Assembly: GCA_020881835.1 (NCBI GenBank)
Contig: CP052876.1
Location: 2,232,001 to 2,296,000 of the forward strand
Source: Kineosporiaceae bacterium SCSIO 59966
GTDB lineage: Bacteria > Actinomycetota > Actinomycetes > Actinomycetales > SCSIO-59966
Length of the DNA stretch: 64,000 nt
Direction of reading: 5' to 3'
The notes under the pieces are model-generated. The model was not told the origin of the DNA. It was given only the letters and a program-made list of their open reading frames with translations, and searched no databases. A program made the translations under genes and the position numbers. Below are positions 1 to 64,000 of this stretch, one piece after another. The first letter of the stretch is position 1, and each line of letters begins with the position of its first letter.

Positions 1-1332
1 GTCGTCCCGGGACACGGACCAGCCGCCCTGGTGCCGGGCCCGGTGGTCGTGGGTGCACGGTGCATGGGTGTTGGTGGCACTGGTCGGCCCCTCCGGGAAC
101 ACCACCACGTGGTCGATCTCGCCGGTCTCCGCTGGATGCATGCACGTCGGGGCTGTGCACGTGACGTCTCGGGCCACGACGTGGTCTCGCAGCTCCTGCG
201 GTGGCGCGTAGGTGGTGCGGCCGTAGTCGAGCAGCCGACCGGTCAGCGGGTCGACGACGAGCCGCCGCCACGTTGCGTCCGCCGCGATGCGGCGGGCGAC
301 GTCGGCCGGCACCGGCCCATAGCCGCGCAGCTCCGCGGGCCGGTCGTCGAGCCCGAGCAGCGTGCTGGCGGCCACGACCACGTGCACCTGCGGCTTGCGT
401 CCTTGACGCGTGGCCAGCGGTGTCGGACAGTTCTCCAGCGCGTGCCGAGCGAGCTCGACGAGCGCGTCGGTACGCAACGCGTCGAGCGGTCGGGCGTCAC
501 CTGCCTGACGCAGTGCCCGTGCCCGACCGTCGAGCGCGTGGAACACCGACATCGCGTCCTCCGCGGGCAGGTGGATGCCGAGCGTCGCCATCCCGTCCGG
601 CTCGGGACGCAGCCACACCGCCCGCCGCGCTCGCGCCTTCTCGTGCCGAGCCCGTGCGGCGTCCGGGTCCACGCGCAGCACTCGCCGCTGCACGCACGGC
701 CGCAGCTGCCGGGCAGTCTGCTGCGGCGCGCGGCGCAGCACGTACTCCTCGACGGCACGAGCCTTGTTCGCCGTCAGCGTCACGGTGTGCTCGATGACAA
801 CGCGGGCGCGCGCCCGGCAGATCTCCCCTTTCCGCAAGGCCTCCAGCGTCGCCGGCAACCGGCTCGTCAGGTCGACCGCCTCCGCGAGCCGGATCTGCAC
901 GGCGCGCCGCGGCAGCTTGAGCCGGGCGGCGATCTCGTCAGCGGCGAACTCCGAGATGCCGCGCTCGTCGTCCGCGCGCGCCTCGCCCCGCCGGTTCGGC
1001 TCGACCGGCGCCGGACGCCGCCGGGCCAGCTCGGCCCACGCGACATCCTTGGCCGCCTCGACCCAGGCCTCCAGCCGCGCCAGGGCGGCGATGTACTCGA
1101 TGAGGTCGTAGCCGGCCAGGTGCGCCGGGTCCATCGAGGCGACCAGTGCCGCCACCTCGGGGCCGGGCGCCATGCGCTGCAGCGCCGGCCGCGACACGAC
1201 CGCCGCCCACCGCTCACCGTCCTGCAGGCGCCTTCCCTGCTCGGCATCCTCGACCGGGACTAGCTCCACCGGCTCGGGCTCCGGGCGCAGCGCCCGCCGA
1301 AGTCGTTCTGCCACAGCCGTTGTCGTCGTCAT
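1..1332 (-). CDS. DUF222 / HNH endonuclease family protein (3' end outside window)
   Basis: A frame of 444 codons runs without a stop from an ATG at 1332 down to base 1, so the gene leaves the window at its 3' end. The N-terminal two thirds (about residues 25-340) is the Arg/Ala/Glu-rich helical DUF222 region. The last part holds an HNH-type nuclease core: Cys-Thr-Ala-Pro-Thr-Cys, then Glu-Ile-Asp-His-Val-Val, then Asn-Thr-His-Ala-Pro-Cys. These proteins (13E12-repeat family) are abundant and often multicopy in actinobacteria. Their role is unproven; DNA cleavage linked to mobile DNA is the usual inference. The frames open on the opposite strand here have no recognisable domains. Confidence 0.85.
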   Translation of the reverse strand, partial: MTTTTAVAERLRRALRPEPEPVELVPVEDAEQGRRLQDGERWAAVVSRPALQRMAPGPEVAALVASMDPAHLAGYDLIEYIAALARLEAWVEAAKDVAWAELARRRPAPVEPNRRGEARADDERGISEFAADEIAARLKLPRRAVQIRLAEAVDLTSRLPATLEALRKGEICRARARVVIEHTVTLTANKARAVEEYVLRRAPQQTARQLRPCVQRRVLRVDPDAARARHEKARARRAVWLRPEPDGMATLGIHLPAEDAMSVFHALDGRARALRQAGDARPLDALRTDALVELARHALENCPTPLATRQGRKPQVHVVVAASTLLGLDDRPAELRGYGPVPADVARRIAADATWRRLVVDPLTGRLLDYGRTTYAPPQELRDHVVARDVTCTAPTCMHPAETGEIDHVVVFPEGPTSATNTHAPCTHDHRARHQGGWSVSRDD

Positions 1333-1537
1333 GCGGCAACGCTAGAGGGCACCACCGACAATCAGGATCGTGCAAGAACCCTGTGACGCAAAGCATCCGG
1401 CCCATCTACTGCGCGTGTGACGATTCGACAGGCGTCCGCCCGTCGATCGGGTTGCCCTTCCGAACCGACCGAGTTGCGAAGTTGCGAGGACAGCGCACTA
1501 ATGGGGTCGGTACCGCCATAGGCTCGTCGGGGGAACC

Positions 1538-1714
1538 GTGGTCGGCACGATCGTCGGCACCTTCACTTCGGGAGCTGTGGACTCGCTGCGGGAAAGTGGG
1601 GCCGACAGCGTCGGTGACGTCGGGGATGCGATCGTCGACGGGTGGCAGGAGGTGGCCGACACCGGTGCCGCAGTGGGTGATCTCGCGGAGGACGCCTGGG
1701 ATGCGATCTTCTAG
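1538..1714 (+). CDS. small hypothetical protein (58 aa)
   Basis: A GTG at 1538 follows a G-rich stretch (1529-1533) at ribosome-binding-site distance and opens 58 codons ending at TAG 1712-1714. The peptide is acidic, rich in Ala/Asp/Gly, with a repeated Val-Gly-Asp pattern and a Trp near each end. It overlaps the start of the next gene by 14 bases, so the two may be translationally coupled. No family is recognised. It is short, and only the overlap, the acidic composition and the candidate ribosome-binding site support it. Confidence 0.35.
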   Translation: MVGTIVGTFTSGAVDSLRESGADSVGDVGDAIVDGWQEVADTGAAVGDLAEDAWDAIF

Positions 1715-2462
1715 GCGTTGGCTTGCCTCTGTCGGCGCCGGGGTGGCGGGAGCCATCGGCGTGCTCGTGCTCACCGTGCCACTCATGAGCGACGAGACGG
1801 CGACGGCCGCCGTGCTGATCGGGCTCGTTCTCCTGGCGGTGGCTGCCGCGCTCTGGATCTTCGGCCGTGCACCCCGTGTGGTCGAGTCCGCGATCACCAC
1901 GCGCGAGACCGCGGACGGACCAGAGCTTCACCTGCGCTTACGGCCCCATGTGCCGGTGGCGAACGTTCTCGTCCTGGGTGCGCTGAGCGCGTTGGTGCTC
2001 TACGGCGCTCTCGCGATCGGGCTTCGAAGCGGCGGGCTGCTGCTCCTCCCGGTGCTGCTTCTCGTCGCCCTGCCCCTCCCGGACACCGTGCGCGCTCTGC
2101 TGCGCCGTCCGGACGTCACGCTGACGAACCGGCACGTCGCGCTTCGGGGCTGGGGGGCCGATGCGCAGCTCGCCTGGGAGGATGTCACAGGTGCCGAGGT
2201 CGTCGTGCCACGTCCGCGCAGGCCCGTCGTTCGCATCCTCGGCCGCCCCGGTGCCACGTCGTGGACCTTCGCACCCCGGCGGATCCTGGTGCCGCTGGAC
2301 ACCCGCCCGGACGGGCCGCACGTGGACGTCCCCATCCTGGGGCTCGCCCGCCCGGGCGCCCTCCAGATCGTGGTCGAGGAGCTCGCCGCACAGCGACCCG
2401 ACGAACGTGCGGCATTCCTGCGCGAGACGGCTCCTCAGCTGCTCAGCTGCGCTGGGCGATGA
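1701..2462 (+). CDS. hypothetical membrane protein, PH-like C-terminal region
   Basis: The ATG at 1701 gives 253 residues beginning with a basic stretch and a first hydrophobic helix (about residues 8-28). A second helix (about 34-54) follows directly, and two adjacent helices lie at about 88-130. The remaining 120 residues are soluble and beta-rich (repeated Val/Leu-Thr-Asn-Arg-His and Trp-Glu-Asp-Val-Thr-Gly segments), resembling the bacterial PH-like domains found in many actinobacterial membrane proteins. No specific function is recognised. The open frame extends further upstream, but the first strong hydrophobic segment fits the 1701 start and the upstream part is low-complexity. It converges with the acyl carrier protein gene and overlaps its 3' end by 20 bases. 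Confidence 0.65.
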   Translation: MRSSRRWLASVGAGVAGAIGVLVLTVPLMSDETATAAVLIGLVLLAVAAALWIFGRAPRVVESAITTRETADGPELHLRLRPHVPVANVLVLGALSALVLYGALAIGLRSGGLLLLPVLLLVALPLPDTVRALLRRPDVTLTNRHVALRGWGADAQLAWEDVTGAEVVVPRPRRPVVRILGRPGATSWTFAPRRILVPLDTRPDGPHVDVPILGLARPGALQIVVEELAAQRPDERAAFLRETAPQLLSCAGR

Positions 2463-2685
2463 GCTCCACCGCCCCGCGCAGCGTACGCAGCCGCGGGTAG
2501 TCGTCCTCGTCGAGCCGCACGCCGGTGCCCGAGGCCAACGTCTCCACGAAGGCCAGGAAGTCCAGGGAGTCCAGCTCGAGCGCGTCACGCAGGTCCTCGT
2601 CGGCCCCGACCTCGTCGAGGTCGGCATCCGGCACGATACCCAGGACGGCGCTACGAACGACGCGGTCGGCCTCGTCGATGCCCAT
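2443..2685 (-). CDS. acyl carrier protein
   Basis: This is an 80-residue acidic protein with the phosphopantetheine attachment motif Leu-Asp-Ser-Leu-Asp (Ser40) at the start of helix 2, the usual size and shape of an acyl or peptidyl carrier protein. The ATG at 2685 lies two bases after the E2 stop codon, with GGAGGGG upstream; a GTG two codons earlier is an alternative. It is the last gene of the synthetase-E1-E2 operon. Its place there suggests it receives an acyl group made or activated by the operon rather than serving general fatty-acid synthesis, which is an inference. No ketosynthase or phosphopantetheinyl transferase lies nearby. Confidence 0.85.
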   Translation of the reverse strand: MGIDEADRVVRSAVLGIVPDADLDEVGADEDLRDALELDSLDFLAFVETLASGTGVRLDEDDYPRLRTLRGAVELIAQRS

Positions 2686-2687
2686 GC

Positions 2688-3959
2688 TCACAGCCCCTCC
2701 GGACGCTGTAGGTACTTCTCGACGGCTGCCAGGAAGCGGGCACCGGTGAACCCGTCGGTCGCCCGGTGGTCCGCGGCGAGCGTCGCCGTGACGACCGGCC
2801 GGACACCGACCATCCCGTCGACCGCCCACGGCCGCTCCACGACGCGACCGAAACCGACGAGCGCGACCTGCGGCGCGTAGACGACCCCGTGCACGACCTC
2901 GACCCCCAGGTCGCCCAGGTTGGTCACGGTCGCCGTCGCCGACTCGAGCTCCTCGCGGCGCAGCCGGCCGCGCCGGGCTCGCTCGACGAGGTCACGAAGA
3001 CCGCGCATCAGGTCCGCCAGCGGCAGCTGGTCGGCGTCCAGCAGCGCCGGCGCCACCAGTCCCCCACCGCGCAGCGACACCGCCACGCCCAGGTGCACCG
3101 TGGGCGACCCGGCGAAGGCGTCGTCCGCCCAGAACCCGTTGAGCTCCGGCACGTCTCGCAGCGCAAGGGCGGTGGCCTTGAGCAGCAGCGCCGCCGGCAC
3201 GACCCGATCACTGACCGGCCGGTCGAGATTGATCTGCCGCAGCCACGTCACGGCCGGGTGCAGGTCGATGGTCGACGCCAAGTGGTAGTGCGGCACCTCC
3301 CGCCACGACCGCGTCATGGCGCGGGCGATGGTCTCGCGCATCGGTGACACCCGCATCGGTGACGCCGCACGCGGGGCCGGGGCCGGCGCGACCGTGGCCG
3401 CCGCCCGCACGTCGTCGGCCCGCACGGCACCACCCGGGCCGGTCCCGCGCACAGAGGCGAGGTCAACGCCCTGCTCGCGCGCGAGACGCCTGGCGTACGG
3501 CGAGACCGGCGGCCGGGTGGGACGACCGACGTCCGCGCGTCGCACCCGTCCACCCGGGCCGCTGCCGTGCACTCGCGCCAGATCCACACCGTGAGACCGA
3601 GCGTCCTTGCGCACCAGCGGAGAGGTCGCCGGCGCGTGCGCTGCCGGGGCCGGCGCTGCCGGGGCCGGCGCTGCCGGGGCCGACGCTGCCGGGGCCGGGG
3701 TCGGGGCGGTTGCGACGGCCGCGCCGCCCGGCGCGAGCCGGGCGAGCGGAGTGCCCACCGGCACCCGCGTTCCCTCCGGGACCAGCAGCTCCTCGACGAC
3801 GCCGTCCGAGAACACCTCGACGTCGACGGCGGCCTTGTCGGTGTCCACGACGGCGACGACGTCCCCGCGGTGGACGACGTCCCCCGGCTTCACCAGCCAC
3901 TGCAGGACGGTGCCCTCCTCCATGTCCGCGCCGAGGGACGGCATCACGAAGTCGGCCAC
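2688..3959 (-). CDS. 2-oxoacid dehydrogenase E2 (dihydrolipoyl acyltransferase) with two E3-binding domains
   Basis: This 423-residue E2 moves the acyl group from lipoyl-lysine to CoA. An N-terminal lipoyl domain (about 1-78) carries the target lysine in Asp-Thr-Asp-Lys-Ala (Lys42). An Ala/Pro linker follows. Two consecutive peripheral-subunit-binding domains lie at about 113-145 and 152-184, each with the Gly-Val-Asp-Leu-Ala and Gly-x-Gly-Pro-Gly-Gly signatures. The catalytic domain (205-423) ends with the His-x3-Asp-Gly active-site motif (His398). The GTG start at 3959 is one base after the E1-beta stop. Pyruvate and branched-chain 2-oxoacids are both possible substrates. No E3 gene is in the window, so E3 must come from elsewhere. 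Confidence 0.9.
   Translation of the reverse strand: MADFVMPSLGADMEEGTVLQWLVKPGDVVHRGDVVAVVDTDKAAVDVEVFSDGVVEELLVPEGTRVPVGTPLARLAPGGAAVATAPTPAPAASAPAAPAPAAPAPAAHAPATSPLVRKDARSHGVDLARVHGSGPGGRVRRADVGRPTRPPVSPYARRLAREQGVDLASVRGTGPGGAVRADDVRAAATVAPAPAPRAASPMRVSPMRETIARAMTRSWREVPHYHLASTIDLHPAVTWLRQINLDRPVSDRVVPAALLLKATALALRDVPELNGFWADDAFAGSPTVHLGVAVSLRGGGLVAPALLDADQLPLADLMRGLRDLVERARRGRLRREELESATATVTNLGDLGVEVVHGVVYAPQVALVGFGRVVERPWAVDGMVGVRPVVTATLAADHRATDGFTGARFLAAVEKYLQRPEGL
3641..3700. repeat. 15-bp tandem repeat encoding the E2 Ala/Pro linker
   Basis: Four near-identical 15-bp units (CTGCCGGGGCCGGCG and variants) encode the flexible Ala-Pro linker between the lipoyl domain and the first E3-binding domain of E2. 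Copy number could vary by slippage without breaking the frame. Confidence 0.75.
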
Positions 3960-3960
3960 G

Positions 3961-4944
3961 TCAGCCCACCACCGCACGTACCGCGTCCACGACGCGTCCG
4001 GGCTGAGGCAGCGCCGCCTGCTCGAGGTCGCGGGCGTACGGCATCGGCACCTCCACCGAGCAGACTCGCTGCACCGGCGCGTCGAGGTCGTAGAACGCCT
4101 GCTCGGTGATCCGGGCACTGACCTCGGCCGCGAGACTGCCTGTGCGCCAGCCCTCGTCGACCACCACCGCACGGTGGGTGCGGCGCACCGACCCGACGAC
4201 GGTCTCGTCGTCGAGCGGCCGCAGCACGCGCAGGTCCACGACCTCGGCGTCCACGCCGTCGTCGGCCAGCAGGTCGGCCGCGGCCAGGGCGACGGACAGC
4301 GTCCCGCCGTAGGCGATCAGGGTCACGTCGGTGCCGGGACGTCGCACCGCCGCCCTGGTGATGTCCACCGGGCCGGCGTCGTCCGCGAGAGGCTCCTCGA
4401 CGTTGTAGAGGCCCCCGTGCTCGAAGATCAGCACCGGGTCGGGGTCGAGCAGGGCCGGCCACAGCATGCCGCGGGCGTCGGCGACCGTCGCCGGCGCGAG
4501 CACCGTCAACCCCGGGATCGCCGCGTACCAGCCCTCCAGGCTGTGGGAGTGCTGCGCCGCCAGCTGCCGTCCGCCGCCGGTCGTCATCCGGACGACGAGG
4601 GGCACGTTCACCTGTCCGCCGGACATGTGCAGCAAGGTCGCCGCGTTGTTGAGGATCTGGTCGAGCGCGAGCAGGCTGAAGTTCACGGTCATCACCTCGA
4701 CGACCGGGCGCATCCCGCCGATCGCCGCACCGATCCCGGCACCGACGAACGCGGCCTCCGACAGGGGGGTGTCGCGGACCCGCTCCGGCCCGAGCTCCTC
4801 CAGCAGCCCGAGACTCACGCCGAAGGAGCCGCCGTACGCGCCGACGTCCTCGCCCATGAGGAACACCCGCTCGTCGCGGTGCATCGCCTCCCGCAGCGCC
4901 TCCCGGACCGCGACGCGGTAGCTGGTGAGCGTGGTCGTCGTCAT
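3961..4944 (-). CDS. 2-oxoacid dehydrogenase E1 component, beta subunit
   Basis: This is the 327-residue beta subunit of a heterotetrameric thiamine-diphosphate E1, with the transketolase pyrimidine domain first (about 4-180) and the C-terminal transketolase domain after (about 195-320). Motifs include Phe-Leu-Met-Gly-Glu-Asp-Val-Gly near residue 30 (the cofactor-activating glutamate) and Asp-Thr-Pro-Leu-Ser-Glu. Its ATG overlaps the E1-alpha stop codon (ATGA), and its stop is one base from the E2 start, so the subunits are probably made in fixed ratio. Together with E1-alpha it decarboxylates a 2-oxoacid and acylates lipoyl-E2. Confidence 0.92.
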
Positions 4945-5903
4945 GACGGCGCCGACTCGGAGCGGACGAAGCGGGTGAGGTCCTCGACCGGTTCGGTCGG
5001 CGCGGCCTCCGCGGCCTCCACGGCGGCGTCGACCTCCCGTGCCACCTCGGCCTCCATCGCCTGCCAGGTCTCGTCGTCCAGAGAACCGTCGGCGCGCAGG
5101 CGCAGGGCCAGTGCGGGCAGCGGGTCCCGCTGCTTCCACGCCTCGACCTCGGCCTTGTCGCGGTAGCGGTCCGAGTCGTACATCGAGTGGGCCCGGAAGC
5201 GGTAGGTCCGCATCTCCAGGAAGCACGGGCCGGTACCCGAGCGCACCAGGGCGACTGCGCGCCGGGCGGCGGAGGCGACGGCGTCGACGTCCATGCCGTC
5301 GACCGCCCAGGACACCATCCCGTACCCGGCGGCCCGCAGGGCCAGGTCGGTCTGCGCCTGGTGCCGCGCGAGCGCGGTTCCCATCGCGTAGAGGTTGTTC
5401 TCGCAGACGAACAGCACCGGCAGCCGCCACAGCGCGGCGAGATTCATCGACTCGTGGAACACGCCCTCTGCCACCGCGCCGTCGCCGAAGAAGCACGTGG
5501 TCACCCGCGTCTGCCCCCGCATCCGGTCAGCGAGCGCCAGCCCCACCGCGAGCGGCAGCCCGCCGCCGACGATCGCGTTGCCGCCGTAGAAACGCCGTGC
5601 GACGTCGAACAGGTGCATCGACCCGCCGCGGCCTCGTGAGCACCCGGTGACCTTGCCGAACATCTCGGCCATCAGCGACTCCATCGGCATCCCGCGGGCG
5701 AGTGCGTGCCCGTGCTCGCGGTACGTCGACACCACGGCGTCCTGCGGGTCGAGCGCGTCGCAGACACCGACGGCGACGGCCTCCTCCCCCACGTACAGGT
5801 GCATGAAGCCGCGGATCCGCTGCGCGCTGTACAGCTCCACGCAGCGTTCCTCGAAGCGGCGCACGCGCAGCATCTCCCGCAGCAGGTGCAGCCGGTCGCT
5901 CAT
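4941..5903 (-). CDS. 2-oxoacid dehydrogenase E1 component, alpha subunit
   Basis: This 320-residue subunit carries the thiamine-diphosphate/Mg motif: Gly-Asp-Gly-Ala (about residue 139), with Glu-Asn-Asn about 28 residues later. The Tyr-Arg-Phe-Arg-Ala-His-Ser and Asp-Ser-Asp-Arg-Tyr-Arg phosphorylation-loop-like segments near 240-255 are typical of E1-alpha. It overlaps the upstream synthetase (ATGA at 5900-5903) and the downstream E1-beta by four bases each. Similarity to pyruvate and acetoin dehydrogenase alpha subunits looks closest, but sequence reading does not settle the substrate. Confidence 0.92.
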
Positions 5904-7594
5904 GACACGCCCTCCAGCGTGGACAGATCGCCCTCGGGCAGTCCCAGCTCACGGGCCCGCAGCAGGCGCCGCATCACCTTGCCGCTGCGCGTGTGCGGCA
6001 GGTTCTGGTCGAAGTCGACCTCGCGCGGTGCGACCGAGCCGAGCCGCCGGCGACCGAAGGCGAGAATGTCCGCGCGCAGCGCCTCGTCCGGCTCGACCCC
6101 GGACCGTAGCGTCACGAACGCCTTGACAAGCTCTCCGGCAACCGGGTCCGGCTTGCCGATGACCCCGGCCTCGACGACCGCCGGGTGCTCCATCAGCACC
6201 GACTCCACCTCGAACGGTCCCACGAGGTGGCCCGCGCTCTTGATGACGTCGTCGGCCCGGCCGACGAACCAGAACCGGCCGTCGGAGTCCACCCGCGCCA
6301 GGTCACCGGTGAGGTACCAGCCACCCGCGAACGCCGCGGCGTACCGCTCGGGCGCACCCCAGTAGCCGCGGAACATCGACGGCCACGGTGGACGCAACGC
6401 GAGCTCGCCGACCTGGTCCGGGTCCGTGAGCACCTCGACCGCCCCGTCGGTCACGCGGGCCCGACCGTCGTCCCCGCGTGCCAGCACGGCCGCCTCGATG
6501 CCCGGCACCGGCCGGCCCATCGACCCGGGCACGGGCGCCTCCCCCGGCGGGTTGCCGATCATGATCGCGCCGGTCTCGGTCTGCCACCACGTGTCGTGGA
6601 CCGGGTGGCCGAGAACTCGGGCGCCCCACAGCACGACCTCGCCGTTGAGCGGTTCCCCCACGCTGGCCACGTGCCGCAACGCCGACAGGTCGTGCTCGCC
6701 GGCCAGCTCGTCCCCCGCCCGCATGAGCATCCGCAGCGCCGTGGGCGCCGTGTACCAGACCTCGACGCGCTCGGCGGCAAGCAGCTCGTACCAGCGCCGC
6801 GCCTCGAAGTCACCGGCGTCCACGACGCTGGTGGCGCCGAGCACGAGCGGGGCGATGATGCCGTAGGACGTGCCGGTGACCCAGCCGGGGTCGGCCGTGC
6901 ACCAGTAGACGTCGCCGCGTCGTAGCCCCAGCACCCCGGCCGCCGTCGCGGCGTGCGCCACCACGGCCTCGTGCACGTGAACCGCGCCCTTGGGGGTGCC
7001 AGTCGTGCCGCTGGTGAAGTGCAGCAGCGCGGGATCCTGCGGGTCGGTTCGCGGGACGACGAAAGCCCGGTCGCCCTGGGCGAGCGCCCCGTCGAACGCC
7101 GTCCCGCCCGGCACGCCACCGGTGGACCCGCCGACGAGCAGCACGTGCTCGAGGTCGGGCAGGCGGTCGCGCACCGGGGCGACCTTGCGCCGGTACAGCT
7201 GCTCGGTGGTGACGAGCACGCGACCACGGCCGAGAGCCAGCCGCTGCGCGACCGGCTCCGGCCCGAACGCCGAGAACAGCGGCGACAGCACGGCCCGCGC
7301 CTTCCACGTGCCCAGCGCGGTGACGTACAGCTCCGGCACCCGGCCGAGCAGGGTGAACACCGCGTCCCCGGGCCGGGTGCCGAGCTGCCCCAGCAGATCG
7401 GCGAGGGCGCCGCTGTCGGCCGACAGCCCAGCGAAGGTAGCCACCGACCGCTCACCGTGCCGGCCGACGAACCGCAGCGCCACGTCCTGCCCGCGCCCCT
7501 CGGCGACGTGCCGGTCCACTGCCTCGACGGCGATGTTGAGACCCCCACCCGGCTGGCCGGCCAGACGGGCCCGCGTGTCGTCCCAGACCGTCAT
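5900..7594 (-). CDS. AMP-forming acyl-CoA synthetase (acetyl-CoA synthetase-like)
   Basis: This 564-residue adenylate-forming enzyme activates a carboxylate as acyl-AMP and then acyl-CoA. It has the P-loop [10 protein letters not shown] (about residue 193), the Trp-Trp-Gln-Thr-Glu-Thr-Gly motif of acetate-type ligases, Tyr-Leu-Thr-Gly-Asp, and a C-terminal Thr-Arg-Ser-Gly-Lys-Val-Met-Arg-Arg catalytic lysine. It is shorter than housekeeping AcsA (about 650) and close to the compact AcsA-like group. As first gene of an operon with E1, E2 and a carrier protein, it gives two routes to the same acyl-CoA: free acid or oxidative decarboxylation. No strong ribosome-binding site precedes its ATG. Confidence 0.88.
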
Positions 7595-7786
7595 GGGTCA
7601 AGTCAGCACCTAGCCCGGCCACCGGGCCAGAGGCAAAGGTCACCGCACGCTGCGGCGTCCTGCTGACCGTCGGCAAGCACTGACCGGACGTTCACCCAAT
7701 AGGTGGAAACCGGACACCTCGCGGCCTTAGCGTGGCGGTCCGTGCCGCCGGTCGGGCGGCGCAGCGGACACGACCCAGGGACGGCC

Positions 7787-10438
7787 ATGCAGACACGGCA
7801 CCGACGCACCGTGGCCGCGGCAACGACGCTCCTCGTCACCGGGCTCCTCGCCCCGGTGGCGACGGCGACGAGCGCCGCGGCAGCGACCACCGACGACCTG
7901 CTCATCAGCGAGTACGTCGAGGGATCGTCGTACAACAAGGCGATCGAGATCTACAACGGCACGGACGCCGCCATCGACCTGTCGGCGTACGCGCTGGAGA
8001 TGTACTTCAACGGCAACGACACCCCGGGGCTGACCGTGGACCTGACCGGCACCGTGGAGGCCGGCGACGTCCACGTGCTGGTGAACTCCGCAGCCTCCGA
8101 GGGACTACTGGCGCTGGCTGACCAGACCGTCGGCGGAGGGTGGTTCAACGGCGACGACGCCCTCGTCCTCACCCGCGGCAACACCGTCGTCGACTCGCTC
8201 GGTCAGGTCGGCGTCGACCCGGGCAGCCAGTGGGGCACCGATCTGGTGTCGACCGCCGACAACACGCTGCGCCGTCTGCCGACGGTCTGCACCGGGGACA
8301 CGAACACCGCCGACGCCTTCGACCCCGCCGCGGAGTGGGAGGGCTTCGCAGCCGACACCTTCGACGGTCTCGGCACCCATACCGTCACCGAGTGCACCCC
8401 TGGTGGCGGGGGCGGCACCGACCCGGGCCCCGAGCCGGAGCCGCAGCTGGTGCCGGTCGGCGCCGTCCAGGGCGACGGTGACACGACCCCGCTCAACGGG
8501 CAGCGGGTGACCGTCGAGGCGGTCGTGACCGGCGACTTCCAGACCGGCGGGTTCGACGGGTTCTTCGTCCAGGACGCCGGGGACGACGACCCGGCGACCT
8601 CCGACGGCATCTTCGTCTACGCCCGCGGTGCGGTGGACGTCGCCGAGGGTGACGTCGTCCGGGTCACCGGTACTGCCGGCGAGTACTACGGCAGCACGCA
8701 GCTCAGCAGCAGGGGCGACGAGATCGAGGTGCTCGGGGCCGCCGACGTGCCGGAGCCGCTGGAGCTCAGCGTGCCGATCGGCGACGAGGAGCGCTACGAG
8801 GGGATGCTCGTGACGTTCCCGCAGGAGCTGACGATCCTCGAGTACTACAACTTCGGCCGGTACGGGGAGATCGCGCTCGGCACCGAGCGGCAGTACCAGC
8901 CGACCGCGGTGCACGAGCCCGGCAGTCCCGAGGCGGCCGCCCTGGCCGCGGCGAACGCCGAGAACCGGATCACCCTCGACGACGGCCGGAGCGTCGAGAA
9001 CCCGGACCCGGCGCGGCACCCGAACGGCGAGGAGTTCACCCTCGACAACCTCTTCCGCGGCGGGGACGTCCTGACCGACGTCACCGGCATCCTGGACTAC
9101 CGGTACAACCTGTGGCGGATCCAGCCGACGCAGCCAGCCGGCTACGAGGCCCGCAACCCGCGCCCGGACGTCCCGGAGGTCGGCGGAACCTTGCAGATGG
9201 CCTCGTACAACGTGCTGAACTACTTCACCACCCTGGACAAGCGGGGCGCCGACAGCCTCGAAGAGCTCGAGCGGCAGCAGGCGAAGATCGTCGCCGCCCT
9301 GGCGGAGATGGACGCCGACGTCTACGGCCTCGTGGAGATCGAGAACAACGGGACCGCGGTGCTCGACCTCGTCGACGCGCTCAACGAGCACATCGGGACC
9401 GACGGTTACTACGCCGCGATCGAGACCGGCGTCCTCGGTGGCGACGAGATCACCAACGCCCTCATCTACCAACCGGCCACGGTCACGCCGGTCGGAGAGT
9501 TCGCCGCGCTCGACTACGCCGACGGCCGCAACCGGCCGACGCTGCTGCAGACCTTCCAGGAGAACGCGACCGGCGCTCTCGTCGACGTCGCCGTCAACCA
9601 CCTGAAGTCGAAGGGCTCAGCGTGCGAGGAGGCGCCGGACACCGGTGACGGCCAGGGCAACTGCGCGGGCGTCCGCACCGCGGCGGCGCAGCAGATGGTG
9701 GACTGGATCGCCGGCGACCCGACCGGCAGCGGCAGCCCGAACGACCTCGTCATCGGCGACCTCAACGCCTACGACCACGAGGACGCCGTCGACGTGTTCG
9801 TCGATGCCGGTTACACCGACCTGGTCAAGGCGTTCGGCGGCGAGTACGCCTACTCGTACGTGTTCGACGGCCAGCTCGGATACCTCGACCACGCCCTGGC
9901 CAGCGCCGCCCTCACCGAGCAGGTGACCGGCGCCGCCGCCTGGCACGTCAACGCCGACGAGGTGAGTCTCATCGACTACGACACGACCTTCAAGGAGGAC
10001 GCCCAGGATGCGCTGTGGGCGCCGGACCCGTACCGGTCCTCCGACCACGACCCGATCCTCGTCGGGGTCGGGCTGGACGTCCCCGACACCACGGCCCCGG
10101 AGCTCGCCGTGTCGGTGAGCCCGGAGCGGATCTGGCCGCCGAACAACACGCTCGTGCCGGTGTCCGTGTCGGTGGAGGCCTCCGACGACAGCGGTGACGT
10201 CACCGTCGAGCTGACCGACGTCACCGCGACGTCGCCGAAGGCCTCGTGGACATCGCCGAAGGCGTCATGGGTGGTCGTCGACGACACGGAGGTCCTCGTG
10301 CGGGCGGTCAAGGGCACGCGGTACACCCTGACGTACACCGCGACGGACGCCGCCGGGAACGCCACGGTCGAGTCGGTCACCGTCGCCGTCGGGACGAACC
10401 AGGGCTGGGACCGCAAGGGCTTCACCCCCGGCCGCTGA
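7787..10438 (+). CDS. secreted ExeM/NucH-like extracellular nuclease
   Basis: This 883-residue secreted protein starts with a basic, hydrophobic signal peptide ending near Ala-Ala-Ala-Ala (residues 28-33). A lamin-tail domain (about 36-150, opening Leu-Ile-Ser-Glu-Tyr-Val-Glu-Gly) is followed by a Gly/Pro-rich linker. An OB-fold region (about 220-340) comes next. The endonuclease/exonuclease/phosphatase domain (about 470-755) has Met-Ala-Ser-Tyr-Asn-Val-Leu-Asn, Val-Glu-Ile-Glu-Asn, Gly-Asp-Leu-Asn-Ala-Tyr and Ser-Asp-His-Asp-Pro. A C-terminal Ig-like module contains two copies of Ser-Pro-Lys-Ala-Ser-Trp. The family degrades extracellular DNA. The ATG at 7787 follows AGGGA. No LPxTG sorting signal is present, so release into the medium is expected. 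Confidence 0.88.
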   Translation: MQTRHRRTVAAATTLLVTGLLAPVATATSAAAATTDDLLISEYVEGSSYNKAIEIYNGTDAAIDLSAYALEMYFNGNDTPGLTVDLTGTVEAGDVHVLVNSAASEGLLALADQTVGGGWFNGDDALVLTRGNTVVDSLGQVGVDPGSQWGTDLVSTADNTLRRLPTVCTGDTNTADAFDPAAEWEGFAADTFDGLGTHTVTECTPGGGGGTDPGPEPEPQLVPVGAVQGDGDTTPLNGQRVTVEAVVTGDFQTGGFDGFFVQDAGDDDPATSDGIFVYARGAVDVAEGDVVRVTGTAGEYYGSTQLSSRGDEIEVLGAADVPEPLELSVPIGDEERYEGMLVTFPQELTILEYYNFGRYGEIALGTERQYQPTAVHEPGSPEAAALAAANAENRITLDDGRSVENPDPARHPNGEEFTLDNLFRGGDVLTDVTGILDYRYNLWRIQPTQPAGYEARNPRPDVPEVGGTLQMASYNVLNYFTTLDKRGADSLEELERQQAKIVAALAEMDADVYGLVEIENNGTAVLDLVDALNEHIGTDGYYAAIETGVLGGDEITNALIYQPATVTPVGEFAALDYADGRNRPTLLQTFQENATGALVDVAVNHLKSKGSACEEAPDTGDGQGNCAGVRTAAAQQMVDWIAGDPTGSGSPNDLVIGDLNAYDHEDAVDVFVDAGYTDLVKAFGGEYAYSYVFDGQLGYLDHALASAALTEQVTGAAAWHVNADEVSLIDYDTTFKEDAQDALWAPDPYRSSDHDPILVGVGLDVPDTTAPELAVSVSPERIWPPNNTLVPVSVSVEASDDSGDVTVELTDVTATSPKASWTSPKASWVVVDDTEVLVRAVKGTRYTLTYTATDAAGNATVESVTVAVGTNQGWDRKGFTPGR

Positions 10439-10450
10439 CGTCTGCACGAC

Positions 10451-10497
10451 CAGGGCCGGCGGGTCCCCGCTCAGTGCGCGGTGATCCGCCGGCCCTG
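10451..10497. terminator. bidirectional hairpin between converging genes
   Basis: Two perfect 12-bp complementary arms (CAGGGCCGGCGG at 10451-10462 and its complement at 10486-10497) enclose a 23-base loop between the nuclease and the PNPOx-family gene. The right arm lies inside the last codons of the latter. There is no T-run, as is common in high-GC genomes. Confidence 0.55.
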
Positions 10498-10875
10498 CAC
10501 GACGGTCAGCGGGATCCGGACGACGACGTCCCTGATACCCGGCACCCACGGCTCGAGCCGCGCCATCATCGCGGACCGCGTCGAGGGGTCGGTGACGACC
10601 TCGGCGTTGCCGGTGACGACCACGCTCCACCCGGTGCGGGACGCCGGGCTCAGCATGTCGGCCTGGAAGGTGAGCACCTCGTCGTCCCCGGCCCGGGCCA
10701 GCCGCGAGCCCTCCGCCGTCCGGAAGAACACGGCGTCTCCCTCGAGCAGAAAGGTCACCGGCAGGACCGCGGGCAGACCGCGGTCGGCGAACACGACGCG
10801 GCCGATCGACACAGTGCCGAGAAGCGCCCGAGCCTCGACAGGGGTCAGCCTCTCGACTCGACGGGTGAGGGCCAC
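10471..10875 (-). CDS. pyridoxamine 5'-phosphate oxidase-fold flavin/F420-binding protein
   Basis: This 134-residue single-domain protein matches the small PNPOx-like split-barrel group: Val-Ser-Ile-Gly-Arg-Val-Val-Phe, then Pro-Ala-Val-Leu-Pro-Val-Thr-Phe-Leu, then Val-Phe-Phe-Arg-Thr-Ala-Glu-Gly, then Gly-Trp-Ser-Val-Val-Val-Thr-Gly. Members bind FMN, F420 or related cofactors; substrates are mostly unknown, and several belong to hypoxia/dormancy regulons. The start is GTG at 10875. A DosR-like palindrome lies 36-49 bases upstream of it, which would allow expression apart from the DUF302 gene upstream. Confidence 0.8.
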   Translation of the reverse strand: MALTRRVERLTPVEARALLGTVSIGRVVFADRGLPAVLPVTFLLEGDAVFFRTAEGSRLARAGDDEVLTFQADMLSPASRTGWSVVVTGNAEVVTDPSTRSAMMARLEPWVPGIRDVVVRIPLTVVQGRRITAH

Positions 10876-10910
10876 CCCTGCAGGCTGGGCCGTGCTGGCC
10901 GGGTGCCCTA

Positions 10911-10924
10911 GGGCCTTAGGTCCC
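10911..10924 (-). promoter_or_regulatory. possible DosR/DevR-like box
   Basis: GGGCCTTAGGTCCC is an imperfect 14-bp palindrome with the same length and outer GGG/CCC as the DosR consensus (GGGACT-WW-AGTCCC). It is 36-49 bases upstream of the PNPOx-family GTG start, a plausible promoter-proximal position. Assignment is by eye only; no DosR gene is in the window. Confidence 0.35.
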
Positions 10925-10926
10925 GG

Positions 10927-11316
10927 TCAGGACTCCAGGGTCCGCAGGGCCGCAGCGAGCCGCAGCGCGGCCTCGTCGGCCACCGACTTGAGGTCGTCGT
11001 TGCCGGTCAGCTCGACCATGGTCTGAGGGTCAATCGCCTCCACCACGGTGCGGTCACCGTCGGCGCGCACGACGACGTTGCACGGCAGCAGCAGGCCCAG
11101 ACCGGCTTCGGCGTCCAGGCCGCGCTTGGCCAGCGGCGGGTTGCACGCCCCGAGGATGAGGTAGGGGTCCATGTCGTGGTCGAGCTTCTTCTTCAACGTG
11201 GCCTGGACGTCGATCTCGGTGAGGACGCCGAATCCCTGGTCGGCGAGCGCCTCCCGGACCGCGGTCACGGTCTCCTCGAACGGGCTGTCAACGGTGACGG
11301 AGGTTCCGTAGCTCAT
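10927..11316 (-). CDS. DUF302 family protein
   Basis: This 129-residue protein shows DUF302 hallmarks: Phe-Glu-Glu-Thr-Val near the N-terminus, Gly-Phe-Gly-Val-Leu-Thr-Glu-Ile-Asp-Val, Leu-Gly-Ala-Cys-Asn-Pro-Pro-Leu-Ala, and Leu-Leu-Pro-Cys-Asn-Val-Val-Val. The two cysteines are typical of the family. DUF302 proteins often accompany thioredoxin, rhodanese and other redox or sulfur genes, as here, but their biochemical role is not established. It sits 42 bases downstream of the thioredoxin gene on the same strand and is probably cotranscribed. Confidence 0.85.
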   Translation of the reverse strand: MSYGTSVTVDSPFEETVTAVREALADQGFGVLTEIDVQATLKKKLDHDMDPYLILGACNPPLAKRGLDAEAGLGLLLPCNVVVRADGDRTVVEAIDPQTMVELTGNDDLKSVADEAALRLAAALRTLES

Positions 11317-11358
11317 CTGCTCTGCTCCTCGGGTCTCGGTTCGGGATCGGGTCGTGGC

Positions 11359-11733
11359 TCAGGCAGTCTGCCGGGCGTCCCGCTCAGCAACCTGCCGTCG
11401 GATGTCGTCCATGTCCAGTCCGCGCACTGCCTCGATGAGCTGCTCGAGGGCTGGAGCGGGCAGGGCCCCCGGCTGGGCGTGCACCAGGATCCCCTCGCGG
11501 AACGCCATGAGGGTGGGGATCGACGTGATGCCCGCGGCGGCTGCGAGCGGGCGCTCCGCCTCGGTGTCGACCTTGCCGAAGACGATGTCGGGGTGCTGCT
11601 CGGACGCCTTCTCGAAGACGGGGGCGAACATGCGGCACGGGCCGCACCAGGCAGCCCAGAAGTCGACGAGGACGATGTCGTTGCCGCGAACGGTCTGCTC
11701 GAAGTCCTCGACGGTGAGGGCGACGGTGCTCAT
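11359..11733 (-). CDS. thioredoxin
   Basis: This 124-residue cytoplasmic thioredoxin has the canonical Trp-Cys-Gly-Pro-Cys active site (Cys30, Cys33), the cis-proline in Ile-Pro-Thr, and Lys-Val-Asp-Thr-Glu. ATG 11733 was chosen because homology begins there; the open frame extends upstream but that part is low-complexity and lies between genes. It lies downstream of a rhodanese gene and upstream of DUF302, so it may reduce persulfides or protein disulfides formed in sulfur handling rather than serve as the main thioredoxin. The C-terminal extension past about residue 105 is slightly longer than usual. Confidence 0.92.
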   Translation of the reverse strand: MSTVALTVEDFEQTVRGNDIVLVDFWAAWCGPCRMFAPVFEKASEQHPDIVFGKVDTEAERPLAAAAGITSIPTLMAFREGILVHAQPGALPAPALEQLIEAVRGLDMDDIRRQVAERDARQTA

Positions 11734-11803
11734 GGCTGGGTCCTTCCTTGCGGGACGGGGTTGGTGTCGTCGAAGCCCGGTGCAGGCGCAGCGCCGGGGG
11801 CTA

Positions 11804-12163
11804 TCAGGCCACGACGCCGGGGCGGTTGCGGCCGTCGACGACTGCCCCGCCGGCGGCCTGCCAGGCTCGCATGCCGCCACGGAGGTTCACCGCGTCGATG
11901 CCCAGCTCACGCAACCTGCGGGTGGCCTGCCGCGACCGGTTGCCGCTGCGGCACACGACGACGACCTGCCGGCCCGCCCGTAGCCGCTTGGGCGCCTCCG
12001 CGATCCGCCCCAGCGGGACGTGGACGGCGTGCGGAGCGTGCCCGGCCCGCCACTCCGTGGCCTCGCGGACGTCGAGCATGACGGCCTCGCCGGCCACCAG
12101 CTCCCGGGCGGTCTCGGCGTCGACGGCCGGCAGCCGGTTGCCGAACAGGTTCCACAGTCCCAC
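11804..12163 (-). CDS. rhodanese-like sulfurtransferase
   Basis: This 119-residue single rhodanese domain has the active-site loop Cys-Arg-Ser-Gly-Asn-Arg-Ser (Cys71) and the domain-opening Val-Met-Leu-Asp-Val-Arg-Glu. The six-residue loop after cysteine fits sulfur rather than phosphate substrates. The GTG at 12163 is preceded by a near-ideal GGAGG and is preferred over longer frames reaching into the palindrome at 12199. It is the first gene of a minus-strand operon with thioredoxin, DUF302 and the PNPOx-fold protein. A persulfide-sensing repressor acting at the adjacent palindrome is a reasonable inference. Confidence 0.9.
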   Translation of the reverse strand: MGLWNLFGNRLPAVDAETARELVAGEAVMLDVREATEWRAGHAPHAVHVPLGRIAEAPKRLRAGRQVVVVCRSGNRSRQATRRLRELGIDAVNLRGGMRAWQAAGGAVVDGRNRPGVVA

Positions 12164-12198
12164 GCTTGTCCTCCAGCAGATCGGCGGCAGGTGCGACA

Positions 12199-12218
12199 AC
12201 ATACCCCCCTGGGTATGT
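12199..12218. promoter_or_regulatory. CsoR/CstR/FrmR-type operator
   Basis: Two perfect 8-bp arms, ACATACCC and GGGTATGT, flank a CCCT core, giving TACCC-CCCT-GGGTA at the centre. This is the look of operators bound by the DUF156 repressors CsoR (copper) and CstR (persulfide). It lies between the divergent rhodanese (start 12163) and methyltransferase (start 12236) genes and could control both. The rhodanese/thioredoxin content points to the persulfide-sensing type. No DUF156 gene lies in the window. Confidence 0.7.
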
Positions 12219-12235
12219 ATTCCGAAGGAGGACCT

Positions 12236-12868
12236 ATGGACGGCTCCCGGTGGGACGAGCGGTACGCGGCAGCTGACCTCGTCTGGTCGGCCGGTCCCAA
12301 CCGGTTCGTCGAGGAGGTGGCGGGGCCGCTGACGCCCGGCAGGGCCCTCGACGTCGCCGCCGGCGAGGGACGCAACGGGCTGTGGCTTGCCGAGCGGGGC
12401 TGGCAGGTGACCGCGGTGGACTTCTCCGCCGTCGGCCTGCAGCGGGCTCGCGAGCTCGCGCGGCACCGGCTCGGTGACGCCGCAGACCGGTTCGTCACGG
12501 TGCAGGCCGACGTGACTCGCTGGTCGCCGCCGGTGGCGGCGTTCGACCTCGTCGTCGTGGCCTACCTCCAGCTGCCGGCGGAGCAGCGGCGGGTCGCCCT
12601 GCGCAACGCCGCCGCCGGCACCGCCCCCCGCGGGACACTGCTCGTCGTCGCCCACGACCGGGACAACCTGACCGCAGGTGCCGGCGGCCCTCAGGACCCG
12701 GCCGTCCTGTACACGGCCGACGACGTCGTCGCCGACCTCGCCGGCAGTGGACTGGTGATCCACCGGGCGGAGCAGGTGCGACGTCCGGTACCGGCCGAGG
12801 ACGGCCCGGACCGCACGGCCCTGGACTGCCTCGTCGTCGCGGTCCGCCCTCCGGAGGACCGCCCGTGA
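12236..12868 (+). CDS. class I SAM-dependent methyltransferase (TehB-like)
   Basis: This 210-residue protein carries SAM motif I as Ala-Leu-Asp-Val-Ala-Ala-Gly-Glu-Gly-Arg-Asn (about 38-48), motif II Val-Thr-Ala-Val-Asp-Phe-Ser, and Phe-Asp-Leu-Val-Val-Val-Ala-Tyr as post-II. The Gly-Glu-Gly-Arg-Asn form and the N-terminal Trp-Asp-Glu-Arg-Tyr resemble TehB-like and small-molecule thiol/chalcogen methyltransferases. The ATG at 12236 follows AAGGAGGA. It shares the CsoR/CstR-type operator with the rhodanese operon, so methylation of a sulfur or metalloid compound is a reasonable guess, not shown. The next gene starts in its stop codon (GTGA). Confidence 0.85.
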   Translation: MDGSRWDERYAAADLVWSAGPNRFVEEVAGPLTPGRALDVAAGEGRNGLWLAERGWQVTAVDFSAVGLQRARELARHRLGDAADRFVTVQADVTRWSPPVAAFDLVVVAYLQLPAEQRRVALRNAAAGTAPRGTLLVVAHDRDNLTAGAGGPQDPAVLYTADDVVADLAGSGLVIHRAEQVRRPVPAEDGPDRTALDCLVVAVRPPEDRP

Positions 12869-13605
12869 GCCCAGCAGACCGGGATCGAGCAGACCGGGGT
12901 CGAGCAGACCGGGACCAAGGACCCTGGGGCGAGGCGCGGGACGCCGCGGACCCTGGTTCGGACATGTCTGCCTCCATCCGGTCCTCCACCCTGCGCGGGC
13001 CCTGGTTCAGCCAGCGGCCCGCGCTCACGCTCGCCGTCGCCGGGATCCTGTTCGCCGCGGTCACCGCGCTGCGGTTCGCCGGCGGCGCCGGCTCCGACAC
13101 CGTGGCCCTGCTGTACGCCCTTCCGGTGACGCTGCTCGCCGCGGCGTTCGGCCGCCAGGCTGGTGTCTGGTCAGGGCTGTTCTCGCTGCTGCTGCTCGGC
13201 GTGTGGGCGGGCGTGACGGGGGCAGGGCTGTCGCTGCTGGACTGGGCCTCCCGGGCCGTCCCGCTGCTGCTGCTCGGCTGGCTGCTCGGGGACGCGACAG
13301 ACCGGCTGCGGACGGCGGAGCGCCAGCGAGCGGCGCTGGAGGCCGCCGCGCGGCGTCACCGGGACGCCATCGAGATCAACGACACCGTCGTGCAGGGCAT
13401 GTCGTCAGCGAAGTGGGCGCTCGAGGCGGGGCGGCTCGACGTCGGCCTGGAACGGCTCTCCGAGACCCTGGAGACGAGCCGTCGGCTGGTCTCGGAGCTG
13501 CTGCGGGACTCCGGCATGGCGCCCGGCGAGCACCACGGCGGCGGCCCGGGCCCCGCTGCGGCACACCAGAACCCGGAAGGTGTCGGTAGCGACCTGACCA
13601 GGTAG
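12865..13605 (+). CDS. membrane protein with histidine-less kinase-type helix
   Basis: Up to 246 residues. An Arg/Asp-rich N-terminus (repeated Asp-Arg-x-x-Ala-Asp-Arg) precedes about four hydrophobic helices (residues 52-145) like DUF4118-type sensor membrane domains. A coiled region follows with Ile-Glu-Ile-Asn-Asp-Thr-Val-Val-Gln-Gly. That segment matches the dimerisation helix of HisKA_3 kinases (Glu-x-His-Asp-x-Val-x-Gln-Gly), but the phospho-accepting His is Asn and no ATPase domain follows. GTG 12865 overlaps the methyltransferase stop; an ATG at 12964 is an alternative start that drops the charged tail. It is probably a degenerate sensor or signalling partner; its function is unknown. 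Confidence 0.7.
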   Translation: MSPADRDRADRGRADRDQGPWGEARDAADPGSDMSASIRSSTLRGPWFSQRPALTLAVAGILFAAVTALRFAGGAGSDTVALLYALPVTLLAAAFGRQAGVWSGLFSLLLLGVWAGVTGAGLSLLDWASRAVPLLLLGWLLGDATDRLRTAERQRAALEAAARRHRDAIEINDTVVQGMSSAKWALEAGRLDVGLERLSETLETSRRLVSELLRDSGMAPGEHHGGGPGPAAAHQNPEGVGSDLTR

Positions 13606-13687
13606 ACCGGTGGAGCGATCACCCCACACTCCCTCCACCCCGCCGTGATCATGCAATCCCGCCACCCAGCCCGGTGAACGAACCGCT

Positions 13688-14809
13688 TCAGCCGGGGAAG
13701 GAGCGGTCCCCGAACAGCACCCGCCGGGCCGCGTAGCGCCCCACCGGAGTGCCCAGGACGGCGAACGCGGCGGTGACCGTCCGGTGGTCGCGCACCCCCG
13801 CCAGCACCCTGCGCAGGGCGAGCCGGCCACGGAACCGGGTCCGCAGGCTCGCTCCGTCGTAGCGCTGCAGCGCGTCTCGGCGGCCGGTGCGCAGCGCGTC
13901 GTCAAGCACGTCGACGGCCAGACCGGCCTGACGCAGGCACGGGTCGAGCCCGCCGGCAGTGAGCGGGGACACCGCACCGGCGGCGTCCCCGACCAGCAGC
14001 CCGTCCGGGCCGGCGATGCGGCGCAGCAGCCCCCCGACCGGGATCGGCCCGCCACGGCGCTCGACCTCCCCGGCGCGCCGGACGCCGACCCTGGCGGGCG
14101 CGGTGGCGGCGAACCGGTCGAGGGCGGGTCGCAACCCGGCGCGGAACCGGTCGGGGTACCCGGCGACGCCGACGTGGGCGTGCTGGCCGTCGTCGACCAC
14201 CCAGGCCAGGTACCCGGGGGCGACCCGCGGGTCGAGCAGGCAGTGGAACGAGGGCTCCTCGTCGTGAGCGGCGACGGGGTAGACCTCCTCGGCGCCGATG
14301 AGCAGCGCGGTGTTCCGGTCCAGCCCGAGGTCGCGGGCGACCCGCGAGCGGGCCCCGTCCGCGCCGACGACGAACCGCGCTCGGACGGCGTCCGGGACGC
14401 CGGACCGCTCGAGGTAGGCGACGCCGTCCGCGTCCCGGCCGCGGTAACGGGTCCCGGTGGCGACCTGGACGCCGGCTGCGGTCGCCTGCCGGGCGGCGGA
14501 CTCGTAGAGCGCGGCCATGTCGCCGACGCGGTACTCGTCCCGGCCGCTGGACAGCGGCACCGAGCGGCGCATCCCGGGCGGGTAGAGGACGACTCGCCGG
14601 ATGGGCGGCCCGAGGTGTTCCTCGGGCAGCGGGAAGTCGTCGAGCGTTCGACGCACGAAGATGCCGGTGGTCCGGACGGCTGCGGACAGTGACGTCCGCC
14701 GGTCGACGAGCAGGACGTCGTGGCCCCGCCGGGCCAGCCCGGTGGCGGTGGAGAGGCCGGCGAGACCGGCACCGACGACCAGGACGTCGACACAGGTTGC
14801 GGTCGGCAC
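13688..14809 (-). CDS. FAD-dependent oxidoreductase, geranylgeranyl-reductase type
   Basis: This is a roughly 373-residue flavoprotein. The N-terminal Rossmann motif is Val-Leu-Val-Val-Gly-Ala-Gly-Leu-Ala-Gly-Leu. Gly-Ala-Asp-Gly-Ala-Arg-Ser-Arg-Val-Ala-Arg falls mid-protein, and Gly-Leu-Leu-Val-Gly-Asp-Ala-Ala-Gly-Ala-Val-Ser-Pro lies at about 285-300. This set defines the PHBH/geranylgeranyl-reductase group, which reduces isoprenoid chains or acts on menaquinone and aromatic compounds. GTG 14809 is preferred because homology starts there; longer in-frame starts exist. It is divergent from the two-component system starting at 14921. Substrate unknown. Confidence 0.82.
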   Translation of the reverse strand: MPTATCVDVLVVGAGLAGLSTATGLARRGHDVLLVDRRTSLSAAVRTTGIFVRRTLDDFPLPEEHLGPPIRRVVLYPPGMRRSVPLSSGRDEYRVGDMAALYESAARQATAAGVQVATGTRYRGRDADGVAYLERSGVPDAVRARFVVGADGARSRVARDLGLDRNTALLIGAEEVYPVAAHDEEPSFHCLLDPRVAPGYLAWVVDDGQHAHVGVAGYPDRFRAGLRPALDRFAATAPARVGVRRAGEVERRGGPIPVGGLLRRIAGPDGLLVGDAAGAVSPLTAGGLDPCLRQAGLAVDVLDDALRTGRRDALQRYDGASLRTRFRGRLALRRVLAGVRDHRTVTAAFAVLGTPVGRYAARRVLFGDRSFPG

Positions 14810-14920
14810 CCCACCATCGTGGCTGCGCGGCACCTCCGGCGAGGTGCCGGGCGCTGTCCCTGCACAGGATCTGCACATCGCGTCCCCGCTCCGACGGCGC
14901 GGTGCTCATAGCCTGCCCCC

Positions 14921-15616
14921 ATGACACCCCGCCGCCGCGTGCTCGTCGTCGAGGACGACCCGGTGATCGCAGGGTCGGTCAGCGACCGGCTCGTCGCCGA
15001 GGGCTACCAGGTGGTCCGGGCCGTGGACGGGCCAGCGGCGGTCGCGGCGTTCGCCGCGCACTGTCCCGACGTCGTCGTCCTCGACGTCATGCTGCCCGGC
15101 TTCGACGGGCACGAGGTGTGCCGGCGCATCCAGGCCCAGCGGCCGGTGCCCGTGCTCATGCTCACCGCGCGCACGGAGGAGGCGGACGTCCTGCGCGGCC
15201 TGACCGCGGGCGCAGACGACTACCTCACCAAGCCGTTCCGGATGCGCGAGCTCGTCGCCCGGGTGGCTGCCCTGCTGCGCCGGGTGGAGCGAGCAGCGGC
15301 ACTGGTTGAGGGGCCCCGCGACCTCGGCGACCTACGCGTGGACGGCGCCGCCCGGCGGGTGTGGGTCGCCGGCCGGGAGGTGCGGCTCACGCCCACCGAG
15401 CTGGACCTGCTGCTGTACCTGGCCGCGACCCCGGGCGCGGTCGTCAGCCGCGAGCGCCTGCTCACGGAGGTCTGGGACTGGCCCGGTGCGTCCGGGACCC
15501 GCACGGTGGACAGTCACGTCAAGGGCCTGCGCGCGAAGATCGGCGCGCAGCGGGTCCGCACCGTGCACGGCGTGGGCTACGCGCTCGAGCCGGTGAGCCC
15601 CGGGCCGGAGCGGTGA
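14921..15616 (+). CDS. OmpR/PhoB-family response regulator
   Basis: This 231-residue regulator has a receiver domain with acidic pair Glu11-Asp12, phospho-acceptor Asp55 (Val-Leu-Asp-Val-Met-Leu-Pro-Gly) and Lys104 (Thr-Lys-Pro-Phe). A C-terminal winged-helix DNA-binding domain (about 135-225) contains Leu-Thr-Pro-Thr-Glu-Leu-Asp-Leu-Leu and Asp-Ser-His-Val-Lys-Gly-Leu-Arg. It overlaps the kinase start by four bases (GTGA), so the two form a pair. Targets are unknown; the neighbouring flavoprotein and membrane genes are candidates. Confidence 0.95.
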   Translation: MTPRRRVLVVEDDPVIAGSVSDRLVAEGYQVVRAVDGPAAVAAFAAHCPDVVVLDVMLPGFDGHEVCRRIQAQRPVPVLMLTARTEEADVLRGLTAGADDYLTKPFRMRELVARVAALLRRVERAAALVEGPRDLGDLRVDGAARRVWVAGREVRLTPTELDLLLYLAATPGAVVSRERLLTEVWDWPGASGTRTVDSHVKGLRAKIGAQRVRTVHGVGYALEPVSPGPER

Positions 15617-18174
15617 CCGGTCAGCCGCTGGCCGGGGTGTCCTCGCTGAAGATCAAGCTCGGTCTGCTCGTCGTCGTCAGCGTGCTCGTCACCGCCGGGG
15701 TGGCGGTTCTCGGCGACACCGCCGGAGTGCCGTTGTGGCTGAGCCTGCCGGTGACGGTGCTCGTCGCGCTCGCGGTGACCCAGCTGCTGGCCGCGGGGAT
15801 GATCGCCCCGCTGCGGCAGATGACAGAGGCGGCCCGGCGGATGGCGACCGGCGACACGACCGTGCGCGTCGACGAGGCTTCCGCGGACGAGGTCGGTGAC
15901 CTTGCCCGGGCGTTCAACACGATGGCCCGTGACCTGGCCGCGGTCGACCGCCAGCGACGCGAGCTGGTCGCCAACGTCAGCCACGAGCTGCGCACCCCCC
16001 TGGCCGGCCTGTACGCCGTGCTGGAGAACGTCGCCGACGGGGTCGTCACGCCGCAGGACCGATCGCTCGCCGTCGCCCTCGTGCAGGCCGAGCGGCTCAA
16101 CCGCCTCGTCGCCGACCTGCTCGACCTCGCCCGGGTCGACGCCGGGCGGGCGCCGCTGGACCCCGTCCCGGTGCCACTCGCGGAACTGCTGCAGGACGCC
16201 GCCGCCGAGGTCGGGGTGCTGGACCGGCCGGTCGACGTCCAGGTCGAGGTGCGGCCGGAGGGCCTTGTCGTCCGCGCCGACCCGGCCCGACTGCACCAGC
16301 TGGTCGCGAACCTGCTCGACAACGCCTCCCGGCACGCCCCGGCCGGCAGCACGGTCCACGTCAGCGCGACCGCACACGGCGACCGGTACCGGCTCGAGGT
16401 CCGCGACCACGGACCCGGCATCGCCCCCACGGACCGGCAGCGGGCGCTCGAACGGTTCGGCACGTTGCGGGCCGCTGAGGGCGGCGGGGGCACCGGCCTC
16501 GGCCTGGCCATCGCCCGCTGGGTCGCCGAGCTGCACGGCGGGCGCATCGCCGTCCTCGACCCACCGGACGGCGGACCCGGAGCCCTCGTCCGGGTGGACC
16601 TGCCGGTCGAGGCGACGGCGCGGGCCGCAGGCCCGGACGACGACCCGGACGACGACCCGGACGGCGTCCAGGACGGCGTCCAGGACGCTGACGCCGGGAC
16701 GCGGCTCGTCACCGCCCGGCCGCTCGTCGAGGAGACCCTGGGCCGGTTCTGGCCCGAGCGGAACCCGCGCCCGCGACCGGGTCTGCTGGCCGGTGCGGCG
16801 GCGGTCGGAGTGCTGGCGGCCGCACTGCTGCCCGACCTCGGCCTCGGCACGTTCCTCGTGCTGCTGGCGGCCGGGGCGGTGGTGCTGGCGGCGGCGTGGA
16901 GCCGTCGGTCCCCCGCGCTGCTCACCGGCGCGGTGCTCTGCCTCCTGCTGGCGGGGACGAGCGTCCTGCGGGACGCCGACTGGGTCGTCGTCCTGGCTCT
17001 GGTCGTCGGCGCAGCCCTGTGCGTCGTCACCGTCACCGCGACCAGCACCGTGCCGGGCACCGTGCTGTCCGGGCTGGCCTGGCCGGTGGCCGGCCTACGG
17101 GGGCTGCCCTGGTTGGGGCGCACGCTGGCACAGCTGACCGGCCGCGGCCGCGGGGCCGCCGTGCTGCGGACGACGGTCTGGTCCCTGGTCGGGCTCGTCG
17201 TGTTCGGTGCGCTGCTCGTCTCCGCGGACGCGCTGCTGGCGCGGTGGGCGAACGCGGTGCTGCCTGCGGTCCGCACGGACACGCTCGTCCTGCGCGGCTT
17301 CGTCACGGTCGCAGTCGGCGGGGCGGTGCTCGCCGCGGCGTACCTCGCGCTCAATCCTCCGCCCGTGGACCGGGCCGCAGCACGGGGTCCGTCCGCCCGC
17401 CTTGGTCACCGTTTCGAGTGGCTGGCGCCGGTTCTCGTCGTCGACGGCGTGCTTGCGGTGTTCCTCCTCGCCCAGACCACCGTCCTCCTCGGTGGCCACG
17501 ACGTCCTGCGGACGACGGGACTGACCTACGCCGAGTACGCCCGGCAGGGGTTCGGACAGCTCACCGTGGTCACTGCCCTGACCTTGCTCGTGGCCTCGGC
17601 CGCCGCACGGCGTGCCCGGGTCGACGACCGGCAGGACCGACTGTGGCTGCGGATCTCGCTAGGACTGCTGGGTGCCCAGACGCTCGTCGTCGTCACCTCA
17701 GCGCTGCACCGGCTGTCGCTGTACCAGGAGGCGTACGGCGTGACCAGGCTGCGCCTGCTCGGAGGGGTGTTCGAGACCTGGCTCGGCCTCGTCGTCCTCG
17801 CCGTGCTGGTCGCCGGCGTACGACTGCGCGGCAGCTGGCTGCCCCGGTTCGCCGTGCTGACCGGCGTCGCGGCCCTGCTGGGGCTCGTGGCACTGAACCC
17901 GGACGCGTGGATCGCCGAGCGCAACCTCGAACGGTACGCCGCGACCGGGAAGGTGGACTGGGACTACCTGGCCGGTCTGTCCGCCGACGCGGTGCCGGTA
18001 CTGGTGGAGCTGCCGGCCGGTCAGCGGGCGTGCGTGCTGACCGGGGACGACGGGGCACCCGTCCGCTGGCAGGACTGGAACCTCGGGTGGGCCCGCGCGC
18101 ACGCCGCCCTTGCCGAGGTCCCCGCAACCGGTGTCCCCGGTGTCGACGTGCGGTGCGCCGACACGCAGGGCTGA
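15613..18174 (+). CDS. sensor histidine kinase fused to DUF4153/DUF4173 membrane domain
   Basis: This 853-residue protein has two N-terminal transmembrane helices (about 15-65), HAMP (about 62-112), and HisKA with Asn-Val-Ser-His-Glu-Leu-Arg-Thr-Pro (His124). The HATPase domain shows Leu-Leu-Asp-Asn-Ala-Ser-Arg-His-Ala (N box), Asp-His-Gly-Pro-Gly-Ile and Gly-Thr-Gly-Leu-Gly-Leu-Ala-Ile-Ala, ending near 335. An Asp/Pro/Val-rich linker leads into about 470 residues with roughly ten hydrophobic helices. Thr-Tyr-Ala-Glu-Tyr-Ala-Arg-Gln-Gly-Phe and Ala-Leu-Asn-Pro-Asp-Ala-Trp-Ile-Ala-Glu-Arg-Asn match DUF4153/4173. The frame is continuous with no slip site. Putting the large membrane domain after the ATPase domain is unusual; it may be a second sensing module. 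Confidence 0.88.
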   Translation: MTGQPLAGVSSLKIKLGLLVVVSVLVTAGVAVLGDTAGVPLWLSLPVTVLVALAVTQLLAAGMIAPLRQMTEAARRMATGDTTVRVDEASADEVGDLARAFNTMARDLAAVDRQRRELVANVSHELRTPLAGLYAVLENVADGVVTPQDRSLAVALVQAERLNRLVADLLDLARVDAGRAPLDPVPVPLAELLQDAAAEVGVLDRPVDVQVEVRPEGLVVRADPARLHQLVANLLDNASRHAPAGSTVHVSATAHGDRYRLEVRDHGPGIAPTDRQRALERFGTLRAAEGGGGTGLGLAIARWVAELHGGRIAVLDPPDGGPGALVRVDLPVEATARAAGPDDDPDDDPDGVQDGVQDADAGTRLVTARPLVEETLGRFWPERNPRPRPGLLAGAAAVGVLAAALLPDLGLGTFLVLLAAGAVVLAAAWSRRSPALLTGAVLCLLLAGTSVLRDADWVVVLALVVGAALCVVTVTATSTVPGTVLSGLAWPVAGLRGLPWLGRTLAQLTGRGRGAAVLRTTVWSLVGLVVFGALLVSADALLARWANAVLPAVRTDTLVLRGFVTVAVGGAVLAAAYLALNPPPVDRAAARGPSARLGHRFEWLAPVLVVDGVLAVFLLAQTTVLLGGHDVLRTTGLTYAEYARQGFGQLTVVTALTLLVASAAARRARVDDRQDRLWLRISLGLLGAQTLVVVTSALHRLSLYQEAYGVTRLRLLGGVFETWLGLVVLAVLVAGVRLRGSWLPRFAVLTGVAALLGLVALNPDAWIAERNLERYAATGKVDWDYLAGLSADAVPVLVELPAGQRACVLTGDDGAPVRWQDWNLGWARAHAALAEVPATGVPGVDVRCADTQG

Positions 18175-18199
18175 CCCGCAGGGCTGACCCGGACGACCG

Positions 18200-18232
18200 C
18201 TGGCCACGGACCGGGTTGCGGTCCGTGGCCAG
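18200..18232. terminator. hairpin terminator between converging genes
   Basis: Perfect 13-bp arms CTGGCCACGGACC (18200-18212) and its complement (18220-18232) enclose a 7-base loop after the kinase gene and before the 3' end of the iron-sulfur subunit gene. Just upstream, a 13-bp unit (GCAGGGCTGACCC) is tandemly duplicated at 18165-18190 across the kinase stop codon. Confidence 0.7.
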
Positions 18233-18272
18233 CTCGTCTGGCCAGCCTGTCGGCCGGGTGGGCGGTCGGCGC

Positions 18273-19001
18273 CTAGGAACGCGCCCCGGCGATGGTGGTC
18301 GGCTCGACCGCAATCGTGTCGAGGCCCGTGCGGTGCACCGCGCGACGCTGGACGGGGATGTAGTAGACGCTGGGGTTCGTGCCCATGTCCGTCTGCAGCT
18401 GCAGGGCGCCCTCCTCACGGATGAGGCGGGAGACCTCGGAGTCCGGGTCGTTGAGGTCGCCGACGAACCGGGCCCGGGCCGGGCAGGTCTCGATGCACAT
18501 CGGCAGCGCTCCAGCGTCGATCCGGTCGATGCAGAAGTCGCACTTCTCCACCGTGCCACGGACCCCTGAGGTGACCGCCGAGGAGCCGAGCGCGTGCTCG
18601 GTGGGGCGCTTGGGCGCCTTCTCGTTGAAGATCCGGACGCCGTAGGGGCAGGCCTGGATGCAGGCGCGGCAGCCGATGCAGTCGTCGGAGTGGATACCGA
18701 CGATGCCGTCGTCGCGCTTGTAGGTGGCCCCGGTGGGGCACACCGGCAGACAGGCCGGCTCCTCGCAGTGCTGGCAGGCCAGCGGCAGGAACGTCAGGGC
18801 GGGGTGCTCGACCGAGCCGCCGACCTGGTCGATCTCGTCGCCCTCGACCGTGAGCACCCGGTTCCACCAGACGCCTTCGGGCAGGTTGTTCTTGATCTTG
18901 CAGGAGACCGAGCAGCTCTGGCAGCCGATGCACCGGTTGAGGTCGATCACCATGCCCCACCGGCGTGAACGAGCCGGTGTCTTGGTGGAAGCGTTCGACA
19001 T
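18273..19001 (-). CDS. four-cluster ferredoxin-type iron-sulfur subunit of molybdopterin oxidoreductase
   Basis: This 242-residue electron-transfer subunit (DmsB/NrfC/PsrB family) has four cysteine clusters: Cys-Ile-Gly-Cys-Gln-Ser-Cys-Ser-Val-Ser-Cys; Cys-Gln-His-Cys then Cys-Leu-Pro-Val-Cys-Pro; Cys-Ile-Gly-Cys-Arg-Ala-Cys-Ile-Gln-Ala-Cys-Pro; and Cys-Asp-Phe-Cys then Cys-Ile-Glu-Thr-Cys-Pro. These fit four [4Fe-4S] clusters. It has no Tat signal. ATG 19001 is two bases after the stop of the catalytic-subunit gene, so it is the last gene of the NrfD-catalytic-FeS operon. The IS1380 insertion upstream is likely to reduce its transcription unless the element supplies a promoter. Confidence 0.93.
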   Translation of the reverse strand: MSNASTKTPARSRRWGMVIDLNRCIGCQSCSVSCKIKNNLPEGVWWNRVLTVEGDEIDQVGGSVEHPALTFLPLACQHCEEPACLPVCPTGATYKRDDGIVGIHSDDCIGCRACIQACPYGVRIFNEKAPKRPTEHALGSSAVTSGVRGTVEKCDFCIDRIDAGALPMCIETCPARARFVGDLNDPDSEVSRLIREEGALQLQTDMGTNPSVYYIPVQRRAVHRTGLDTIAVEPTTIAGARS

Positions 19002-19003
19002 GG

Positions 19004-19273
19004 TCACTTCTCCTTCACGAGGGTCGGGGCGCCGCGTCGCTGGGCTTCGGGCATGGCAGGAACCGTGGCCGGGTCGACCTTGGCCACCTGCACCAGGACG
19101 TCGAAGAACGAGCAGCTGTAGTGCCGGACGTTGGCTTGTTCGTGGGTGAGCTCCTGGTAGCCACCGGCCAGGAACTGGTGCCGTTGCCACCCCTTGTTGA
19201 TGTTGCAGGTGTTGTCGGGGTAGGCGTTGTTGGTGCGGACCTTGAGGTAGACCTCACCGCGGTCGTTGAACAC
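19004..19273 (-). pseudogene. 3' fragment of molybdopterin oxidoreductase catalytic subunit
   Basis: The 89 codons from 19273 continue exactly in frame with the fragment ending at 20998 once the insertion element and one target-site copy (19274-20997) are removed. The junction then reads Asp-Val-Val-Arg-Val-Phe-Asn-Asp-Arg-Gly. The segment is the end of the C-terminal beta-barrel (molybdopterin dinucleotide-binding) domain, with Asn-Asn-Ala-Tyr-Pro-Asp-Asn-Thr-Cys-Asn and a Cys-containing tail. A GTG at its first codon could in principle allow separate translation, but without the rest of the protein it would not be functional. Confidence 0.9.
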
Positions 19274-19278
19274 TCTGA
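19274..19278. repeat. target-site duplication, left copy
   Basis: TCTGA immediately outside the left inverted repeat of the IS1380-family element; identical to the copy at 20998-21002. Confidence 0.9.
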
Positions 19279-19296
19279 CCCTGATTTTTCAGCCGG
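19279..19296 (+). repeat. IS1380-family left inverted repeat
   Basis: Eighteen bases beginning CCCTGATTTTT and ending CAGCCGG. They differ from the right repeat only at position 11 (T here, G there). Confidence 0.92.
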
Positions 19297-19482
19297 GTTC
19301 GCCCTGCCCGGTTTGTCTTGATCGGATTCGACGATTCCGGGCCCGTTGGGGTCAGCGGTTGAGGCGTCGGCTCGGTCGCTGACTCCGTTGGGTTGCTGTC
19401 TGCTGCTGATGAGGGCGTCCGGGGGTGATCAGGGCGCGTGTCATCGCATTGGGTGCTCGGTGATCTTGTGGTTCGGTGGTGG

Positions 19483-20877
19483 TCAGCCGAAGGCGGGCAG
19501 GGCCCGTATCCGTTTGAGCGCGTCGGTGAACGCTTCGACGTGGGGGTAGGCGGCGGCGAACCGCAGGTGCAGGCGCCGCCCGGAGCGCACGAGGCGGGCG
19601 GCGACGTTCAGGAACGCCAGCCGCAGTCGTTTGCCGCGGGCGCGGCGGTACGCCCGGGGCAGGGCCAAGGTCCGCAGCCACAGGGCGACGTTGTGGGCCA
19701 GCGCGGCGGCCTGCCAGTACAGCCAGTTCCCGAAGAACGACTGGACGGGTGCGTGGATCATCCCGAAGTCGTTCTTGAGCGCCCGGATGGTGTCCTCGGG
19801 GATCCCGCCGCGCAGCCGGTGGTGGGCCTCCACCTCGGCTGCGGTCATCCGCTCGCCCGGCACGTTGGTGATGATGGCGTGCAGCCGCCAGCCGTCCAGG
19901 TCGTCGATCGCCAGCTGCTCGCCGTCGGCCTTGGGTTGGCGGCGCACGATCAACCGCACGGTGCGCCCGAGCAACGTCGTGCTGGTCTCGGCGACCTGGC
20001 TGCCCTTGCCGGTCTCGTTGCCGAGTGCCGGCGCCCAGACCGTGGCGTCGTCGCTGGCCAGCGCGTGCACCGCGGCGGCGACGTTCGGGTAGTCGCGGGC
20101 GGTGACCGAGTAGTCCGCGTCGTGGCGTTCGGCGGCCGCGATCACCTGGTCCTGGTAGCCGGCGGAGTCCACCCGGATCCACAGTCGATAGGAGCCCCGG
20201 CAGCCCGTTGGGATGGCGCCGACGCACTCGTCGATGAAGCTGCCCATCGCGCGGCCGTCGTTGGCGGCGCCGCCGCGGGCCCGCAGCGCCAGCACGTCCC
20301 CGGTCTCCCCGCACACCCCGACCAGCGGGGACAGCGCCGTCTGCCCGGTCCGGGAGAACGCGCTGCCTTCCTTGCCCGGCCCGTAGACCGCCACCCTCGT
20401 GGCGTCCGGGTCGATCGTCAGCCGGTTCCCGTCGGGGGCGGCGCCGCAGGCCCACGCCCGGCGCAGCATCGCCCGGTTGACCGCCGCGGCCTTGACGACC
20501 CGGCCCAGGTCCGCCCCGGCCAGGAACCGCCACGAGGTGGCGACGCTCGGCAGCGCGTTCGCGCCGCGCAGCGCGGCGGTCGCGGGGTCGGCCAGCAGGT
20601 ACCGGTCGGACAGGAAGTCCCCGCCGGCCAGCAGCATCTCCACCAGCGCCCGGTAACATTCACCCCCGGTGTAGCCGCCGGGGCCGATCGGGCGCAGCTC
20701 GCGCCGGTCGGCCTCGGCCACGAGATTCAGCCGGTCCAGCACCGGACCCCACAACGCCACCCCCGCCACCGGCGTCAGATCCGCCTCCGAGGCGCTCACC
20801 ACGGGCACCGGCACCGGCCGCGCCGGACGCGCCAGCACGACATCCTCGACCTCGAACAACAGCCCGGTATCGTTCAC
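19483..20877 (-). CDS. IS1380-family DDE transposase
   Basis: This roughly 464-residue transposase has the DDE residues of the family: Thr-Ile-Asp-Pro-Asp-Ala-Thr (first Asp), Arg-Val-Asp-Ser-Ala-Gly-Tyr (second Asp), and a C-terminal helix with His-Arg-Leu-Arg-Gly-Gly-Ile-Pro-Glu-Asp-Thr (Glu). Asn-Asp-Phe-Gly-Met follows. GTG 20877 was chosen because the Asn-Asp-Thr-Gly-Leu-x-Phe-Glu-Val opening is characteristic. An upstream in-frame GTG at 20958 would add 27 residues of less GC3-biased sequence. No frameshift or internal stop is visible, so it may be active. Confidence 0.92.
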   Translation of the reverse strand: MNDTGLLFEVEDVVLARPARPVPVPVVSASEADLTPVAGVALWGPVLDRLNLVAEADRRELRPIGPGGYTGGECYRALVEMLLAGGDFLSDRYLLADPATAALRGANALPSVATSWRFLAGADLGRVVKAAAVNRAMLRRAWACGAAPDGNRLTIDPDATRVAVYGPGKEGSAFSRTGQTALSPLVGVCGETGDVLALRARGGAANDGRAMGSFIDECVGAIPTGCRGSYRLWIRVDSAGYQDQVIAAAERHDADYSVTARDYPNVAAAVHALASDDATVWAPALGNETGKGSQVAETSTTLLGRTVRLIVRRQPKADGEQLAIDDLDGWRLHAIITNVPGERMTAAEVEAHHRLRGGIPEDTIRALKNDFGMIHAPVQSFFGNWLYWQAAALAHNVALWLRTLALPRAYRRARGKRLRLAFLNVAARLVRSGRRLHLRFAAAYPHVEAFTDALKRIRALPAFG

Positions 20878-20979
20878 CTCGAAGGTGCCCTTCCTGCTCG
20901 GTGATCGCGGCTTCGACAACCACGATCTTCCCTTGCAGCAAGGGCACTTTCGCGTCACGACACGGGCGTCAAGTCATCG

Positions 20980-20997
20980 CCGGCTGCAAAATCAGGG
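20980..20997 (-). repeat. IS1380-family right inverted repeat
   Basis: Eighteen bases whose complement begins CCCTGATTTTG and ends CAGCCGG, a 17 of 18 match to the left end. Confidence 0.92.
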
Positions 20998-23235
20998 TCT
21001 GACGACGTCCCCGTCGACGAGACCACGGGCGGCCATCTCCCGCTCGTTGAGCTCGACCAGGGGCTCGGGGTCCATCTCGCGCAGTACCGGCACCTCGTAC
21101 CAGGTGCTGTGCACCCGGTACTTGGAGTGCCGTTGGTTGAGCACGAGCGGGAACCTGGCGAACTTGGGGTTGTCCCGCCACGCCTCGAACGGGGGCTCGA
21201 AGTGCGGCAACGGGTCCACCCCGCGGGTCACCGGGACTCGCAGCGACGGCATGGACTCGGGGAAGTTCACGATGACACCCTCGGCGTAGAACTCCGCCTT
21301 GCCGGACGGGGTCATGAACCCTCCGTCGGCCAGCGGGATGTAGCCGGCGTCAAAGAGCCGGGCCACTCCGTCGCGCCGGAACTCCTCGGCCACCTGCGGC
21401 CGCTGCAGCACCTCGGCGATCCTGTCCACGATGTGGTCGATCCACACGGTGGGCTCCTCGGTGAAGTACTCGCCGACGCCGAGGCGCTGGGCGAGCGCAC
21501 CGAAGATCTCGTAGTCCGACCGTGCCTGACCGACGTTGGCGATGGCCTTCTGCTGCCGCATGAGGAACGGGTGCATCCCCGCGCACAGGTCGTCGTTCTC
21601 GAACCAGCTCGTGACCGGCAGGACGATGTCGGCCATCCGCGCCGTGTCGTTCATGACCATCTCGAGGCTGACGACAAGCTCGAGGTTGTCCTCGGCAAGC
21701 ATCTCGTTGCGGATGCGGTTCTGGTTCGGGAAGTTGCTGACGAAGTTCGAGGCGTTGAAGATGATCGCCTTGACTGGCCACTCCACCGGCTCAGGGGTGT
21801 CCGATCGCGGTCCCGCGAAGGGGTTGTCTGGGTCGGCGGGTACCCACTGCTGGACGACGCCCTTGGCCACGGCGTCGTAGAGCAGCAGGTAGTTCAGCTT
21901 GGCCGTGTGGGTGCCGGTCGGCATCGTCCACTCGTCCAGGACGCCGGGGGTGAAGATGATGCTGATCGCGGTGCCACCCATGAGGGAGCCGAGTGGCGTG
22001 GCACCGGGCTTGCCGATCTGCCCGGTGATGACGCCGAGCGTAGCCAGTCCCCGGCCGACGAGATCGGCGTTGTCCCACCGGTCGATGCCCATCCCTGAGT
22101 AGATGAAGGACGGTCCAGCGGTGGCGTAGCGACGGGCGACCTCGCGCACCAGCGCGGGCTCGACGTCGGTGACGTCCCACATCGCCTCGGGGCTGTGCTG
22201 GGCCGCCGTGTCGGCCAGCAGCTGGAAGGCCGGCCGGACGGTGACGGCGCCGTCGGCGGTGTCCACCTGGAACGTGCCGAAGATGGCCGTCGTGGCGGTG
22301 TTGTCGTCAGCCGGGACCGGCTTCCCGGTGCCGGGGTCCATAGCCAGCACGACCGCGTCCGCCGCCGGGTCCAGGTCGTTGGCGCGCAGGAACAGACCGT
22401 TGTCCTCGCGGACCAGGTAGGTGGCCACGGTGTGCGCACGCAGGTAGGTCTCGTCGTAGAGCCCTTCCTCGATGACCGTGTTCACCATGGACATGGCCAG
22501 CGCACTGTCCGAGCCAGGGCGGGGGCGGACCCAGATGTGAGCCTTGCTGGCTGCCTCCGAGAACCGGGGGTCGATGACGATGAGCTTGGCGCCGTTGTCG
22601 AGGGCGTCGGCGAAGAAGTGCCAGTTGTGCACCTGCGACTCGGTGACGTTGGTGCCCCACGCGATGATGGTGCGCGCGTTCGCGATGTCCTCGGGCTGGT
22701 GGGCCAGCATCCAGGCTGCCATCCCGCTGGCCAGGTTGGCCGCGACCTGGGTCTCGCCAGTGGCCAGGCCGAGGTCGATGGAGTCGACCGCCAGCGTGCC
22801 CCCGAGCACGTTGGCCATGCGGTGCGCAGCACCGGCCAGTGCGCCGTTGAGGATGGCGTAGCTGCCGGACAGTGGCGCGAAGCACACGGCCTTGTTGCCG
22901 TACCGCTGCCTGATTCCGGTCAGCTTGGTGGCAATCTCGTCGAGCGCCTCGTCCCAGGAGATCTCCTCCCAGAGGTTCTCTCCGCGCTTGCCGGCTCGAC
23001 GCAGCGGGGTGGTGATCCGGTCGGTGCCGTACACGCGCTGCGGGTGGCTGAGACCCCGCAGGCAGATCCGGTTGTACCGCGGGTCCGGCAGCGGAGCCGC
23101 GGTGGTCTCCACGAGCTTTCCGTCACGGACGTGCGCGTAGATCCGGCAGTTCATCCAGCAGTTTGGCGTGCAGGCGGTGGAGAAGACCTGCTCACCCTCG
23201 GCGGGCAGCAGCGGTAGAGGTGCTGTCAGTGTCAT
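20992..23235 (-). pseudogene. 5' fragment of molybdopterin oxidoreductase catalytic subunit, cut by IS1380
   Basis: ATG 23235 opens 746 native codons that end at the target site (20998). The element then adds one proline codon and a stop. Rejoined with 19273-19004 the protein is 835 residues, a normal DMSO-reductase-family length. The N-terminus has a [4Fe-4S] cysteine set (Cys-Thr-Pro-Asn-Cys-Trp-Met-Asn-Cys, then Cys-Leu-Arg-Gly), Trp-Asp-Glu-Ala-Leu-Asp-Glu-Ile, and Gly-Thr-Asn-Val-Thr-Glu-Ser. No twin-arginine signal is present, so the enzyme would face the cytoplasm. Only the last tenth is missing, but it belongs to the cofactor-binding barrel, so loss of activity is expected. Substrate unknown (polysulfide, thiosulfate and similar acceptors are family possibilities). 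Confidence 0.93.
20998..21002. repeat. target-site duplication, right copy
   Basis: TCTGA directly outside the right inverted repeat, identical to 19274-19278. Deleting one copy plus the element restores the reading frame. Confidence 0.9.
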
Positions 23236-23277
23236 GGGAAGGACTCCAGTAGGTCGGTGCGATCGAGGGGCGGCGGT

Positions 23278-24237
23278 TCAGCCGAGCGGGGTGACCTTGA
23301 CGCCGGCGCAGAGCTGGGCGTAGCGGAACTGCAGGCTGCCGAGCACGCTGAGCGCGCCGCCGGTGGCCAGCAGCACGGCACCGGTGCTGGGAGCAGCGAG
23401 GGCGATGAGGGTGAGGATGACCGGGACGCCGTACCCGACCAGGACGCTGACCCAGAAGTGGCCGGCCATGCGCCCCCGCAGCAGGCGGTGCAACCCGGCC
23501 CGGGCGGCCGGAGAGTGCTCGTGGGCACGCTCGACGACGTACATGTGGGTAAGGCCCAAGGTGGCGACGAGTCCGACGAGGAAGCCGATCGCGAGCTCGG
23601 TCTGCACCTGCTCGAGACGTCCCCCCACGGCGAGCACGAGCAGCGTCAGCCCCATCGACGAGGTCAGCGCGTGGGCGATGAACTGTGCCGGCACCAGCGC
23701 GGAGTGCCACAGGCGGATCGACAGTCCCTCGTACATCACCATGCCGGGGTAGGCGATGATGAGCGCAGCGGCGGCGAAGGCGACGGCGATCATCACCTGT
23801 GCCGTCAGGTTGGCCTCGAGGAAGGGCTCGTCGGTCCACGGCAGAGCCTCGAACCAACCGGGGAGCAGGTAGACGGCGCCGACGATGAGGAAGACGAAGT
23901 CGGCGATCGCGCCGCGTGCGATCCACGACCGGTCAGGCCGCTTCAGCGCCTTGAGCACGCGTTCCGGACGACCGAGGTCGAGGATCAGGATCAGCCCGCC
24001 GATGCCGACGAGGACCAGACCCAGGACGTCGAGGAGGGACAGTCCGAGAACCGTTCCGGTGTCGGCGATCGAGAAGGCGTGCCGCACCATGAACGTGCCG
24101 GCCCCCAACCCCATCGCCCAGAACCACAGAGCGTGCGGAAACCGCCAGTACGGCTGCGGAACCAGGTGGGGAGCGAACCGGTCGTAGGTCCGCTCCCGTT
24201 CGATCAAGGTGGGTTCGATCCGGGTCGGTGTGGTCAT
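23278..24237 (-). CDS. NrfD/PsrC-family membrane anchor subunit
   Basis: This 319-residue integral membrane protein has about eight to nine hydrophobic helices. It carries the NrfD-type Leu-Asp-Leu-Gly-Arg-Pro-Glu-Arg-Val-Leu (about 104-113), plus Trp-Phe-Trp-Ala-Met-Gly-Leu-Gly-Ala-Gly-Thr-Phe in the first helix. Such subunits exchange electrons with quinone for an attached iron-sulfur and catalytic pair. It is the first gene of the operon (anchor, catalytic, FeS), 42 bases before the catalytic gene. Because neither partner has an export signal, the complex would work on the inner face of the membrane. Confidence 0.88.
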   Translation of the reverse strand: MTTPTRIEPTLIERERTYDRFAPHLVPQPYWRFPHALWFWAMGLGAGTFMVRHAFSIADTGTVLGLSLLDVLGLVLVGIGGLILILDLGRPERVLKALKRPDRSWIARGAIADFVFLIVGAVYLLPGWFEALPWTDEPFLEANLTAQVMIAVAFAAAALIIAYPGMVMYEGLSIRLWHSALVPAQFIAHALTSSMGLTLLVLAVGGRLEQVQTELAIGFLVGLVATLGLTHMYVVERAHEHSPAARAGLHRLLRGRMAGHFWVSVLVGYGVPVILTLIALAAPSTGAVLLATGGALSVLGSLQFRYAQLCAGVKVTPLG

Positions 24238-24298
24238 GCCTGCCTCCGGTCAAGGGTGCCGGCGTCGCCGGCCTGCGGTGCCAGGGTCGCGGCCCGGG

Positions 24299-24339
24299 CC
24301 CGAGGTTCGTAATAGGTCCTTGGACCCTGAAACCTCGGG
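24299..24339. promoter_or_regulatory. nested palindromes, possible DosR-like operator
   Basis: An outer perfect 9-bp inverted repeat (CCCGAGGTT at 24299-24307, AACCTCGGG at 24331-24339) encloses an inner palindrome GGTCC-TT-GGACC (24315-24326) embedded in AGGTCC-TT-GGACCCT. It lies in the 191-base divergent region between the NrfD gene (start 24237) and the 24429 gene. The inner part resembles DosR/DevR-type boxes and the similar element at 10911. It could alternatively form an RNA hairpin. Confidence 0.45.
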
Positions 24340-24428
24340 CGACCTTGCGCCGGTAGGGTGCCGCTCACGGCGGCCCTCGCCGCGACGTGAGGAGTCCGGG
24401 AGGTCCCGGCACGAGGAGGCACAGGACT

Positions 24429-24767
24429 ATGGCGGAGCCAGCGGAGTACCTGCCGGCGGTCTACCAGGAGTTCCGGGACCGCTACCCGGCGGTCGCCACG
24501 GCCCAGGACGCCCTGGCACGGGAGATGACGGCTGCTGCGCCGTTCGACGAGCGCACCGTGCGGCTGCTCAAGCTGGCCCTCGCCGTCGGCTCGCAGTCCG
24601 AGGGTGCAGTGCGCTCGAACGCCCGCAAGGCCCTCTCGCTAGGTGTCACCCCCGACGAGCTGCGGGCGGTCGCCATGCTGGCGGTGACGACGTGCGGGTT
24701 CCCCACCGCGATCAGCGGCCTCGGGTGGGTCGACGACGTGGTGGCTGCGCAGCCGCAGCAGGGCTGA
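24429..24767 (+). CDS. carboxymuconolactone decarboxylase-family protein lacking the AhpD cysteine pair
   Basis: This 112-residue all-helical protein has the CMD fold signature (Val-Gly-Ser-Gln-Ser-Glu-Gly-Ala-Val-Arg-Ser-Asn, then Ala-Leu-Ser-Leu-Gly-Val-Thr-Pro-Asp-Glu-Leu). In AhpD-type relatives this region holds Cys-x-x-Cys and His; here these positions are Ser/Ala/Asn, and the only cysteine is further on (Thr-Thr-Cys-Gly-Phe-Pro-Thr-Ala). Disulfide reductase activity is therefore unlikely. Small CMD proteins of this kind are often found next to respiratory oxidoreductases. It is divergent from the molybdoenzyme operon and shares its regulatory region. Confidence 0.75.
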   Translation: MAEPAEYLPAVYQEFRDRYPAVATAQDALAREMTAAAPFDERTVRLLKLALAVGSQSEGAVRSNARKALSLGVTPDELRAVAMLAVTTCGFPTAISGLGWVDDVVAAQPQQG

Positions 24768-24771
24768 GCCC

Positions 24772-24802
24772 CGCCGCGACAGCGCAGCCAGCCGTCGCGG
24801 CG
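24772..24802. terminator. hairpin between converging genes
   Basis: Perfect 9-bp arms CGCCGCGAC (24772-24780) and GTCGCGGCG (24794-24802) with a 13-base loop fill the 38-base gap between the CMD-family gene and the MMPL transporter gene. No T-run. Confidence 0.5.
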
Positions 24803-24805
24803 CGG

Positions 24806-27172
24806 TTACCGCCTCCCCACGGCAGCGGGCCGAGGCGTCTCCTTGCTGTCCGGGTCCTGGGTGAGCATCCGGGTCAGGCGGTGGCCCTCGACGTCGAGGT
24901 TGGGCAGGATGCGGTCCAGCCAGCGCGGCAGCCACCACGCCTTGTCGCCGAACAGCGCCATCAGCGCCGGGGTCAGGGTGATCCGGACCAGGAACGCGTC
25001 GATGAGGATGCCGATCGCCAGGGCGAACCCGATCTGCTTGATCATCACGTCGTCGGTGAAGACGAAGCCGGCGAACACCGAGACCATGATGACGGCGGCG
25101 GCGACCACGACCCTGCTGGCCTGGTCGAACCCGTGCACCACGCTGGCGCTGCCGTGATGACCGTGCACGTAGGCCTCTCGCATCGAGGAGACCAGGAAGA
25201 CCTGGTAGTCCATCGCCAGGCCGTACAGGATCCCGGTGGCGATCACCGGGATGAAGCTCATCAGCGGCCCGCCGGTGTCGATGCCCACCAGCCAGCCGAG
25301 CCAGCCCCAGGAGAACACCGCGGTGGTCACCCCGAGCGTCGCCAGGATGCTGAGCAGGAACCCGATGGTCGCCTGGACGGGGACGACGACCGAGCGGAAC
25401 ACCACCAGGAGGATGAGCAGCGACAGGACGACGATGAGCGCCAGGTAGACCGGGACGATCTCGGCGAGGCGATCGGACATGTCGATCGCGATGGCGGTGA
25501 AGCCGGTGACACCGATCACGACGTCGTGGGCCTGCGCGACGGGCGACGTGGGGGCACGCAGGCTCTCGACGAGGTCGGCGGTGGCGTCGTCGTCCGGGCC
25601 CGTGGTGGGGATCACGCTGAGCACGGCCATCTGCCCGTCCCGGCTGATCCCGACGGGCACAGCGGCCACGACCTCCTCGCGCTGCTGCAGCTGCTGCGTC
25701 ACCGCGCCCATGGTCTGGACGTCGAGCGCGTCACCCTGGCGGGACTCCACGGTCACCAGCAGGGGACCGTTGAACCCCTCACCGAACCCACGGGTGACGG
25801 CCTCGTAGCTCTGCCGGGCGGCGGTGTCGGTGTTGGCGGTCGCACCCGTGGGCAGGCCCAGGTCCATGCTCACCGCCGGGACGGCTCCGACCCCGAGCAG
25901 CGTGACCACACCGACGATCACCGGCCAGCGGAACCGGACCACGGTGCTGACCCAGCGGTCAGCCACGCCGCGGCGCTCCGCCTCACGGCGCGCGTGCCCG
26001 GTGCGGCGGCTCCGGGCGGAGACGATCCGCTCCCCGACGAGTCCGAGCAGCGCCGGGAGCAGGGTCATGGCGATGAGGACGGCGAGCAGAACCGTACCCG
26101 CCGCGACCAGAGCCATCGTGGTGAGCAGCGAGATCCCGATGACCGTCAGGGCAACGAGGGCCACGATCACCGTCAGACCGGCGAAGAGCACCGCACTGCC
26201 CGCCGTACCGACCGCCCGGCCGGCAGCCTCCCGGGCATCGAGGCCCTGGTCGATGATCAGCCGCCGCTGCCGGTTGACGACGAACAGGGCGTAGTCGATC
26301 CCGACCGCCAGGCCGATCATCAGCCCTAGGACGGGGGTGAAGCTGTTCATCTCCACCGTCGTCGACACCGCGAACGCCGTGCCCACCCCGATCCCCACCC
26401 CGACCAGGGCGGTGACCAGCGGGAGACCCGCGGCGACCAGGGAGCCGAGCGTCAGCACCAGGACCACGGCAGCGACTGCGAGACCGACGACCTCGGCAGG
26501 ACCGACGGGGATCGTGATCGCCTTCAGCGAGTCGCTCGGGAGGACCTGCAGACCGGTGCCCGCTCCGGCGTCCTCGACCACGTCGAGGACCGAGGACACC
26601 TGCTCGTCCGTCAGCGACGTCGACGGCACGGTGAACTGGAACTGGAAGAGCGCCACGGGTGCCTGGGTGGAGACCAGCACACCGGGGACCGGGACGCCGT
26701 CGACGACCAGCGGCCGGTACGGCGGGATCTGGGCGCCGAGGTCACTCGGGGGCTGCGTCTGCGCAGCGGGCGGCGCCTGCTCACCACCCGGCGGCTGCTC
26801 CGCGCCGGGTGCCACTGGCGACTGCCCAGCGGCCTGGGCCAGGTCCGCGGGGTCGACCACCTGCTCGAGCGCGTAGACCTCCTGCACCGTCCCGGCGATG
26901 GCGGCTGTCCGCTCCGGGGTCTCCAGCTGCTCCCCCTCCGGCACGGTGAAGACCACGCTGGCCTGGCCACCGGAGGCCTCCGGCAGCTCCTCGGCGACGC
27001 GGTCGAGCACCTGCTGCGCCTCGGTGTTGTCGATCTTCATCTCCGAGGTGACCCTCACCCCGTTCAGCACCAGGGCGGCCCCGACCGCTGCGAGCACGAG
27101 CAACCACCCGATGATGAACGGCCACGGCCTGCCGTAGACGGTGCGACCCAGGCGGTACAGGAACGTGGACAC
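24806..27172 (-). CDS. MMPL-family RND transporter
   Basis: This 788-residue membrane protein has two repeats: an N-terminal helix (about 18-38), a large extracytoplasmic loop, six helices (about 228-385), a second loop, then a second helix cluster (about 560-745). Signature segments include Gly-Leu-Ala-Val-Gly-Ile-Asp-Tyr-Ala-Leu-Phe-Val-Val-Asn-Arg and Gly-Leu-Ala-Met-Asp-Tyr-Gln-Val-Phe-Leu. Their Asp-Tyr pairs carry protons in MmpL3-type pumps. Family members export lipids or drugs. The first loop carries a Pro/Gln-rich insert around 115-150. GTG 27172 follows GAGGAGG. It is 39 bases downstream of a TetR gene on the same strand and probably controlled by it. Confidence 0.92.
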   Translation of the reverse strand: MSTFLYRLGRTVYGRPWPFIIGWLLVLAAVGAALVLNGVRVTSEMKIDNTEAQQVLDRVAEELPEASGGQASVVFTVPEGEQLETPERTAAIAGTVQEVYALEQVVDPADLAQAAGQSPVAPGAEQPPGGEQAPPAAQTQPPSDLGAQIPPYRPLVVDGVPVPGVLVSTQAPVALFQFQFTVPSTSLTDEQVSSVLDVVEDAGAGTGLQVLPSDSLKAITIPVGPAEVVGLAVAAVVLVLTLGSLVAAGLPLVTALVGVGIGVGTAFAVSTTVEMNSFTPVLGLMIGLAVGIDYALFVVNRQRRLIIDQGLDAREAAGRAVGTAGSAVLFAGLTVIVALVALTVIGISLLTTMALVAAGTVLLAVLIAMTLLPALLGLVGERIVSARSRRTGHARREAERRGVADRWVSTVVRFRWPVIVGVVTLLGVGAVPAVSMDLGLPTGATANTDTAARQSYEAVTRGFGEGFNGPLLVTVESRQGDALDVQTMGAVTQQLQQREEVVAAVPVGISRDGQMAVLSVIPTTGPDDDATADLVESLRAPTSPVAQAHDVVIGVTGFTAIAIDMSDRLAEIVPVYLALIVVLSLLILLVVFRSVVVPVQATIGFLLSILATLGVTTAVFSWGWLGWLVGIDTGGPLMSFIPVIATGILYGLAMDYQVFLVSSMREAYVHGHHGSASVVHGFDQASRVVVAAAVIMVSVFAGFVFTDDVMIKQIGFALAIGILIDAFLVRITLTPALMALFGDKAWWLPRWLDRILPNLDVEGHRLTRMLTQDPDSKETPRPAAVGRR

Positions 27173-27211
27173 GCGGTCCTCCTCAGTAGGTGCTCGATGT
27201 GCGGACGCGGC

Positions 27212-27817
27212 TCAGAAGCCGGTCCGAAGGTGCCTGAAGGCGAGGTCGAGGAACTGCTCGAACTCCATGGACTGGGGGCTCGGTCGCCGGTCCCCCGGCA
27301 ACCGGACGTCGACCAGCCCTTCCAGCGCGGAGGTGACCATGCCGTACAGGGCACCGAAGAGCAGGGAGACGTAGGCCTGGGGGTAGCGGTCCCCCGCCAC
27401 GGAGCGGAGCCGCTGCTCCGCCTCGAGGCGCATCCGGTGGTGGACGCTGTGCACGTAGGGCTCCAGCGACGGGAACCTCCGGGAGAGCCCGATGACCTCC
27501 CGCATCCGGGACAGGGTCGCCCTGGTCAGCTGCAGGCGCAGGACGGCGTGGATCGCGTCGAGCAGCGGGACCCCGCCGGACAGTTTCTCCAGGGCGTCGC
27601 TCGCCGCGTCGAGACCGGAGTAGGCCACCGACGCGACCGCGGCCTCCTTGCAGGGGTAGTGGTTGGCGAAGGTCCTTCGCGAGTACCCCGCCCGCTGGGC
27701 CACGTCGTCGATGACGAAGCCGTCGAGGCCCCGCTCCTTCGCCAGCTCGAACGCCGACTCGGCAAGGGCCTGGGCGGTCGCTGCGCGCTTCTTCTCCCGC
27801 AGGCCGGTCCGGCTCAC
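27212..27817 (-). CDS. TetR-family transcriptional regulator
   Basis: This roughly 201-residue regulator has an N-terminal helix-turn-helix (Phe-Val-Ile-Asp-Asp-Val-Ala-Gln-Arg-Ala-Gly-Tyr-Ser-Arg-Arg-Thr-Phe-Ala-Asn-His-Tyr) and a helical ligand-binding C-terminus with Arg-Arg-Phe-Pro. GTG 27817 is preferred: the first basic helix (Leu-Arg-Glu-Lys-Lys-Arg) follows at once and GGGAG precedes it. A TTG at 27853 would lengthen it. It precedes the MMPL transporter on the same strand and is divergent from the MarR/MFS pair, so it may repress its own operon in response to an exported compound. Confidence 0.88.
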   Translation of the reverse strand: MSRTGLREKKRAATAQALAESAFELAKERGLDGFVIDDVAQRAGYSRRTFANHYPCKEAAVASVAYSGLDAASDALEKLSGGVPLLDAIHAVLRLQLTRATLSRMREVIGLSRRFPSLEPYVHSVHHRMRLEAEQRLRSVAGDRYPQAYVSLLFGALYGMVTSALEGLVDVRLPGDRRPSPQSMEFEQFLDLAFRHLRTGF

Positions 27818-27861
27818 GCCGGCACTCTCCCGCCAACGTTGCCCAAAGAGCAAGGTTTCCC

Positions 27862-27871
27862 AGTGCGCACT
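27862..27871. promoter_or_regulatory. palindrome in TetR/MarR divergent promoter region
   Basis: AGTGCGCACT is a perfect 10-bp palindrome located between the TetR start (27817) and MarR start (27905). A candidate -10 (TATGCT, about 27893) for the MarR gene lies just downstream. Which regulator binds is not determinable by reading. Confidence 0.35.
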
Positions 27872-27904
27872 TCGTCACACTCGCTCGGCAGTTATGCTTG
27901 GCAC

Positions 27905-28393
27905 ATGCAACTAAAGGCCGACGAGACGCGCGACGTGCTCGATCGGGTCGAGCGGGAGATGACCCGACTGGTCCGCAGGGCCCAGCACGTCACCCTGCAC
28001 ACCGACGCACCGGGACAGCCGCTGGAGCGCAGCGCCTACCTGATCCTCGGCCTGCTGAACGACCGCGGCCCGATGCGCAACACGGCGCTGGCGGAGCTGC
28101 TGCAGCTGGACGGCTCGACGGTGAGCCGGCATGTCGCTGGCCTGCAGCGCGACGGCCTGGTCACCCGAGAGGCCGACCCGGACGACGGTCGGGCGGCCCA
28201 GGTGCGACTGACACCGACCGGTCGGCGCGCCGTCGAGTCCACCCGGCGTGCCCGTCGGGGCGCCCTGCGCGAGCTCATCGGCTCCTGGCCGCCGGAGGAC
28301 CAGCAGACCCTCGCGGTGCTGCTGGCACGGTTGAACGCAGGGCTCGACGACGCCTATACCCAGGCTCACGAGAAGGAGAACGCACCCGCATGA
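27905..28393 (+). CDS. MarR-family transcriptional regulator
   Basis: This 162-residue winged-helix regulator has a DNA-recognition region Leu-Ala-Glu-Leu-Leu-Gln-Leu-Asp-Gly-Ser-Thr-Val-Ser-Arg-His and wing Arg-Glu-Ala-Asp-Pro-Asp-Asp-Gly-Arg-Ala, typical of MarR. Its stop overlaps the ATG of the DHA2 transporter (ATGA), so regulator and pump form one transcript. Such pairs usually give ligand-induced efflux. The leader before ATG 27905 is only about a hundred bases from the divergent TetR start. Confidence 0.92.
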   Translation: MQLKADETRDVLDRVEREMTRLVRRAQHVTLHTDAPGQPLERSAYLILGLLNDRGPMRNTALAELLQLDGSTVSRHVAGLQRDGLVTREADPDDGRAAQVRLTPTGRRAVESTRRARRGALRELIGSWPPEDQQTLAVLLARLNAGLDDAYTQAHEKENAPA

Positions 28394-30030
28394 CCACACC
28401 CGCGGATCCACCGCAGGCCACGGCGGACCAGCCGGCCATGCCCCGGTTGGAGCACCGACAGATCCTCACGGTGCTCTTCGGCCTCATGCTCGGCATGCTC
28501 GTCGCGGCGCTGTCCCAGACGATCGTCGCCACCGCACTACCGACGATCGTCGGCGAGCTGGGCGGGCAGGAGCAGCTGGCGTGGGTCGTCTCGGCGACGC
28601 TGCTGACCTCGACCGCGTCCACCCCGATCTGGGGAAAGCTCTCCGACCTGTACGGCCGAAAGATCATGTTCCAGCTGGCCATCGGGATCTTCCTGGTGGC
28701 GTCACTGGCCAGCGGGTTCTCCCAGAGCATGGGCCAGCTGATCGCCTCCCGGGCGGTCCAGGGTCTCGGCGCAGGCGGGTTGATGGCGCTGTCCCAGGCC
28801 ATCATCGGGGACGTCGTGAGCCCCCGGGAACGGGGGCGCTACCAGGGCTACATGGGCTCGGTGTTCGCGCTGTCCACCGTGGCCGGGCCGCTGCTCGGCG
28901 GGTTCCTGGTGGAGCACCTGTCCTGGCGGTGGACGTTCTGGGTGGGTATCCCGATCGGCCTGGCCGCGCTGGTGGTGACCGAGCGGGTGCTGCAGCTGCC
29001 GTTCCCCCGACGGCAGCACTCGATCGACTGGCTCGGTGCGTTCTTCATCGTGGCGTCGGTCAGCTCACTGCTGCTGATGCTGTCGCTGGGGGGCAAGGAG
29101 TTCGCCTGGAACTCGCCGTGGACCTACGGTCTGAGCGCCGCGGCCGCCGTGCTGCTGGGACTCGCGGTCTGGCAGGAACGGCGCTCCCCCGAGCCGATCA
29201 TGCCGCCGCGCCTGTTCAGCAACCACACCTTCGCGATCACCAGCCTGGCCGGGTTCGTCGTGGGCGTCGCCATGTTCGGTGCGATCATCTTCCTGCCCCA
29301 GTACCTGCAGATCGTCAAGGGCCAGTCGCCCACCGCGTCGGGACTGCTGACCCTGCCGATGGTGGCCGGCCAGCTGGGCGCCGCCATCAGCTCCGGACGG
29401 GCGATCACGGCCACCGGTCGGTACAAGGTCTTCCCGGTCGTCGGGCTTCTCGTGGCCAGCATCGGGCTGTGGTTGATGAGCCTGCTCGACGCCGACACCT
29501 CGTTGCCGGTCGCCGGGGTGTACATGTTCGTCACCGGCGTCGGGCTCGGTCTGGTGATGCAGGTCCTCGTGCTCGCCGCCCAGAACGCAGTCGACCGCAG
29601 CGACCTCGGAGTCGCCACCTCCGGCGCGACGTTCTTCCGCTCCCTCGGCGGGGCCCTGGGTGTCGCGGTGTTCGGCGCACTGCTCACCCACCGTCTCGCC
29701 GACACGATCCCCGCTCGGCTCGCCGAAGCCGGCCTGCAGGTCGAACAGCTCGCCGGCGGCATCCCCACGCTCGGCAGCCCGGAGCAGATCGCCCAGCTGC
29801 CGGGACCAGTGCACACCGCGGTGGTCAACGGCTTCGCTGACGCACTGCAGACGACGTTCCTCGCCGCGGTGCCGTTTGCCCTCGTCGGCTTCGTCGTGAT
29901 CCTGTTCCTGCGGGAGACCCCCCTGCGGCAGCACGCCCAGGAGCAGACGGCCGGCGAGGACCTCGCCGAGGCCTACGAGACGTCGGTGGAGCCGGGTAGC
30001 GATCTCGGTCAGGGTGCTCGGGAGAGGTGA
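28390..30030 (+). CDS. DHA2-family (14-TMS) MFS drug/H+ antiporter
   Basis: This 546-residue protein has about 14 predicted helices. Family motifs are Gln-Thr-Ile-Val-Ala-Thr-Ala-Leu-Pro-Thr-Ile (motif D1), Gly-Lys-Leu-Ser-Asp-Leu-Tyr-Gly-Arg-Lys (motif A), Arg-Ala-Val-Gln-Gly-Leu-Gly-Ala-Gly-Gly (motif B), and Gly-Pro-Leu-Leu-Gly-Gly (motif C). These define proton-coupled EmrB/QacA-type multidrug exporters. It is cotranslated with the MarR regulator. The C-terminal 50 residues are soluble and acidic. Confidence 0.93.
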   Translation: MTTPADPPQATADQPAMPRLEHRQILTVLFGLMLGMLVAALSQTIVATALPTIVGELGGQEQLAWVVSATLLTSTASTPIWGKLSDLYGRKIMFQLAIGIFLVASLASGFSQSMGQLIASRAVQGLGAGGLMALSQAIIGDVVSPRERGRYQGYMGSVFALSTVAGPLLGGFLVEHLSWRWTFWVGIPIGLAALVVTERVLQLPFPRRQHSIDWLGAFFIVASVSSLLLMLSLGGKEFAWNSPWTYGLSAAAAVLLGLAVWQERRSPEPIMPPRLFSNHTFAITSLAGFVVGVAMFGAIIFLPQYLQIVKGQSPTASGLLTLPMVAGQLGAAISSGRAITATGRYKVFPVVGLLVASIGLWLMSLLDADTSLPVAGVYMFVTGVGLGLVMQVLVLAAQNAVDRSDLGVATSGATFFRSLGGALGVAVFGALLTHRLADTIPARLAEAGLQVEQLAGGIPTLGSPEQIAQLPGPVHTAVVNGFADALQTTFLAAVPFALVGFVVILFLRETPLRQHAQEQTAGEDLAEAYETSVEPGSDLGQGARER

Positions 30031-30037
30031 CGACGGA

Positions 30038-30514
30038 TCAGGCCTGCTGCCGCGACCGCACCAGCGTCTCCACCTGCAGCTCCAGGACGGGCCGCCCGTG
30101 CTGGTTGCGCAGCTCGCCGGCCATGGTGACCAGAGACCGGCCGTCCGCCTCCGGTACCACGGACCGCACGGTGATCGAGCACGTGAGGACGTCTCCGGCG
30201 CGCACGGGCCGAAGAAAGCGCAGGCTGCTGATCTCCTTACCGGCGACCACGTCGTAGCGGTGGAAGAGGCCGGTCACCGCTAGCCGCTGGAAGACCGAGG
30301 CGGTGTACAGGCCGCTGGCGATCAGGCCACCGAAGGCGCTGGCCGCGGCGAGCTCGCCGTCGACGTGGAAGTACTGCGGGTCCCAGGTGGTGGCGAACGC
30401 CACCATCTCCTGCTCGGTGACGGCGTGTGAGCCGCAGTCGATCTCCTGCCCGACGGGCATGTCCTCGGCGGGCAGGAGCGACTGCGCGGTCGGTTCGAGG
30501 TCGGGATCGGTCAC
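30038..30514 (-). CDS. MaoC-family (R)-hydratase/dehydratase
   Basis: This 158-residue single hot-dog domain has Tyr-Phe-His-Val-Asp followed by Ala-Phe-Gly-Gly-Leu-Ile-Ala-Ser-Gly-Leu-Tyr-Thr, the (R)-specific enoyl-CoA hydratase pattern (catalytic Asp/His region about residues 46-52). Its GTG start overlaps the acyl-CoA dehydrogenase stop (GTGA). It is the last gene of the seven-gene acyl-CoA operon, supplying a second hydratase beside the crotonase-type enzyme. It may act on branched or (R)-configured intermediates. Confidence 0.88.
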   Translation of the reverse strand: MTDPDLEPTAQSLLPAEDMPVGQEIDCGSHAVTEQEMVAFATTWDPQYFHVDGELAAASAFGGLIASGLYTASVFQRLAVTGLFHRYDVVAGKEISSLRFLRPVRAGDVLTCSITVRSVVPEADGRSLVTMAGELRNQHGRPVLELQVETLVRSRQQA

Positions 30515-31665
30515 AGGGCTCGGGCCACCAGTTCCTTCATGATCTCGTTCGTCCCTCCGTAGATCTTCTGGACGCGCGCAGCGGCGTACATCCGAGCGAT
30601 CGGGTACTCCATCATGTAGCCGTATCCGCCGAAGACCTGCAGGCACCGGTCGACGACCTTGTTCTGGACGTCGGTGCACCAGAACTTCGCCAGGGAGGCG
30701 CCCGCGGCGTCGAGGTCGCCGGCCAGGTGCCGGGTGATGCAGCTGTCGACGAGGGTGCGCGCCGCGAGGGCGTCGGCGGCACACTCCGCCAGGACGAACC
30801 GGGTGTTCTGGAAGGACATCAGGTCCTCGCCGAAGGCCTCCCGCTCCTTGGCGTAGGCGGTCGCGTGCCTGACGGCCGCCTCCGCGGTGGCGGCCGCCGT
30901 GACGGCGATGATGAGCCGCTCCTGCGGCAGCTGCTCCATGAGCTGCACGAAACCACGCCCCTCCACCGCGCCCAGCAGGTTGGCGACCGGGACGCGCATG
31001 TCGACGAAGGCCAGCTCTCTGGTGTCCTGGCCGTGCATGCCGATCTTCTGGAGCACCCGTCCCCGCTGGAAGCCTGGCAGGTCAGCCGTCTCGGCGACGA
31101 TGAGGGACAGTCCTCTGGCCCCGGGCTCGTCACCGGTGCGTGCCACGATGATGAGCACGTCGCAGTGGGTTCCGTTGGAGATGAAGGTCTTCGAGCCGTT
31201 GATGACGTAGTCGTCACCGTCCCGGACGGCGCGGGTGCGCACCCGTTGCAGGTCCGACCCCGTCGTCGGCTCCGTCATCGCGATGGCCCCGACCAGGTCG
31301 CCGGACGCCATTCCGGGCAACCAGCGCTGCTTCTGCTCCGGTGTGCCGAAGGCGTTGACGTAGTGGGCGACGATCGTGCTGTGCACGCTGTTGGCCCAGG
31401 CGTCGTCGGCGGCACGTGCCTGCTCGGCCGCGAGAACGGCCTCGTGCGCGAACGTGCCTCCCCCGCCGCCGTACTCCTCGGGGATGCTGAGACACAGCAG
31501 GCCGGCCTGACCGGCGGCGCGCCAGAAGTCGCGGTCGACCATGTGCTGCTCTGCCCACCTGGCCTGGTGGGGCACGACCTCCTTGTCGAGGAAGGTCCGA
31601 GCCAGCTGACGGAGGTCCTCGAGCTCCTCGGTCATCCACGGTGACCGGTAGTCGTCCAGGATCAC
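30511..31665 (-). CDS. acyl-CoA dehydrogenase, long-chain (ACADL-like) type
   Basis: This 384-residue FAD enzyme introduces the alpha-beta double bond in acyl-CoA. It has Ala-Met-Thr-Glu-Pro-Thr-Thr-Gly-Ser-Asp, Gly-Ser-Lys-Thr-Phe-Ile-Ser-Asn-Gly and a C-terminal Tyr-Gly-Gly-Thr-Asn-Glu-Ile. The canonical C-terminal catalytic Glu (Tyr-Glu-Gly) is Gly here. Instead Leu-Pro-Gln-Glu-Arg-Leu-Ile-Ile carries the base position used by long-chain and isovaleryl enzymes, so it should be active and closer to those. GTG 31665 lies just after the hydratase stop; ATG at about 31632 is an alternative. It overlaps the MaoC gene by four bases. Confidence 0.93.
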   Translation of the reverse strand: MILDDYRSPWMTEELEDLRQLARTFLDKEVVPHQARWAEQHMVDRDFWRAAGQAGLLCLSIPEEYGGGGGTFAHEAVLAAEQARAADDAWANSVHSTIVAHYVNAFGTPEQKQRWLPGMASGDLVGAIAMTEPTTGSDLQRVRTRAVRDGDDYVINGSKTFISNGTHCDVLIIVARTGDEPGARGLSLIVAETADLPGFQRGRVLQKIGMHGQDTRELAFVDMRVPVANLLGAVEGRGFVQLMEQLPQERLIIAVTAAATAEAAVRHATAYAKEREAFGEDLMSFQNTRFVLAECAADALAARTLVDSCITRHLAGDLDAAGASLAKFWCTDVQNKVVDRCLQVFGGYGYMMEYPIARMYAAARVQKIYGGTNEIMKELVARAL

Positions 31666-31675
31666 GGTGCCGTTC

Positions 31676-32452
31676 CTATCTGCCGGTGAAGGTGGGAGTG
31701 CGTCGGTTGATGAAGGCGTCGACCCCTTCACCGGCGTCGGCGGTGCCGAGCGCGAGGAGGAAGTTGCGACGTTCGTGGGCGAGCCCTTGGTGGAGCGGCA
31801 GGTCGTTGACCCGGCGCGCCGAGTCCGCCGCGTACGCCACGGCTCGAGGCGCGTTGCCGGCGATCTGCGCCGCGAGGTCCAGGGCACGACCGAGCACGTC
31901 GTCGTCGTCGGCGACATCGGCGACCAGACCGGCGGCGTGGGCCCACGCGGCGTCGACCGGGGTGCCGGTCAGGAGCATCTGCATGGCCTTGGCCTTGCCG
32001 ATGGCGTGCACGAGCCGCTGGGTGCCTCCGGCACCGGGGATGACCCCGAGCCGGACCTCCGGGAGCGCGAAGCGGGCCGACCGGCCCGCGACGGCGGTGT
32101 CGCAGGCCAGGACCAGCTCGCACCCACCGCCGAAGGCCACACCGCGGACGGCGGCGATGGTCGGGACAGGTAGCCGCTCGATGGTCTCGAAGAGCCGGTC
32201 GAACGCCAGCGTGTCCAGGGGGGAGGCACCGGCCATGGTCGGGATCTCGCCGATGTCCGCGCCGGCGCAGAAGGCCTTCTGCGACCCGGTCAGGACGACG
32301 ACGCGCACGGCCGGCTCGCCAGCCGCCTGCTCCAGGTGGCCGACGAGCTCGTCGACGAGTGCACGGCTCAACGCGTTGAGAGCGGCGGGCCGGTTGAGGG
32401 TCAGCACTCGAGCGGCACCGGTCGTCTCGGCGAGCACCAGCCGCTCAGGCAT
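31676..32452 (-). CDS. enoyl-CoA hydratase/isomerase (crotonase)
   Basis: This 258-residue crotonase-fold enzyme has the oxyanion-hole segment Ala-Phe-Cys-Ala-Gly-Ala-Asp-Ile. Both catalytic glutamates are present: Gly-Gly-Gly-Cys-Glu-Leu and Pro-Glu-Val-Arg-Leu-Gly-Val-Ile-Pro-Gly-Ala-Gly-Gly-Thr-Gln. It should hydrate trans-2-enoyl-CoA to (S)-3-hydroxyacyl-CoA for the SDR gene upstream. ATG 32452 overlaps the end of the ligase gene by eight bases. Confidence 0.93.
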   Translation of the reverse strand: MPERLVLAETTGAARVLTLNRPAALNALSRALVDELVGHLEQAAGEPAVRVVVLTGSQKAFCAGADIGEIPTMAGASPLDTLAFDRLFETIERLPVPTIAAVRGVAFGGGCELVLACDTAVAGRSARFALPEVRLGVIPGAGGTQRLVHAIGKAKAMQMLLTGTPVDAAWAHAAGLVADVADDDDVLGRALDLAAQIAGNAPRAVAYAADSARRVNDLPLHQGLAHERRNFLLALGTADAGEGVDAFINRRTPTFTGR

Positions 32453-34139
32453 CGAGCTGCTCCCCGCCGTAGGTGCCGGCGTACTCCGCACGGATCCGCT
32501 TCTTGTCGAACTTGCCGACGCTCGTGCGGGGGATCTGCGTGACGATCTCGATGGCGTCGGGCAGCTGCCAGGTGGCGAACGCGCTGGACAGGTGGTCGCG
32601 GACCTCCTCCAGAGTGATCTGCTGGCCCGGCTTGGGGACGATGAGCACGAAGGGCCGCTCCTGCCACCTGGGGTGGCTCAGGCCGACGACTGCGGCCTCG
32701 GCGACGGCCGGGTGGGCGAGGAGCAGGTTCTCCATGTCGATGGACGAGATCCACTCCCCGCCGCTCTTGATGACGTCCTTGACCCGGTCGGTCACCTTGA
32801 GGTACCCGTCGGCGTCGATCGTGCCGACGTCGCCGCTGCGCCAGTACCCGTCGTGGAACCGGTCGGCCCGGTCCTCCTCGGTCATGTTGTGGTACGTCGT
32901 GGTCACCCACGGCCCGCGCACGCAGATCTCTCCCTGGGTGACGCCGTCCCACGGCACGTCGTTGCCAGTGCCGTCGATGAGCCGGATGTCGACGCCGGTG
33001 ACCGGCAGGCCCTGCTTGCGCTTCAGCTCGAGCAGCTCGTCCTCGGTGAGACGCTCCCGAACGCTCGGCTTGTAGCGGTTCATCGTCACCAGCGGGGTGG
33101 TCTCGGTGGCTCCGTAGGCGTGGACGACCTCAGCACCAGTCAGCTCGCGGAAACCGCGCATCATGGTCAGCGGGGGCTCGGTCGCTCCGGACATCATCCG
33201 CAGCCGGGACAGGTCCGGCTTGGTCTCGAGCGTCTCGATGTACTGCAGCATGGGCAGGAAGATCGCTGGGGCCCCGTTCGCGACGGTGACCCCCTCGGCG
33301 ATGAGCGCGTCGGTGAGCGGCCTGGTGTCCTCGGCCGTGTAGCGACCGGGCAGGACGATCTTGTTGGCCATCAGGGTCGCTGCCTGCGGCAGACCCCACG
33401 CCTGGCCGTGGAACATCGGTGTGATCAGCATGGTGCAGTCGTCGAGCACCATCCCGACGTTCGTAGCGATGGCACACGAGTGCAGGTAGATCGCCCGGTG
33501 GGAGTAGTACACGCCCTTGGGCCGACCGGTCGTGCCCGTCGTGTAGCACGCGCTGTACGCAGAGCGCTCGTCGACCTCGGGCCAGGTGATGTGCCCGTTC
33601 GCGGCGGCCACGAGGTCCTCGTAGTGGTGCACGTTGGGCAAGCTGGTCTGGACGTCGGACAACGGCTTGTCGGTCATCACGACCCAGGCCCGCACCCCCG
33701 GCAGTCTGGGAGCAACGGCTTCAGCGACCGGCAGCAGGGTCTCATCCACGCAGACGACGGACGTGCCGCTGTCCTCGATGACGAACGACAGGTCCTCCGG
33801 GCCGAGGCGGAGGTTGAGCTGGACCATGACCGCCGCGAGACCGGGGATGGCCCAGTAGAGCTCGTAGTGCCGGCGGCTGTTCCAGTCCAGGATGCCGACC
33901 CGGTCCCCAGGCTCGACACCGAGAGCACGCAGCGCGTTGGCGCCCCGGATGACGCGCTCGTACGCCGCCGCGTACGTGTAGCGGTCCCACCCTCCGTCCG
34001 CGGTCCGGTAGACGATCTCGCGCTCGGGGTGGGTCCGGGCGGCGTGCCGGATCAGCGTGGTCGTGTTGAGCTGGACGTCGTCACCCATGGTGGACGGGTA
34101 CCCGGTGACGACGGGGCGAGTGGTGAAGGTCGATGTCAC
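32445..34139 (-). CDS. fatty-acid-CoA ligase (medium/long-chain, AlkK-like)
   Basis: This 564-residue AMP-forming ligase has P-loop Tyr-Thr-Thr-Gly-Thr-Thr-Gly-Arg-Pro-Lys-Gly-Val (about 194-205), Tyr-Gly-Ala-Thr-Glu-Thr-Thr-Pro, Trp-Arg-Ser-Gly-Asp-Val, and C-terminal Pro-Arg-Thr-Ser-Val-Gly-Lys-Phe-Asp-Lys-Lys with the catalytic lysine. The Gly-Val-Tyr-Tyr-Ser-His-Arg segment is like AlkK medium-chain ligases. It would activate the acid substrate of this operon. GTG 34139 follows AGGAGA. It could use fatty acids from the alkane cluster downstream of 42087, an inference. Confidence 0.92.
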   Translation of the reverse strand: MTSTFTTRPVVTGYPSTMGDDVQLNTTTLIRHAARTHPEREIVYRTADGGWDRYTYAAAYERVIRGANALRALGVEPGDRVGILDWNSRRHYELYWAIPGLAAVMVQLNLRLGPEDLSFVIEDSGTSVVCVDETLLPVAEAVAPRLPGVRAWVVMTDKPLSDVQTSLPNVHHYEDLVAAANGHITWPEVDERSAYSACYTTGTTGRPKGVYYSHRAIYLHSCAIATNVGMVLDDCTMLITPMFHGQAWGLPQAATLMANKIVLPGRYTAEDTRPLTDALIAEGVTVANGAPAIFLPMLQYIETLETKPDLSRLRMMSGATEPPLTMMRGFRELTGAEVVHAYGATETTPLVTMNRYKPSVRERLTEDELLELKRKQGLPVTGVDIRLIDGTGNDVPWDGVTQGEICVRGPWVTTTYHNMTEEDRADRFHDGYWRSGDVGTIDADGYLKVTDRVKDVIKSGGEWISSIDMENLLLAHPAVAEAAVVGLSHPRWQERPFVLIVPKPGQQITLEEVRDHLSSAFATWQLPDAIEIVTQIPRTSVGKFDKKRIRAEYAGTYGGEQLDA

Positions 34140-34152
34140 GACGGTCTCCTGT

Positions 34153-34896
34153 TCAGCGGGCGGCCATGCGCAGGGCTCCGTCGAGACGGATCACCTCGCC
34201 GTTGACCATCTGGTTCTCGATGATGTGGACAGCGAGGGCAGCGAACTCGGACGGGTCACCGAGGCGCGCCGGGAACGGCACCTGCTGCCCCAGGGACTCC
34301 CTGGCAGCCTCCGACAGCTCGCCCATCATGGGGGTGAGGAACAGTCCGGGGGCGATCGTGGCCACCCGGATGCCGTACCGGGCCAGCTCGCGCGCGATCG
34401 GCAGCGTCATGGCGACGACTCCGCCCTTCGAGGCGGAGTAGGCGGCCTGGCCGATCTGGCCCTCGAAGGCGGCGACCGACGCGGTGTTGACGATGACACC
34501 ACGCTCGCCGCTGGGACCAGGTTCGCCGTCGCGCATGGCGGCGGCCGCGAGCCGGATGACGTTGAAGGTGCCGCCGAGGTTCACCTCGAGAACCCTCATG
34601 AAGTCCTCGAACGGGTGCGGTCCGGACCTGTCAAGCACCTTCTGCGCGACGCCGATACCGGCGCAGTTGACCACTCCGGCCAGCGGACCGGGCTGCTGAG
34701 TCGCGACGTCGACGGCATGGGCCACCGCACTGGCGTCGGTCACGTCGGTCTGGACGAGCACCGCTCCGGCCGGGGCCGTCCCGGCACGGTCTGCGACGAC
34801 CACGTGGGCGCCGCGCTCGAGCAGCGCGGCAGCGGTCGCGCCGCCGAGCCCGGAGGCGCCGCCGGTGACGAGGAAGGTGCGGTCGGTGATCTGCAT
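34153..34896 (-). CDS. SDR-family 3-hydroxyacyl-CoA dehydrogenase (type II, HSD10-like)
   Basis: This 247-residue short-chain dehydrogenase has Val-Thr-Gly-Gly-Ala-Ser-Gly-Leu-Gly (NAD binding), Asn-Cys-Ala-Gly, and catalytic Tyr-Ser-Ala-Ser-Lys. [13 protein letters not shown], with the serine just before, is characteristic of 3-hydroxyacyl-CoA dehydrogenase type 2. It would oxidise the 3-hydroxyacyl-CoA for the adjacent thiolase. It lies between ligase and thiolase with gaps of 13 and 9 bases. Confidence 0.9.
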
Positions 34897-34905
34897 GCTG
34901 CTCCC

Positions 34906-36081
34906 TCAGTGGATGCGTTCGACGATGGTCGCGTTGGCCATGCCGCCGCCCTCGCAGATGGTCAGCAGCCCGTACCTGGCCTCTCTGCGCTCGAGCTCGG
35001 CCACGAGCAGGGTGAGCAGTCGGGCGCCGGTCGAGCCGAGCGGGTGGCCGATAGCGATCGACCCGCCGTTGACGTTGAGCTGGTCGTGGGGGTAGCCGAA
35101 CTCCTCCAGCCACAGCAGGGGGACCGGTGCGAAGGCTTCGTTCACCTCGACGAGATCGATGTCACCGATGGTCAGCCCGGCCTGGTCGAGAGCCTTCTGC
35201 GTGGCCGGGACGATGGCGGTGAACTGCAGCACCGGGTCGTCCGCGGCGACCGCCATCGAGACGATGCGGGCCCTGGGCCGCAGCCCGGCCGCCTCGGCCG
35301 CGGAACGGTCGGCCACCAGGAGGGCAGCGGCGCCGTCGCTCACCTGCGAGGCGTTCCCGGCCGTGATGACGCCGTCCGGGGAGAAGACGGGCGGCAGCGC
35401 TGCGACCCGTGCAGGGTCGATGTCGGCCCGGATGCCCTCGTCGCGGGTCATCGGGGCGACGGAGCCCTCCTTGTCGGTGCCGTCGACGGGAACGAGCGCA
35501 GAGGCGAAGTAGCCGGCGTCCGTCGCAGCGGCGGCCCGGCGGTGGCTCTCGACGCTGAACGCGTCCAGCTGCTCGCGGGTGAGACCCCACTTGGCCGCGA
35601 CCAGCTCGACGGAGGGCCCCTGAGCCGGCAGGTGCCCGCCGAACCGGGCGAGGGCACGCTCGCCGTACCAGTCGCCCCCGCCGCCGCCCGGGACGAAGAG
35701 CGGACCGAGGTCCACCCGGCTCATCGACTCGACCCCGGCACCGATCGCGAAGTCGTACTCCCCCGACTTGATCGCCTGGGCGGCGAAGTGGACCGCCTGC
35801 TGGCCGGACCCGCACTGGCGGTCCACGGTGGTCCCGGGCAGTGAGATGGGCAGACCGGCACCCAGCAACGCGTTGCGGGCGACGTTACCGGTCTGCTCCC
35901 CGCGCTGGAGGGCGCAGCCGACGATGACGTCGGAGAGCCGGTCGGGGTCGAGGCCGGTGCGCTCGGTCAGGTAGGACAGGGTGTGCGCCAGCAGGTCGAC
36001 GGGGTGCCAGGTGCGCAGCTGTCCGCCGCGCTTGCCGACCGGGGTGCGCACGGCGTCGACGATGACGGGTTCACGAGTCAT
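34906..36081 (-). CDS. acetyl-CoA acyltransferase (thiolase)
   Basis: This 391-residue thiolase has nucleophile Cys90 in Asp-Arg-Gln-Cys-Gly-Ser-Gly-Gln-Gln, Asn-Glu-Ala-Phe-Ala, Gly-His-Pro-Leu-Gly-Ser-Thr-Gly-Ala-Arg, and C-terminal Cys-Glu-Gly-Gly-Gly-Met-Ala-Asn. The last motif reads Ala-Asn instead of the common Gly-x-Ala, a small deviation. It performs the final cleavage to acetyl-CoA. ATG 36081 lies inside the end of the CoA-transferase gene (11-base overlap). Confidence 0.94.
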   Translation of the reverse strand: MTREPVIVDAVRTPVGKRGGQLRTWHPVDLLAHTLSYLTERTGLDPDRLSDVIVGCALQRGEQTGNVARNALLGAGLPISLPGTTVDRQCGSGQQAVHFAAQAIKSGEYDFAIGAGVESMSRVDLGPLFVPGGGGGDWYGERALARFGGHLPAQGPSVELVAAKWGLTREQLDAFSVESHRRAAAATDAGYFASALVPVDGTDKEGSVAPMTRDEGIRADIDPARVAALPPVFSPDGVITAGNASQVSDGAAALLVADRSAAEAAGLRPRARIVSMAVAADDPVLQFTAIVPATQKALDQAGLTIGDIDLVEVNEAFAPVPLLWLEEFGYPHDQLNVNGGSIAIGHPLGSTGARLLTLLVAELERREARYGLLTICEGGGMANATIVERIH

Positions 36082-36973
36082 GGTGGATCCCCTTGGTGGT
36101 GGATGGGACGTGGGCGGAACCGGGACCGGGACCACCGCCGGACAGGTCCTCGACGGCGACGATCGGGATGTCGCGGTCATGGCCGAGGGCGACCCAGTGG
36201 GCGCTCCCCTCGGTGGCGAAACGGGCGGCGAGGTCCTCACGGGTCGTCCCGACGGCCGCGGCGAGGCGTCGGGCGAAGTGCGGTTCGAGCGCGCCCACGG
36301 CGACGTACCCGTCACTGGTGGCGTAGATGCCGTAGCCGGGTAGGCCCCCTCCGAGCGGGTTGCCGGGACCGGTCAACCCGTGACGTACTGCTGCCGACGC
36401 GGCAAGGGCCGCGTCGTCGAGGACGACGCGCTCGCGGACGCCGCGACCCTCGACCGTCCGCCGGCGCAGCCCGGCGAGCGTCGCGGTCACCGAGCGCTCG
36501 GCTCCCAGGACGTCGACGAAGGGCACGAGCGGCATCGTGGGCGGCGTGAGCGTGCCGCGGGCGGCCTGGTAGGTCAGGTCGTGTCCGGCCTCCTCGGAGC
36601 GTTCACCGTCGTAACCGACGATCTCGACCAGGACGAGACCGTGGCGCTCGACGCTGTTGGCCAGCTCGAGACGCTGCAACGCGGAGGGCCGCATCGAGGT
36701 CAGCAGCACGTCGGCACCAGCCAACCGGTCCTCCAGCGCTGCCCGGCCGGCCGGCTCCTTGAGGTCGAGCGTGACGACGTCCTGGCCGGCGACGAGCTCG
36801 TCGTACCAGCTCCTCGCCACCTCCCGGAGCGGGTCACCCCACGGCGGCTCCACCTTGGTGACCGTCGCGCCCATCGACGCGAGACGAGCGGCCGCCAGCG
36901 GCCCCGGCAGGTTCACGGCCAGAGACACCACGTCGACTCCCGCCAGCGTGGCGGAGGTGGGCGTCATGGGCAC
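36071..36973 (-). CDS. CaiB/BaiF-type (family III) CoA transferase or racemase, short form
   Basis: This 300-residue protein has Asn-Leu-Pro-Gly-Pro-Leu-Ala-Ala-Ala-Arg-Leu, Val-Thr-Lys-Val-Glu-Pro-Pro-Trp-Gly-Asp and Ala-Gly-His-Asp-Leu-Thr-Tyr-Gln-Ala. The last carries the catalytic Asp of the AMACR/CaiB family. At 300 residues it is shorter than transferases (about 400) and close to alpha-methylacyl-CoA racemase relatives. In this operon racemisation of 2-methyl acyl-CoA would let branched substrates enter. First gene of the operon, GTG 36973 after AAGGAG, divergent from a TetR gene. Confidence 0.85.
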   Translation of the reverse strand: MPMTPTSATLAGVDVVSLAVNLPGPLAAARLASMGATVTKVEPPWGDPLREVARSWYDELVAGQDVVTLDLKEPAGRAALEDRLAGADVLLTSMRPSALQRLELANSVERHGLVLVEIVGYDGERSEEAGHDLTYQAARGTLTPPTMPLVPFVDVLGAERSVTATLAGLRRRTVEGRGVRERVVLDDAALAASAAVRHGLTGPGNPLGGGLPGYGIYATSDGYVAVGALEPHFARRLAAAVGTTREDLAARFATEGSAHWVALGHDRDIPIVAVEDLSGGGPGPGSAHVPSTTKGIHHDS

Positions 36974-36999
36974 GGGCTCGCTCCTTTGCGATCACGGGT

Positions 37000-37015
37000 C
37001 TATACGACCGTACAG
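37000..37015. promoter_or_regulatory. putative TetR operator of the acyl-CoA operon
   Basis: CTATACGACCGTACAG is a 16-bp near-palindrome (CT-x-TACG-nn-CGTA-x-AG, 6 of 7 arm pairs outside the 2-base core). It sits in the 124-base divergent region between the CoA-transferase start (36973) and the TetR start (37098), an expected position for autoregulation and repression of the operon. Confidence 0.55.
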
Positions 37016-37097
37016 TCAACGTTACGTTCGTGCAATGGTTAGGATCGACGAGTTCGACGAGGCTGTCGCAGGACTCCACCAGGGACGAGGTCGAGAC

Positions 37098-37733
37098 ATG
37101 GCGCGACCGGTGCCCGCAGGGACGGCGCGCGCGGACGACATCACGGCCAAGGCACGGATCCGGAACGCCGCGCTCGAGCTGTTTGCCCGGGACGGAGTCG
37201 AGGGCACCTCCCTGCGGGCTGTCGCCGCGGCGGCGGGCGTGACGGTCGGCCTGATCGTCCACCACTACGGGACCAAGGAAGCGCTGCGCGAAGCCGTCGA
37301 GCTCGCCATCGTCGAGAGGTTCGCGGACGCGATCGCGTCCGTCCCGCTCGACAGCCGCCCGGCCGGACGGCTCGCAGCCGCCCGGGACGAGGCGGTCGCC
37401 GACATGCTGGCGGCAAGTCCGGCGATCGTCGACTACCTCCGCAGAGCCCTGCTCGACGGCGGGGGCGAGCAGGGCGACCTCGTGAGCCGGCTCAGCCAGC
37501 TGTCCGCACAGCAGGTCCACGACCTGCGCGCAGCCGGCGTCGCCTCGACCAACCACACCGTGGGCGAGCAGGTCCTCACCATCATGGTCCGCCAGTTCGG
37601 ACGCCTCTTCCTCCAGCCCCTCGTCGACCGCATCTCCCACGAGTTCCCCGAGGACATCGACCCGTCGAGGACGCCCCCGCGGCTCACGGTCGAGCTGGCC
37701 CTCGACGCCTCACGCGCCGACGACCGAGACTGA
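37098..37733 (+). CDS. TetR-family regulator of the acyl-CoA operon
   Basis: This 211-residue regulator has a helix-turn-helix Leu-Arg-Ala-Val-Ala-Ala-Ala-Ala-Gly-Val-Thr-Val-Gly-Leu-Ile-Val-His-His-Tyr and a helical C-terminus with two clusters of hydrophobic residues. ATG 37098 is preceded by ACGAGG at good spacing; an in-frame ATG at 37035 lacks a ribosome-binding site and overlaps the likely promoter. It is divergent from the seven-gene operon and very likely controls it, sensing an acyl-CoA or its acid. Confidence 0.88.
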   Translation: MARPVPAGTARADDITAKARIRNAALELFARDGVEGTSLRAVAAAAGVTVGLIVHHYGTKEALREAVELAIVERFADAIASVPLDSRPAGRLAAARDEAVADMLAASPAIVDYLRRALLDGGGEQGDLVSRLSQLSAQQVHDLRAAGVASTNHTVGEQVLTIMVRQFGRLFLQPLVDRISHEFPEDIDPSRTPPRLTVELALDASRADDRD

Positions 37734-37869
37734 CCTCCCTGCCCCGGGGCCCTTTGGGGAGGCGGGGCGGTGACTGGTCAGCTCTGTCCCGGGCTCAGGG
37801 ATCTTCGTCCACGGCCGCATGCCCGATCGGCGACGTGGGTACACCTCCTGGTGACGGACACCGGGCTTC

Positions 37870-37899
37870 CAACGCCTGGAACACCAACGCCTGGAACAC
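37870..37899 (+). repeat. 15-bp tandem direct repeat upstream of ferritin-like gene
   Basis: CAACGCCTGGAACAC occurs twice in tandem, 62-91 bases before the GTG at 37961. The rest of the 227-base gap (37734-37960) holds G/C runs around 37745-37765 that could end the TetR transcript. No clear promoter is seen. The repeat may be an operator half-site pair. Confidence 0.5.
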
Positions 37900-37960
37900 C
37901 CCGCAAGCCGTAGCTCCACACCCGTCGAGAATCCAGACCCGCCGAGACGAGGACGAGAAC

Positions 37961-39184
37961 GTGGCATTCAACCCCCTCGAAGAACGAGGCCTACCCCTGG
38001 ATCAGCAGATCCGCAGCTGGTGTGAGCTGAACGTCGAGCCGTTCGATCCCGACGCCGTCCACCCGTACACCCGGTGCCGCGTGATCACGATGAACGGGAT
38101 CGAGGTCGAGGCACTCGTCTTCAGCCATCAGTTCGCCCGGCACACCAACGACAAGGACCTGCAACGCCAGCTCGCGCTGTCGCGTTACGTCGATCATCAG
38201 CAGCAGAAGGTGGTGAACTGGCTCCTGCCGGGCTGGTCGTCGGTCCTGGAGACCACGATCGCGTACGAGCAGGTCGCCACCGACCTGACCGCGTGGGTTG
38301 CACGCAACGAGCCCGACCCGTATCTGAAGCAAGCCTACGAGTTCGGCGTCCTGGAGGACTTCGACCACCTCTACCGATACTCCAACCTCTACGAGATGAT
38401 CGAGCACCGCAAGGCGGAGAAGATCGTCGACGAGCTGACGGAGGTCATCCCGGGTCGACCGACCCGGGCGCACCACCGCCACCCGTTCGACAACGTGCGG
38501 GACAACTACGACAAGCAGAGCGCCGCAGCGATCTCGAAGCTCCACCAGCTCACGATCACCTCGGCGGAGCAGCAGACGCTGAACTACTACGCCAACGTCG
38601 GACCGCAGTACATGGAGCCGATCGCCCGGCAGCTCTACCAGGAGATCGGCCTCATCGAGGAGGAGCACGTCACCCACTACGAGTCGCTGGGGGACGGCAG
38701 CGAGAGCTGGTTCGAGAAGCTGCTGCTGCACGAGTACAACGAGTGCTACCTCTACTACTCGTTCTTCGAGCAGGAGGTCGACCCGAAGGTGAAGCAGATC
38801 TGGGAGCTGCACCTGCAGATGGAGATCGGGCAGCTGCACGCCGCCTGCGACCTGATGCGCCGGTACGAGGACCGGGACCCCGAAGCGCTGCTGCCCACTG
38901 AGCTGCCCAACGTGCTGCTGTTCGAGCCGAACAAGGAGTACCTGCGCCACCTGCTCGCAACGCAGATGGACCTGACCACGCTGGGCACGGGTTACGTGCG
39001 CGACCAGCATGAGCGGTTCGTCGCGATGCAGGAGAGGCTCCAGGGCGACGGGACACCGGTCTCCGACATGGTGATCGAGCAGCACCGCGAACGCTTCGAG
39101 GGAGCGGACTACCGATCCGAACAGGCAGGGCCGTATCCGCAGGAGGCTCAGGACCGAGCCGAGGCGCAGTGGGGTGGGTTGTGA
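37961..39184 (+). CDS. ferritin-like diiron protein, about 407 aa, function unknown
   Basis: The protein is rich in long helices and carries two metal-binding-type Glu-x-x-His motifs. One is Ile-Glu-Glu-Glu-His-Val-Thr-His-Tyr-Glu (about 228-238) and the other is Glu-Ile-Gly-Gln-Leu-His (about 288-293). Tyr-Asn-Glu-Cys-Tyr-Leu-Tyr-Tyr-Ser-Phe-Phe-Glu lies between. Earlier helices add His/Glu pairs near 55-105. This fits a ferritin-like four-helix diiron domain. No signal peptide or membrane segment. GTG 37961 follows GAGGACGAG. It overlaps the hemerythrin-like gene by four bases (GTGA), so the two non-heme iron proteins are coupled. I do not recognise a named enzyme family. Confidence 0.72.
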   Translation: MAFNPLEERGLPLDQQIRSWCELNVEPFDPDAVHPYTRCRVITMNGIEVEALVFSHQFARHTNDKDLQRQLALSRYVDHQQQKVVNWLLPGWSSVLETTIAYEQVATDLTAWVARNEPDPYLKQAYEFGVLEDFDHLYRYSNLYEMIEHRKAEKIVDELTEVIPGRPTRAHHRHPFDNVRDNYDKQSAAAISKLHQLTITSAEQQTLNYYANVGPQYMEPIARQLYQEIGLIEEEHVTHYESLGDGSESWFEKLLLHEYNECYLYYSFFEQEVDPKVKQIWELHLQMEIGQLHAACDLMRRYEDRDPEALLPTELPNVLLFEPNKEYLRHLLATQMDLTTLGTGYVRDQHERFVAMQERLQGDGTPVSDMVIEQHRERFEGADYRSEQAGPYPQEAQDRAEAQWGGL

Positions 39185-39774
39185 GCACCGGTCACATCGA
39201 GATGCCCTACGGACAGATGCCGCCGCCGGACGTCGTCGAGCTGCTCGTCGCCCAGCACATGCGGATCCGGGACCTGCTGCGCGAGGTGCTGCGCACAGAC
39301 GGCGAGCAACGGCGCCACGCGTTTCGGGAGGTGCTGCACCTGCTGTCGGTGCACGAGACCGCCGAGGAGGAGGTCGTGCACCCACGCGCCCGGCACGCTC
39401 AAGGCGCCGGTGGCGAGGTCGTCGACGACCGGCTCGACGAGGAGCGCGAAGCGAAGGAGCTGCTGGCCCAGCTCGACGGCATGGACGTCGACGACCCGCA
39501 GTTCCTCCCGCTGTTCACCCGGCTCCGCCAGGCGGTCATCACCCACGCGCTCTACGAGCAGCGCTACGAGTTCAACCATCTTCGCCACCGCCTCTCGACG
39601 GCGGAACGGGCGACCATGCTCACGCTCGTGCAAGCGGCGGAGCGGACCGCACCGACGCGCCCTCATCCCGGGGTCGAGTCCGCAACCGCCAACCTGCTGC
39701 TAGGTCCGCTGGCGGCGACCGTGGACCGGGCACGGGACGCGATCCGCAGCGCACGCGAGGACGGGCGGCCGTAA
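39181..39774 (+). CDS. hemerythrin HHE cation-binding domain protein
   Basis: This 197-residue protein has the HHE pattern: Ala-Gln-His-Met-Arg-Ile-Arg-Asp (first His), Leu-Ser-Val-His-Glu-Thr-Ala-Glu-Glu-Glu-Val-Val-His-Pro (His and Glu), and Thr-His-Ala-Leu-Tyr-Glu with Phe-Asn-His-Leu later. This fits a diiron site for O2, NO or iron sensing or handling. A C-terminal 45-residue tail is helical and basic. Translation is coupled to the preceding ferritin-like gene, suggesting the two proteins act together in iron or oxidative/nitrosative stress. Confidence 0.85.
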   Translation: MSTGHIEMPYGQMPPPDVVELLVAQHMRIRDLLREVLRTDGEQRRHAFREVLHLLSVHETAEEEVVHPRARHAQGAGGEVVDDRLDEEREAKELLAQLDGMDVDDPQFLPLFTRLRQAVITHALYEQRYEFNHLRHRLSTAERATMLTLVQAAERTAPTRPHPGVESATANLLLGPLAATVDRARDAIRSAREDGRP

Positions 39775-39945
39775 ACGCGCTCGCCGACGTCGCGACGGCC
39801 ATGCTCCGCTGCGCCGGTGGACTGCCGACCCGGGGCAACCAGCCACAGGACCCGGGCCAGTCCCCCAACTCCGGCCAGTCCTAGGACCCGGGCCCGTCCC
39901 AGACCCCGGCCGGCCGAACCGGAGCACCAGCGACGGCCGGCTGGT

Positions 39946-40659
39946 TCAGCGCAGCTGCTCAGCGAGGTCGAGCAGCGACCTCACCTCCAGGTCCGGGGCC
40001 GTGAAGTATCCGGGGAAGGCCCCACCAGTCCGGTTGACCCACGCGCTGCCCAGACCGGCACGGGCCGCGCCGTCGGTGTCCCACGGGTGGACGGCCACGA
40101 GCATGGCGTCCTGCGGGTCGACGCCGCACCTCCCGAGGGCGTAGGCGTAGGCGGCGGGCGCCGGCTTCCAGATCCCGGCGGCCTCGACCGACAGGACCTG
40201 CTCCACCTCGTCGCGCACGCCGGCCTCCGCCAGCAGCCGGTGCGCGATCGAAGCGGCGCCGTTGCTCAACGTCACCAGACGGATGCCCAGGCCGGCGAGG
40301 GCGCGGACGCCGTCCGGCACGTCCTCGTGCACCCTCAGCTCACCGAACCCGGCCATGACGTGAGCCACCGCGTCGTCGAGGCCAACCCTCAGCGCAACGC
40401 CGCCAAGGAGGATCCGCAGCGACTCCTCACCGATGCGCGAGAACGGCTGGGACCGGCCGGTGACGGCGAGCGCGAAACCGTCGCGCAGCAGACCGGCGAA
40501 CCAGCTGGTGGCCAGATGCCCTGGCGCGCCGAGCTCCTCGAACCTGTCCGCCAGCGGGGACATGTCCGACAGCGTCTCGTTCACGTCGAACACCAGCACG
40601 CGGGGACGCCGCACCCGCTCGGGGCTCGCCTGCTGGCCGGGGCTGACGAGCTCGGGCAT
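39946..40659 (-). CDS. HAD-superfamily hydrolase, haloacid dehalogenase type II-like
   Basis: This 237-residue protein has nucleophile Asp25 in Phe-Asp-Val-Asn-Glu-Thr-Leu, motif II Leu-Ser-Asn-Gly-Ala-Ala, motif III Lys-Pro-Ala-Pro-Ala-Ala-Tyr, and motif IV Val-Ala-Val-His-Pro-Trp-Asp-Thr-Asp-Gly-Ala. This is the L-2-haloacid dehalogenase arrangement. Phe-Asp-Val-Asn-Glu is a common variant of Phe-Asp-Ala-Tyr-Gly, so the actual substrate may not be halogenated. It is a lone minus-strand gene with 171 bases of low-complexity G/C-rich DNA on its 3' side (39775-39945), in which I see nothing specific beyond short repeats of GGACCCGGGCC. Confidence 0.82.
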   Translation of the reverse strand: MPELVSPGQQASPERVRRPRVLVFDVNETLSDMSPLADRFEELGAPGHLATSWFAGLLRDGFALAVTGRSQPFSRIGEESLRILLGGVALRVGLDDAVAHVMAGFGELRVHEDVPDGVRALAGLGIRLVTLSNGAASIAHRLLAEAGVRDEVEQVLSVEAAGIWKPAPAAYAYALGRCGVDPQDAMLVAVHPWDTDGAARAGLGSAWVNRTGGAFPGYFTAPDLEVRSLLDLAEQLR

Positions 40660-40807
40660 CGGCAGTCTCCTTCACGGACGAACGACGGTGGCCGCTGCAG
40701 CGTCCAGGCAGTCTCGCGGACGTCGAGCGTACGCTCCGGGGCCCCGAGTCGTCGCTCCCGTCACAGGGCTACCGTGCTGCCGCAGACCACTCGCGAAGGG
40801 GCTCGGA

Positions 40808-41947
40808 ATGACCTCTCACCCGCACCACGGCATCGGCGCTGTCCGCCCCGAGGGGTGGGTCTACTCCCGCGCCCCCATGATCATCTACTGGGAGCTGACC
40901 ACGGCCTGCGGACTCGCCTGCCGCCACTGCCGTGCCACCGCCATGCCGGACCCGGCGCCTGGGGAGCTGACCACGGCACAGGCGCTGTCGGTGCTCGACG
41001 CGATGACCGGGTTCGGCTCGCCGCTGCCGCACGTCGTGCTCACCGGCGGAGACCCGCTGCGTCGCGGTGACCTGGACCTGCTGATCGCCGAGGCCGGCGC
41101 CCGCGGCATCGGGGTGTCACTGGCCCCTGCGGTCACCGAGCTGCTCACCCGCGAGCGTCTGGGTCAGCTGCAGCGGGCCGGGGTGCAGGCGATCTCGCTG
41201 AGCCTGGACGGCTCGGACGCCGCGCACCACGACGGCGTCCGCGGGGTGGCGGGCACCTTCGACGCCACGGTCACCGCCCTGCAGGACGCCGCGGCGCTGG
41301 GTGTCCCGGTGCAGGTCAACACCTTGGTGTCGGCCCAGACGGTGGACGACCTCCCTGCGGTCTACGAGCGCCTGCGTCACCACACCCTCATGCGCTGGAG
41401 CCTGTTCTTCCTCATCTCCGTGGGCCGCGGCTCCCACCTGCAGGAGCTCGAACCGGGCCGGGCCGAGCGGCTCATGCACTGGCTGCACGGTCTGAACGCC
41501 GAGGCGCCGTTCCAGGTCAAGACGGTGGAGGCGATGCAGTACCGGCGGGTCGCCGTGCGCCGGATGCGCCGCGCCGGCCTGACCGACGAGCAGATCGAGG
41601 CGAGCCCGCTGGGCCGGGGCTTCGGCGTCCGGGACGGCAACGGGATCGTCTTCATCGCCCACGACGGGACGGTCCAGCCCTCCGGGTTCATGCCGATGCC
41701 CCTGGGCAGGGTCCCCGCCGACGACATCGTCGAGCTGTACCGCCACCACCCCGACCTGGTCGCCCTGCGCGACGTGACCCGGTACAAGGGCCGCTGCGGC
41801 CGCTGCTCTTACGCCCGCTGGTGCGGCGGCTCCCGGGCCCGGGCGCTGGCCCGGACGGGTGACCCGCTGGAGTCCGACCCGCTGTGCCCCTACGAGCCGC
41901 GCGACGGCGCGACCCGGCCCGACAAAGGGCGTCGCGCTACGACCTGA
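40808..41947 (+). CDS. radical SAM / SPASM-domain protein (TIGR04053-like)
   Basis: This 379-residue enzyme has radical SAM motif Cys-Gly-Leu-Ala-Cys-Arg-His-Cys (about residues 36-43), a Gly-Gly-Asp-Pro-Leu SAM-binding segment, and a C-terminal SPASM-type cysteine group (Cys-Gly-Arg-Cys-Ser-Tyr-Ala-Arg-Trp-Cys, then Pro-Leu-Cys-Pro-Tyr). This makes an auxiliary Fe-S cluster likely. The family includes peptide- and heme-modifying enzymes. No small precursor peptide gene is evident nearby, though the flanking gaps (148 and 139 bases) are short. ATG 40808 follows a GGGGCTCGGA purine stretch. Substrate unknown. Confidence 0.85.
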   Translation: MTSHPHHGIGAVRPEGWVYSRAPMIIYWELTTACGLACRHCRATAMPDPAPGELTTAQALSVLDAMTGFGSPLPHVVLTGGDPLRRGDLDLLIAEAGARGIGVSLAPAVTELLTRERLGQLQRAGVQAISLSLDGSDAAHHDGVRGVAGTFDATVTALQDAAALGVPVQVNTLVSAQTVDDLPAVYERLRHHTLMRWSLFFLISVGRGSHLQELEPGRAERLMHWLHGLNAEAPFQVKTVEAMQYRRVAVRRMRRAGLTDEQIEASPLGRGFGVRDGNGIVFIAHDGTVQPSGFMPMPLGRVPADDIVELYRHHPDLVALRDVTRYKGRCGRCSYARWCGGSRARALARTGDPLESDPLCPYEPRDGATRPDKGRRATT

Positions 41948-42009
41948 CGCCGCGACGGACCAACGGGAGAAGGGCCAGCAGCACGGCGTCGACGGCCACG
42001 AACACGAGT

Positions 42010-42050
42010 GACGCCCCCCGCTCGTGACGTCGTCACGAGCGGGGGGCGTC
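42010..42050. terminator. perfect 20-bp-arm hairpin between converging genes
   Basis: Bases 42010-42029 and 42031-42050 are exact reverse complements around a single T, starting GACGCCCCCCGCTCG. It lies between the radical SAM gene (ends 41947) and the ferredoxin gene (ends 42087), so it can terminate both. No T-run follows on either side. Confidence 0.8.
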
Positions 42051-42086
42051 ATCCACACAGAACCACGTGAGCCGGGTTGGGCCTCC

Positions 42087-42278
42087 TCAGCCTTGGAGAC
42101 TGAGGGCGGCGACAGGGCAGGAGTCCACAGCAGCCTGCACCTCAGTGCGTCGGGCCTCGTCGGGCTGGTCGTCGAGCACGACCACCGTCCCGTCCTCACC
42201 CACCTCGAAGAACTCGGGTTCCATGGCCTCGCACATCCCCAGGCCCTCACACCGACTCCTGTCGGCGACGATCCGCAT
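42087..42278 (-). CDS. [3Fe-4S] ferredoxin
   Basis: This 63-residue protein has Cys10-x5-Cys16 and Cys54-Pro, with the central motif lacking a fourth cysteine. That is the pattern of P450/AlkB-associated [3Fe-4S] ferredoxins. Its ATG shares one base with the stop of the AlkB gene. It would carry electrons from the ferredoxin reductase encoded two genes upstream to a hydroxylase. AlkB already carries its own rubredoxin, so the partner may be another oxygenase. Confidence 0.9.
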   Translation of the reverse strand: MRIVADRSRCEGLGMCEAMEPEFFEVGEDGTVVVLDDQPDEARRTEVQAAVDSCPVAALSLQG

Positions 42279-43744
42279 CAGGCGGCCTCCGCCTTCTCCA
42301 ACGGAACGAAGTCCAGCTTGTCGCGGACACCGCAGTCGGGGCAGCACCAGTCGTCGGGGACCTCCGACCAGGCCGTCCCGGCGGGGAATCCCTCGCGCTC
42401 CTCGCCTCTCTCCACCTCGTAGACGTAGTCACAGTTGGGGCAGCGAGCAGCCATGACCTCCTCGACCGCACCGGTGGTGAGATCGTCGGACGCTGGCTTC
42501 TCGTCGTCCTGCCCGTGCACTGGCGGTGGGTAGGCAGCCAGAACCTTCTCCCGCTTGCTGGGCTGGATGTTGGCGCGGCTGATGTCACCGCCGAAGTGGG
42601 CCAGCACCCTACGGTCCATGACGCGACGCCAGATCGGCGGGACCAGCGCGATGAGGATCATCCCGGCATAACCAGTCGGGAGGACGGGTGACTCCTCGTA
42701 GTCTCGCAGAGTCTGGTAGCGCCGCGTCGGGTTGGCGTGGTGGTCGCTGTGCCGCTGCAGGTGATACAGCAGCACGTTAGTGGCGATGTTGTTGTTGTTC
42801 CAGGAGTGCGACGGGTTGACCCGCTCGTACCGCTGCCGGCCTGGGGCACCGACCTTCTGACGCAGCATGCCGTAGTGCTCCATGTAGTTCACCACTTCAA
42901 GCAACGAGAAGCCCACCACTGCCTGCAGGACGAGGTAGGGCAGAATCTCGATACCCAGCCAGGCGATGAGGACACCCCAGAGCACCGCGGACATGAGCCA
43001 GGAGTTCAGCACGTCGTTGCCGAGCCGGAACGGGTGCTGGTTCCGGCGGGCATAGCGCTTCCTCTCCAGGTCCCATGCGCTCTTGAGTGACCCGAAGACG
43101 GTTCGTGGCCAGAATGCGTAGAAGCTCTCCCCGACTCGGCTGGAAGCCGGGTCCTCAGGCGTGGCGACGCGGACGTGGTGACCCCGGTTGTGCTCGATGT
43201 AGAAGTGGCCGTAGAAGGTCTGTGCCAAGGCGATCTTGGACAGCCACCGCTCGTGACTCTCCTTCTTGTGCCCCAGCTCGTGGGCCGTGTTGATGCCGAT
43301 ACCGCCGATGGCACCGATCGTGAGTGCCAGACCGATCTTGTCCACGACGCTGAGATCGCCACGAGCGATGAGCCAAAATGCTGTCACGAAGCCCGCGTAC
43401 TGGATCGGCAGGAAAAGGTAGGTGATCCACCGGTAGTAGCGGTCACGCTCCAGCGCCTCGATCACGTCGTCGGGCGGGTTGGAGCGGTCAAGACCGGCGA
43501 TCAGGTCAACGGCCGGCACGACACCGAACACGATGATCGGACCGATCCAGAGCCACACGCCCCACCCGGTGAGCTCGTGCAGCCCGATACCGAGGAAGGC
43601 CAACGACGGCACGACGAGGCCAAGGAGCCACAGGTAACGCTTCTTGTCACGCCACTGTGCCGTCGACCCCTCGGCAACCGTGCCGGTGGCCGCGATCCGG
43701 CCCGGAAGGGCCGACCCCTGATCTGCGGAATCTGCGCCTGCCAT
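42278..43744 (-). CDS. alkB: alkane 1-monooxygenase AlkB fused to rubredoxin
   Basis: This 488-residue membrane diiron enzyme hydroxylates terminal carbons of alkanes. Histidine boxes: His-Glu-Leu-Gly-His (155-159), Glu-His-Asn-Arg-Gly-His-His-Val-Arg (184-192) and Leu-Gln-Arg-His-Ser-Asp-His-His-Ala (about 334-342), plus Asn-Tyr-Met-Glu-His-Tyr-Gly. Several transmembrane helices lie at about 38-145 and 245-290. A linker leads to a rubredoxin domain (about 430-480) with Cys-Pro-Asn-Cys and Cys-Cys-Pro-Asp-Cys. This AlkB-rubredoxin fusion is known from actinobacteria. The ATG 43744 follows AGGAGG. Its own promoter probably lies in the 100-base gap after the reductase gene. Confidence 0.96.
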   Translation of the reverse strand: MAGADSADQGSALPGRIAATGTVAEGSTAQWRDKKRYLWLLGLVVPSLAFLGIGLHELTGWGVWLWIGPIIVFGVVPAVDLIAGLDRSNPPDDVIEALERDRYYRWITYLFLPIQYAGFVTAFWLIARGDLSVVDKIGLALTIGAIGGIGINTAHELGHKKESHERWLSKIALAQTFYGHFYIEHNRGHHVRVATPEDPASSRVGESFYAFWPRTVFGSLKSAWDLERKRYARRNQHPFRLGNDVLNSWLMSAVLWGVLIAWLGIEILPYLVLQAVVGFSLLEVVNYMEHYGMLRQKVGAPGRQRYERVNPSHSWNNNNIATNVLLYHLQRHSDHHANPTRRYQTLRDYEESPVLPTGYAGMILIALVPPIWRRVMDRRVLAHFGGDISRANIQPSKREKVLAAYPPPVHGQDDEKPASDDLTTGAVEEVMAARCPNCDYVYEVERGEEREGFPAGTAWSEVPDDWCCPDCGVRDKLDFVPLEKAEAA

Positions 43745-43766
43745 GGGAGAACCTCCTGTGCTGCAG

Positions 43767-43822
43767 TTGACAAGTGGACCGGTTAAGACGCCATGGTTGA
43801 CACGTTACGGACACATGTCAAG
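43767..43822. promoter_or_regulatory. putative alkB promoter/operator with TTGACA/TGTCAA repeats
   Basis: The 100-base gap before alkB holds three related motifs: TTGACAAG (43767-43774), TTGACAC (43797-43803) and TGTCAAG (43816-43822). The last two form an inverted repeat spaced 12 bases apart. The same half-site recurs in the TetR promoter region (46973-46981). This could mark binding of the alk-cluster TetR regulator; TTGACA could also serve as a -35 element. Confidence 0.4.
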
Positions 43823-43844
43823 AGGTTCGGACCAGATGCCGCCC

Positions 43845-45050
43845 TCAGACCACAGACCAGACAGTCTCGGCCAGCTCGACGGCGTCCCTCCATGGAGCAC
43901 GACGGTGGATGAGCGCGCGGAACTTCATGATCCGGGCTGGAAGGTTCAGGCTCAGCGCACCGGTGACGCGGTCGCCCTCGCGGTAGAGCGCCAGCCACCG
44001 GTCCGCCCAGACGTCGCCGAAGAGGACGACGTCGGCGCCGTCGCAGGTCCCAACCATCTGAAGCCTTTGTCCGTACCAGTCCGACCAGAAGTACGGCACG
44101 CTGTGGTGGGCAGCTGCGGCATGCGGGTTCAGTGCGTTGCGCGCTACGGCGGTGGCCTGCTCGGAGGCAGACGTCCAGTGCTCCAGGCGCATCTCCCGAG
44201 CGAACAGTCCGTTGGTCCACCGGGCGACGTCACCGGCCGCGTACACACCAGGGACGCCGGTGGCGAGAGTCTCGTCGCAGACCACCCCGTCGGTCACGGT
44301 TACTCCCGACCCGGTCAGCCAGTCGGTCGTGGGCGACGCACCGATACCGACCACCACGACGTCGGCGGGAAGACTGGTCCCGTCGGTGAGGACGACGTTC
44401 TCGACACGGCCGTTGCCACGGACCTCCCGCACCCCGACTCCACAACGCAGCTCGGTGCCCCACCGGGCGTGCAGGCTTGAGCACGCATCGGCCATCTGCT
44501 CCCCGACTGCTCGTACCAAGGGCCGCGGTGCCGCCTCGACGATGGTGACCTCGAGCCCTCGCTTACGGGCGGCCGCAGCGACCTCCGACCCGATGAACCC
44601 GCCTCCGACGACCACCACGCGGCGTGCGGCGTCGAGGTCTCGCCGCAACGCTGTGGCGTCGTCAACGGTTCGCAGCGTGTGCACCCCGTCGACGGCGACG
44701 CCGGGCAGGTCCCGGGCATGGGCGCCGGTGGCGATCACCAGCGTCCGGTAGGGCAAGCGTGAACCGTCCAGAACCACCTCGGAGAAGTCCGTGTCGAGGC
44801 CCGTCGCCGGCACTCCGAGCAGTAGCTCGACACCGAGGTCACGCAAGTGGGACTCGTCCCGGTACGTCGGGATCCTCGGCGGCTCATCGGCATCAAGAAA
44901 CCGCTTGGACAGCGGGGGACGGTCGTAGGGCAGGTGCGGTTCGGCGCCGACCAGGGTCAAGGGACCGTCGTACCCCGCCCGCCGGAACGCCTCGACCGTT
45001 CTGAGGCCGGCGAGGGAAGCGCCCACGACGACCACCGGTGCCACACTCAC
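43845..45050 (-). CDS. ferredoxin/rubredoxin reductase (NADH, FAD)
   Basis: This 401-residue flavoprotein has two dinucleotide-binding motifs: Val-Val-Val-Gly-Ala-Ser-Leu-Ala-Gly for FAD and Val-Val-Val-Gly-Gly-Gly-Phe-Ile-Gly-Ser-Glu for NAD(P)H. Tyr-Asp-Arg-Pro-Pro-Leu-Ser-Lys and Val-Tyr-Ala-Ala-Gly-Asp-Val-Ala-Arg are typical of AlkT/BphA4-type reductases. It would reduce the ferredoxin and the rubredoxin domain of AlkB. GTG 45050 overlaps the GMC gene stop (GTGA). Confidence 0.94.
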   Translation of the reverse strand: MSVAPVVVVGASLAGLRTVEAFRRAGYDGPLTLVGAEPHLPYDRPPLSKRFLDADEPPRIPTYRDESHLRDLGVELLLGVPATGLDTDFSEVVLDGSRLPYRTLVIATGAHARDLPGVAVDGVHTLRTVDDATALRRDLDAARRVVVVGGGFIGSEVAAAARKRGLEVTIVEAAPRPLVRAVGEQMADACSSLHARWGTELRCGVGVREVRGNGRVENVVLTDGTSLPADVVVVGIGASPTTDWLTGSGVTVTDGVVCDETLATGVPGVYAAGDVARWTNGLFAREMRLEHWTSASEQATAVARNALNPHAAAAHHSVPYFWSDWYGQRLQMVGTCDGADVVLFGDVWADRWLALYREGDRVTGALSLNLPARIMKFRALIHRRAPWRDAVELAETVWSVV

Positions 45051-46900
45051 GAGTACGTGCCGTCCGCGGCCGGGGTCGTCACGCCAGTGGGCGTCTGGTG
45101 GCGGTCGATCGCCGACGCGCTCTGGTGCTCGTCGCCCTCGAGGCGCGCCGCTGTGGAGCGTGCCGTCCACAGCGCCGCGGGAGAGCAGTCCGGCACTACC
45201 GGGTGCCTGGGCGGTACCGGGTCGAGGCGCTGGTAGGGCTCACCGGCAGCAGGCCGCAGGTCCGGTTCGCCGTGGTTAGGCCACAAGGCGAACGCCCGTT
45301 CCGCCTGGGCCACGATGGTCAGCGACGGGTTGACCCCGAGGTTCGCCGAGATGGTGGAGCCGTCAACGACGTGGATGCCCGGGTAACCGTAGAGTCGGTG
45401 ATAGGGGTCGACGACCCCGGTCTCAGGCGAGTCACCGATGGCGCACCCACCGATGAAGTGCGCGGTCATGGGAATGTTCACCAGCTCCCCGAGGGTGCCT
45501 CCCGGGATACCACCGATCTGCTCGGCGACCCGACGGGTCACTTCGTTGCCGATCGGGATCCAGCTCGGGTTCGGCTCACCGTGGCCTTGTCGCGCGGTGA
45601 GTCGCCCCCATCTGGTGTACGTGGTGAGAGAGTTGTCCTTGGTCTGCATCACCAGGGTGATGATGGTTCGCTCCGACCAGCGGCGCGGAACCAGGATTCG
45701 CAGAAACGTGCGGGGCTGCCGCACCGCCACCCCTAGTGCCTTGAGCCACCGGGGCAGCCGTCCGCCCCCGTCGGTCATCACCGTCTGCAGCAGACCCATG
45801 AGGTTGCTGCCCCGGCCGTAGCGCACGGGCTCGACGTGCGTCTCGTCGTCGGGGTGGAACGACGAGGTGATCGCGACCCCACGGCTGAAGTCCTGATCGA
45901 CCTTCCGTGTTTGTGCTCCCAGCAAGGACTCCGAGTTCGTCCGGGTCAGCACCCCGAGCCGTGGCGAGATGTCCGGCAGATTGCCCGTGTCGCGCATCCG
46001 GTGCAGCAGCCGCTGGGTGCCGAGCGTGCCGGCAGCCAGCACCACCTGTGGCGCCGTGTACGTAGAGGAGGGCCGTCGCGACCAGGAGCCGGTGGCGACG
46101 GTGTCCACGGCGAAGTCGCCCGAGGGGGTCGGGCGGACCGCCACCACCGTCGTGTCAGGCACCACCCTGGCGCCGGCCCGCTCGGCCAGGTACAGGTAGT
46201 TCTTGACCAGGGTGTTCTTGGCGCCGACCCGGCAGCCGGTCATACAGGACCCGCACTGCGTGCACCCGGTGCGCTGAGGTCCGGCGCCACCGAAGTAGGG
46301 GTCCGGCAGCGTCACGCCAGGCTCGAGAGCGCCGTCACGGCCGAAGAAGACCCCGACCGGGGTGAGCCGGAAGGTGTGCCCGACCCCCATGTCGTCGGCG
46401 ACCTTGCTCATCACCTCATCTGGTGCGGTACGGACCGGGTTCTGCACCACCCCCAGCATGCGGCGGGCCTGCTCGTACCAGGGCCCCAGCTCGGCGTGCC
46501 AGTCGGTGATGTGGCCCCACTGCCGGTCCCGGAAGAACGGCTCCGGGGGCTGGTACAAGGTGTTCGCGTAGTTGAGCGAGCCGCCACCCACCCCGGCGCC
46601 GGCGAGCACGAGCACTCGCCCCACCTTGCTGATCCGCTGGATACCTCGCAGACCGAGGCGCGGAGCCCACAGGAAGCGGCGCACGTCCCACGACGTCGCC
46701 GGCAGGTCCTCGTCGGTGAACCGGCGGCCGGCCTCCAGGACGATGACCCGGTAGCCCTTCTCCCGCAGACGCAGCGCGGCGACACTGCCACCGAACCCAC
46801 TGCCGATCACGATGACGTCGGCGGTGCGGTCGACATCGCCGTCGAGGTGCCGCTGGGCTCCTGCAGCGCCGCGGCCCTCGAGGTTCGCTTGTGCCGTCAT
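45047..46900 (-). CDS. GMC-family oxidoreductase (AlkJ/cholesterol-oxidase-like) alcohol dehydrogenase
   Basis: This 617-residue FAD enzyme has Val-Ile-Gly-Ser-Gly-Phe-Gly-Gly-Ser-Val (FAD binding, about 31-40), Gly-Ala-Gly-Val-Gly-Gly-Gly-Ser-Leu-Asn-Tyr, and a Cys-x-x-Cys-x-x-Cys-x3-Cys insert (about 216-226) seen in cholesterol-oxidase-like GMC proteins. Asn-Pro-Ser-Leu-Thr lies near the C-terminal active site. It is the first gene of the alk operon, with AAGGAG before ATG 46900, and probably oxidises the alkanol made by AlkB. The long C-terminal tail (about 570-617) is polar and probably disordered. Confidence 0.88.
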   Translation of the reverse strand: MTAQANLEGRGAAGAQRHLDGDVDRTADVIVIGSGFGGSVAALRLREKGYRVIVLEAGRRFTDEDLPATSWDVRRFLWAPRLGLRGIQRISKVGRVLVLAGAGVGGGSLNYANTLYQPPEPFFRDRQWGHITDWHAELGPWYEQARRMLGVVQNPVRTAPDEVMSKVADDMGVGHTFRLTPVGVFFGRDGALEPGVTLPDPYFGGAGPQRTGCTQCGSCMTGCRVGAKNTLVKNYLYLAERAGARVVPDTTVVAVRPTPSGDFAVDTVATGSWSRRPSSTYTAPQVVLAAGTLGTQRLLHRMRDTGNLPDISPRLGVLTRTNSESLLGAQTRKVDQDFSRGVAITSSFHPDDETHVEPVRYGRGSNLMGLLQTVMTDGGGRLPRWLKALGVAVRQPRTFLRILVPRRWSERTIITLVMQTKDNSLTTYTRWGRLTARQGHGEPNPSWIPIGNEVTRRVAEQIGGIPGGTLGELVNIPMTAHFIGGCAIGDSPETGVVDPYHRLYGYPGIHVVDGSTISANLGVNPSLTIVAQAERAFALWPNHGEPDLRPAAGEPYQRLDPVPPRHPVVPDCSPAALWTARSTAARLEGDEHQSASAIDRHQTPTGVTTPAADGTYS

Positions 46901-46942
46901 GGTGCTCCTTCGCGCCACAATCCACGCGTCCGCCGACGCCCT

Positions 46943-46981
46943 CTTGACCGAAGACTTGGCGTTGTCCTGCTGCTTGTCAAG
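46943..46981. promoter_or_regulatory. operator-like repeats between GMC and TetR genes
   Basis: CTTGAC (46943-46948) and GTCAAG (46976-46981) form an inverted repeat. The second overlaps the palindrome CTTG-T-CAAG (46973-46981), a half-site that also occurs before alkB. The position, between divergent starts 46900 and 47053, fits a TetR operator. Confidence 0.4.
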
Positions 46982-47052
46982 TACGGTAAGACTGTCGGCG
47001 ATGAGGCAGACACGGTGAGAGGTCGGCTGGGTCGTCGTGCGAGAATGATCGC

Positions 47053-47670
47053 GTGACGACGGCGAGTGAGATCCGGGCCTCGGCTCGGCAGCAGCTGCGG
47101 GAGGCCCTGCTCGACGCAGCCAGGGAGATCACCGTCACTGCCGGGTGGCAGCGGCTGCGCATGGGAGCCGTGGCCGCACGCGTCGGCGTGAGCCGGCAGA
47201 CGTTGCACAGCGAGTTCGGCACCCGCGACGCGCTGGGGCAGGCGTTGATCATGCGCGAGACCCAGCACTTCCTCAACGGGGTCGCCGAGTGCCTGGAGCG
47301 CCATCCCGGCTCGCTGGGGAAGGGGGTTCGCGAAGCGGTGGAGTACACCTTGGAACGGGCCGCCGAGCACGCCCTCCTGCGCACCATCCTGACCAGTGCT
47401 CGAGGCGGCGACGACAGCCTCCTGCCCCTCCTGACGACCCGCAGCGAACCCGTCCTTCATGCCGCCTCCACGGCCCTGTGCGCCTACGCCACCGCGCAGT
47501 ACCCGCACCTCGACCCGGACCATGTGGCCGAGGTGGTCGACAGCGTTGTTCGGCTCACCGTGAGTCACATCGTGCTGCCCGCCGAGCCCCCCGACGTGAT
47601 CGGGCGGCGGCTCGCCCGGTTGGTGCTCAACGCCCTCGACCTGCCCGACGAGGACCTCACGGCGGAGTGA
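47053..47670 (+). CDS. TetR-family regulator of the alkane cluster
   Basis: This 205-residue regulator has helix-turn-helix Met-Gly-Ala-Val-Ala-Ala-Arg-Val-Gly-Val-Ser-Arg-Gln-Thr-Leu-His-Ser-Glu-Phe and a ligand domain containing Arg-Ser-Glu-Pro-Val-Leu. The start GTG 47053 fits the first helix. It is divergent from the GMC gene, so it likely represses the alk operon until an alkane, alcohol or acyl-CoA signal binds. The 235-base stretch after it (47671-47905) has no convincing gene apart from the hairpin described at 47857. Confidence 0.88.
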   Translation: MTTASEIRASARQQLREALLDAAREITVTAGWQRLRMGAVAARVGVSRQTLHSEFGTRDALGQALIMRETQHFLNGVAECLERHPGSLGKGVREAVEYTLERAAEHALLRTILTSARGGDDSLLPLLTTRSEPVLHAASTALCAYATAQYPHLDPDHVAEVVDSVVRLTVSHIVLPAEPPDVIGRRLARLVLNALDLPDEDLTAE

Positions 47671-47856
47671 GTTCGGGGGTGGCGACCGATCAGCGCAGCT
47701 CCTCGGCGCCGTCGATCAGCTCCTCCGCTGCTTCCTCGACGGAGCAGAGTCCTGCCCCATCCGGCGACCGCCGTCTCCATGACGTCCACCACGTCGCGGC
47801 ACACACTCGGTGCACGGTCGAGCGGGCAGACCAGGTGTGCAGCCGTGAGAACTCAG

Positions 47857-47889
47857 GAGCCGGGTTCGTAGACGTCTCGAACCCGGCTC
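47857..47889 (-). terminator. terminator hairpin downstream of initiator tRNA
   Basis: Perfect 12-bp arms GAGCCGGGTTCG (47857-47868) and its complement (47878-47889) enclose a 9-base loop, 17 bases past the tRNA 3' end on the minus strand. A TetR transcript from the other side could also end here. Confidence 0.65.
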
Positions 47890-47905
47890 CACCTGCAGAA
47901 ACCAT

Positions 47906-47982
47906 TGGTAGCGGGGGCAGGATTTGAACCTGCGACCTCTGGGTTATGAGCCCAGCGAGCTACCGAGCTGCTCCACCCCGCG
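47906..47982 (-). tRNA. tRNA-fMet (CAU), initiator
   Basis: Read on the minus strand this 77-base gene forms a full cloverleaf with encoded CCA end. Anticodon CAU is flanked by three G-C pairs (GGGCUCAUAACCC), the hallmark of initiator tRNA. The acceptor stem starts C1 opposite U72, the mispair characteristic of actinobacterial initiators. The T-arm reads GGTTCAAATCC. Confidence 0.97.
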
Positions 47983-48045
47983 TCGGTGAGACCACCGTAC
48001 GTCGTCCCGGGGCCGGGAGGCAAATCGTCCGGCCCCGAGACGACG

Positions 48046-51000
48046 TCACTGGTCGGTGGCTGCGCCCGCGTCCAGCTCGGCCTCGGCGGCGAGGGCGTCC
48101 TCGATCGCCGCCTGGAGGCGCTCCTGGGCCTCGCCGTAGGCGGCGAAGTCGCCCTCGGACAGGGCCGCCTGCCCGTCCTGGAGAGCCTCGTTGGCCCGCT
48201 GCAGCGCGTCCGTCAGCCGGCTCTGGGCGTCCCCGGGCACGGTCGGCGCCGTGGTCGGGGCCGGCTCCTCGCCGTCCGCAGGTGGCTGCTCGCCCTCGGC
48301 GGGCGGCTCCTCGCCCTCGGCCGGCGGGACGGTGTCCCCGCCGGTCACCGGAGTGCCGGCGTCCCCGGCCTCCGCGCCGGAGTCGCCACCGAAGACCTGG
48401 TCGAGTGCGGCGTCCAGGGTGTCGGCGAAGCCGATCTCGTCCCCGAAGGACACGAGCACCCGGCGCAGCAGCGGGTAGGAGGTCTCCCCGGCGCTCTGCA
48501 CGTACACCGGCTGCACGTACAGCAGACCGCCGCCGACCGGCAGGGTCAGCAGGTTGCCGTTGAGGACCTGGGACTCCCCGAGCCGCAGCACGTTGAGCGA
48601 CTCGGACACGGCCGGGTTGGAGTTGAAGTCGTTCTGCACCTGGCCCGGGCCGTTGACGACCGAGGACCGCGGGAGGGTGAGCAGCCGGATCTGGCCGTAG
48701 CCCTCCCGTCGCTCGCCGTCCTCGCTGCCGGCCTCGGCGTCCACCGCGACGAACCCGGTGAGCACGTTGCGCACGCTCTCCCCCGTCGCCCGAGGGATGT
48801 ACGTCGAGGTCAGGGAGAACGACGGGTCGTCCTGGCCCGGCATCTGCAGGGTCAGGTAGTACGGCGGCTGCGGCTCCTCCTGGTCCGAGGTCGGGTCGTT
48901 GGGCGTCCGCCAGAAGTCCTGCTTGGAGTACCACGCGTCAGGGTCCTCGACGTGGTAGCTGGACAGCACCTCCCGCTGGACCTTGAACAGGTCCTCCGGG
49001 TACCGGAAGTGGCTCATCAGCTCGCCGTCGATCTCGCTGAGCGGCCGCACCATGTCGGGGAAGACGTTCGTCCACGCCTGCAGCACCGGGTCGTTCTCGT
49101 CCCAGGCGTACAGGGTCACCGAGCCGTCGTAGGCGTCGACGGTGGCCTTGACCGAGTTACGGATGTAGTTGACCTCCTGCGCCCGCAGCGCGACCACCGA
49201 CTGGGACGTCGCGGTGAGGGTGTCGATGGTGAGGTCGCCCAGCTGCTCGAGGGAGGAGTACGGGTAGGCGTCCGACGTCGTGTAGCCGTCGACGATCCAC
49301 TTGATCCGCCCGTCGACCACGGCCGGGTACACGTTGCCGTCGAGGGTGAGGAACGGCGCCACCTTCTCCACCCGGTCCCGCGGGTGCCGGTCGTAGAGGA
49401 TCTGCGACTCGGAGTTCACCGCGTCGGACAGCAGGAGGTTCCAGTCCCGCAGCTTGATGGCGTACAGCAGCCGGTTGACCGGCGACCCGATGTCCGGCCC
49501 CCCGTCCCCGGTGTACGTCGTGTTCCGCTGTCCGTTCGGCGCCTCGTCGTCGGGGTAGTCGAGCTCTCGCGGCGCGGCCCCCTCGGGTGCGCCGACGATC
49601 GAGAACGACGGCGAGCTCTCCCCGAAGTAGACCCGCGGCTCCTCGAGCTCGAGCTCGCCGACCGGCGGGATGCCGCGCTGGAAGAACGCCGGCTCCCCGC
49701 CGGGAGTGCGCTGGTTGCCGTAGGCGCCGACGAAGCCGAACCCGTGGGTGTAGACGGTGTGGTCGTTGATCCAGCTGCGAGCGTTGTCGGCCAGGCCGTC
49801 GAGGTCGAGCTCGCGCACCGCCACGACGGCGTCCCGCGTCTCCCCCTCGATGTCGTACCGGTCGACGTCCAGGGTGTCGGGGAATGCGTAGTACTGCCGA
49901 CCCTGCTGCAGCTGGCGGAAGGCAGGGCTGACCAGCGACGGGTCGAGCAGGCGGATGGACGCCGTCGTCTCGGCGTCCTCGCGCAGCGCCCCCGGCTCCC
50001 CCTCCTCCTCGGCGTTGTAGGGGATCTCCTCGACGTCGTCGATGTCGAACGCCGCCCGGGTCGCCTGGATGTTGCGCTCGATGTACGGGGCCTCGCGCGA
50101 CTGCTCGCTGGGCTGGACCTGGAAGCGCTGGACGACGGCCGGGTAGATCCCACCGACCGCGATCGCCGAGACGACCATGAGCCCGACGCCGACGGTGGGG
50201 ATCCGCCACGTTCCGGTGAACGCCGTGGCGACGAACAGCACGGCGACGATGACGGCGATAATGGCCAGGATCGTCCGCGCGGGGATGACCGCGTTGACCC
50301 CGGTGAAGCCGGCGCCGGTGAACAGCCCGCTGTCGTCGATGACCTGGGAGTACCGGTCCAGCCAGTACGAGCCGGCCTGCAGCAGCACGAGCAGCGCGCC
50401 GAGCAGGGCCAGGTGGACCCGGGCGGCCTTCGTGGTCCGCTCCCCCGGCCCCTGCAGGCGGAACCCGCCGTACAGGTAGTGCGTCGCCGCACCGGCGAGC
50501 GCGGCCAGGACCACGACCGCGGTGAGAAAGCCGAGCACGAACCGCAGGAACGGCAGGGTGAAGACGAAGAACCCGATGTCCATCCCGAACTCGGGGTCGG
50601 TCGCACCGAACGAGGTCCGGTTGAGCCACAGCAGCACGGTCTCCCACTGCTGGGCGGCGGCGGAGCCGGCGAACAGGCCCAGGCCCGCGGGCAGCGCGAT
50701 GAGCACGAGCCGGCGCAGCGGTTCGAGGGACTCCCGGTAGCGGTCCAGGCTCTGCTGCTCCGGGGACACCGGGGCGTAGACCGGGCGGCTGCGGTAGGCG
50801 AAGGAGAGGCTGGCGAACACCGCGGCCGCCATGATCGCGGCGCCGGCGACGAACAGCACGACCTGGGAGACCAGCCGGGTCCGGTACACCTGGCTGTACC
50901 CGACCTGGTCGAACCAGAGCACCTCGGTCCAGATCTCGGCGGTGACCACGAGCAGCAGGACGATGGCGCCGAGCACGACGAGAGTGGGCACCAGCGGGCT

Positions 51001-51057
51001 GCGCCGACGGCGCTGGACCACGGGGCGGCCGGCTCGGGGGTCGGAGGGGAACGTCAC
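48046..51057 (-). CDS. UPF0182 family integral membrane protein
   Basis: This 1,003-residue protein has seven or so hydrophobic helices in the first 320 residues, a long extracytoplasmic domain, and an acidic Gly/Glu/Pro-rich tail (about 905-1003). Conserved blocks Glu-Val-Leu-Trp-Phe-Asp-Gln-Val-Gly-Tyr, Ala-Pro-Tyr-Ile-Glu-Arg-Asn-Ile-x-Ala-Thr-Arg and Val-Gly-Gly-Gly-Leu-Leu-Tyr-Val-Gln-Pro-Val-Tyr are those of UPF0182, a family nearly universal in actinobacteria. Its molecular function is unknown. GTG start; divergent from the PPA1309-type gene. Confidence 0.93.
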   Translation of the reverse strand: MTFPSDPRAGRPVVQRRRRSPLVPTLVVLGAIVLLLVVTAEIWTEVLWFDQVGYSQVYRTRLVSQVVLFVAGAAIMAAAVFASLSFAYRSRPVYAPVSPEQQSLDRYRESLEPLRRLVLIALPAGLGLFAGSAAAQQWETVLLWLNRTSFGATDPEFGMDIGFFVFTLPFLRFVLGFLTAVVVLAALAGAATHYLYGGFRLQGPGERTTKAARVHLALLGALLVLLQAGSYWLDRYSQVIDDSGLFTGAGFTGVNAVIPARTILAIIAVIVAVLFVATAFTGTWRIPTVGVGLMVVSAIAVGGIYPAVVQRFQVQPSEQSREAPYIERNIQATRAAFDIDDVEEIPYNAEEEGEPGALREDAETTASIRLLDPSLVSPAFRQLQQGRQYYAFPDTLDVDRYDIEGETRDAVVAVRELDLDGLADNARSWINDHTVYTHGFGFVGAYGNQRTPGGEPAFFQRGIPPVGELELEEPRVYFGESSPSFSIVGAPEGAAPRELDYPDDEAPNGQRNTTYTGDGGPDIGSPVNRLLYAIKLRDWNLLLSDAVNSESQILYDRHPRDRVEKVAPFLTLDGNVYPAVVDGRIKWIVDGYTTSDAYPYSSLEQLGDLTIDTLTATSQSVVALRAQEVNYIRNSVKATVDAYDGSVTLYAWDENDPVLQAWTNVFPDMVRPLSEIDGELMSHFRYPEDLFKVQREVLSSYHVEDPDAWYSKQDFWRTPNDPTSDQEEPQPPYYLTLQMPGQDDPSFSLTSTYIPRATGESVRNVLTGFVAVDAEAGSEDGERREGYGQIRLLTLPRSSVVNGPGQVQNDFNSNPAVSESLNVLRLGESQVLNGNLLTLPVGGGLLYVQPVYVQSAGETSYPLLRRVLVSFGDEIGFADTLDAALDQVFGGDSGAEAGDAGTPVTGGDTVPPAEGEEPPAEGEQPPADGEEPAPTTAPTVPGDAQSRLTDALQRANEALQDGQAALSEGDFAAYGEAQERLQAAIEDALAAEAELDAGAATDQ

Positions 51058-51175
51058 GGGGCGTCGGACCTCACTGGCGTCGGCGTGGCATCGGCACGGT
51101 ACCCGGCGGTGCCGCTCGGGACACCACCGGAACTGCTGGGCTGTCCCCTAGGTTCCCACGTGCGACCATCGTGGT

Positions 51176-51763
51176 GTGCACCCGGCCACCAACGAGCCCT
51201 TCCCGTCCGACGGGCCGGCCCCGATGGACCACACCGGGCGTGCCCTGGACCGCGCCGTCCGCGAGCTCGAGCGCCACGTCGCGCGTGGCGGCTGGGACGG
51301 CCCGGTGCGGGTGTTCGCCCTGATCCGGACCGCACAGGCGATCGCGCGGGACCCGAGCCTGCGCCAGCAGCTGCCGCCGGACCTCGTCGCCTCCGCCGAC
51401 GCCGACCCCGAGCACGTCACGTCGGTGGAGCAGGAGGGACTGCCCGAGGTCGACACCCTCGAGGAGCTGCTCGGCCGGATCGCCTGGCCACCCACCGTGG
51501 ACGGCGCGGCGATCGTCGTCGAGCGGATCGTCGTGCCGCCGGAGGCCGAGGCGGGCCTGCCGGCCGACCCGGACGCCGCCGTCGAGCAGCTGCTCGCCCA
51601 CCCGGCCCGCGAGGACGTCCGGATGGCGGCCGGCGTGCTGCGCTCGGGGCACTCGGCGTGCGCGCTGCGGACCCGCCGTCACGACGACGACGCGGCCGTG
51701 GCCAGCGGCACGGACCTCGTCCCCGGTCTGGTCGAGGCGCTGCGGCGCACCCTCGAGGACTGA
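51176..51763 (+). CDS. PPA1309-family conserved protein
   Basis: This 195-residue soluble protein has Arg-Val-Phe-Ala-Leu-Ile-Arg-Thr, Glu-Gln-Glu-Gly-Leu-Pro, Leu-Glu-Glu-Leu-Leu-Gly-Arg-Ile-Ala-Trp-Pro and Val-Arg-Met-Ala-Ala-Gly-Val. These match the conserved actinobacterial family usually found between UPF0182 and the YlbL-like protease, exactly the context here. No catalytic motif or function is known. GTG 51176 start. Confidence 0.85.
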   Translation: MHPATNEPFPSDGPAPMDHTGRALDRAVRELERHVARGGWDGPVRVFALIRTAQAIARDPSLRQQLPPDLVASADADPEHVTSVEQEGLPEVDTLEELLGRIAWPPTVDGAAIVVERIVVPPEAEAGLPADPDAAVEQLLAHPAREDVRMAAGVLRSGHSACALRTRRHDDDAAVASGTDLVPGLVEALRRTLED

Positions 51764-51780
51764 CCGCTCGAGGACTCACG

Positions 51781-52887
51781 TCACCGGCAGGTCGGCAGGT
51801 CGGCGTCCGCGCCGTCGGCGATGGCCTCGACCGCGTCCCGCGCCTCCCCCAGCGTCTCGACCCGCACCACCTGCAGGCCCTCGGGAACCGCTCCGACGAC
51901 CTCGTCGCAGTTGCCCGCCGGGGCGAGGAAGTGCGTGGCCCCGCTGCTCGCGGCGCCGACGAGCTTCTGCCGGATGCCGCCGATGGGGCCCACCCGCCCG
52001 GAGGAGTCGATGGTGCCGGTGCCGGCGATCCGCTCGCCGCCGGTCATCGCCCCCGGGGTGAGCTTGTCGACGATGCCCAGGGCGAACATCAGCCCGGCGC
52101 TCGGGCCGCCGATGTCCTCGATCTGGATGCTGACGTCGAACGGGAACTCGTAGCGGGGGTCGATGAGGACCCCGAGCAACGTCTCTCCCTCCGGCCCGCG
52201 GGTCGTCGTCACCTCGACCTCGACGGGCGCCCCGTCGCGCTCGACGCGCACCGTGACCGGGTCCCCCGGGTCCACCTGCTGCATCCGGTCCCGCAGCTGG
52301 GGCAGGTCCGGCACCTCCTGGCCGTCCACGGCGAGCACGACGTCCCCCTCGGCCAGCATCTCCTCGGCGTCCGAGCCGGGAGAGAACCCGGCGACGGTGA
52401 GCGTCGTGGGCACGGGGATACCGAGCTCGTGCATCGCCGCGGCGGTCGCGTTCTCCTGGGAGGACACCATCTCCTCGGTGTTGCGCTGCTCGATGTCCTG
52501 CTCGGTGACGTCCGGCGGGAACACCTCGTCCTCGGGCAGCACCGACTCCTCGGGGCGCAGCCAGGCGAGCAGCACGTCGAGGGCGAAGACGTCCCCGCCC
52601 GGTCCGCCGAAGACCGACACCGTCGTGAGCTCCAGCGCGCCGTCCGTCGGGTACGTGGAGTGCCCGTCGACCTGGATGAGGGGCTCGCCGCGGTACTCCC
52701 CGAGGGTGTCGCGCACCGGGCCGGGCTTCATGATCGCGAACGGGAGGGGCACGACCGCCAGGACCGAGAACAGCAGGATCCCGAGGAAGGCCGGCAGCAG
52801 CGCGCGGGTCGCCCACCCCAGGCGGTGCCGCGCGGAGCCGGCCGTCCCGCCGTCCGCCTGCTCCTCGACGGAGACCGGTGCGCTCAC
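51781..52887 (-). CDS. YlbL-like PDZ / Lon-type serine protease
   Basis: This 368-residue membrane-anchored protease has one transmembrane helix (about 31-52), a PDZ domain (about 150-230) and a Lon-like catalytic domain. Catalytic Ser263 lies in Gly-Gly-Pro-Ser-Ala-Gly and Lys308 in Gly-Gly-Ile-Arg-Gln-Lys, the Ser-Lys dyad. It probably degrades or processes membrane or secreted substrates facing outside. The GTG start is 52887. The conserved neighbourhood UPF0182, PPA1309, YlbL, DUF2342 supports the call. Confidence 0.92.
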   Translation of the reverse strand: MSAPVSVEEQADGGTAGSARHRLGWATRALLPAFLGILLFSVLAVVPLPFAIMKPGPVRDTLGEYRGEPLIQVDGHSTYPTDGALELTTVSVFGGPGGDVFALDVLLAWLRPEESVLPEDEVFPPDVTEQDIEQRNTEEMVSSQENATAAAMHELGIPVPTTLTVAGFSPGSDAEEMLAEGDVVLAVDGQEVPDLPQLRDRMQQVDPGDPVTVRVERDGAPVEVEVTTTRGPEGETLLGVLIDPRYEFPFDVSIQIEDIGGPSAGLMFALGIVDKLTPGAMTGGERIAGTGTIDSSGRVGPIGGIRQKLVGAASSGATHFLAPAGNCDEVVGAVPEGLQVVRVETLGEARDAVEAIADGADADLPTCR

Positions 52888-52982
52888 CGGGACAGCCTAG
52901 ACACCCGCTCCCTGGGAGCACCCTGGGAAGAGCAGCAGCACTGCCGTGCGGGTGACGGGTGCCAGGGTCACCGGTGCCTGGG

Positions 52983-54119
52983 TCACCGGCGCCGGCGCCG
53001 GACCCGCGCCTGCCGCCAGGCCGCCGCCGTGCCGACGAGGGCGACGGCCGCGCCCGCCGCGCCGAGGGCCGCGTCCCGCCGGTCCAGGCGCCGGGCGGCG
53101 AGCGCGTGGTGGCCGCGGACCTGCTCGAGCAGGACGCCGAGACAGGTCTCGTTGTCGTAGCGGGGCCGCCAGCCCGCCTCCCGCAGCCGGGTCGAGGGCA
53201 CCACCCACGGGTGGACGACGTAGGCCAGGTCCTCCGGCGGCATCGGCAGCACCCGGGCCCGGTGCAGTCGCTCGGCGGTGCCGAGGGCCAGGGCCAGCGG
53301 CAGCTCCATCCGGCGCATCCCGGCGAGGGTCGCCACCGACTGCTCGGTGAGCACCCCGTCGCAGCCGACGGTGAGCGGACCGGTGAGGTCCTCGGTGACC
53401 GCGGTGGCGACCGCCTCCCCCAGGTCGTCGACGTGGCAGAACTGCCACAACATCGCGGTGCCGGTGGCGGTGAGCAGGCGCGGTGCCTCGAAGTGCCGGG
53501 TGACGACGGTGTCGACGCCCTCGCCGACGAGGGCGGCCGGGCGGACGACGGTGGTCCGCACGCCAGGGTGGGTGCGCGGCACCCGGTCGAGCAGCCACTC
53601 GACCTCCAGCATGTCGCCGACGAGGCCGTCGTCGCCGTCCCGGCGCAGCGGTGCGTCCTCCGGCAACGGCACCGGGTTGTCCGGCGACGCGCCGAGCACC
53701 ATCGCACTGGTGACCACGACGAGCCGGCGGGCGCCGACCGCAGCCGCCGAGGTGAACACGGCCTGCGCCGTCCGGACGACGCGCGCCCGCCGCTGCGCCG
53801 GCGGCTCGGCCAGGGCAGCCTCCAGGTCGTCGGAGGCGGCGACGTGGACGACGACGTCGACGTCCCGCAGGCACTCCGCGACCGTGGGCTCCGCCAGGTC
53901 GGTGACCCGCCAGTGCGCGCCGTCCACCGGGCCGCGGACCGCGTCGACGGCCACGACGGCCCGGACGCGGCCGGCGTCCGCCTGGCGGAGCAGGGCTCGG
54001 GTCACGGCCTGCCCGGCGGGGGACGCCGCGCCGGTCACGGCGACGAGCGGACCGCTGTCGCTGCGCCCAGAGCGAACCTGACCCGTCACGGACCCCACCG
54101 AGACTCCGCTCACCCGCAC
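52983..54119 (-). CDS. NAD-dependent epimerase/dehydratase (extended SDR)
   Basis: This is an up to 378-residue extended SDR. It has nucleotide-binding Val-Thr-Gly-Ala-Ala-Ser-Pro-Ala-Gly-Gln (Gly-x2-Gly-x2-Gly variant), Val-Val-His-Val-Ala-Ala-Ser-Asp, and Val-Val-Thr-Ser-Ala-Met-Val-Leu-Gly. The usual catalytic Tyr-x3-Lys is not obvious; Glu-Val-Glu-Trp-Leu-Leu stands near that place, so it may be a non-catalytic or atypical member. The start is uncertain; GTGs at 54119, 54098 and 54089 all lie before the first beta strand, and the longest frame is given. Confidence 0.78.
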   Translation of the reverse strand: MRVSGVSVGSVTGQVRSGRSDSGPLVAVTGAASPAGQAVTRALLRQADAGRVRAVVAVDAVRGPVDGAHWRVTDLAEPTVAECLRDVDVVVHVAASDDLEAALAEPPAQRRARVVRTAQAVFTSAAAVGARRLVVVTSAMVLGASPDNPVPLPEDAPLRRDGDDGLVGDMLEVEWLLDRVPRTHPGVRTTVVRPAALVGEGVDTVVTRHFEAPRLLTATGTAMLWQFCHVDDLGEAVATAVTEDLTGPLTVGCDGVLTEQSVATLAGMRRMELPLALALGTAERLHRARVLPMPPEDLAYVVHPWVVPSTRLREAGWRPRYDNETCLGVLLEQVRGHHALAARRLDRRDAALGAAGAAVALVGTAAAWRQARVRRRRR

Positions 54120-54242
54120 CGACCGCCTAGCGTGTACTGGGTCCCGTCATCTACTGGATCCCATCGTCTGCTGGACCCCATCATCCCCATCATCATCGTC
54201 CGGCGTGCCCACCGCACCCAGGACCCGCCAGGAGGCCTCCGC

Positions 54243-55667
54243 ATGACCGACGACCGCGATCGCCGTCCCGACGAGCCGGAGGAGCCCCAGGACCCGCTGT
54301 CGGAGATGCTCGGCCGGCTGCTCGGCGGTGGCGGGCTCGGCCCGGGCGTGCCCGGGCTCGACCCGGCCCAGATGGCCGCGGCCGGCCTGCCGTCGGACCC
54401 GGCGGTGCTCGCGCGGATCCTCGGCCAGGTGCAACGGATGCTCTCCACCGCGAGCGACGAGCCGGTCAACTGGGAGCTGGCCCGCGACGTGGCCCGCCAG
54501 GGCGCCGCCGCCGGCGGCGACCCGGCCGTCGGCGACCGGGAGGGCCGCGCGGCGGTCGAGGCTCTGCGCCTGGCCGACCTGTGGCTCGACGAGGTGACCG
54601 ACCTGCCCGCCGCCGGCGCGGCACCTCGGGCGTGGTCGCGCTCGGAGTGGGTGGAGGCGACGATGCCGACCTGGCAGCGCCTCGCCGGACCGGTCGCGAC
54701 GTCGGTCGCCGACGCGATGGCCGAGGCGATGACCCAGCAGGCCCCTGAGGAGCTGCGTCCGATGGTCGCCGCCGCCGGGACGATGATGCGCCAGGTCGGC
54801 GGCGCCGTGTTCGGGATGCAGGTCGGCCAGGCCGTCGGCGCGCTCGCCGGCGAGGTGGTCTCCGCCACCGACGTCGGCCTGCCGCTCGCCGGCAGCGGCA
54901 CGACCGCGCTGCTGCCGGCCAACGTCGCCGCGTTCGGCGAGGGCCTCGAGCTGCCGCTCGAGGACGTGCGGATCTACCTGGCGCTGCGCGAGGCGGCGCA
55001 CGCCCGGCTGTTCGCCGCGGCCGGGTGGCTCGCCGCCCACCTGCTCGGGTCGGTGGAGGCCTACGCCCGCGGCATCCGGATCGACACGGCGGCCATCGAG
55101 CAGGCCGTGCAGTCCGTCGACCCGACCGACCCCCAGGCGCTGCAGCAGGCGCTGTCCGAGGGGCTCTTCGAGCCCGAGCGCACGCCGCAGCAGCAGGCGG
55201 CGCTGTCCCGCCTGGAGACGACGCTCGCCCTCGTCGAGGGGTGGGTGGACGAGGTCGTCGACGCCGCCGCGCGGGAGCGGCTGACGTCCGCGGGGGCGCT
55301 GCGCGAGGCGGTCCGTCGTCGTCGCGCCGTCGGCGGTCCGGCCGAGCACACCCTCACCTCGCTCGTCGGGCTCGAGCTGCGCCCGCGCCGGTTGCGGGAC
55401 GCCGCGACCCTGTGGGCGACGCTCGAGCAGGCGCGCGGCCGCTCCGGCCGGGACGCCGTCTGGCAGCACCCCGACCTGCTGCCCACGGCCGAGGACCTCG
55501 ACGACCCGGCCGGGTTCGCCGCGCGGCGCGGCGACGCCGAGGCCTCCTCGGCGGACGTCGACGCCGCCATCGAGCGGCTGCTGCACGGCCAGGACGCCGG
55601 TGAGGACGGCGATGACGGCGGTGGCGGAGACGAGGACCCCGCCGAGGGCGGGACCGAGCGCGGGTGA
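54243..55667 (+). CDS. DUF2342-family zincin-like metalloprotease homologue
   Basis: This 474-residue protein opens with an acidic, Gly-rich stretch (Met-Leu-Gly-Arg-Leu-Leu-Gly-Gly-Gly). Residues about 215-255 hold Arg-Glu-Ala-Ala-His-Ala-Arg-Leu-Phe, the zincin-like helix of this family (Glu-x-x-His). Trp-Leu-Ala-Ala-His-Leu-Leu follows, and Glu-His-Thr-Leu-Thr-Ser-Leu-Val-Gly-Leu-Glu lies near 370. The family is conserved in actinobacteria; protease activity is inferred from fold, not proven. Overlaps the NUDIX gene by four bases (GTGA). Confidence 0.88.
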   Translation: MTDDRDRRPDEPEEPQDPLSEMLGRLLGGGGLGPGVPGLDPAQMAAAGLPSDPAVLARILGQVQRMLSTASDEPVNWELARDVARQGAAAGGDPAVGDREGRAAVEALRLADLWLDEVTDLPAAGAAPRAWSRSEWVEATMPTWQRLAGPVATSVADAMAEAMTQQAPEELRPMVAAAGTMMRQVGGAVFGMQVGQAVGALAGEVVSATDVGLPLAGSGTTALLPANVAAFGEGLELPLEDVRIYLALREAAHARLFAAAGWLAAHLLGSVEAYARGIRIDTAAIEQAVQSVDPTDPQALQQALSEGLFEPERTPQQQAALSRLETTLALVEGWVDEVVDAAARERLTSAGALREAVRRRRAVGGPAEHTLTSLVGLELRPRRLRDAATLWATLEQARGRSGRDAVWQHPDLLPTAEDLDDPAGFAARRGDAEASSADVDAAIERLLHGQDAGEDGDDGGGGDEDPAEGGTERG

Positions 55668-56272
55668 CGCTGCTCGACACGACGGTCGCCGCCCTGACCG
55701 CGTGGTGTGCGCCCTCCGCTGCCCAGGACCGGCTACGCGAGGACTACCTCGCCCACCTCGCCGCCCACCCCGACGGGCTGTGGCGCGACGGGCCGCCGGC
55801 GCACCTCACCGCCTCCTGCGCCGTGCTCGACCCAGCGGGCCAGCACGTGCTGCTCACCCACCACGCCAAGGCGGGCGTGTGGGTGCAGTTCGGCGGGCAC
55901 CTCGAGGACTCGGACGCCGACCTGGCGGCCGCCGCGCTGCGGGAGGCGCGGGAGGAGTCCGGCGTCCCGGACGTCGTCCTCGTCCCCGGCGGGCCGGTCG
56001 ACCTCCACCGGCACACGCTGTCGGCCGCCTTCGGGCGGTGCCGTGAGCACCTCGACGTCCTGTACGCCGGCGTGGCTGCCGCGGACGCGGTGCCGGTGGT
56101 CAGCGACGAGAGCCACGACGTCGCCTGGTGGCCGGTGGACGCCCTCCCGGCCGGGACCGTCGCGGACCTGCCGGCCCGGCTGGCGGCGGTCGTGGCGGCG
56201 GTGCGGGGCTACGCCCGCGGCGTCGACGCCGCCGAGGGCTTCGACGCCGCCGACGCCGCGTCCAGGGCCTGA
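55664..56272 (+). CDS. NUDIX hydrolase
   Basis: This 202-residue protein has a full Nudix box: Gly-Gly-His-Leu-Glu, then Leu-Arg-Glu-Ala-Arg-Glu-Glu-Ser-Gly-Val (about residues 69-93), the metal-binding Arg-Glu-x2-Glu-Glu core. It would hydrolyse a nucleoside-diphosphate-linked compound. The GTG start overlaps the DUF2342 gene stop. The last 64 bases overlap the convergent cystathionine gamma-synthase-like gene, the largest overlap of two coding ends in the window. Confidence 0.88.
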   Translation: MTLLDTTVAALTAWCAPSAAQDRLREDYLAHLAAHPDGLWRDGPPAHLTASCAVLDPAGQHVLLTHHAKAGVWVQFGGHLEDSDADLAAAALREAREESGVPDVVLVPGGPVDLHRHTLSAAFGRCREHLDVLYAGVAAADAVPVVSDESHDVAWWPVDALPAGTVADLPARLAAVVAAVRGYARGVDAAEGFDAADAASRA

Positions 56273-57438
56273 CGCAGGTCCGCGAGCACGTCCTCGGGGT
56301 CCTCGAGCCCGACCGACAGCCGCAGCAGGTTCGGGTGCGGCTTGGCGTCGGCGGCGACGGGCCGGTGGGTGAGCGCGGCGGGGTGCTGGATGAGGGTGTC
56401 CACACCGCCGAGGGACACGGCATGGGTGACCAGCCGGCAGGAGTCCGCCACCCGGCACGCCGCCTCGTAGCCGCCGTCGACCTTGAAGGCGAGCATCGCG
56501 CCGGGCGACTCCATCTGCCGGCCGACGAGGCCCTGCGGGTCGCACTCGGCCAGGCCCGGGTAGTGCACCCGGGTGACCGCCGGGTGGGCCCGCAGCCCCT
56601 CGGCGACCTTGCCGGCGTTCTCGCTCTGCGCCCGGACCCGGACCGGCAGCGTCGCCAGCCCGCGGTGCAGCAGGTAGCCGGCGAGCGGGTGCAGCACCGC
56701 GCCGGTGATGGCACGGACCCGGCGCAGTCGGGCGGCGAGGTCGGCCGCCCGCGGTCCGGCGGTGGCGACGACACCGCCGACGACGTCGCCGTGGCCGCCG
56801 AGGTACTTGGTCGCCGAGTGCATGACGAGGTCGGCGCCGAAGGTCGCGGGTCGCTGCAGCACCGGGGTGGCGAAGGTGTTGTCGACCAGGAGCACGGCCT
56901 GCGGCGCCCGGTCGCGGACGGTGGCGGCGACGGCCGCGAGGTCGACGAGGTCCATGGTGGGGTTGCCGGGCGTCTCCAGCAGGACCAGCCCGGTGTCGGG
57001 GCGCAGCGCGTCGCCGATGCCGGCCGGGTCGGTGTAGGTGACCTCGGTGCCGAGCAGGCCGGTCGCCAGCAGGTGGTCGCTGCCGCCGTACAGCGGCCGG
57101 ACGCCGACGACGTGCCGGTGCCCGGTCTCGGCCAGCCCGAGCAGGACGGCGGACAGCGCCGCCATCCCGGAGGCGAACGCGACCGACTGCTCGGCCTCCT
57201 CGAGGTCGGCCAGCGCCTCCTCGAACCTGGCGACGGTGGGGTTCCACAGCCGGGCGTAGACGTGGCTGTGGCCCTCCTGCGGCAGGCCGCCGGAGGCGAG
57301 GGCGTCGTAGCTCTCCCCGCCGATCTCCACCGTGGGCAGGGGGTTCGTCGTCGACAGGTCGATGGGCGGCACGTGCACGCCGGCCTCGGTGAGGCCGGAC
57401 CGGCCGGCGTGGACGGCGCGGGTGCTGAACGCGGTCAT
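56209..57438 (-). CDS. Cys/Met metabolism PLP enzyme (cystathionine gamma-synthase/lyase-like)
   Basis: This 409-residue fold-type I PLP enzyme has Schiff-base Lys211 in His-Ser-Ala-Thr-Lys-Tyr-Leu-Gly-Gly-His and Asp-Asn-Thr-Phe-Ala-Thr-Pro before it. Thr-Pro-Gly-Asn-Pro and Tyr-Tyr/Leu-Tyr-Gly-Gly-Ser segments complete the pattern. It is a transsulfuration-type enzyme; cystathionine gamma-synthase, gamma-lyase and methionine gamma-lyase cannot be told apart by reading. It is divergent from an Lrp-family regulator 107 bases away, a common amino-acid-responsive pair. Confidence 0.92.
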   Translation of the reverse strand: MTAFSTRAVHAGRSGLTEAGVHVPPIDLSTTNPLPTVEIGGESYDALASGGLPQEGHSHVYARLWNPTVARFEEALADLEEAEQSVAFASGMAALSAVLLGLAETGHRHVVGVRPLYGGSDHLLATGLLGTEVTYTDPAGIGDALRPDTGLVLLETPGNPTMDLVDLAAVAATVRDRAPQAVLLVDNTFATPVLQRPATFGADLVMHSATKYLGGHGDVVGGVVATAGPRAADLAARLRRVRAITGAVLHPLAGYLLHRGLATLPVRVRAQSENAGKVAEGLRAHPAVTRVHYPGLAECDPQGLVGRQMESPGAMLAFKVDGGYEAACRVADSCRLVTHAVSLGGVDTLIQHPAALTHRPVAADAKPHPNLLRLSVGLEDPEDVLADLRQALDAASAASKPSAASTPRA

Positions 57439-57545
57439 GTCCGCATGATGAACAGTCCGCTGACGGATAGCCAGGATGTCGACGATGATTCGGTGACACG
57501 GCGTCCGGTGCGCCGATGTTGTTGGTGTGATGCGGAGGTGCGGGG

Positions 57546-58058
57546 ATGACGCCGAACAATCTGCGGGGTGCGCGGGCAGGGCCCGCAGGCCGGTCGGTCC
57601 CGCTGGACCGGGTGGACCGGGAGATCCTCGCCGCGCTCGTCGAGGACGGCCGGCTGGCGAACAACGCGCTGGCGGCCCGGGTCGGCGTCGCCCCGTCCAC
57701 GTGCCTGGCCAGGGTCCGCGAGCTGCGCCGTCGCGGGGTGCTGCGCGGGGTGCACGCCGACGTCGACCTGGCCGCCGTCGGGCACGGCCTGCAGGCGATG
57801 ATCGCCGTCCGGTTGCGCTCGCACGACCGGGCCGAGGTCGAGCGGTTCCGCCGCACCGCTCCGGACCTGCCCGGCGTCGTCGCGCTGTTCCACGTCTCGG
57901 GTGCCGACGACTACCTGCTGCACGTCGCGGTCGCCGACTCCGACGCGCTGCGGGACTTCGTCCTGGACCACCTCACCGGGCACCCGGCGGTCGTCCACGC
58001 CGAGACGAGCCTGATCTTCGAGCACGTCCGGGGCACGACCGACCTGGTCAGCGGCTGA
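57546..58058 (+). CDS. Lrp/AsnC-family transcriptional regulator
   Basis: This 170-residue regulator has an N-terminal helix-turn-helix (Asp-Arg-Glu-Ile-Leu-Ala-Ala-Leu-Val-Glu-Asp-Gly-Arg, then Ala-Ala-Arg-Val-Gly-Val-Ala-Pro-Ser-Thr-Cys). A C-terminal RAM ligand domain has Gly-Val-Val-Ala-Leu-Phe-His-Val-Ser-Gly-Ala-Asp-Asp-Tyr. It likely senses an amino acid and controls the divergent PLP enzyme. The 3' end overlaps the metallopeptidase gene by 11 bases. Confidence 0.92.
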   Translation: MTPNNLRGARAGPAGRSVPLDRVDREILAALVEDGRLANNALAARVGVAPSTCLARVRELRRRGVLRGVHADVDLAAVGHGLQAMIAVRLRSHDRAEVERFRRTAPDLPGVVALFHVSGADDYLLHVAVADSDALRDFVLDHLTGHPAVVHAETSLIFEHVRGTTDLVSG

Positions 58059-58647
58059 CGACGTCGCCGGCGGCTGCGTCGTCCGGGGCTGCGTCGTCGG
58101 CCAGGTCCGCGTCGTCGGCTAGGTCCGCGTCGTCGGCCAGGTCGAGGTCGGCGGCGGCGCTCACCCCCTGGAGGTAGCCCCGCGCCCGCTCGGTGCGCGG
58201 GTAGCCGTCGAGCAGCGCCCAGAACGCCGGCCCGTGACCGGGCTCGATGAGGTGCGCCAGCTCGTGCAGCAGCACGTAGTCGAGGACCCAGCCGGGCATC
58301 CCCTGGACCCTGGTGGAGATGCGGATCGTCCCGTCGGCCGGGGTGGCCGACCCCCACCTGGTTCGCTGGTTGCCGGCCCACCGCACGCTCGTCGGCACCG
58401 ACCGGCCCTCAAGGTAGCGGGCAGACAGGTCCCGGGCGCGGCGCTCGAGGTCCGCGTCGCCGGGCCGCCGGCGCTGGTCCTGCGCGGCGAGGCGGGCGAG
58501 CATCCGCTCCACCCAGACGGCCTCCTGGTCCGCGGTGAACCGCGCCGGGATGCACACGACCGTCGTCCCGCCGTCGCGGTAGGCGGTCACGGTGCGGCGA
58601 CGGCGGCGGCTGCGCCGCACCTGGACCGGGGGCGACGGGGCAGCCAT
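58048..58647 (-). CDS. YgjP/DUF45-type zinc metallopeptidase
   Basis: This 199-residue protein has His-Glu-Leu-Ala-His (128-132) followed by His138 and Phe-Trp (141-142), the metal-binding pattern of the YgjP/DUF45 family. Trp-Gly-Ser-Ala-Thr and Arg-Ile-Ser-Thr precede it. The C-terminus carries a repeated Asp-Leu-Ala-Asp-Asp-Ala hexapeptide. ATG start at 58647. Role unknown; relatives lie near helicase or restriction genes, which are not seen here. Confidence 0.9.
   Translation of the reverse strand: MAAPSPPVQVRRSRRRRRTVTAYRDGGTTVVCIPARFTADQEAVWVERMLARLAAQDQRRRPGDADLERRARDLSARYLEGRSVPTSVRWAGNQRTRWGSATPADGTIRISTRVQGMPGWVLDYVLLHELAHLIEPGHGPAFWALLDGYPRTERARGYLQGVSAAADLDLADDADLADDADLADDAAPDDAAAGDVVSR
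58093..58146. repeat. 18-bp tandem repeat in metallopeptidase 3' end
   Basis: Three near-identical 18-bp units (GTCGTCGGCCAGGTCCGC) encode the acidic hexapeptide repeat at the protein C-terminus. Unit number could change by slippage without a frameshift. Confidence 0.8.
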
Positions 58648-58720
58648 GGCCTCACGTTACCTGCGTCACTCCCGCGTCGGCGGTCGTCCACAGGCCAGGG
58701 ACGCGCAGGCTCGCGTCGGC

Positions 58721-59530
58721 TCAGCGACCGCGGAACACGGGGCGGCGCCGCTCCCGCTGGGCGGCCAGGCCCTCCTGCAGGTCCTCGGTGGCCAGCGTCA
58801 CCGCCTGTGCGAGCGCCTCCCACTCCAGCGCCGTGGCGTGGTCGGCGTGCCCGCCGCCGCGCAGGGCGACCGTCGTCAGCCGGGTGGCTATCGGGGCCCG
58901 GGCGGCGACGTCGGCCGCCATCGCGAGCGCGACGTCGAGCACCTCCTGGGCCGGCACGACCCGGGAGGCGATCCCGAGGCGGCCCGCCTCGACGCCGTCG
59001 ACCATCCGGCCGGTGAGCAGCAGGTCACGCGCGACGGCCAGCCCCGCGACGTCCGGCAGGGACCACGTCGTCGCCATCCCGGCGTGCATGCCGAGCGCGG
59101 TGAACGGCACCCCGAGCCGGGCCTCCTCGGCGACCACCCGCAGGTCGCAGGCCAGGGCCAGCGCGAGACCTGCACCGACGGCGGCTCCGTTGACGGCGGC
59201 GACGGTCGGGACCTCGAGGTCCCGCAGCACGAGCCACTGCCGGTAGAAGCCGATCATCCGCCGCCGCAGGGTGGCGACGTCGGCGTCGCGGTCCGCGCCG
59301 ATCCAGCTGGTGTCACCGCCAGAGCAGAACGCCGGCCCGGCGCCGGTGACGACGACGCACCGCAGCTCCGGGTCAGCGGCCAGGTGGGCGACCGCCCGGC
59401 CCCAGGACGCCGTCATCGGCGCGGACATCATGTTCCGCCGCTCGGGCAGGTCCAGGGTGAGGACGGCGACCCCGTCGTCCCGGCGGTCCAGGCGCAGGTG
59501 CTCGAGGTTCAGGTCAGGGGCCTGTGGCAT
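58721..59530 (-). CDS. crotonase-fold enzyme lacking the catalytic glutamate pair
   Basis: This 269-residue enoyl-CoA hydratase/isomerase superfamily member has the oxyanion-hole segment Ala-Phe-Cys-Ser-Gly-Gly-Asp. The usual Gly-Gly-Gly-Cys-Glu is Val-Gly-Ala-Gly-Leu-Ala, and the second Glu site reads Phe-Thr-Ala-Leu-Gly-Met-His-Ala-Gly-Met. Both water-activating glutamates are therefore missing, and simple hydratase activity is unlikely; isomerase or another CoA-thioester reaction is more probable. ATG 59530. Divergent from the DUF5679 gene. Confidence 0.85.
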   Translation of the reverse strand: MPQAPDLNLEHLRLDRRDDGVAVLTLDLPERRNMMSAPMTASWGRAVAHLAADPELRCVVVTGAGPAFCSGGDTSWIGADRDADVATLRRRMIGFYRQWLVLRDLEVPTVAAVNGAAVGAGLALALACDLRVVAEEARLGVPFTALGMHAGMATTWSLPDVAGLAVARDLLLTGRMVDGVEAGRLGIASRVVPAQEVLDVALAMAADVAARAPIATRLTTVALRGGGHADHATALEWEALAQAVTLATEDLQEGLAAQRERRRPVFRGR

Positions 59531-59680
59531 GGCCGCACGGTAGCGGCTGCGACGCGCCGGACCACCGCCGCGGGTGAGCACGGCCCCGTGCTCGGCTAGT
59601 GTGCTCCGCGGTCGTGGGAGCCCACCGCCGGACCGCGGCGCGGGCGGACCCTCAGCAGACATCGACAGAAGGAGGCCGTC

Positions 59681-59839
59681 ATGGCCGAGGAGACCTACAA
59701 GGGCGAGTTCTACTGCGTGAAGTGCAAGGAGAAGCGCGAGGCGGAGGGCCGCGTCGTCGAGACGAACGGCCGCCGGATGGCCAAGGGCACGTGCCCGGTC
59801 TGCGGCACCAACCTCAACCGGATCCTCGGCAAGGCCTGA
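59681..59839 (+). CDS. DUF5679 zinc-ribbon protein (52 aa)
   Basis: This tiny protein has a clean zinc-ribbon pattern: Cys12-x2-Cys15 and Cys38-Pro-Val-Cys41, with a Lys/Arg/Glu-rich middle. It has a strong AGAAGGAGG ribosome-binding site seven bases before ATG 59681. The motif set and length match the conserved actinobacterial DUF5679 family, thought to bind zinc or nucleic acid. A strong hairpin follows at 59885, so it is probably a single-gene transcript. Confidence 0.9.
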   Translation: MAEETYKGEFYCVKCKEKREAEGRVVETNGRRMAKGTCPVCGTNLNRILGKA

Positions 59840-59884
59840 GCCCGCAGTCCTCGCAGCACGACGGCACGACCCAGCAACAGCGTC

Positions 59885-59926
59885 CCGGCGCCGTCCGGCC
59901 ACCTCGTCAAGGCCGGACGGCGCCGG
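59885..59926 (+). terminator. hairpin terminator after DUF5679 gene
   Basis: Perfect 16-bp arms (CCGGCGCCGTCCGGCC at 59885-59900, complement 59911-59926) around a 10-base loop, 46 bases after the DUF5679 stop. No T-run. The rest of the 210-base gap to 60050 has no clear gene. Confidence 0.7.
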
Positions 59927-60049
59927 TCGCGTCCGGGGTGCGCCGGCGAGCGGGCGGCTGTGGACGACGCCGGCGGCGACCGGGCGCGGCGTGCCACCCT
60001 CCGGTGAAGCCCCGTCCCGACCCCGGGTCCCGACCGCCAGGAGGCGACC

Positions 60050-61141
60050 GTGCTGCGACTGCGTCCCGGCCTGACCGTGGCCTGGCGCGGCCCGGGCCGG
60101 GTTCAGCTCGGCCTCGGCGAGCACGGCACCGTCCTGGACGGGCTCACCCCCGTCGACGAGCAGCTGCTCACCCGGCTGGCCGCCGGGGCGCCGCTGGAGT
60201 CCTTGCTCGCGCTGGCCGAGCGGCTGGGCGCCCCCGAGCAGCGGGTGCACGACCTGCTCGCCGAGCTGCGGGCCGCCGGCGCACTGGCCGCTCCCGGGCG
60301 CTCGCCGTCCGCACGGTTGCCGGCCGCTGACCGGCAGCGGCTGACCCCGGACGCCGCGGTGCTCGGGCTGGCCTACCCGCACGGCGACGGCTGGCAGGTG
60401 CTGACCCGTCGCCGCGACCGCTGCGTCGCCGTGCTCGGAGCGGGCCGCACCGGCCTTGCCGTGGCCACCGCGGCCGCGGCCGCAGGCGTGGGGACGGTGC
60501 TGGTCGACACGATCGTCGTCGACCCCGACGAGCAGGCGCGGCTCGCCCCGGTGACCGCGGCGGACGTCGCCCCCGGCGGCTGGCGGGACGAGGACGTCGG
60601 ACGCCCCCGGGTCGAGGCCGCCCGCGACGTCCTGGCCCGCCGGTACCCGGGGACCCGCACGTCCGCCCCGCCGGGCACGCGGCCCGACGTCGTCGTCCTG
60701 GTCGTGCACGGCGCCGCGGACCCGGTGCGCTGCGAGGCGCTGGTGCGCGAAGACGTGCCGCACCTGCCGGTCGTGTGGGGTGAGCGCGGGATCGAGGTGG
60801 GCCCGCTCGTCGTCCCGGGGGTGACCGGCTGTCTGCGCTGCCAGCACCTGCACCGCACCGACCGGGACCCGCAGTGGCCGCGGGTGCTGGCCCAGGTCAC
60901 CGGACGCCGGACGCCCGGGGCGGAGGAGACGGCGCTCGCCGCCCTGGCGGCGTCCCTGGCCGTCGTCCAGGTGCTCGCCCACCTCGACGGGGGGCAGCCG
61001 GCGGTGCGGGACGCCGCCCTGGAGGTGTCGCTGCCGGACGGCGAGATCGCGGCCCGGCCGTGGCCGCCGCACCCCCGCTGCGGGTGCCGGTGGCCACCAG
61101 GGGTCGCGCCGGGCGCGCCGGCAGGGACAATGGCGGGGTGA
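60050..61141 (+). CDS. ThiF/TOMM-cyclodehydratase-like protein with zinc cysteines
   Basis: This 363-residue protein has an N-terminal winged-helix-like segment (about 30-85), then a Rossmann-type Val-Leu-Gly-Ala-Gly-Arg-Thr-Gly-Leu-Ala (about 127-137). Cysteine groups Cys-Leu-Arg-Cys-Gln-His (about 264) and Cys-Gly-Cys (about 348) would bind zinc. The layout matches E1-like/ThiF proteins and the RiPP-recognition-plus-E1 proteins of azoline-forming (TOMM) systems; no YcaO partner or precursor peptide is present. Its stop overlaps the ABC1 kinase start (GTGA). Function unknown. Confidence 0.72.
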   Translation: MLRLRPGLTVAWRGPGRVQLGLGEHGTVLDGLTPVDEQLLTRLAAGAPLESLLALAERLGAPEQRVHDLLAELRAAGALAAPGRSPSARLPAADRQRLTPDAAVLGLAYPHGDGWQVLTRRRDRCVAVLGAGRTGLAVATAAAAAGVGTVLVDTIVVDPDEQARLAPVTAADVAPGGWRDEDVGRPRVEAARDVLARRYPGTRTSAPPGTRPDVVVLVVHGAADPVRCEALVREDVPHLPVVWGERGIEVGPLVVPGVTGCLRCQHLHRTDRDPQWPRVLAQVTGRRTPGAEETALAALAASLAVVQVLAHLDGGQPAVRDAALEVSLPDGEIAARPWPPHPRCGCRWPPGVAPGAPAGTMAG

Positions 61142-62466
61142 GCGACCTGCCGCGCAAGGCGCTGTCCCGGTCCGTCAAGCTCGCCAGCCTGCCCGTCGGG
61201 TTCGCGGGACGGACGGCGTGGGGCATCGGCAAGCGGGTCGGTGGCAAGTCCGCGGAGGCGGTCGCCGCCGAGGTGCAGGCCCGCACCGCCGAGCAGATGT
61301 TCAAGGTGCTCGGCGAGCTCAAGGGCGGGGCGATGAAGTTCGGCCAGGCGCTGAGCGTCTTCGAGGCCGCGCTGCCCGAGGAGATGGCCGGCCCGTACCG
61401 GGCGACGCTGACCAAGCTGCAGGACGCTGCTCCCCCGATGCCCGCGGCGACCGTGCACAAGGTGCTCGCCGACCAGCTCGGGCCGCGGTGGCGCCGCTCG
61501 TTCGCCGAGTTCGACGACACCCCGGCCGCCGCGGCGTCCGTGGGCCAGGTCCACCGCGCCCGGTGGAAGGACGGCCGGCAGGTCGCCGTCAAGGTGCAGT
61601 ACCCGGGTGCGGGGGACGCGCTGATCTCCGACCTCAACCAGGTCTCCCGGGTGGCGCGGATGGCGACGGGCTGGATCCCCGGCCTGGACATGGGGCCGAT
61701 CCTGGCCGAGCTCAAGGAGCGGGTCGCCGAGGAGCTCGACTACGGGCTGGAGGCCGAGGCGCAGTCCCGGTTCGCCGAGGCGTTCGCCGGCGACCCGGAC
61801 TTCGCCATCCCCGCCGTCGTCCTGGCCACCGACCGCGTCATCGTCTCGGAGTGGCTCGAGGGCGTCCCGCTGTCGCGGGTCATCGCCTCGGGCACCCAGG
61901 AGGAGCGGGACGCCGTCGCCCGCCGGTACGCCGAGCTGCTGCTGCTCGGCCCGCAGCGGGCCGGGCTGCTGCACGCCGACCCGCACCCGGGGAACTTCCG
62001 GACCACCCCGGACGGCCGGTTCGGCGTCCTGGACTTCGGTGCGGTCAACCGGCTGCCCGACGGGATGCCGCCGGAGATCGGCCGGCTGCTCTCCCTGGCT
62101 CTGGCCGGGCAGGCCGAGGACGTCGTCGAGGGCCTGCGGGAGGAGGGGTTCATCCGCTCCTCGGTGACCATCGACCCCGAGGGCCTGCTGGAGTACCTGT
62201 CGCCGTTCCTGGCTCCGGCGCGCACCGAGACGTTCCGGTTCACCCGGGCGTGGATGCAGGAGCTGTTCGGGCACATCAACGACCCGCGCAAGCCGCAGTG
62301 GTCGACCGGGCTCAAGCTCAACCTGCCGCCGGAGTACCTGCTCATCTACCGGGTCTGGCTGGGCGCGCTCGGGGTGCTGTGCCAGCTCGAGGGCGAGGTG
62401 CCGGTGCTCGAGGTCTTCGAGGCCTACCTGCCGGAGTTCACGGCGCCGGATCCCGCCGCCGGGTGA
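61138..62466 (+). CDS. ABC1/UbiB-family atypical kinase
   Basis: This 442-residue protein-kinase-like protein has the Lys-x-Gly-Gln-type motif Lys-Gly-Gly-Ala-Met-Lys-Phe-Gly-Gln (62-70), Ala-Ala-Ala-Ser-Val-Gly-Gln-Val-His (A-rich loop), Val-Ala-Val-Lys-Val-Gln-Tyr-Pro, Leu-His-Ala-Asp-Pro-His-Pro-Gly-Asn, and Val-Leu-Asp-Phe-Gly-Ala-Val. Homologues support quinone biosynthesis or lipid traffic. In actinobacteria it may serve menaquinone metabolism. Coupled to the ThiF-like gene by a four-base overlap. Its end overlaps the convergent MFS gene by 29 bases. Confidence 0.92.
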   Translation: MSDLPRKALSRSVKLASLPVGFAGRTAWGIGKRVGGKSAEAVAAEVQARTAEQMFKVLGELKGGAMKFGQALSVFEAALPEEMAGPYRATLTKLQDAAPPMPAATVHKVLADQLGPRWRRSFAEFDDTPAAAASVGQVHRARWKDGRQVAVKVQYPGAGDALISDLNQVSRVARMATGWIPGLDMGPILAELKERVAEELDYGLEAEAQSRFAEAFAGDPDFAIPAVVLATDRVIVSEWLEGVPLSRVIASGTQEERDAVARRYAELLLLGPQRAGLLHADPHPGNFRTTPDGRFGVLDFGAVNRLPDGMPPEIGRLLSLALAGQAEDVVEGLREEGFIRSSVTIDPEGLLEYLSPFLAPARTETFRFTRAWMQELFGHINDPRKPQWSTGLKLNLPPEYLLIYRVWLGALGVLCQLEGEVPVLEVFEAYLPEFTAPDPAAG

Positions 62467-63631
62467 GCGGCAGCACGGCGAGCAACGGCACGGCGGTCAG
62501 CGCGACCGCGCCCGGCAGGCCGGCGCCGAGGCCGGCGACCCCGCCGACCGCGGCCGCCCCGACGGCGGTGCCGGTGTCGAACCCGGCGTTCCACACCGTG
62601 CTCGCGGTCGCCGACCCGTCCGGGCCGGCGCGGCGGAACGCGAGGAGCAGGGTGAGGTTCTGCACCGCCCCGTAGCCGACGCCGGTCAGGGCGCTGCCGG
62701 CCAGCACGAGGACGGCGGCCGTCGGGCTCGCGGCTGCGGGTGGGTCGGCGGCGCCGGCGAGGCCGGCGGCGGTGACGAGCACGCCCGACGCGGTGAGCAG
62801 CACCACGGGCACGAGGAGCCCACCCGGACCGCGCCGGTCGGCGAGTCCGCCGACCGCCCACCGGGCGACGGCCGCCGTGGCGCCGAACGCGAACAGGGCG
62901 ACGGCGGCGAGCGCACCGGCCCCGGTGAGCGCGATGGGCACGAACGTGAGCAGGCCCCCGCCAGCGAGGGTGGCGGCGACGAGGACGAGCGCGGGGGCGG
63001 TGGCGCCACGGGCGGCGGCGGGGTCGAACGGGCGGGCGGTGGAGCCCGTGGCACGCCGCCCGAGGTCGCCGTAGCGCAGAGCGGCGGGGACGCCGAGAAC
63101 GGGCAGCACGCCGAGCCAGAGCACGAGCTCGAAGGAGAACCGCTCGGCAAGCAGCACCCCGCCCGGGACGGCGAGCAGGTTCGGCATGGCGATCGCCGCG
63201 CCGTACAGGCCGGCGGTGCGCCCGTACGCGCCCTTGGGGGCGAGCAGGGCGACGAGCAGGCTGCCGATGACGGTGAGCAGGCCGAAGCCGACGCCGCGGA
63301 CGGCGGAGACCGCGGCAAGGGCGGCCGGGTCGGTGCTCAGCGCGTAGAGCGGGGCGGGAGCGCCGAGGGCGACGAGGCCGGCGGCCAGCGCCGGGCTGAT
63401 GCCCACCCGGGCGAGCAGCGCGGGGACGGCGAACTGGGTCGCCACGGTAGCGACGAGGGTGGCGGTCGTCGTGACGAGCCCGGCGGTGGCGTCACCGGCG
63501 CCGCCGCGGGCAGCCCACAGCGGCAGCGCCGACAGCAGCAGGGCGAACCCGCCGAACCCGGCCAGGGCGGTGACGAGCAGGCCGCTGACGCCGTCGGTGC
63601 GCAGCAGGTCGCGGGTCGTCACGTCGGGCAC
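62438..63631 (-). CDS. MFS transporter
   Basis: This 397-residue protein has about 12 hydrophobic segments, with Ala-Ala-Leu-Arg-Tyr-Gly-Asp-Leu-Gly-Arg-Arg in the central loop and Gly-Gly-Leu-Ala-Asp-Arg-Arg-Gly-Pro in the second-half motif A position. It resembles small drug/sugar efflux MFS proteins; substrate unknown. GTG 63631. Compact length and Ala/Gly/Val-rich helices are ordinary for high-GC genomes. Confidence 0.85.
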   Translation of the reverse strand: MPDVTTRDLLRTDGVSGLLVTALAGFGGFALLLSALPLWAARGGAGDATAGLVTTTATLVATVATQFAVPALLARVGISPALAAGLVALGAPAPLYALSTDPAALAAVSAVRGVGFGLLTVIGSLLVALLAPKGAYGRTAGLYGAAIAMPNLLAVPGGVLLAERFSFELVLWLGVLPVLGVPAALRYGDLGRRATGSTARPFDPAAARGATAPALVLVAATLAGGGLLTFVPIALTGAGALAAVALFAFGATAAVARWAVGGLADRRGPGGLLVPVVLLTASGVLVTAAGLAGAADPPAAASPTAAVLVLAGSALTGVGYGAVQNLTLLLAFRRAGPDGSATASTVWNAGFDTGTAVGAAAVGGVAGLGAGLPGAVALTAVPLLAVLPLTRRRDPAP

Positions 63632-63655
63632 CGGGCGAGGGTAGTCAGGGAGAGG

Positions 63656-63967
63656 TCAGCCGCCGAGGTCGGTGCGGGCACGGGAGGTGACCGTGAGCGG
63701 GACGCCGTCGGAGAAGGCCGCGATGACACTGCTCAGCAGCGGCGGGCGGGCCCGGGCCGTCAGCGTCACCTGGGCAGTGCGCCCGTCCGGGGTGCCGGTG
63801 CCCGGCGCGACCGCCAGGTCCTCGAACCGGGCCGGCGCCTCGAGGAGGGTGAGGTAGTCCTGGACGCTGGCGCGCACCGACGCGTCGGTCAGCGGGACAC
63901 CGGACTGCGGGCTCGTCCCGCCGGTGTAAAAGGCGTCGAGGTCGACGGCGTCCGCCGCGTCGAGCAC
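63656..63967 (-). CDS. TadE/TadG-like C-terminal fragment or short secreted-type protein
   Basis: 103 residues from GTG 63967: Val-Asp-Leu-Asp-Ala-Phe-Tyr, Gly-Thr-Pro-Asp-Gly-Arg-Thr-Ala-Gln-Val-Thr-Leu-Thr-Ala, and Pro-Leu-Leu-Ser-Ser-Val-Ile. The alternation resembles the C-terminal half of Tad pilus minor pseudopilins. A TGA at 63971-63973 closes the frame just upstream, so this is either a genuine short gene, an eroded gene, or the end of a gene that starts beyond the right edge with a frameshift here. Only 33 bases of upstream sequence are visible. Confidence 0.45.
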   Translation of the reverse strand: MLDAADAVDLDAFYTGGTSPQSGVPLTDASVRASVQDYLTLLEAPARFEDLAVAPGTGTPDGRTAQVTLTARARPPLLSSVIAAFSDGVPLTVTSRARTDLGG

Positions 63968-64000
63968 AGTTCACGTGAGACGATGTCGCGAGACGTCGAT

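Follow-up and report, generated by a model that had tools for sequence, protein, structure and literature searches.

The locus described here raises the question of what function a large protein without a recognised family may have beside a hemerythrin. It lies in a window of 64,000 nucleotides, the whole stretch of DNA that was analysed, from Kineosporiaceae bacterium SCSIO 59966. Two genes on the forward strand make up the pair. The first (P0001, positions 37961-39184) begins with GTG and encodes the large protein of 407 amino acid residues. The second (P0002, positions 39181-39774) also begins with GTG and encodes 197 residues. The start of the second gene overlaps the stop of the first by 4 nt, in agreement with the translational coupling given in the preliminary description. 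The large protein is present as a single copy in the genome (3,095,448 bases, one contig), and P0002 is the single match to PF01814 there. An open reading frame with a TetR-like sequence, named by reading the translation, ends 227 bp upstream of the pair, and the next gene on the 3' side is convergent.

The product of the second gene matches PF01814 with 44.9 bits against a cut-off of 25.3 (E 2.1e-11), and its earlier assignment as a hemerythrin of the HHE type is therefore retained. The family of the large protein had not been recognised, and the direct searches agree with this. The best E values were 0.12 against Pfam, 0.11 against NCBIfam and 0.032 against PHROGs, a single-sequence search of PDB sequences gave no match of note, and the protein itself was left unmatched by the Rubrerythrin and EncFtn-like Pfam models. 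A known family reached by direct search was rejected, the matches being at chance level. Profile and structure searches with the 407-residue protein yielded no confident known enzyme family lacking a link to hemerythrin. The protein had been called ferritin-like on account of two Glu-x-x-His motifs. This basis was wrong: only one is present, E233-E-E-H236, and at least one such motif occurs in 88% of residue shuffles of the protein, so that the motif count proves nothing. The ferritin-like assignment itself survives on different grounds, namely an internal duplication, a constant ligand spacing and distant homologues, one of which passes the Rubrerythrin model.

Residues 34-160 and 188-306 form an ungapped internal duplication of 117 columns (hhalign E 4.6e-17, score 97). 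It is not visible when the window sequence is searched alone, without relatives, and it is retained with E 3.4e-7 and a score of 44 when the three most distant rows of the alignment are removed. The controls score lower, with 18.9 for the reversed profile, at most 17.5 for 30 column-shuffled profiles and 12-13 for the hemerythrin. A constant offset of 155 residues superposes E48 on E203, D78 on E233, Q81 on H236, E103 on E258, D133 on E288 and H136 on Q291. Each half holds two units. Comparison of the units by hhalign gives E 1e-10 for units 1 and 3, 2.3e-9 for units 2 and 4, 3.8e-5 for units 2 and 3 and 3.2e-4 for units 1 and 4; there is hardly any match of unit 1 with unit 2 or of unit 3 with unit 4.

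All segments of the large protein are encoded on the forward strand. Unit 1 (38060..38236, residues 34-92) contains E48, D78 and Q81, and unit 2 (38237..38410, about residues 93-150) contains E103, D133 and H136. The halves are joined by a linker (38411..38521, about residues 151-187) with conserved R166 and P167. Unit 3 (38522..38695, residues 188-245) contains E203, Y210, E233 and H236 with the sole literal ExxH, and unit 4 (38696..38878, residues 246-306) contains E258 or E261, Y265, E288 and Q291. The C-terminal part (38879..39181, residues 307-407) is partly conserved and poorly modelled. The ligand places are spaced by 30 and then by 3 residues in all four units of the window protein and of 20 of the 25 sequences compared; the exceptions are two Pandoraea sequences, with 28 in unit 1, and three distant sequences. 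In the window protein the complete E/E/H identity is found in unit 3 only, and the places D78, Q81 and Q291 are partly degenerate. As far as its sequence can tell, the large protein probably consists of four half-ferritin units that would build two diiron sites.

The family profile finds distant homologues with a best E of 2.5e-16 (L091/L106), which are also linked by plain tblastn (3e-20 to 3e-12). Three distant relatives match Rubrerythrin, and one of them, L106, is above the cut-off of this Pfam model (PF02915, 26.1 against 22.8 bits). This chain of relatives, rather than a direct match, argues for common descent of the large protein with members of the ferritin-like superfamily. The EncFtn-like model PF22277 has no match at E 1 across the window genome; it matches nine of the 25 relatives with E of at most 1 (lowest 0.0018), and the matches listed are under the cut-off. 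PF10118, a predicted metal-dependent hydrolase, matches unit 4 in 7 of the 25 relatives, also below the cut-off (best E 0.0018). Neither name was adopted, because PF10118 matches unit 4 of the relatives about as well as the EncFtn-like model does.

In the search of the family profile against PDB sequences, the six best of eight matches are EncFtn-type chains, each of them weak taken singly, with E of about 0.007-0.14: EncB (0.0068 and 0.0099), NE0167 (0.012), 6suw (0.018), 33bf (0.11) and 5n5e (0.14). The entry 6suw is titled just 'uncharacterized', and its alignment is nearly equal to that of 33bf. Two unrelated chains are next, at E 0.89 and 2.8. When EncFtn fragments, which were picked since they had matched, were compared with single units, they scored above their own reversals 9 times out of 12. 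The best values are 5.7e-5 for EncB with unit 3 and 4.3e-4 for NE0167 with unit 1, and against unit 3 two of the three fragments fail to beat their reversal.

The whole-chain model of the large protein (44 rows) is poor, with pLDDT 48.2, and the model of the second half (14 rows) has pLDDT 67.1. Foldseek gave no match at E 0.001 with either. In the structural comparison of the whole-chain model (VIA), 39 of the top 40 listed rows are of the ferritin superfamily or ferritin-like by title or by our recognition, with many rows repeating one protein. Their Z values run from 12.4, which falls in the range that helical models without true relatives can reach, to 7.7. The tally includes two rows for MJ0754, titled just 'hypothetical protein', which we take to be ferritin-like. 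The remaining row is the copper protein CopM at rank 18, and the first row beyond rank 40 has Z 6.6. The matches extend from about residue 12-29 to 304-324; 140-185 residues are covered at 3-4 Å in the matches to ferritin, Dps and ribonucleotide reductase R2, which have Z of about 10-12. With the half model, Foldseek matches EncB chains as hairpins (probability 0.91-0.96, about 46-55 columns, rmsd 1.0-2.0, E 2.2-2.9). In the second comparison of this model, unrelated designed and eukaryotic helical proteins are on top, the iron protein 6n63 takes fifth place with Z 6.8 and rmsd 6.9, and EncB is 27th. Ferritins superpose poorly on the half model.

The residues at the ligand places were counted in 98 aligned large-protein sequences, which are mostly close kin. 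H136, E203, E233, H236 and E261 are each present in 98 of 98. E48 is found in 97, with one gap, E103 in 97, and E258 in 96, with Gln in two. Position 78 is Glu in 95 sequences and Asp in the window protein and that of Janibacter; at position 81, 94 sequences have Gln and three have His; D133 is kept in 95 and is lost or altered in three distant sequences. E288 is kept in 95, with Asp in three, and at position 291 there are 93 sequences with His and five, including the window protein, with Gln. The tyrosines Y210 and Y265 are kept in 96 and 95 sequences, respectively. When the three distant sequences are left aside, the ligand variation at 78, 258 and 291 falls entirely in units 1 and 4.

These positions of variation, the poor fit of ferritins to the half model and the weak whole-chain model are the basis of a working guess, to which we give about an even chance, that the units pair within the chain as 1+4 and 2+3. 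The whole-chain model weakly points the same way. If the units pair so, conservation is strict at one site and relaxed at the other. The kept site would be formed by E103, D133, H136, E203, E233 and H236, is nearly invariant and is probably catalytic. The second site (E48, D78, Q81, E258, E288 and Q291) would be looser and, under the favoured pairing, would lack a histidine in this genome.

A scan of named genomes gave relatives of the large protein in 306 genome stretches. Among the best 80 of these 306, which make up the set of named loci, 76 are from Streptomyces by title, with 70-73% identity; the others are from Janibacter melonis (85%), Geodermatophilus chilensis (82%), a Streptosporangiaceae MAG (80%) and Microtetraspora glauca (71%). 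No large protein was found in 58 other genomes of the order to which the window belongs. In a sample of 396 genomes of the phylum, 13 match: the window genome and three others of its class, five full-length and three distant partial carriers from other classes, and G096, which was dropped as a relative (20.9 bits, with an open reading frame that reads like a TetR regulator). Relatives also occur in Alpha- and Betaproteobacteria. Seven plasmid records carry them, from Streptantibioticus (two), Nonomuraea, Tistrella mobilis (51% identity), a record labelled Subdoligranulum variabile (47%) and Pandoraea (two, 43%). This patchy spread suggests horizontal transfer of the large-protein gene. A phage origin was rejected: the phage records hold no relative, and a single partial one (L115) came from six scans of viral contigs.

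The two genes are neighbours in most of the loci examined. A relative of the hemerythrin adjoins the large gene in 79 of the 80 named loci (the best 80 of 306), and in the single exception, L022, the contig ends there. Of these 79 neighbours, 76 follow the large gene on the same strand and three are convergent. A profile search of 150 Streptomycetaceae genomes gave 12 matches to the large protein. One carrier (G470) was dropped as only a 47-residue fragment, and in another (G524) the match is in two pieces. In all 11 substantial carriers a hemerythrin lies within about 215 bp by coordinates, downstream in eight of them, convergent in two (G548, G462) and upstream with the same orientation in one (G452). 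The two samples share members, at least G289 and G412 lying on contigs equal in length to those of L014 and L015; the sequences are mostly close kin, and the counts are not independent. Such a hemerythrin is present in 104 of the 150 Streptomycetaceae genomes, often without the large protein; no substantial carrier in this sample has the large protein without a hemerythrin. The top four hemerythrin scores among the 396 genomes (314-326 bits, with 218 as the next value) belong to the four carriers of the window's class; the profile was built from such partners, and its scores favour them. The neighbourhood, kept in 79 of the best 80 loci and 11 of 11 carriers although the gene order changes, supports the proposal in the preliminary description that a two-gene unit of undescribed function holds two candidates for non-heme diiron proteins.

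The partnership is not general. In the five full-length and three distant carriers from other classes, no such hemerythrin was found at E 0.001 in the 396-genome sample, and none is near the gene in the record labelled Subdoligranulum. The hemerythrin is therefore not needed for the core function of the large protein. A divergent hemerythrin is found beside both Nonomuraea copies and beside the second copy of the Streptosporangiaceae MAG (L114). On the Tistrella mobilis plasmid, a hemerythrin-DUF892 fusion (L095:7272-8411) adjoins the large-protein relative, and the opposite side holds a DUF4142 gene. In Pandoraea the large gene is followed by a ferritin-like gene and a DUF892 gene, and in the distant relative L106 by a DUF892 gene. 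In these cases similar kinds of iron protein occupy the adjoining place.

Several observations were made on the neighbourhoods themselves. When 19 loci were compared for a conserved third gene, the only cluster of open reading frames common to all holds the pair, in single-linkage clusters with shadow frames that could hide a third gene. A further hemerythrin-like open reading frame occurs in 16 of the 80 named loci (the best 80 of 306) in stretches up to 13 kb (L006, L011, L016, L018, L020, L025 and ten others), hinting at hemerythrin clusters at such loci. Four genomes of one family from another class (L101-L104), possibly those of anaerobes, are carriers without the hemerythrin. By reading, the large gene lies near methionine aminopeptidase-like or ribosomal protein L11-like frames in L101, L103 and L104. 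In the window, also by reading, a radical SAM-like open reading frame (40433-41947, forward strand) with CxxxCxxC and a Cys-rich end is found 3' of the pair. A gene whose translation reads as an alkane hydroxylase-like protein with a rubredoxin-like end (42278-43744, reverse strand) is flanked by ferredoxin-like and reductase-like frames (42087-42347 and 43845-45170, both reverse).

Upstream of the large gene, a 15-bp perfect tandem repeat (37870-37884 and 37885-37899), located about 60-90 bp before the GTG codon, could act as a regulator site. A search for sigma-70-type promoters upstream of the pair gave none. The sequence GGGTAC is present at 37837-37842. It resembles the -10 element of stress sigma factors. 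Among 80 closely related sequences (the window with 79 loci), 50 have the pattern GGGTAY in the 300 bp before the gene, where shuffling gives a mean of 9.3. Fuller sigma-B-like patterns occur in 6 and 10 of these 80 close kin against 0.1 in shuffles.

The hemerythrin partners were aligned in 76 sequences, from the window and 75 loci; four partners with a stop or with fewer than 140 residues were omitted. H26, H58, E62, E87, E88, H122, E126, Y129 and H162 are invariant in 76 of 76. The canonical hemerythrin ligand motif is given as H-HxxxE-HxxxH-HxxxxD in PMC9388753. P0002 differs from it in lacking the HxxxH of helix 3 and the final HxxxxD and in ending with HxxxE.

We infer that the pair may handle iron, oxygen or NO. 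The reading that we prefer, held at a little short of an even chance, is that the large protein is a cage-less diiron relative of ferritins that consumes Fe(II) together with peroxide or O2, aided by a non-canonical hemerythrin. A four-helix segment would have been duplicated to give the four half-ferritin units, and these would, most likely, pair inside one chain to form two diiron sites. The large protein would then act in the cytosol, where it would use H2O2 or O2 to oxidise Fe(II), or consume them in another way, without an iron store; this chemistry is proposed by analogy with Dps, rubrerythrin and EncFtn. P0002 would assist in only part of the hosts, for example as a protein that binds O2, peroxide or NO or hands them over, or through exchange of iron. 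The gene anatomy, the homology, the duplication, the ligand-like conservation and the kept neighbourhood are computed results, whereas the metal, the pairing of the units, a physical complex of the two proteins and the substrate are proposed.

An unlikely alternative is a small-molecule diiron oxygenase of the AurF/CmlI N-oxygenase or aldehyde-deformylating oxygenase type, with the hemerythrin as oxygen supplier. The structural matches of the whole model include AurF, CmlI and aldehyde-deformylating oxygenase (Z 7.7-9.1), a related Prochlorococcus protein tops the Foldseek list of the half model at E 0.23, and 76 of the best 80 loci are from Streptomyces by title. However, the 19 loci hold no conserved pathway genes in a clustering that could hide a third gene, and relatives are found in Alpha- and Betaproteobacteria and in other classes. 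Four repeats are not known as a feature of these oxygenases. It is distinctly improbable that the large protein is an iron store or carrier of the EncFtn type with the hemerythrin as its iron or oxygen partner: the ligand spacing and the best PDB sequence matches are those of EncFtn, but the ligand places vary and the genome is without the classical encapsulin PF04454.

The main enzyme could instead be the hemerythrin, in a pair detoxifying peroxide or NO to which the large protein contributes as iron donor or repair partner. PMC8913304 reports catalase and NO peroxidase activity for mycobacterial hemerythrin-like proteins, and the invariant Y129 lies near the last ligand motif of P0002. With some carriers of the large protein lacking a hemerythrin, and with the partner-family profile matching the M. 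kansasii NO peroxidase 6q09 at a non-significant E of 0.81, we consider this reading to have a small chance. The presence of D78, Q81 and Q291 in the sites of this genome would suit a structural descendant without iron chemistry, linked to the hemerythrin as its adaptor or sensor, but none of the 98 sequences has lost H136, E203, E233, H236 or E261, and this reading is highly improbable. Within the preferred reading of a cage-less ferritin relative, a more specific form is rather doubtful. It describes a new branch of the ferritin superfamily with nested units (1+4 around 2+3) and two unequal diiron sites, in stable complex with a diiron hemerythrin. If true, the complex would be a three-site machine acting on O2, peroxide or NO with iron, and the chain would be a surviving link between single-chain ferritins and dimeric half-ferritins of the EncFtn kind.

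The large protein has relatives in 306 genome stretches, yet the searched libraries give it no name. A half-ferritin unit present four times per chain is of general interest and bears on the origin of single-chain ferritins from dimeric half-ferritins. The tight genetic tie to a hemerythrin is of general interest too, the roles of bacterial hemerythrins being, in our judgement, largely open. The matches listed in a literature search that covered little of the subscription literature include no published description of the large-protein family, so that the four-unit family is undescribed within that search. Two-bundle ferritin-like chains are already in print: the bacterioferritin-like encapsulin cargos are described in PMC8346489 and PMC11202242 as single chains with two four-helix bundles of the ferritin superfamily. 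Compared by description only, these cargos differ from the large protein in having targeting peptides and encapsulin loci. An encapsulin cargo reading of the large protein was rejected, no classical encapsulin PF04454 having been found in the genome.

The hemerythrin agrees with other HHE proteins of PF01814 in H26, H58xxxE62 and H122xxxE126 (76 of 76). The mycobacterial NO peroxidase has Tyr, four His and two Glu as ligands. Y129 and H162 are kept in all 76 sequences of the P0002 family, whose profile has no significant match to that peroxidase (6q09, E 0.81). The DUF892 (YciF-type) ferritin-like stress proteins, which adjoin the large gene in Tistrella, Pandoraea and the distant relative, are a separate family; in the window no DUF892 gene was read beside the large gene. 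Rubrerythrin (PF02915) and the diiron proteins of the ferritin superfamily share the E, ExxH pattern, and it is this model that the distant relative L106 passes. The spacing is 33 in the classical ferritin named in PMC5012862 (E16-E49 and E95-Q128), whereas it is 30 in the large protein. EncFtn (EncB, NE0167; PF22277) is a two-helix half-ferritin unit with the order E, 30, E, +3, H, like the units of the large protein. The iron ligands of the encapsulated ferritin, as given in PMC5012862, are Glu32, Glu62, His65 and Tyr39 from two chains. EncFtn, a ring-shaped decamer whose sites lie at subunit interfaces, has one unit per chain, whereas the large protein has four, with Asp or Gln at several ligand places. 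The place of the EncFtn residue Tyr39 (E+7) is filled in the large protein by Y210 and Y265.
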